Shown piece after piece: positions 1 through 14,685 of a DNA stretch of 14,685 nt. Position 1 is the first letter of the stretch. The number at the start of each line of letters is the position of its first letter. The stretch lies in contig JAAYYM010000172.1 in the NCBI GenBank assembly GCA_012515365.1, forward strand, positions 1 to 14,685. The letters run 5' to 3'. Under the pieces are notes generated by a model. The model was not told the DNA's origin and ran no database searches. It was given only the letters and a program-made list of their open reading frames with translations. The position numbers were made by a program, and so were the translations under genes. Source of the DNA: Clostridia bacterium (GTDB lineage: Bacteria > Bacillota_A > Clostridia > Lachnospirales > Lachnospiraceae).

Positions 1-525
1 TATCCGATGTGGGAGATTACATCAAATAAGGATGAAGAGCATCCATATGAACCATATCATCTGACGCAGAAGAAAACATTAGTCAAATATCCGGATGAGC
101 AGGTTCTTTCATTTGAGGGACGTTTGATCGGTGGATGCATGGACTGTCTCGGAAAGCTGATTGGGACTCGATTTGATTGTACGAAGAGCTTTATTGACAA
201 CTATCAGACTGATGGGTTTATTTGGTTTTTAGAGGCGTGCGATTTGAATGTTATGGACTTACGGCGCACACTTTGGCAGATGGATCAGGCAGGATGGTTT
301 TCACATGTAAAGGGATTTTTGATTGGACGTCCGCTTCACTACAATGAGCCGATGTTTGGTCTTGATCAATATGAAGCGGTTATGGGAGTCCTTAGAAAGT
401 ACAGAGTTCCGGTCATCATGGATGCAGATCTGGGACATTTACCACCGATGATGCCACTTATTTGTGGAGCAAAGGCTCATGTAACAGCAGATGACAATAT
501 CAGAATCAAATATGAGTTTTCATAA
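1..525 (+). CDS. S66-family peptidase (LD-carboxypeptidase / MccF-like), C-terminal part
   Basis: The reading frame is open from the first base, so the gene starts upstream; about 174 C-terminal residues are visible out of the roughly 330-350 usual for the family. S66 serine peptidases cleave the L,D bond in murein tetrapeptides (LdcA) or detoxify peptidyl-nucleotides such as microcin C (MccF). Seen here: the GRLIGGCMDCLGKLIGT block, the block FLEACDLN with the expected catalytic Glu (codon 232-234), GFLIGRP, and the C-terminal DADLGHLPPMMPL with the expected catalytic His (codon 436-438). The nucleophilic Ser lies in the missing N-terminal half, so activity cannot be judged fully. The spacing of the blocks resembles the MccF-like branch more than classical LdcA, but that is an impression. 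The ATG at 7 is internal and not the start. Cytoplasmic location is expected. Confidence 0.85.
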   Translation, partial: YPMWEITSNKDEEHPYEPYHLTQKKTLVKYPDEQVLSFEGRLIGGCMDCLGKLIGTRFDCTKSFIDNYQTDGFIWFLEACDLNVMDLRRTLWQMDQAGWFSHVKGFLIGRPLHYNEPMFGLDQYEAVMGVLRKYRVPVIMDADLGHLPPMMPLICGAKAHVTADDNIRIKYEFS

Positions 526-553
526 CTTGCTATTTATGGATGCTATTTATTAA

Positions 554-665
554 ATATTATACATGGAATATATCTTCTGGAATATTTCGTTTAGAATATG
601 CCACTTGAAATACATCGTTTAGAATACACTACTTGAACTATTTCGCTTGGAATGAACTTCTTTTA
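554..665. repeat. Decayed 28-bp tandem repeat, about four units
   Basis: Units start at 554, 582, 610 and 638. The two middle units are most alike: both carry TCGTTTAGAATA followed by ACTTGAA. The outer units keep GAATA or GGAAT and the CTT block but match at only about 16-18 of 28 positions by eye. The array lies directly after the S66 peptidase stop region. It is intergenic and too irregular to be a CRISPR array. Confidence 0.6.
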
Positions 666-779
666 TGAATATAAAATGAAATTTCATGCATTACATGCCA
701 ATTACATACAGAAAAGTGAAAGATGAAGTGGGTGCATGTAAGTATTTGCTCCTTTTTGAGAGGATAAAATAGAATTACA

Positions 780-788
780 TGTTATAAT
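780..788 (+). promoter_or_regulatory. Possible extended -10 promoter for the SGNH hydrolase
   Basis: TGT followed by TATAAT (783-788) is a perfect -10 with the upstream TG of an extended -10 element. No good -35 lies at 16-18 bases; the nearest TTGAGA (756-761) is 21 bases away. Transcription would begin near 795, leaving a leader of about 150 bases before the start at 947. Confidence 0.4.
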
Positions 789-946
789 TGCGACATGAAT
801 GATATGACATGTAAAAAGTTTTGAGCCATCAAATTGCCTGAGGAAAACTTCGTATAAGAGAGAAAATACAATGCCATATTTACGTAGCTTGTGAGTGGCA
901 TTATTGCAAATGACTAACAACAAATAACAACAGGGGGAAAGCAGAA

Positions 947-2731
947 ATGGAACTAAAGAAAGCAGACATGAATTTATCGGAAACAACAAGTCAGGAGACA
1001 AGTCAGACAACAAATCAAGCAGGCAAGAGACCGCCGAAGGCACCAAGGGATCCGAAAAAGAAGAGAAGCAGCATTTATATTATGCTGGATCAGATGATCC
1101 AGAGTGTTAGTCGTGGAAATGGGATCTATAGTACGGAAATCTATCTGGATTCCGGAAGATTGGTCAATAAAGCCAAGGTTACAGGTGGGGTAGAGGATGA
1201 GAGCATCCTTAATATGCTTGCAGATGCGCATACATTCAAACAACTGGTGCACAGCATCGGTGTGACCGTGACCGAAACAGGAGATGTGGATCATATTCAT
1301 TTTGTATGGATGAATTATGGTGTGCATGATCGTAGTGCCGGAACCAGATTTGAAATGGACTGCCCGACGGATGGGGCAGAGTATATCCTTGATATCAGTG
1401 ATACACAGATATCAGATGAGGATGGGGTGACTGGACAGTGTTATTTTGATTTCTTTAAACCTAATACCTTTGGAAAGGTGACCGTAAAGCTATATCTAAA
1501 TGATGGATACAGCGTTCCAGAGCTTATGGTAGACCCACCGGTGGAGTGGGGAGGAGCCGCTTATCAAAAGGTAATCAGCAAATCTATGGTGCAGCTTGGA
1601 AATGTATACCGGATCAAAAAGGTAATTGAGAAAGCAAGGGCAGGAGAAGATGTGACCATAGCGTTTATTGGCGGTTCCATTACGCAAGGAGCAGGTGCAG
1701 TTCCGATCCAGACTGAATGCTATGCTTATAAAATGTTTCAGTGGTTTGTGAAACAGTACGCGACAGATCCGGATAAGTGTCATTATGTCAAGGCAGGCGT
1801 CGGTGGTACTTCCTCTGAATTAGGATTGATCCGATATGAGAGAGATGTGATTTCCTTTGGAAGCGTAAAGCCTGATCTGGTGATCGTGGAGTTTGCGGTT
1901 AATGATGAGGGTGATGAAACACTTGGAGATTGCCATGAAAGTCTGCTAATCAGAATTTTGAGTGAAGCGCAAAAACCGGGTATCATTATGTTGTTTAGTG
2001 TGTTTGCGGATGACTGTAATCTACAGGATCGGCTGGAACCGATCGGGCGCCATTACGATTTCCCTATGGTCAGTCTTTCAGACGCTTTGGTAGCACAGTT
2101 TAAAAAGAGCCGTGAGGAAGGAAATGTTATTACAAAGCGTCAATATTATTATGATATTTTCCATCCGTCAAATATGGGACATACGGTGATGGCAGACTGT
2201 CTGAAGTATTTGATTGATCAAGCCGATCACAAGGAAGAACCGTCTGATCTTCTCATTAAAAAAATACCGGCAATCGGATGTTCCTATCCCGATGTTCATT
2301 TATTGGATAGGAGTACGGACATGACACTAGAACAAAATATTTTATCAATTGAACCAGGCGGATTTACTAAGACAGATCAAGCACTGCAGTGTGTTGACCG
2401 TAATTTAGATCTGACACAGACACCTCAGTTTCCGCATAACTGGATGCATACCAAGGAAAGTAGTGCGCAGGCGTTTACCATCAAAGTAAAAGCCAAATCG
2501 TTATTTGCAATTTTTAAGGATTCCGATGATGTTTCTTTTGGAAAAGTAACACTCACGGTCGATGGTCAATTCTATAAAGAATATGATCCACTAGAGGTTG
2601 GATGGACACATTGTAATGCTGTTCTTCTCTTTCATAAAGACAACTGTGAGGAACATGAAGTTACCATTCAGATGGCAGAAACAGATGCAGAAAAGAACTT
2701 TACGATTTTAGGATTTGGAATTGTAAAATAG
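947..2731 (+). CDS. Large SGNH/GDSL-type esterase with flanking beta-rich regions
   Basis: The protein has 594 residues. The start ATG at 947 has AGGGGG at 932-937, nine bases upstream. The SGNH catalytic core lies in the middle: block I GGSITQGAGA with nucleophile Ser244, the block AGVGGTSSELGL, block III VEFAVND with Asn319, and DIFHPSNMGH giving Asp403 and His406 of the triad. Such enzymes deacylate carbohydrates or lipids; the substrate cannot be read from sequence. Residues 1-40 are charged, rich in Lys, Thr and Ser, with no signal peptide, so the protein looks cytoplasmic. Residues about 70-200 and 470-594 are predicted to be beta-rich, the arrangement recalling CE2-like acetylxylan esterases that pair a jelly-roll with SGNH, here with an additional C-terminal part. 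A monocistronic unit is likely, since more than 150 bases separate it from the next gene. It ends with TAG. Confidence 0.8.
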   Translation: MELKKADMNLSETTSQETSQTTNQAGKRPPKAPRDPKKKRSSIYIMLDQMIQSVSRGNGIYSTEIYLDSGRLVNKAKVTGGVEDESILNMLADAHTFKQLVHSIGVTVTETGDVDHIHFVWMNYGVHDRSAGTRFEMDCPTDGAEYILDISDTQISDEDGVTGQCYFDFFKPNTFGKVTVKLYLNDGYSVPELMVDPPVEWGGAAYQKVISKSMVQLGNVYRIKKVIEKARAGEDVTIAFIGGSITQGAGAVPIQTECYAYKMFQWFVKQYATDPDKCHYVKAGVGGTSSELGLIRYERDVISFGSVKPDLVIVEFAVNDEGDETLGDCHESLLIRILSEAQKPGIIMLFSVFADDCNLQDRLEPIGRHYDFPMVSLSDALVAQFKKSREEGNVITKRQYYYDIFHPSNMGHTVMADCLKYLIDQADHKEEPSDLLIKKIPAIGCSYPDVHLLDRSTDMTLEQNILSIEPGGFTKTDQALQCVDRNLDLTQTPQFPHNWMHTKESSAQAFTIKVKAKSLFAIFKDSDDVSFGKVTLTVDGQFYKEYDPLEVGWTHCNAVLLFHKDNCEEHEVTIQMAETDAEKNFTILGFGIVK

Positions 2732-2822
2732 TTTTTTGTAATCATATCAGAAAAAATGTACAAAATTATACAAGACGTATCTTGGCATATATAACAAATT
2801 TCCATCAAACCTGTGAAATAGC

Positions 2823-2851
2823 TTACAGAAATGCTAAAAATCTGTTATAAT
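2823..2851 (+). promoter_or_regulatory. Promoter of the CarD-like gene
   Basis: TTACAG (2823-2828), a 17-base spacer, then TATAAT (2846-2851) preceded by TGT, giving an extended -10. Transcription should begin about 2858, some 30 bases before the start codon. Confidence 0.75.
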
Positions 2852-2889
2852 GAAGAAGTAGCAAGGTTGTAATAAGAGGAGATTGTGTG

Positions 2890-3405
2890 ATGTTTGAGAT
2901 AGGAGATTATATAATTTATGGAAGAAGTGGCGTGTGCAAAGTAGAGAAGATTGGTCCAATTGATTCCATGGGTATTACCAATGATCGCATCTATTATACA
3001 CTTTCACCATACTATTCTGCTGGAAGTACGATATTTACTCCGGCAGATAATAAGAATGAAGTGATGCGTCCTGTCATTTCTAAGGATGAAGCACTTCAGC
3101 TGATCGATGATATGAAGGATGTGGAGACGATTCAGATCACCGATGAGAAAAATGTGGAAAATGAATACAAAAATGCAATTCGAAAGTGTAATTGCACTGA
3201 GCTTGTCAAAATCATTAAGACCATCTATCTGCGTAAACAGACACGTATCGCAGACGGAAAGAAAATCACATCATCTGATGAAAAGTATTTTAGGATGGCT
3301 GAGGACAGTTTGTACGGAGAGCTGGCTGTGGCACTTGGCACTACAAGAGAGGATGCCAGAAGGTATGTACAGGAACGTATAGAAGAACTCATGCATGTTG
3401 TGTAG
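2890..3405 (+). CDS. CarD-family transcriptional regulator
   Basis: CarD/CdnL-type proteins bind the RNA polymerase beta subunit through an N-terminal Tudor-like (RID) domain and stabilise the open promoter complex; they act on the nucleoid. The N-terminus FEIGDYIIYGRSGVCKVEKI is the family hallmark: a hydrophobic patch followed by the typical YGxxGVCKV. Residues 1-65 form the RID-like part; residues 75-171 are predicted mostly helical, matching the C-terminal DNA-contacting domain. GTG at 2887 and ATG at 2890 are adjacent in frame; ATG is preferred because AGGAG (2877-2881) then lies eight bases upstream. Length is 171 residues, normal for the family in Firmicutes. It has its own promoter. 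The paralogous TRCF (Mfd) domain is excluded by the short length. Confidence 0.88.
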   Translation: MFEIGDYIIYGRSGVCKVEKIGPIDSMGITNDRIYYTLSPYYSAGSTIFTPADNKNEVMRPVISKDEALQLIDDMKDVETIQITDEKNVENEYKNAIRKCNCTELVKIIKTIYLRKQTRIADGKKITSSDEKYFRMAEDSLYGELAVALGTTREDARRYVQERIEELMHVV

Positions 3406-3490
3406 CATGATGTCAAATGATTAGTTGCATCATTAGTCAAACAAGTCAAAAAAATTGATGATATTGTGTGATAGTGTGAAACAAAAATAC

Positions 3491-3519
3491 TTGACAATAA
3501 TCCCCATAAGAGATATAGT
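3491..3519 (+). promoter_or_regulatory. Strong sigma-A promoter of the PAP2-like gene
   Basis: TTGACA (3491-3496), 17-base spacer, TATAGT (3514-3519). The -35 is consensus and the -10 differs at one position. Expected transcription start is near 3526, about 50 bases before the chosen start codon. Confidence 0.8.
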
Positions 3520-3577
3520 AATCTAAACTGCTTAATGTAGAAATGAAAACTATGTAGAAAAAAGGGGAATGTCTGAG

Positions 3578-4174
3578 ATGAAAAACAAACAATTAGTGGC
3601 AAAAATAATTAGAACCATTACAGTTCCACCTGTAATGGTTCTTACTATGTTAATTATTCTGTGGTTTCAAAATAATGAATTGTTTTCTCGTATCAGTGAT
3701 GCAGTAGTAGCAGTCTGTGGTCTGGCGATTGTACCTGTTTTGGCATATCCGCTGCAAAAATATATCAAATCTTATAAAGACATGGGACGTGAGGGTCAAA
3801 GAAAGCTGGCATTTTTGTTTAGTGTCATTGGTTATGGACTTAGTCTGATTTATGGACTGATTGCAGGAGTCCATAGCGAATTGCTTTTCATTTTCTTTAC
3901 CTATTTTCTTTCTGTGATTTTTTTGGTGATCAGTAATAAACTGCTTCATATCAAAGCAAGTGGACATGCATGCAGCATTACCGGTCCGCTTGTGTTCTTA
4001 TCCTATTTTTTAGGAGTCAACGCCATTTTACCGTGTCTGGTTATTTTCTCATTAATCTGTTGGTCATCACTGGCACTTAAGAGACATTCGAAGCAAGAGC
4101 TTTTCTTTGGTGCACTTGTCTGTATCATTGCATTTTTGCTGACATTAGTAGGGTTTCTTTTCTTTTTCTATTAA
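3578..4174 (+). CDS. Small PAP2-like integral membrane protein
   Basis: The protein has 198 residues and is dominated by about six hydrophobic segments: near residues 15-30, 42-57, 80-97, 103-120, 137-165 and 177-198. The motif KASGHACSITGP resembles the PSGH block of PAP2-type phosphatases, and LKRHSKQELFFGAL resembles the later R-x-H block with its trailing glycine. A basic pair of motifs after the second segment (YIKSYKDMGREGQRK) may stand for the first phosphatase motif. PAP2 enzymes dephosphorylate lipid phosphates such as phosphatidate or undecaprenyl pyrophosphate. The motifs are degenerate, so it may be an inactive or divergent member. ATG at 3569 is in frame but only one base after AGGGG (3563-3567); ATG at 3578 has the proper spacing of ten. 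A perfect inverted repeat overlaps codons 12-22. Confidence 0.65.
   Translation: MKNKQLVAKIIRTITVPPVMVLTMLIILWFQNNELFSRISDAVVAVCGLAIVPVLAYPLQKYIKSYKDMGREGQRKLAFLFSVIGYGLSLIYGLIAGVHSELLFIFFTYFLSVIFLVISNKLLHIKASGHACSITGPLVFLSYFLGVNAILPCLVIFSLICWSSLALKRHSKQELFFGALVCIIAFLLTLVGFLFFFY
3611..3642. repeat. Perfect 13-bp inverted repeat inside the start of the PAP2-like gene
   Basis: AGAACCATTACAG (3611-3623), loop TTCCAC, CTGTAATGGTTCT (3630-3642). In the mRNA this would be a strong hairpin 33 bases after the start codon. It encodes RTITVPPVMVL, so the palindrome is carried by coding sequence. No T-run follows, so it is not a standard terminator. Confidence 0.85.
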
Positions 4175-4236
4175 TTCAATTTTGATTATACAATAAGATT
4201 GTAAAAGGTTCAGAAAAGGTTAAAATCAAGAAAAAC

Positions 4237-4265
4237 GCGACAATTAAATGGAAAAGTGATATGAT
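4237..4265 (+). promoter_or_regulatory. Promoter of the glycosyltransferase (pseudo)gene
   Basis: GCGACA (4237-4242), 17-base spacer, TATGAT (4260-4265) preceded by TGA, an extended -10. Transcription would start near 4272. That argues against an upstream in-frame ATG at 4272 and for the ATG at 4293. Confidence 0.6.
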
Positions 4266-4292
4266 GATTTCATGAAAATCAGGAGGTGCATT

Positions 4293-5480
4293 ATGCTGAA
4301 AATTGCTTTTTTTTGTATACCGGCTTATGGACATACAAATCCTACGTTGGGTGTTGTTAGAGAGCTTATTTCTCGTGGGCATGAGGTACGGTATTATTCT
4401 TATAACATGATGAAGGAAAAAATAGAAGCGGCAGGTGCCACCTTTATTTCTTGTGATCAATATGACATTCAGATGAATCTGAAACCGGAGGATTCTCAAC
4501 GGATTGGCAAAGACATTGCATTTTTCATGGAGGTGCTGGTCAATACAACATTAGCTCTTGATGAGGCTGTTTTAGCAGATATGAAGGTATGGAAACCGGA
4601 TTGCATCGTAGGGGATTCTATGGCATACTGGGGCAAACTGACGGCGATGAAGCTTGGAATTCCGTTTGTTTCTTCTACTACAACCTTTGCTTTTAATAAG
4701 AAATCAGCATAGGTTATGGATCAGAAGTTTAGTGATCTGCCAGGTATGATCAGCGGAATGATCAAAGCAAATAAGAGCGTTAAGAAGCTTCGTGAAAAGG
4801 GATACCCGGTTAAAAATACATTATCGATCATCAGCAATGATAACCAGACCGACACGATTGTTTATACTTCTCCGGAATTTCAGCCGTTTTCTGAAAGCTT
4901 TTCAGATAAATATGTATTTGTTGGCCCATCGATACGTCCTGCAGATGAGGTGGTTGAAAAGAAGGGCAGAAAGCTTTTATATATTTCACTTGGAACAGTG
5001 ATTAATTTAAATGACAGCTTTTATCAAAACTGCATTCAGGCATTTGCAGATGCAGACTTGGATGTGATTATGTCAGTTGGTAATCTGACGGATATTTCTA
5101 AGTTAGGTGAGATACCTGCAAATATCAGGATTGAAAAGAGTGTTGACCAAATTGCAGTGTTGCAACAGGCGGATGCTTTTATTTCACATTGTGGGATGAA
5201 TAGTGCAAATGAGGCATTGTATTATAAGGTGCCAATGATCTTATTCCCACAGACAAATGAACAAAAGGGTGTGGCAAATCGAATTAAGGAGCTGGGTGCG
5301 GGTGTATTTCTTGAAGACCAGACTGTTTCAGGAATAATGAAAACGGTCAATCGAGTCATGATGGATCTCGCATATAAAGAAGCTGCCGAACAGATTGCCG
5401 AGAGTTTTTATAAATGTGGCGGTGCAAAGGCTGCAGCTGATAAAATAGAGCAGACCATTTTATATTGCAAACCAATTTAA
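4293..5480 (+). pseudogene. GT1/MGT-type glycosyltransferase interrupted by an in-frame TAG
   Basis: The start ATG at 4293 has a near-perfect AGGAGGT at 4281-4287. The N-terminal part (139 residues, IAFFCIPAYGHTNPTLGVV) matches the start of macrolide-type UDP-sugar glycosyltransferases. TAG at 4710-4712 stops it, and the same frame then runs on to 5480. The downstream part carries the donor-binding signature HCGMNSANEALYYKVPMILF and a following Gln (TNEQ), as in GT-B fold enzymes. Read through, the product would be 395 codons, the normal family length. No frameshift is needed: one base change (for example from AAG, CAG or GAG) explains the break. An ATG at 4716, three bases past the stop, could allow restart without a good ribosome site. 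The cut falls inside the N-terminal acceptor domain, so two separate functional halves are unlikely. The natural acceptor (a drug, lipid or other small molecule) is unknown. Confidence 0.8.
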
Positions 5481-5493
5481 AAAATGCTAAACT
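5465..5493 (+). promoter_or_regulatory. Promoter of the cobalamin operon
   Basis: TTGCAA (5465-5470), 17-base spacer, TAAACT (5488-5493) preceded by TGC, an extended -10. It overlaps the end of the glycosyltransferase frame and would start transcription near 5500, exactly at the head of the riboswitch. Confidence 0.55.
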
Positions 5494-5499
5494 GATTTC

Positions 5500-5650
5500 G
5501 TGGTGTTCTGCATATGCAGAATGAAAAGGGAATGCGGTGTGAATCCGCAACAGCCTCTACTGCTGTATTTGGTTGATTGTGCAGGCGTAAGCCTGGCCAT
5601 TGGGAAGTGATTCCTGAGAAGGCATTACCATAAGTCAGAAGACCTGCCAT
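5500..5650 (+). ncRNA. Cobalamin riboswitch upstream of btuF
   Basis: The hallmark elements follow in order: GAATGAAAAGGGAATGCGGT with its partner CCGC forming a conserved stem (5533-5537 with 5045-style partner at 5545-5549), AACAGCC, a hairpin CAGGC-GTAA-GCCTG (5582-5595), CCATTGGGAAGTGA, and the B12 box AAGTCAGAAGACCTGCC (5632-5648). A 16-base palindrome TTCTGCATATGCAGAA (5506-5521) forms the first stem-loop. The RNA binds adenosylcobalamin and lowers expression of the downstream genes. CCTGCC of the B12 box (5643-5648) can instead pair with GGCAGG at 5675-5680, close to the btuF ribosome site; this is a likely switching helix. No T-run follows, so control at translation is my inference. 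Confidence 0.93.
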
Positions 5651-5696
5651 AATAAAATGTTTGGATCTTGTTGAGGCAGGCATACCAAAGATGGAG
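5643..5696 (+). promoter_or_regulatory. Probable riboswitch expression platform and btuF ribosome site
   Basis: CCTGCC (5643-5648) and GGCAGG (5675-5680) are exact complements and can form a helix that competes with ligand-bound folding. The btuF ribosome site GGAG (5693-5696) follows 12 bases later, five bases before a GTG start. A transcription terminator is not visible here. Confidence 0.45.
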
Positions 5697-5701
5697 TCAG
5701 T

Positions 5702-6616
5702 GTGAAAAAATGTTTTAAAAGGGTAATGGCATTGTTGATGACATTACTTCTCTCTTTTGCCTTCGTGGCATGTCAAAAATCTTCTCCAAATGCACAATTT
5801 AATAATGATACTAACAGTGAAACCGGTAGTGATGTTACTAGTGATGTTGACAGTGAGGCTGATGGGCCGCGCATTGTTTCTTGTGCACCAAATCTGACCG
5901 AACTTATGTATCGACTGGATGCAGGCGCTATGTTAGTGGGCAGATCGGATTATTGTGATTATCCACAAGAAGTAAGTTCTGTAGAATCTGTAGGAACGAT
6001 TTATTCTCCCGATATTGAAAAAATAGTGGAACTTAAGCCGGATTTTGTGCTGACGTCTACGCATTTTGATGAAGAAAATGCAAAAAAACTCAGTGATTTG
6101 GGTGTGAATGTTGTAAGTCTTTATGACGAGAATAATGTGGAGGGTGTTTACACCATGATCATGACTTTGGGTGAGAAAATTGATCGTATTTCACAGGCGA
6201 CAGAGTGCGTGGATGAAATGAAGAAGCAAATCAGTACGGTGAGTGAAAAGATCGCCGGTTTGGATGCTCCAAAGGTTTACTATGTGATTGGTTATGGAGA
6301 AGGCGGAGACTATACAGCCGGTGGAGATACCTTTATCCATGGTCTGATCGAACTTGCCGGTGGTGATAATATCGCAAAAAATGTATCAGGCTGGAACATT
6401 ACATTTGAAGAAATCATCCAAGGGGATCCGGATATAATTGTATTGCCAGAGGAAGAAAAGACAGCATTTATGGAAAGCAAACAATACAAGAATCTGCGTG
6501 CCGTGCAAGAAGGAAAGGTCTATGGTGTAGATCGAAATCTCTTCGAAAGGCAAGGTTATCGTAATGCGGCTGCAGTAGAGGAACTGGCAAAGATTTTCTA
6601 TCCGGAGGCTTTTTAA
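5702..6616 (+). CDS. btuF: Cobalamin/corrinoid ABC transporter substrate-binding lipoprotein
   Basis: The protein has 304 residues from a GTG start with GGAG five bases upstream. Residues 1-23 form a lipoprotein signal: basic start, long hydrophobic core, lipobox FVA before Cys24. A Ser/Asp/Asn-rich linker (about 25-50) tethers the folded part to the membrane. The domain that follows starts with RIVSCAPNLTELMYRLDAG and has SVGTIYSPDIEKIVELKPDFV, typical of the BtuF/FhuD type (TroA-like) binding proteins joined by one long helix. It captures the corrinoid outside the cell and delivers it to BtuC. Iron-siderophore binders share this fold, but the cobalamin riboswitch directly upstream and cbiB/cobD downstream make corrinoid the likely ligand. 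It is the first gene of the operon, with btuC three bases after its stop. Confidence 0.88.
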   Translation: MKKCFKRVMALLMTLLLSFAFVACQKSSPNAQFNNDTNSETGSDVTSDVDSEADGPRIVSCAPNLTELMYRLDAGAMLVGRSDYCDYPQEVSSVESVGTIYSPDIEKIVELKPDFVLTSTHFDEENAKKLSDLGVNVVSLYDENNVEGVYTMIMTLGEKIDRISQATECVDEMKKQISTVSEKIAGLDAPKVYYVIGYGEGGDYTAGGDTFIHGLIELAGGDNIAKNVSGWNITFEEIIQGDPDIIVLPEEEKTAFMESKQYKNLRAVQEGKVYGVDRNLFERQGYRNAAAVEELAKIFYPEAF

Positions 6617-6619
6617 TCT

Positions 6620-7660
6620 ATGAAACTTAAATCCACTTTTACAGGCATGACAGGATTGATACTGCTTTTGGTCATAAGCATCATATGTGCGACAACAGTC
6701 GGCTCAGCAGATCTTTCGGTTTCTGAGGTGATTCAAATACTGATTTCGCATGTCAAGACGTTAGGACATGACGCATCTTTATCAGGAGCACAGCTCAGTA
6801 AGGACGTCATCATCTGGCAGGTGAGACTGCCGCGTATCCTGATGTCAGGTCTTGTTGGTGGAGCATTGGCCCTGGTAGGAGCTTCCTTTCAGGGCTGTTT
6901 TCGTAATCCACTGGCAGATCCGCATATCTTAGGTGTATCTTCAGGTGCGGCGCTAGGAGCCACATTGGCTATTTTAAGTGGCATTTCGTTAAACTTTATT
7001 GGACTTGGCACAATTGGAATCTTTGCATTCATCGGTGCTGTCCTTACGATTTTTCTTGTATATTATTCGGCCTATTTTGGCGGTGGATCTGCCATGACCA
7101 ATATGTTGTTGATGGGAACGGCCATCAGTACGATGCTAAGTGCATTTATTTCTCTGATCATGACATTTCATCATAATCAGATTGCAGAAGTTTATCTTTG
7201 GACGATGGGAAGCTTCTCTTCTGCAAGCTGGGAAAAGATTTTATTTGTTCTGATTTTCATTATTATAGGTGGAAGTGTTCTTTTTGCCCATGCAAATGCG
7301 CAAAACATCATGGCATTAGGAGAGGACGACGCGAAGTGTCTTGGGATCGATACGGACAAGGTAAGACTTCGTCTGATCGCAGCAGCTTCCATTCTTGTCG
7401 CTGCATCTGTCAGTGTTAGTGGGATTGTTGGTTTTGTGGGGCTGATCATACCACATTGTGTCAGAATACTCAGTGGAGCTGACTATAAACGAATTCTGCC
7501 TTATAGTTTTCTTGGAGGCGCGATTTTTTTGATCCTCTGTGACACTGTCGCCAGAACCATTGCTGCACCGACAGAAATCCCCGTCGGAATTATTACTGCA
7601 GTTATTGGAGCACCGTATTTTATTTTCCTGATTATCAGAAAGCGCGTGCTTTCAGCTTAG
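6620..7660 (+). CDS. btuC: Cobalamin ABC transporter permease (FecCD family)
   Basis: The protein has 346 residues and about ten hydrophobic segments, the standard size for BtuC/FecCD permeases. Family blocks seen: RLPRILMSGLVGGALALVGA, FRNPLADPHILGVSSGAALG, GIVGFVGLIIPHCVRIL and the C-terminal PTEIPVGIITAVIGAPYFIF. Two copies form the membrane channel coupled to the BtuD ATPase. The ribosome site GGAGG lies inside the last codons of btuF (6604-6608), so the two genes are probably coupled in translation. A 24-base gap leads to btuD. Confidence 0.92.
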   Translation: MKLKSTFTGMTGLILLLVISIICATTVGSADLSVSEVIQILISHVKTLGHDASLSGAQLSKDVIIWQVRLPRILMSGLVGGALALVGASFQGCFRNPLADPHILGVSSGAALGATLAILSGISLNFIGLGTIGIFAFIGAVLTIFLVYYSAYFGGGSAMTNMLLMGTAISTMLSAFISLIMTFHHNQIAEVYLWTMGSFSSASWEKILFVLIFIIIGGSVLFAHANAQNIMALGEDDAKCLGIDTDKVRLRLIAAASILVAASVSVSGIVGFVGLIIPHCVRILSGADYKRILPYSFLGGAIFLILCDTVARTIAAPTEIPVGIITAVIGAPYFIFLIIRKRVLSA

Positions 7661-7684
7661 GTTTGTGCGTAGGAGGATTTATCG

Positions 7685-8467
7685 TTGAGTGGGATAACAA
7701 TTACCGATCTGACTTGGAAAGTGAAAAACAGAATAGATCCAATTTTGCATGATGTATCTTTGCATTTACCAGAAGGGGAGTTTTATGGGATTATTGGCCC
7801 GAATGGATCTGGTAAGACCTCATTGATTCGTCAGATTATGAAATTACAGCAGCCTGATCAGGGAACGATCAGGATTAATGACCGTCTGCTTTCAGAATTA
7901 AATCGCAGCCAGCTTGCTAAACTTGCATCTTTTATGTCCCAAAATCGCCAGAATCAGATTGACTTTATTGTGCAGGATGTCGTAGCGATGGGAAGAGAAC
8001 CATATAGAAAGCGGTTTTCTCCATTGCAGCATAGTGATCATGAGCAGATCAATGAAGCACTCGAACTTACAAAATGTGAATCTCTACGAGAACAGAAGCT
8101 TAAGCATTTAAGTGCGGGAGAGCTGCAGCGAGTCATCATTGCCCGCACGATTGCACAAGATACCCCTTGGATCTTGCTGGATGAGCCGATTTCTAATCTG
8201 GACATCAGATATCAGATTGAATTGATGCAGATTTTCGATGAACTTTATCGTCATAAGGGCAAGACCATTGTCATGATCCTGCATGATCTTAATCTGGCCA
8301 TGAAGTATTGTACCAAGCTCATCTTGATTGACGAGGGCAGCGTCTATGCATATGGTGACAAGAAGGATGTTTTGACGAAAGAAAATCTCGAAGCTGTTTA
8401 TCAGATGAAATTTAGATTTGTCGAAGACGATGAGGAAAAATGTGCTTATTTGATGCCTGAACTATAG
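7685..8467 (+). CDS. btuD: Cobalamin ABC transporter ATP-binding protein
   Basis: The protein has 260 residues and uses TTG as start codon, supported by AGGAGG at 7671-7676 with eight bases between; no in-frame ATG lies near. All ABC motifs are present: Walker A GPNGSGKTS (38-46, Lys44), the Q-loop region MSQNRQ, signature LSAGELQR (142-149), Walker B WILLDEP (Asp166, Glu167), D-loop SNLD, and the switch His in ILHDLN. It powers BtuC from the cytoplasmic face. The protein belongs to the FepC/BtuD (iron-chelate and B12) type of importers. The gap to cbiB is 119 bases and contains short tandem repeats. Confidence 0.92.
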   Translation: MSGITITDLTWKVKNRIDPILHDVSLHLPEGEFYGIIGPNGSGKTSLIRQIMKLQQPDQGTIRINDRLLSELNRSQLAKLASFMSQNRQNQIDFIVQDVVAMGREPYRKRFSPLQHSDHEQINEALELTKCESLREQKLKHLSAGELQRVIIARTIAQDTPWILLDEPISNLDIRYQIELMQIFDELYRHKGKTIVMILHDLNLAMKYCTKLILIDEGSVYAYGDKKDVLTKENLEAVYQMKFRFVEDDEEKCAYLMPEL

Positions 8468-8524
8468 TCACTGGGTGAATTTTTCGGTTTTGAGGGTGGT
8501 TGCTAAAAGGGTATCGATGGGCAA

Positions 8525-8570
8525 AGAGTATTACGGAGCGAAGAATACTAAGGAGCAGAGAGTATCGAGC
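8525..8570. repeat. Three imperfect 17-bp tandem repeats before cbiB
   Basis: Units AGAGTATTACGGAGCGA (8525-8541), AGAATACTAAGGAGCAG (8542-8558) and a shortened AGAGTATCGAGC (from 8559). The units share AGA-TA and GGAGC; the third has lost about three bases. Each of the first two contains a GGAG core, so the repeats supply extra Shine-Dalgarno-like sites upstream of the real cbiB ribosome site. Confidence 0.65.
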
Positions 8571-8586
8571 GATTAAAGGTGACGAT

Positions 8587-9582
8587 ATGATGATAGATAG
8601 ATTAACAGCTATTTTAATAGGATTCGCACTGGATTTGCTTCTTGGTGATCCGCATTGGAAGTATCATCCGATCAGACTGATTGGCAGCTTAATTGCAAAT
8701 ATAGAGCGAATTTTACGAAGTGGATTTCCTAAGGCTGTGGACAAACAGGAAAGAGCAGAATTTACAGCAGGAGTAATAGAAGTTTTTGTTGTTGTGATAA
8801 TAGCAACAGTACTTCCTTTGGGACTTCTGTTTCTTGCCTATAGGATTCATCCGGCAGTTGGTATCATAGTGGAAAGTATATGCTGTTATTTTGTGCTGGC
8901 ACTCAAATCTCTTCGTGATGAAAGCATGAAGGTATATAAGTGTCTGGAGCAGGACGATTTGGAGCAGGCGCGGGCAGTAGTTTCCATGATTGTTGGGCGT
9001 GACACACAAAATCTTAGCAAAGAGGGAATTACGAAAGCTGCGGTTGAGACTGTGGCAGAAAATGTTTCAGATGGAGTGATTGCACCGTTACTGTATCTGT
9101 TTTTGTTTGGAGCAGCTGGTGGATTTTTCTATAAAGCAGTTAATACAATGGATTCCATGCTTGGTTATCGTAATGAAACCTACCAATATTTTGGACGGTT
9201 TGCAGCCAAGATGGATGACGTCCTAAATTTTCTTCCGTCACGAATCGCAGGTCTTTTAATGGTTGTCGCAGCCGGACTGACCGGACTTGACCAGAAAGGG
9301 GCTTTTCGGATTTTCAAACGCGACAGAAGGAAACATGCAAGTCCGAATTCTGCGCATACAGAAGCAGCATGCGCCGGTGCTTTACAGATTCAATTGGCAG
9401 GAGATGCTTATTATTTTGGAAAGCTGCATCACAAGGAAACGATCGGAGATGCGCAAAAAGAAATCACACCATATGCGATTATTGAAGCCAACAGACTGTC
9501 CTATGCAACAGGAATCTTAGGTCTGATTGTGTTTTCAGTCATTACAGGTTTGTTTTTCTATATTCCATTCACTGGTTTCTAG
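8587..9582 (+). CDS. cbiB: Adenosylcobinamide-phosphate synthase, CbiB/CobD(Pseudomonas) family
   Basis: The integral membrane enzyme joins aminopropanol (phosphate) to adenosylcobyric acid, a late step of corrin ring completion. Visible marks: the N-terminal LDLLLGDPHWKYHPIRLIGS, the core TVAENVSDGVIAPLLYLF, then YKAVNTMDSMLGYRNETYQY, FGRFAAKMDDVLNFLPSRIAG, and SPNSAHTEAACAGALQIQLA. The length of 331 residues fits the family. A frame opens earlier at a TTG at 8500, but the extra 29 residues are Arg-rich, lie over tandem repeats and lack family features. ATG at 8587 (or the adjacent ATG at 8590) has AAGGTGA just upstream. Hydrophobic segments near residues 1-15, 55-100 and 305-328 fit a membrane protein. 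Confidence 0.92.
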   Translation: MMIDRLTAILIGFALDLLLGDPHWKYHPIRLIGSLIANIERILRSGFPKAVDKQERAEFTAGVIEVFVVVIIATVLPLGLLFLAYRIHPAVGIIVESICCYFVLALKSLRDESMKVYKCLEQDDLEQARAVVSMIVGRDTQNLSKEGITKAAVETVAENVSDGVIAPLLYLFLFGAAGGFFYKAVNTMDSMLGYRNETYQYFGRFAAKMDDVLNFLPSRIAGLLMVVAAGLTGLDQKGAFRIFKRDRRKHASPNSAHTEAACAGALQIQLAGDAYYFGKLHHKETIGDAQKEITPYAIIEANRLSYATGILGLIVFSVITGLFFYIPFTGF

Positions 9583-9700
9583 GAATATTATTGAGAACAG
9601 ATGCGCAAAAACAAAAAATGACATGTAAAATGCCTCTGCAGTACAATACCATGTTCAGTATCACAGAAAAAGTACCAAACAAGTTAGGAGTCAGAACTAT
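9583..9700. other. 118-bp spacer between cbiB and cobD
   Basis: I see no gene, clear promoter or terminator. It carries AGGAG (9686-9690), ten bases before the cobD start. The two genes are probably still on one transcript. Confidence 0.5.
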
Positions 9701-10819
9701 ATGAATAATAGAATTCATGGAGGATTTGCTCAGGGGGAAGATTCTAACGTACTTGCCTCGAACGTACTTGATTTTTCAATTAATGTAAACCCTATCGGAC
9801 CGCCTGCAGCAGTTAAGGATGCGATGAATGAGGCGATCAGGCACATAGATCGATATCCGGATCCAAGCTGCCACAAGCTTTGCTGCGCATTGGCAAATTA
9901 TCATGGAATTGAGTCATCACAGTTGATCTGTGCAAATGGAGCAGGTGATCTGATCTTTCAGGTGATTGGTGTGTTGAAACCCAAAACAGCGTTGTGTCTT
10001 GCACCTGATTTTTCGGAGTATGAACAGGCACTGCGCGTGCAGGGGACGGCAATTCAATATTATGAATTAAAACGAGACAATGGATTTGCGCTTGACGAAG
10101 CATATTTATCAATGTTGAAAAAAATACATCCGGATCTGATTGTACTGGTGAATCCACATAATCCTACCGGCAACCTCATTGACGAGAGTCTTTTAGAAAG
10201 AATCATCAGCTTTGCGCAAGCTGCCAATATAACAGTTTTGCTGGATGAGTGTTTTATTGAGTTTACGGATCGCGAGTCTTTGATCAGACGAATCAGCGAA
10301 TTTTCAAACCTCTTTTTGATTCGTGCATTTACAAAAAGCTTCGCATTACCGGGATTGAGACTTGGATATGGAGCGTGTGCAGATGAAAAACTAATTCAAC
10401 AGATCATAGCGTGCAGGCAGCCATGGAGTGTTTCTCTGATTGCGCAGGAAGCTGGATTGGCAGCACTCAAGGAACTTGCTTATCAAAAAGAAACCAAGAA
10501 AGTGATTCAAGACGAACAAGATTATCTAAAAGAAACCAAGAAAATGATTCGAATCGAGCGTGATTATCTGATCCATGAACTAAAAAAGCTGGAATTTTGC
10601 GTTTTTCCATCTGAAACGAATTTTATTCTGTTTCAAACCAATCAAGATATATATACGCAGTTAATGAGCAGGGGGATCTGTATTCGCGACTGCAGCAATT
10701 ACCGTACACTTGAACAGGGATTTTATCGTGTTGCTGTCAAACAGCATCATGAAAATCGGCAATTAATCGAGACTTTAAAATTAATCATAAATCGCACGGA
10801 AAGTTTGCCACTTACTTAG
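9701..10819 (+). CDS. cobD: L-threonine-O-3-phosphate decarboxylase (PLP enzyme)
   Basis: The protein has 372 residues. It converts threonine phosphate to (R)-1-amino-2-propanol phosphate, the side-chain donor for CbiB. The aminotransferase class I/II fold shows HGG at the start, DFSINVNPIGPP, RYPDPSC, NPHNPTG, LLDECFIEFT and the PLP lysine in TKSFALPGLRLGYG (Lys212). HisC, histidinol-phosphate aminotransferase, is the closest alternative; the N-terminal HGG and DFSINVNP blocks and the place beside cbiB favour CobD. Residues 263-276 and 277-290 are a tandem duplication (KETKKVIQDEQDYL, then KETKKMIRIERDYL), unusual for the family and lying in the helix before the C-terminal domain. Ribosome site AGGAG at 9686-9690. 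It is the last cobalamin gene visible; no cobU, cobS or cobT follows. Confidence 0.88.
   Translation: MNNRIHGGFAQGEDSNVLASNVLDFSINVNPIGPPAAVKDAMNEAIRHIDRYPDPSCHKLCCALANYHGIESSQLICANGAGDLIFQVIGVLKPKTALCLAPDFSEYEQALRVQGTAIQYYELKRDNGFALDEAYLSMLKKIHPDLIVLVNPHNPTGNLIDESLLERIISFAQAANITVLLDECFIEFTDRESLIRRISEFSNLFLIRAFTKSFALPGLRLGYGACADEKLIQQIIACRQPWSVSLIAQEAGLAALKELAYQKETKKVIQDEQDYLKETKKMIRIERDYLIHELKKLEFCVFPSETNFILFQTNQDIYTQLMSRGICIRDCSNYRTLEQGFYRVAVKQHHENRQLIETLKLIINRTESLPLT
10487..10570 (+). repeat. 42-bp tandem duplication inside cobD
   Basis: Unit one 10487-10528 and unit two 10529-10570 are in frame with the gene and differ at 8 of 42 bases. The first 15 bases, AAAGAAACCAAGAAA, are identical, and both end in GATTATCT. 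It adds 14 residues and keeps the heptad-like helical pattern. Confidence 0.85.
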
Positions 10820-10836
10820 ACAGAAATAATGCAGGT

Positions 10837-11175
10837 TTATATTTTAAACCGTATATAAGCCCTATCATCTAATGCCTTTTTTCCATTTGTCCATCCCGTA
10901 GTTGATTTGTAGTTATGGATGCAAAGCGGGTCATCTTCTTTAAGACGTTCCAATTTAATTTCACTTGATTCTAAAGTCGGCATTAATATAGGGTATCCAT
11001 CTGAAGCGAGGACAACAACACTATTTGGCGGAACGTTTTTTATTACCAGTTTTGAAAAATCATCACATAAACCATTTAAGACACTATAACCATATTCATT
11101 GTTAAGAAGCATATTTAGATAATGATACGTCTCAAAAGCAGTTTCATCCCCTTTAAGTTCGCTCAATCCTCTCAT
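10837..11175 (-). pseudogene. Truncated PP2C-like protein phosphatase, C-terminal part
   Basis: The minus-strand frame gives 112 residues. NNEYGYSVLNG, VVVLASDGYPIL and KALDDRAYIRF resemble the late motifs of PP2C-type Ser/Thr phosphatases, where SDG and the final DD(N/R) bring metal-binding aspartates. The normal enzyme is about 230-270 residues and its first motifs (the DG and GD metal sites) are absent. In-frame TGA lies upstream at about codon -12, and the Met at 11175 has no ribosome site. Upstream, a short frame MNEFAVIMQKK ends at TAG in another phase, consistent with a decayed gene head. I call it a remnant; a deliberately small protein is less likely. It is convergent with cobD and the only minus-strand gene seen. 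Confidence 0.5.
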
Positions 11176-11260
11176 AACTATTTCTTTTGCATAATAACCG
11201 CAAATTCATTCATCAAACTATTACTTTTGGTTTTATTAAAATAGTTTACATGTTTGTAAT

Positions 11261-11289
11261 ATATTACGATTTCTATTATTCCATGTCAA
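11261..11289 (-). promoter_or_regulatory. Minus-strand promoter toward the phosphatase remnant
   Basis: Read on the minus strand: TTGACA (11289-11284), 17-base spacer, TAATAT (11266-11261). The -35 is consensus. Transcription would begin near 11254 and run into the phosphatase remnant, suggesting the gene was once expressed. Confidence 0.5.
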
Positions 11290-11301
11290 TCATTTTTTAC
11301 G

Positions 11302-11340
11302 ATACTTCGTATTTACACTATTGCAATACTTCGTATTTAC
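11302..11340. repeat. 15-bp direct repeat, period 24
   Basis: ATACTTCGTATTTAC occurs at 11302-11316 and exactly again at 11326-11340. Each copy contains the small inverted repeat ATAC-TTC-GTAT. Function unknown. Confidence 0.8.
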
Positions 11341-11470
11341 TGTTGGCCTTTACTATATTTTTACATGGATAAACACACCCCAGAACCTACTACAAACTTG
11401 GCATAAAATAACTGCGTCAGATCACACCACTCAGCCATCCAGAGTATAGTCTTTTTTTTACTAATATGAT

Positions 11471-11635
11471 ATAGTTAGGGGAGAGTTCTCACTCGCAGAG
11501 TGAGATACCCCTAACAAGTATAGTTAGGGGAGAGTTCTCACTCGCAGAGTGAGATACCCCTAACAAGTATAGTTAGGGGAGAGTTCTCACTCGCAGAGTG
11601 AGATACCCCTAACAAGTATAGTAGGGGAGAGTTTT
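11471..11635. repeat. 49-bp tandem array of strong hairpins (3 identical copies and a broken fourth)
   Basis: Units at 11471-11519, 11520-11568 and 11569-11617 are identical; a fourth begins at 11618, has lost one T and diverges after about 17 bases. Each unit holds an outer stem GTTAGGGG/CCCCTAAC and an inner stem TCTCACTC/GAGTGAGA with a GCA loop, joined by an AGAGT bulge on one side and TA on the other. In the first unit these are 11474-11481, 11508-11515, 11487-11494 and 11498-11505. The 3' arm of one unit can also pair with the 5' arm of the next across a 7-base loop, so two folding registers exclude each other. There are no spacers, so it is not a CRISPR array. Perfect identity points to recent expansion. 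Confidence 0.9.
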
Positions 11636-11636
11636 T
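11606..11636 (+). terminator. Terminator-like hairpin at the end of the array
   Basis: CCCCTAAC (11606-11613) of the third unit can pair with GTAGGGG (11621-11627) of the broken fourth unit with one bulged base, followed by AGAG and five T (11632-11636). It lies 34 bases before the helicase start. In the other register this arm is sequestered by its own unit, which would make it an on/off element. This is inferred from pairing only. Confidence 0.3.
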
Positions 11637-11670
11637 AGTTCTAACATAAAGTGGATGAGGTGAATGATCA

Positions 11671-14600
11671 ATGGAACAGAAATTAAAACTGGATGTTCAG
11701 TTTATACATACGATTAACTTTGCAATGCAGCAAAATTATGTACCGGTTGTGCGCAAGCTGATTGTTACGAATCTGACAGATAAGAATCTTAACGAGGTTC
11801 GTATTTCAATCACCTTTTTACCGGAATTTGCCCAAACATACGAGACCGTTATATCATTATTGGAGCCTGGAGTGCCCATGGAACTGGCACCTGTCAAGCT
11901 CCTTCTAAACGCAGAATATCTGTTGTCGTTGACAGAAAAAATGGCTGGGACTGTTCAGATAGAAGCAACAATCGGGGACGAAGTGATCGGAACCGTTAAT
12001 GATCAGATTGAATTACTTGCTTATGATGAATGGCCGGGTGCAGCAATTATGCCGGAGCTTTTATCCGCGTTTGTCACGCCGAATCACCCAATGGTAGGAG
12101 AAGTTATTTCAGAGGCATCCCTCTATTTGAATAAATGGACGAACAATCCATCCTTTACCGGATATCAACGTAACAATCCAAATGCAGTATTGCAACAGAT
12201 GGCAGCCATTTATGCCGCACTACAGGCGAAAAAAATTGCATATATCGTTCCACCTGCAAGCTATGAAAAGACAGGACAGAGAATCAGATTATCACATGTT
12301 GTTCTGGAACAGAAAAAGGGCACATGTCTTGATCTGGCTGTTCTTTATGCGTCTTGCTTAGAAGCGGTCGGGCTAAATCCACTGCTCATATTAAAGCGTG
12401 GGCATGCACTTACAGGCTGTTTCATAGAGGAAGAGACGTTCAGTGAATACATTCAGGATGATCCAGCAGCAATCACAAAACGGATGGCCGACGGAATCAA
12501 TGAGATTGCTATTGTAGAGTGTACCGCTTTCTCAGCAGGAAAAAATATAGAATTTGATGATGCATGTGTACATGGAAAAGCAGCACTTGCTGACCCCGAC
12601 GAGTTTACATTAAGTGTAGATGTCATGCGAAGCAGAGCGGGTGGGATCAGGCCAATTCCTGTACGAGTAGAAAAAGAGGGGGCTTTTTCTGCAATTGATT
12701 ATGAAACGGATAAGCAGGATAAAATCACAGATGCACCAAAAGAAATCGTGAAACCAGAAGAGCTTACAGAGCAGATAGAGCAGACGGAACAGATTAAGGA
12801 AGTCCCTGCTTTGAGACAGCAGATCTGGGAGCGCAAGCTTTTAGATTTAAGCCTACGCAATTCGCTGCTTAATTTTAGAGTGACCAGAAGCAATGTGCAG
12901 CTGATGTGTCCAAAACTATCAAAACTCGAAGATGAACTATCAAAGGGCGAGGACTTTAAGGTTTTGCCATGCCCGAATGATTTTAAAGAGTCTATGCGTG
13001 ACTCAAAAATTTTTGAAATCGAAAATAACAGGGATATGATCGAAGCAATAACAGAAGCTGAGTTTAAGAGTAAACGGATCAGGACATTTCTGGAAGATGC
13101 TCCATTGGAACAGTCATTAAAATATATTCATAGAAAAGCAAAGGTTAGTTTGGAGGAGAATGGAGCAAACACACTCTATCTGGCACTTGGTGTTTTACGC
13201 TGGTATGAGTCGGATTTAAGTGAAAAACCGCGATATGCACCATTGATCTTGCTTCCTATTGACATTGTGAAAAAGGTAGTAGAACGTACCTATGTGATTC
13301 GTCTTAGAGAGGAAGAACCACAGATTAACGTGACACTTCTTGAAATGCTGCGACAGGATTTTGGCATTGCGATTTCTTCGCTGGATCCGCTGCCATTAGA
13401 TGAAAATGGGATTCATCTTGATCTTGTTTTTAAAACTGTACGCAAAGCCATTATGGAGAAAAAGAGATGGGATATCGAAGAGCTTGCATTTATCGGCTTA
13501 TTCTCCTTTAATCAGTTCATTCTCTGGAATGATTTAAGAAACCGAAGCGAAGATATCGTGAAACATCCTGTTGTTTCAAGCCTCTTAGAAGGAAAGATTT
13601 TATGGGAGCCATTAAAGGATTGCCTTAGTGCAGAGGAGCTGGATGATCAGCTGGTACCATCAGAAATGGCAACACCATTGAGTGCGGATTCCTCACAGCT
13701 TACAGCGATCTGTGCAGCGGCAAAGGGGCAGAGCTTTGTCTTACATGGACCGCCGGGCACCGGAAAATCACAGACCATTACCAATATGATTGCAAATGCA
13801 CTGTACCAAGGGAAAAGTGTTCTCTTTGTTTCAGAAAAGATGGCAGCACTCTCTGTCGTACAGAAACGATTAGAAAAGATCGGACTTGCTCCATTTTGTC
13901 TGGAGCTCCACTCAAATAAAGCACAAAAAAGAGCAGTGCTCGAACAGCTTGACCGTACACTTGGTTTAGGGCAGCTTAAGAAGCCGGAGGATTACAAAGA
14001 AGAAGCGGAACAACTGCATACCCTGCGTCAACAGTTAAATCTGGTCATGAAAGAAATTCATCAGAAGCGTTCCTATGGAAAATCATTATTCGACGCGATC
14101 AGTGATTATGAAACCTACCTTTCTTATCAGGGAAAGGTGACGTTTTCTACGTCTCAGATTTCCAACATGTCTGAAACGACAGACAAAGAGTGGAAGGAGC
14201 TTCTTAGAAAACTTGAAGTAGCAGGAAAAGAGGCAGGTGGTATCCGTAATACACCGTTTACCTTATTTGAGAGCCGTAATTATTCTCTGGAGCTGCGTGA
14301 ACAGATCGTAGAAGCACTGAAGATGTACGATCAGCTGATTGCAGATCTTTATCAGCTGTCTGATCGAATTGCACTGTTATATGGCATGCAGAAACATCAG
14401 TCACGAGTCTATATTGATGCGCTCCTTGAAATTAATACGAATATGATGGAGGCAGAGGAAATCATTGTCCCTGCACTTAAGAATAAGAACCTTGCGTTTA
14501 AAAATGAAGCGATTCGTACACTGCTAGAACAGGGCAAGAAGATGCAGTCTTTGAGAAAAGAAATCAGAGAACAGTTTGAGGATGGCATTTTCTCTTATCA

Positions 14601-14685
14601 ATCAGAAAAGGCAAAAGAAGCACTTTTGGAGGCAAATAAAATGTGGTTCCTTCCGAAGTTTATGAAGGAAAACCAACTGTTAAAA
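11671..14685 (+). CDS. Large DUF4011-type SF1 helicase with transglutaminase-like domain, N-terminal part
   Basis: 1005 codons are open to the window end with no stop, so the C-terminus is missing. ATG at 11671 has GAGGTG (11657-11662) eight bases upstream. Order of parts: a beta-rich N-terminus (about 1-125); a transglutaminase-like region (about 138-290) with KKGTCLDLAVLYASCLEAVG (Cys219), RGHALTG (His245) and a possible acid in VECTAF (Glu283); an acidic Glu/Gln linker (about 350-382); the DUF4011 opening WERKLLDLSLRNSLLNF (about 385-402) and following region; Walker A HGPPGTGKSQT (Lys699) with motif Ia-like VLFVSEKMAAL; then a long helical, charged insert (about 770-1005) before the remaining helicase motifs. 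Proteins of this kind often end in DUF3320 or a Vsr/PLD-type nuclease and include the antiphage candidate Hhe (DUF4011-helicase-Vsr, from memory). Whether this one does cannot be seen. Antiphage defence or nucleic-acid processing is inference. Confidence 0.82.
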   Translation, partial: MEQKLKLDVQFIHTINFAMQQNYVPVVRKLIVTNLTDKNLNEVRISITFLPEFAQTYETVISLLEPGVPMELAPVKLLLNAEYLLSLTEKMAGTVQIEATIGDEVIGTVNDQIELLAYDEWPGAAIMPELLSAFVTPNHPMVGEVISEASLYLNKWTNNPSFTGYQRNNPNAVLQQMAAIYAALQAKKIAYIVPPASYEKTGQRIRLSHVVLEQKKGTCLDLAVLYASCLEAVGLNPLLILKRGHALTGCFIEEETFSEYIQDDPAAITKRMADGINEIAIVECTAFSAGKNIEFDDACVHGKAALADPDEFTLSVDVMRSRAGGIRPIPVRVEKEGAFSAIDYETDKQDKITDAPKEIVKPEELTEQIEQTEQIKEVPALRQQIWERKLLDLSLRNSLLNFRVTRSNVQLMCPKLSKLEDELSKGEDFKVLPCPNDFKESMRDSKIFEIENNRDMIEAITEAEFKSKRIRTFLEDAPLEQSLKYIHRKAKVSLEENGANTLYLALGVLRWYESDLSEKPRYAPLILLPIDIVKKVVERTYVIRLREEEPQINVTLLEMLRQDFGIAISSLDPLPLDENGIHLDLVFKTVRKAIMEKKRWDIEELAFIGLFSFNQFILWNDLRNRSEDIVKHPVVSSLLEGKILWEPLKDCLSAEELDDQLVPSEMATPLSADSSQLTAICAAAKGQSFVLHGPPGTGKSQTITNMIANALYQGKSVLFVSEKMAALSVVQKRLEKIGLAPFCLELHSNKAQKRAVLEQLDRTLGLGQLKKPEDYKEEAEQLHTLRQQLNLVMKEIHQKRSYGKSLFDAISDYETYLSYQGKVTFSTSQISNMSETTDKEWKELLRKLEVAGKEAGGIRNTPFTLFESRNYSLELREQIVEALKMYDQLIADLYQLSDRIALLYGMQKHQSRVYIDALLEINTNMMEAEEIIVPALKNKNLAFKNEAIRTLLEQGKKMQSLRKEIREQFEDGIFSYQSEKAKEALLEANKMWFLPKFMKENQLLK

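What the first reader, a model, noticed from the sequence alone, without database searches (positions are those of the whole stretch)
11471..11636. Identical 49-bp hairpin array directly before a defence-type helicase
Three perfect 49-bp units each fold into an 8+8 bp two-part hairpin, and a broken fourth copy turns the last arm into a terminator-like hairpin with a T-run 34 bases before the helicase start. Arms of neighbouring units are complementary as well, giving two exclusive folds. Possible roles: a copy-number-dependent (phase-variable) attenuator, a protein-binding RNA or DNA array sensed by the helicase, or a structured small RNA. Identical copies imply recent expansion or homogenisation.
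Basis: partly seen in the sequence, partly recalled or inferred. Interest (0 to 1): 0.8.

Follow-up and report, generated by a model that had tools for sequence, protein, structure and literature searches.

The report
Dispersed hairpin repeat with promoter-like head
The three identical hairpins in front of this anti-phage-type helicase gene belong to a small repeat that another bacterium carries in front of many unrelated genes, so they are probably not tied to the helicase but look like a spreading leader cassette with a promoter-like tip.

Summary
The array is real: three perfect 49-bp units (11470-11616), each an 8+8-bp two-part hairpin, plus a half unit (11617-11631), 39 bp before a ProA/DUF4011-type helicase ORF. 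The helicase link is not supported. An unnamed draft genome, G247, carries the element at 19 places before genes of mixed kinds and shows no such helicase; 0 of 80 examined loci of helicase relatives have it. The 'broken fourth copy' is how six of the G247 arrays end, too. The T-run starts 4 nt past the stem, so it is no canonical terminator, and predicted RBS access does not change with copy number. Two features stand out. The first repeat runs out of a -10-like box in 14 of 20 heads, with TGn in 9 of these. Between co-directional genes the element always points with them (9 of 9, one uncertain). Best reading: a lineage-restricted small interspersed repeat, working like pneumococcal BOX elements, that lies at transcription starts and puts a variable run of hairpins at mRNA 5' ends. 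Spread, transcription start and effect are untested.

The parts
11467..11475 (+). TGATATAGT: extended -10-like box that forms the head of the array
   Evidence: read directly; 14 of 20 element heads are -10-like and 9 of those 14 carry TGn; the promoter scan, which also asks for a -35 box, does not list it
11470..11518 (+). unit 1 (hairpin 11474-11515)
11519..11567 (+). unit 2 (hairpin 11523-11564), identical to unit 1
11568..11616 (+). unit 3 (hairpin 11572-11613), identical to unit 1
11617..11631 (+). terminal half unit R, with one T fewer than the other copies
   Evidence: six G247 arrays also end in a half unit
11632..11636 (+). T-run, 4 nt after the last stem; not a canonical terminator
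11657..11663 (+). Shine-Dalgarno-like GAGGTGA, 7 nt before ATG 11671
   Evidence: read directly
11671..14685 (+). DUF4011 / ProA-type anti-phage helicase ORF, cut by the end of the contig; neighbour, not part of the repeat family

Best explanation
The array is one copy of a small, lineage-restricted interspersed repeat that works like the pneumococcal BOX element. Shown (in G247 and the window): the plan is R-(S-R)n with n = 0 to 3, where R is a -10-like box running into NARNGGAGAG and S is the inner hairpin plus the 3' arm; copies lie between genes, mostly pointing with the downstream gene and mostly at a -10-like box. Inferred: transcription starts at or just after the GGGGAG of the first R, so the mRNA begins with n inner hairpins and n hairpins made of a 3' arm and the next 5' arm (the half unit supplies the last partner). 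Inferred: copy number changes by slippage or recombination between identical R segments, and the element spreads as a non-autonomous mobile sequence. In this window it is a passenger, possibly tuning start or stability of the helicase mRNA.
For: G247 has 22 sites of TNARNGGAGAGTTC against 0 for the reversed pattern. With one site inside an open coding frame dropped and two GAGAGC variants added (C61, C16), this makes 19 places. A covariance model from 1 window and 11 G247 units finds 14 hits in G247 and 15; about 10 of the 15 are its own training units, while C16, both C26 units, the second C47 unit and C85 are not. Covariation: 97.9% of cells paired, 6 pairs with changes on both sides, 0 of 500 shuffles as high; slid versions at most 48.9%. 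TGn precedes 9 of 14 -10-like heads (binomial tail about 2e-8 at 1/16); inside arrays the three bases are aag, cag, tca or taa. Of 19 places, 9 lie between co-directional genes, all in sense (C24 uncertain), 6 between divergent genes, 2 between convergent genes, 2 unknown (my reading of mechanical open frames). A second hairpin occurs 3 times in G247, each time inside this element.
Against: The window's own genome is not held. No target-site duplication or empty site was shown; no Y1 transposase in G247. No RNA data. The promoter scan does not list the head box and 6 of 20 heads lack a -10-like box. TG also stands at the same place in 2 of those 6 (C91, C5), so it may partly mark the element's edge or be chance. 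One covariation measure, further pair types, is reached by 75 of 500 shuffles. Predicted RBS access does not depend on copy number. Stem covariation also occurs in REP families (PMC3733652, passages seen), so it does not prove an RNA role. The three copies with the nested hairpin differ in their inner stems.
Confidence: 0.68

Rival explanations
1. A conserved promoter/leader module (cis-regulatory element of a regulon) kept by selection, not a parasite: a trans factor (protein or small RNA) binds the GGGGAGAGTTC start of the transcripts.
For: -10-like box with TGn at many heads; 9 of 9 sense orientation in co-directional gaps, one uncertain; R persists without a hairpin at C24 and C27.
Against: Downstream genes show no shared function (buk, lepA, TetR-like, RsuA-like, HerA-like, TIR; names recognised by eye, not scanned); a copy without a box inside an operon (C91) and copies between convergent genes (C5, C81).
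Confidence: 0.16
2. REP-like element moved by a RAYT/IS200-type single-strand transposase.
For: Short dispersed palindromes with complementary stem changes, intergenic.
Against: No PF01797 match in G247 while 5 of 14 control genomes ring; head-to-tail tandem arrays; GTAG next to the hairpin in only 1 of 12 aligned units (C91, by eye).
Confidence: 0.07
3. Copy-number-dependent attenuator or terminator specific to the helicase gene, or an array sensed by the helicase.
For: Position before a ProA/DUF4011 anti-phage-type gene.
Against: 0 of 80 loci of helicase relatives have it; 19 copies in G247, where the helicase was not found; no terminator; RBS access flat from 1 to 6 copies.
Confidence: 0.05
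4. Neutral remnant: chance tandem duplication of a palindrome without any function.
For: Tandem repeats of palindromes can arise by replication slippage (general knowledge).
Against: 19 related copies in G247, covariation, oriented placement.
Confidence: 0.04

Closest known systems
BOX elements of Streptococcus pneumoniae (boxA-boxBn-boxC)
   Same: Small interspersed repeats with a folded module in variable tandem number; reported to raise or lower expression of the downstream gene; no clear link to gene function (PMC3049150: passages and section 6 seen). The share between convergent genes, 16 of 86 for BOX and 2 of 17 with known context here, cannot be told apart.
   Different: No boxA or boxC seen by eye; the head runs out of a -10-like box; sense orientation in 9 of 9 co-directional gaps (one uncertain). 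BOX sequences were not compared directly.
REP/BIME/REPIN palindromes with RAYT
   Same: Short dispersed palindromes, complementary stem changes between copies (PMC3733652, passages seen).
   Different: No shared GTAG or CGTC tag (1 of 12 units by eye), no Y1 transposase match in G247, head-to-tail arrays.
Miniature inverted-repeat elements that carry promoters (Correia type; promoter trait recalled)
   Same: Small, non-coding, folded, can bring a promoter.
   Different: The arms vary between loci with compensation, unlike fixed ends; no target duplication shown.

Membership tests
Small interspersed bacterial repeat (general kind) | many related copies scattered in one genome, mainly intergenic | tested here: met
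   19 places in G247; not testable in the window's own genome
Pneumococcal BOX element | boxA and boxC modules flanking boxB | tested here: inconclusive
   no such flanking modules apparent by eye; not compared with BOX sequences
Pneumococcal BOX element | variable tandem number of an internal module | tested here: met
   n = 0 to 3 among loci; not tested among strains
REP/RAYT | RAYT (Y1) transposase in the genome | tested here: not met
   G247 only, a draft genome
REP/RAYT | terminal GTAG or CGTC tag | tested here: not met
   no shared tag at the ends in A1; GTAG in 1 of 12 units, C91 (by eye)
MITE | target-site duplication and fixed terminal inverted repeats | tested here: inconclusive
   arms vary between loci; no empty site available
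Intrinsic terminator / attenuator | GC stem followed at once by a T-run | tested here: not met
   0 found; 4-nt gap
Known Rfam RNA family | covariance-model match | tested here: not met
   no match at the array up to E = 5
Helicase-linked array | present at relatives of the helicase gene | tested here: not met
   0 of 80 loci (the best 80 of 111 found), 75 of them hold at least 200 nt upstream of the match

The most novel reading that the evidence does not exclude
A dispersed leader cassette that captures transcription start sites: its first repeat is the gene's own -10 and start region, so RNA begins inside the repeat and every 3' arm pairs with the next unit's 5' arm. By amplifying or deleting units the cell would tune the 5' structure, and so the stability or translation, of many unrelated mRNAs (lepA, buk, a defence helicase) independently.
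Probability: 0.22. Interest if true: 0.65.

Novelty: new variant of a known kind. Interest (0 to 1): 0.4.

Why it matters
If right, a small repeat family sits at the start sites of unrelated genes in a poorly sampled lineage and offers a natural series of 0 to 3 hairpins at the 5' end of mRNAs. It also warns against reading a repeat beside a defence gene as part of that defence system.

Tried and rejected
Helicase link: 0 of 80 loci. Terminator: none. Attenuation by hiding the RBS: mean unpaired probability of the SD 0.69-0.73 for 1 to 6 copies and 0.62-0.72 for none. Rfam: no match at the array. Phages and plasmids: no match up to E = 1. Viral contigs: exact patterns gave 0; a gapped pattern gave 5 stretches in which I see no outer arms; the model scores them 14.8-19.6 bits, the best at E = 0.0064; read as chance. 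The weak hits in G405, G514, G533 and G546 (24-28 bits) lack the plan by eye; those in G098, G443 and G460 cover mainly the T-rich flank. CRISPR was set aside because there are no unique spacers; integron attC because arms in G247 are largely of ATCA/GTCA type and the order of arms is reversed (attC recalled, not tested). Literature: seven answered searches; no title or abstract start in their listings describes this element, and the library lacks most subscription journals. A word search in PMC3733652 and PMC12306157 found no 'Lachnospir' or 'Clostridi'.

Full report
Observation. The window holds three perfect 49-bp units at 11470-11616 and a half unit at 11617-11631. Each unit is a two-part hairpin with 8 outer and 8 inner pairs. 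The region folds far better than shuffled sequence (z = -9.61, 0 of 200 shuffles). It is not coding: all six frames across the array contain stops. A canonical terminator is absent: the T-run begins 4 nt after the last stem.

Where the sequence comes from. No genome is held for the window. The CobD protein of the window finds itself on a 14,685-base contig and a nearest relative at 69%, so the window appears to be a whole contig of an unsampled organism. The nearest full-length helicase relative is 56% identical, in a Herbinix MAG; a partial one (residues 1-680, L080) is 59%. G247 shows no CobD and no helicase (one match of 67 residues, 31%), so close kinship between window and G247 is not shown. 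G247 is unnamed, in contigs, and its completeness is not told.

The element elsewhere. Of 397 genomes of one family-level sample searched with the whole window, 280 had some match; in the listed rows the array region was matched only in G247 (few candidates scored per genome and the list was cut, so this is not exhaustive). With the array alone, G247 gave 23 matches at E up to 10, 8 of them at E up to 0.001. A covariance model from 12 units (1 window, 11 G247) matched 1 of 397 family genomes (G247) and 5 of 392 order genomes, of which only G247 is convincing. About 10 of the 15 G247 hits are the model's own training units; five (C16, two C26, second C47, C85) are not. Both searches used strict filters and samples, so rare or diverged copies may be missed. 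A DNA search of 245 relatives matched 4: G247 and three weak hits, mainly in the T-rich flank.

Anatomy. The 14-base core TNARNGGAGAGTTC occurs 22 times in G247, the reversed control 0 times. One site (C83, L154) lies in an open coding frame without a hairpin and was dropped; a further GAGAGC-type match at the edge of L107, within a long open frame, was not counted either. Two loci with GAGAGC (C61, C16) were added. The resulting 19 places include arrays that end in a half unit (C61, C26, C19, C83, C34, C104), single hairpins (C91, C71, C20, C5, C81, C114, C16), R alone or with a broken hairpin (C24, C27, C11), and decayed or gapped ones (C47, C85, C74). The window's 'broken fourth copy' is such a terminal half unit. 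Arms differ between loci but stay complementary (0 of 500 shuffles reach the paired share or the covariation score, 75 of 500 reach the number of pair types; most sequences come from one genome). Arrays are homogeneous inside, down to the same variant of the TATAAT-like box: 6 of 8 within-array pairs at 96-100%, two pairs with the decayed third C47 copy at 68%; 163 between-locus pairs average 71%, with C47 and C26 at 98%. Three G247 copies hold a second hairpin nested in the inner stem; it is found nowhere else in G247 at up to 3 mismatches, though the inner stems around it differ.

Promoter-like head. Of 20 heads (19 in G247 and the window), 14 have a -10-like hexamer directly before the core and 9 of these have TGn in the right place; a 1/16 chance would give about 1. 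TG also stands there in 2 of the 6 heads without a box, so TG may partly mark the edge of the element. At the internal junctions TGn is missing. The window reads TGATATAGT-TAGGGGAGAG. A scan that also asks for a -35 box does not list it. I infer that RNA starts at GGGGAGAG. If so, the first 5' arm is not transcribed and the 3' arms can only pair with the next unit's 5' arm, which would give the terminal half unit a use. This is inference; tandem duplication between R segments explains the half unit equally well.

Placement. In G247, 17 of 19 places have a same-strand open frame that starts within about 160 nt of the first core (mechanical starts); the other 2 (C5, C81) lie between convergent genes by the longer frames. 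Nine lie between co-directional genes and all point with them (C24 has an N-run upstream and is uncertain); 0.5 to the 9th is 0.002. Six are between divergent genes, where sense orientation is trivial; two have no upstream gene in view. Genes recognised by eye include butyrate kinase (copy in the ptb-buk gap), LepA, a TetR-like regulator, an RsuA-like enzyme, a HerA-like ATPase and a TIR protein; no shared function. These names were not checked by profile scans.

Helicase. The downstream ORF matches NCBIfam antiphage_ProA over 16-1003 (1058 bits; the curated cut-off of 1500 is for the whole protein, and this ORF is cut by the contig end) and PADLOC PDC-S37.

Function. RNA folding with 1 to 6 units leaves the SD and start region equally open, so translation control by hiding the RBS is not predicted. 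Effects on transcription start, mRNA stability or 5' processing remain possible and untested.

Comparison. The closest working analogue is the BOX element: modular, interspersed, folded module in variable tandem number, no clear link to gene function (PMC3049150, passages and section 6 seen). Its share between convergent genes (16 of 86) cannot be told from ours (2 of 17). What differs is the -10-like head and the sense orientation in co-directional gaps. It is not a REP by the tests available. I rate it a new variant of small interspersed repeats.

Noticed in passing
5487-5665 (+): Cobalamin riboswitch (Rfam RF00174, 87.7 bits) ahead of what look by eye like vitamin B12 uptake genes; CobD further down is confirmed by Pfam.
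   Followed up: no
4272-5480 (+): A gene that looks by eye like a glycosyltransferase is split by a stop codon into two open frames of the same reading frame, 4272-4712 and 4716-5480.
   Followed up: no
11302-11340: Two copies of ATACTTCGTATTTAC, start to start 24 bp, in the same intergenic region.
   Followed up: no
10480-10569: 42-bp tandem repeat, 2.1 copies, inside the aminotransferase gene.
   Followed up: no
L104, L105, L106 (G247 C85, C114, C104): A second hairpin nested in the inner stem of three copies and found nowhere else in that genome at up to 3 mismatches.
   Followed up: partly
L117 (G247 C91), 1080-1131: A complete single hairpin fills the gap between two genes that look by eye like ptb and buk; the stop codon of the first directly precedes the core.
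   Followed up: partly
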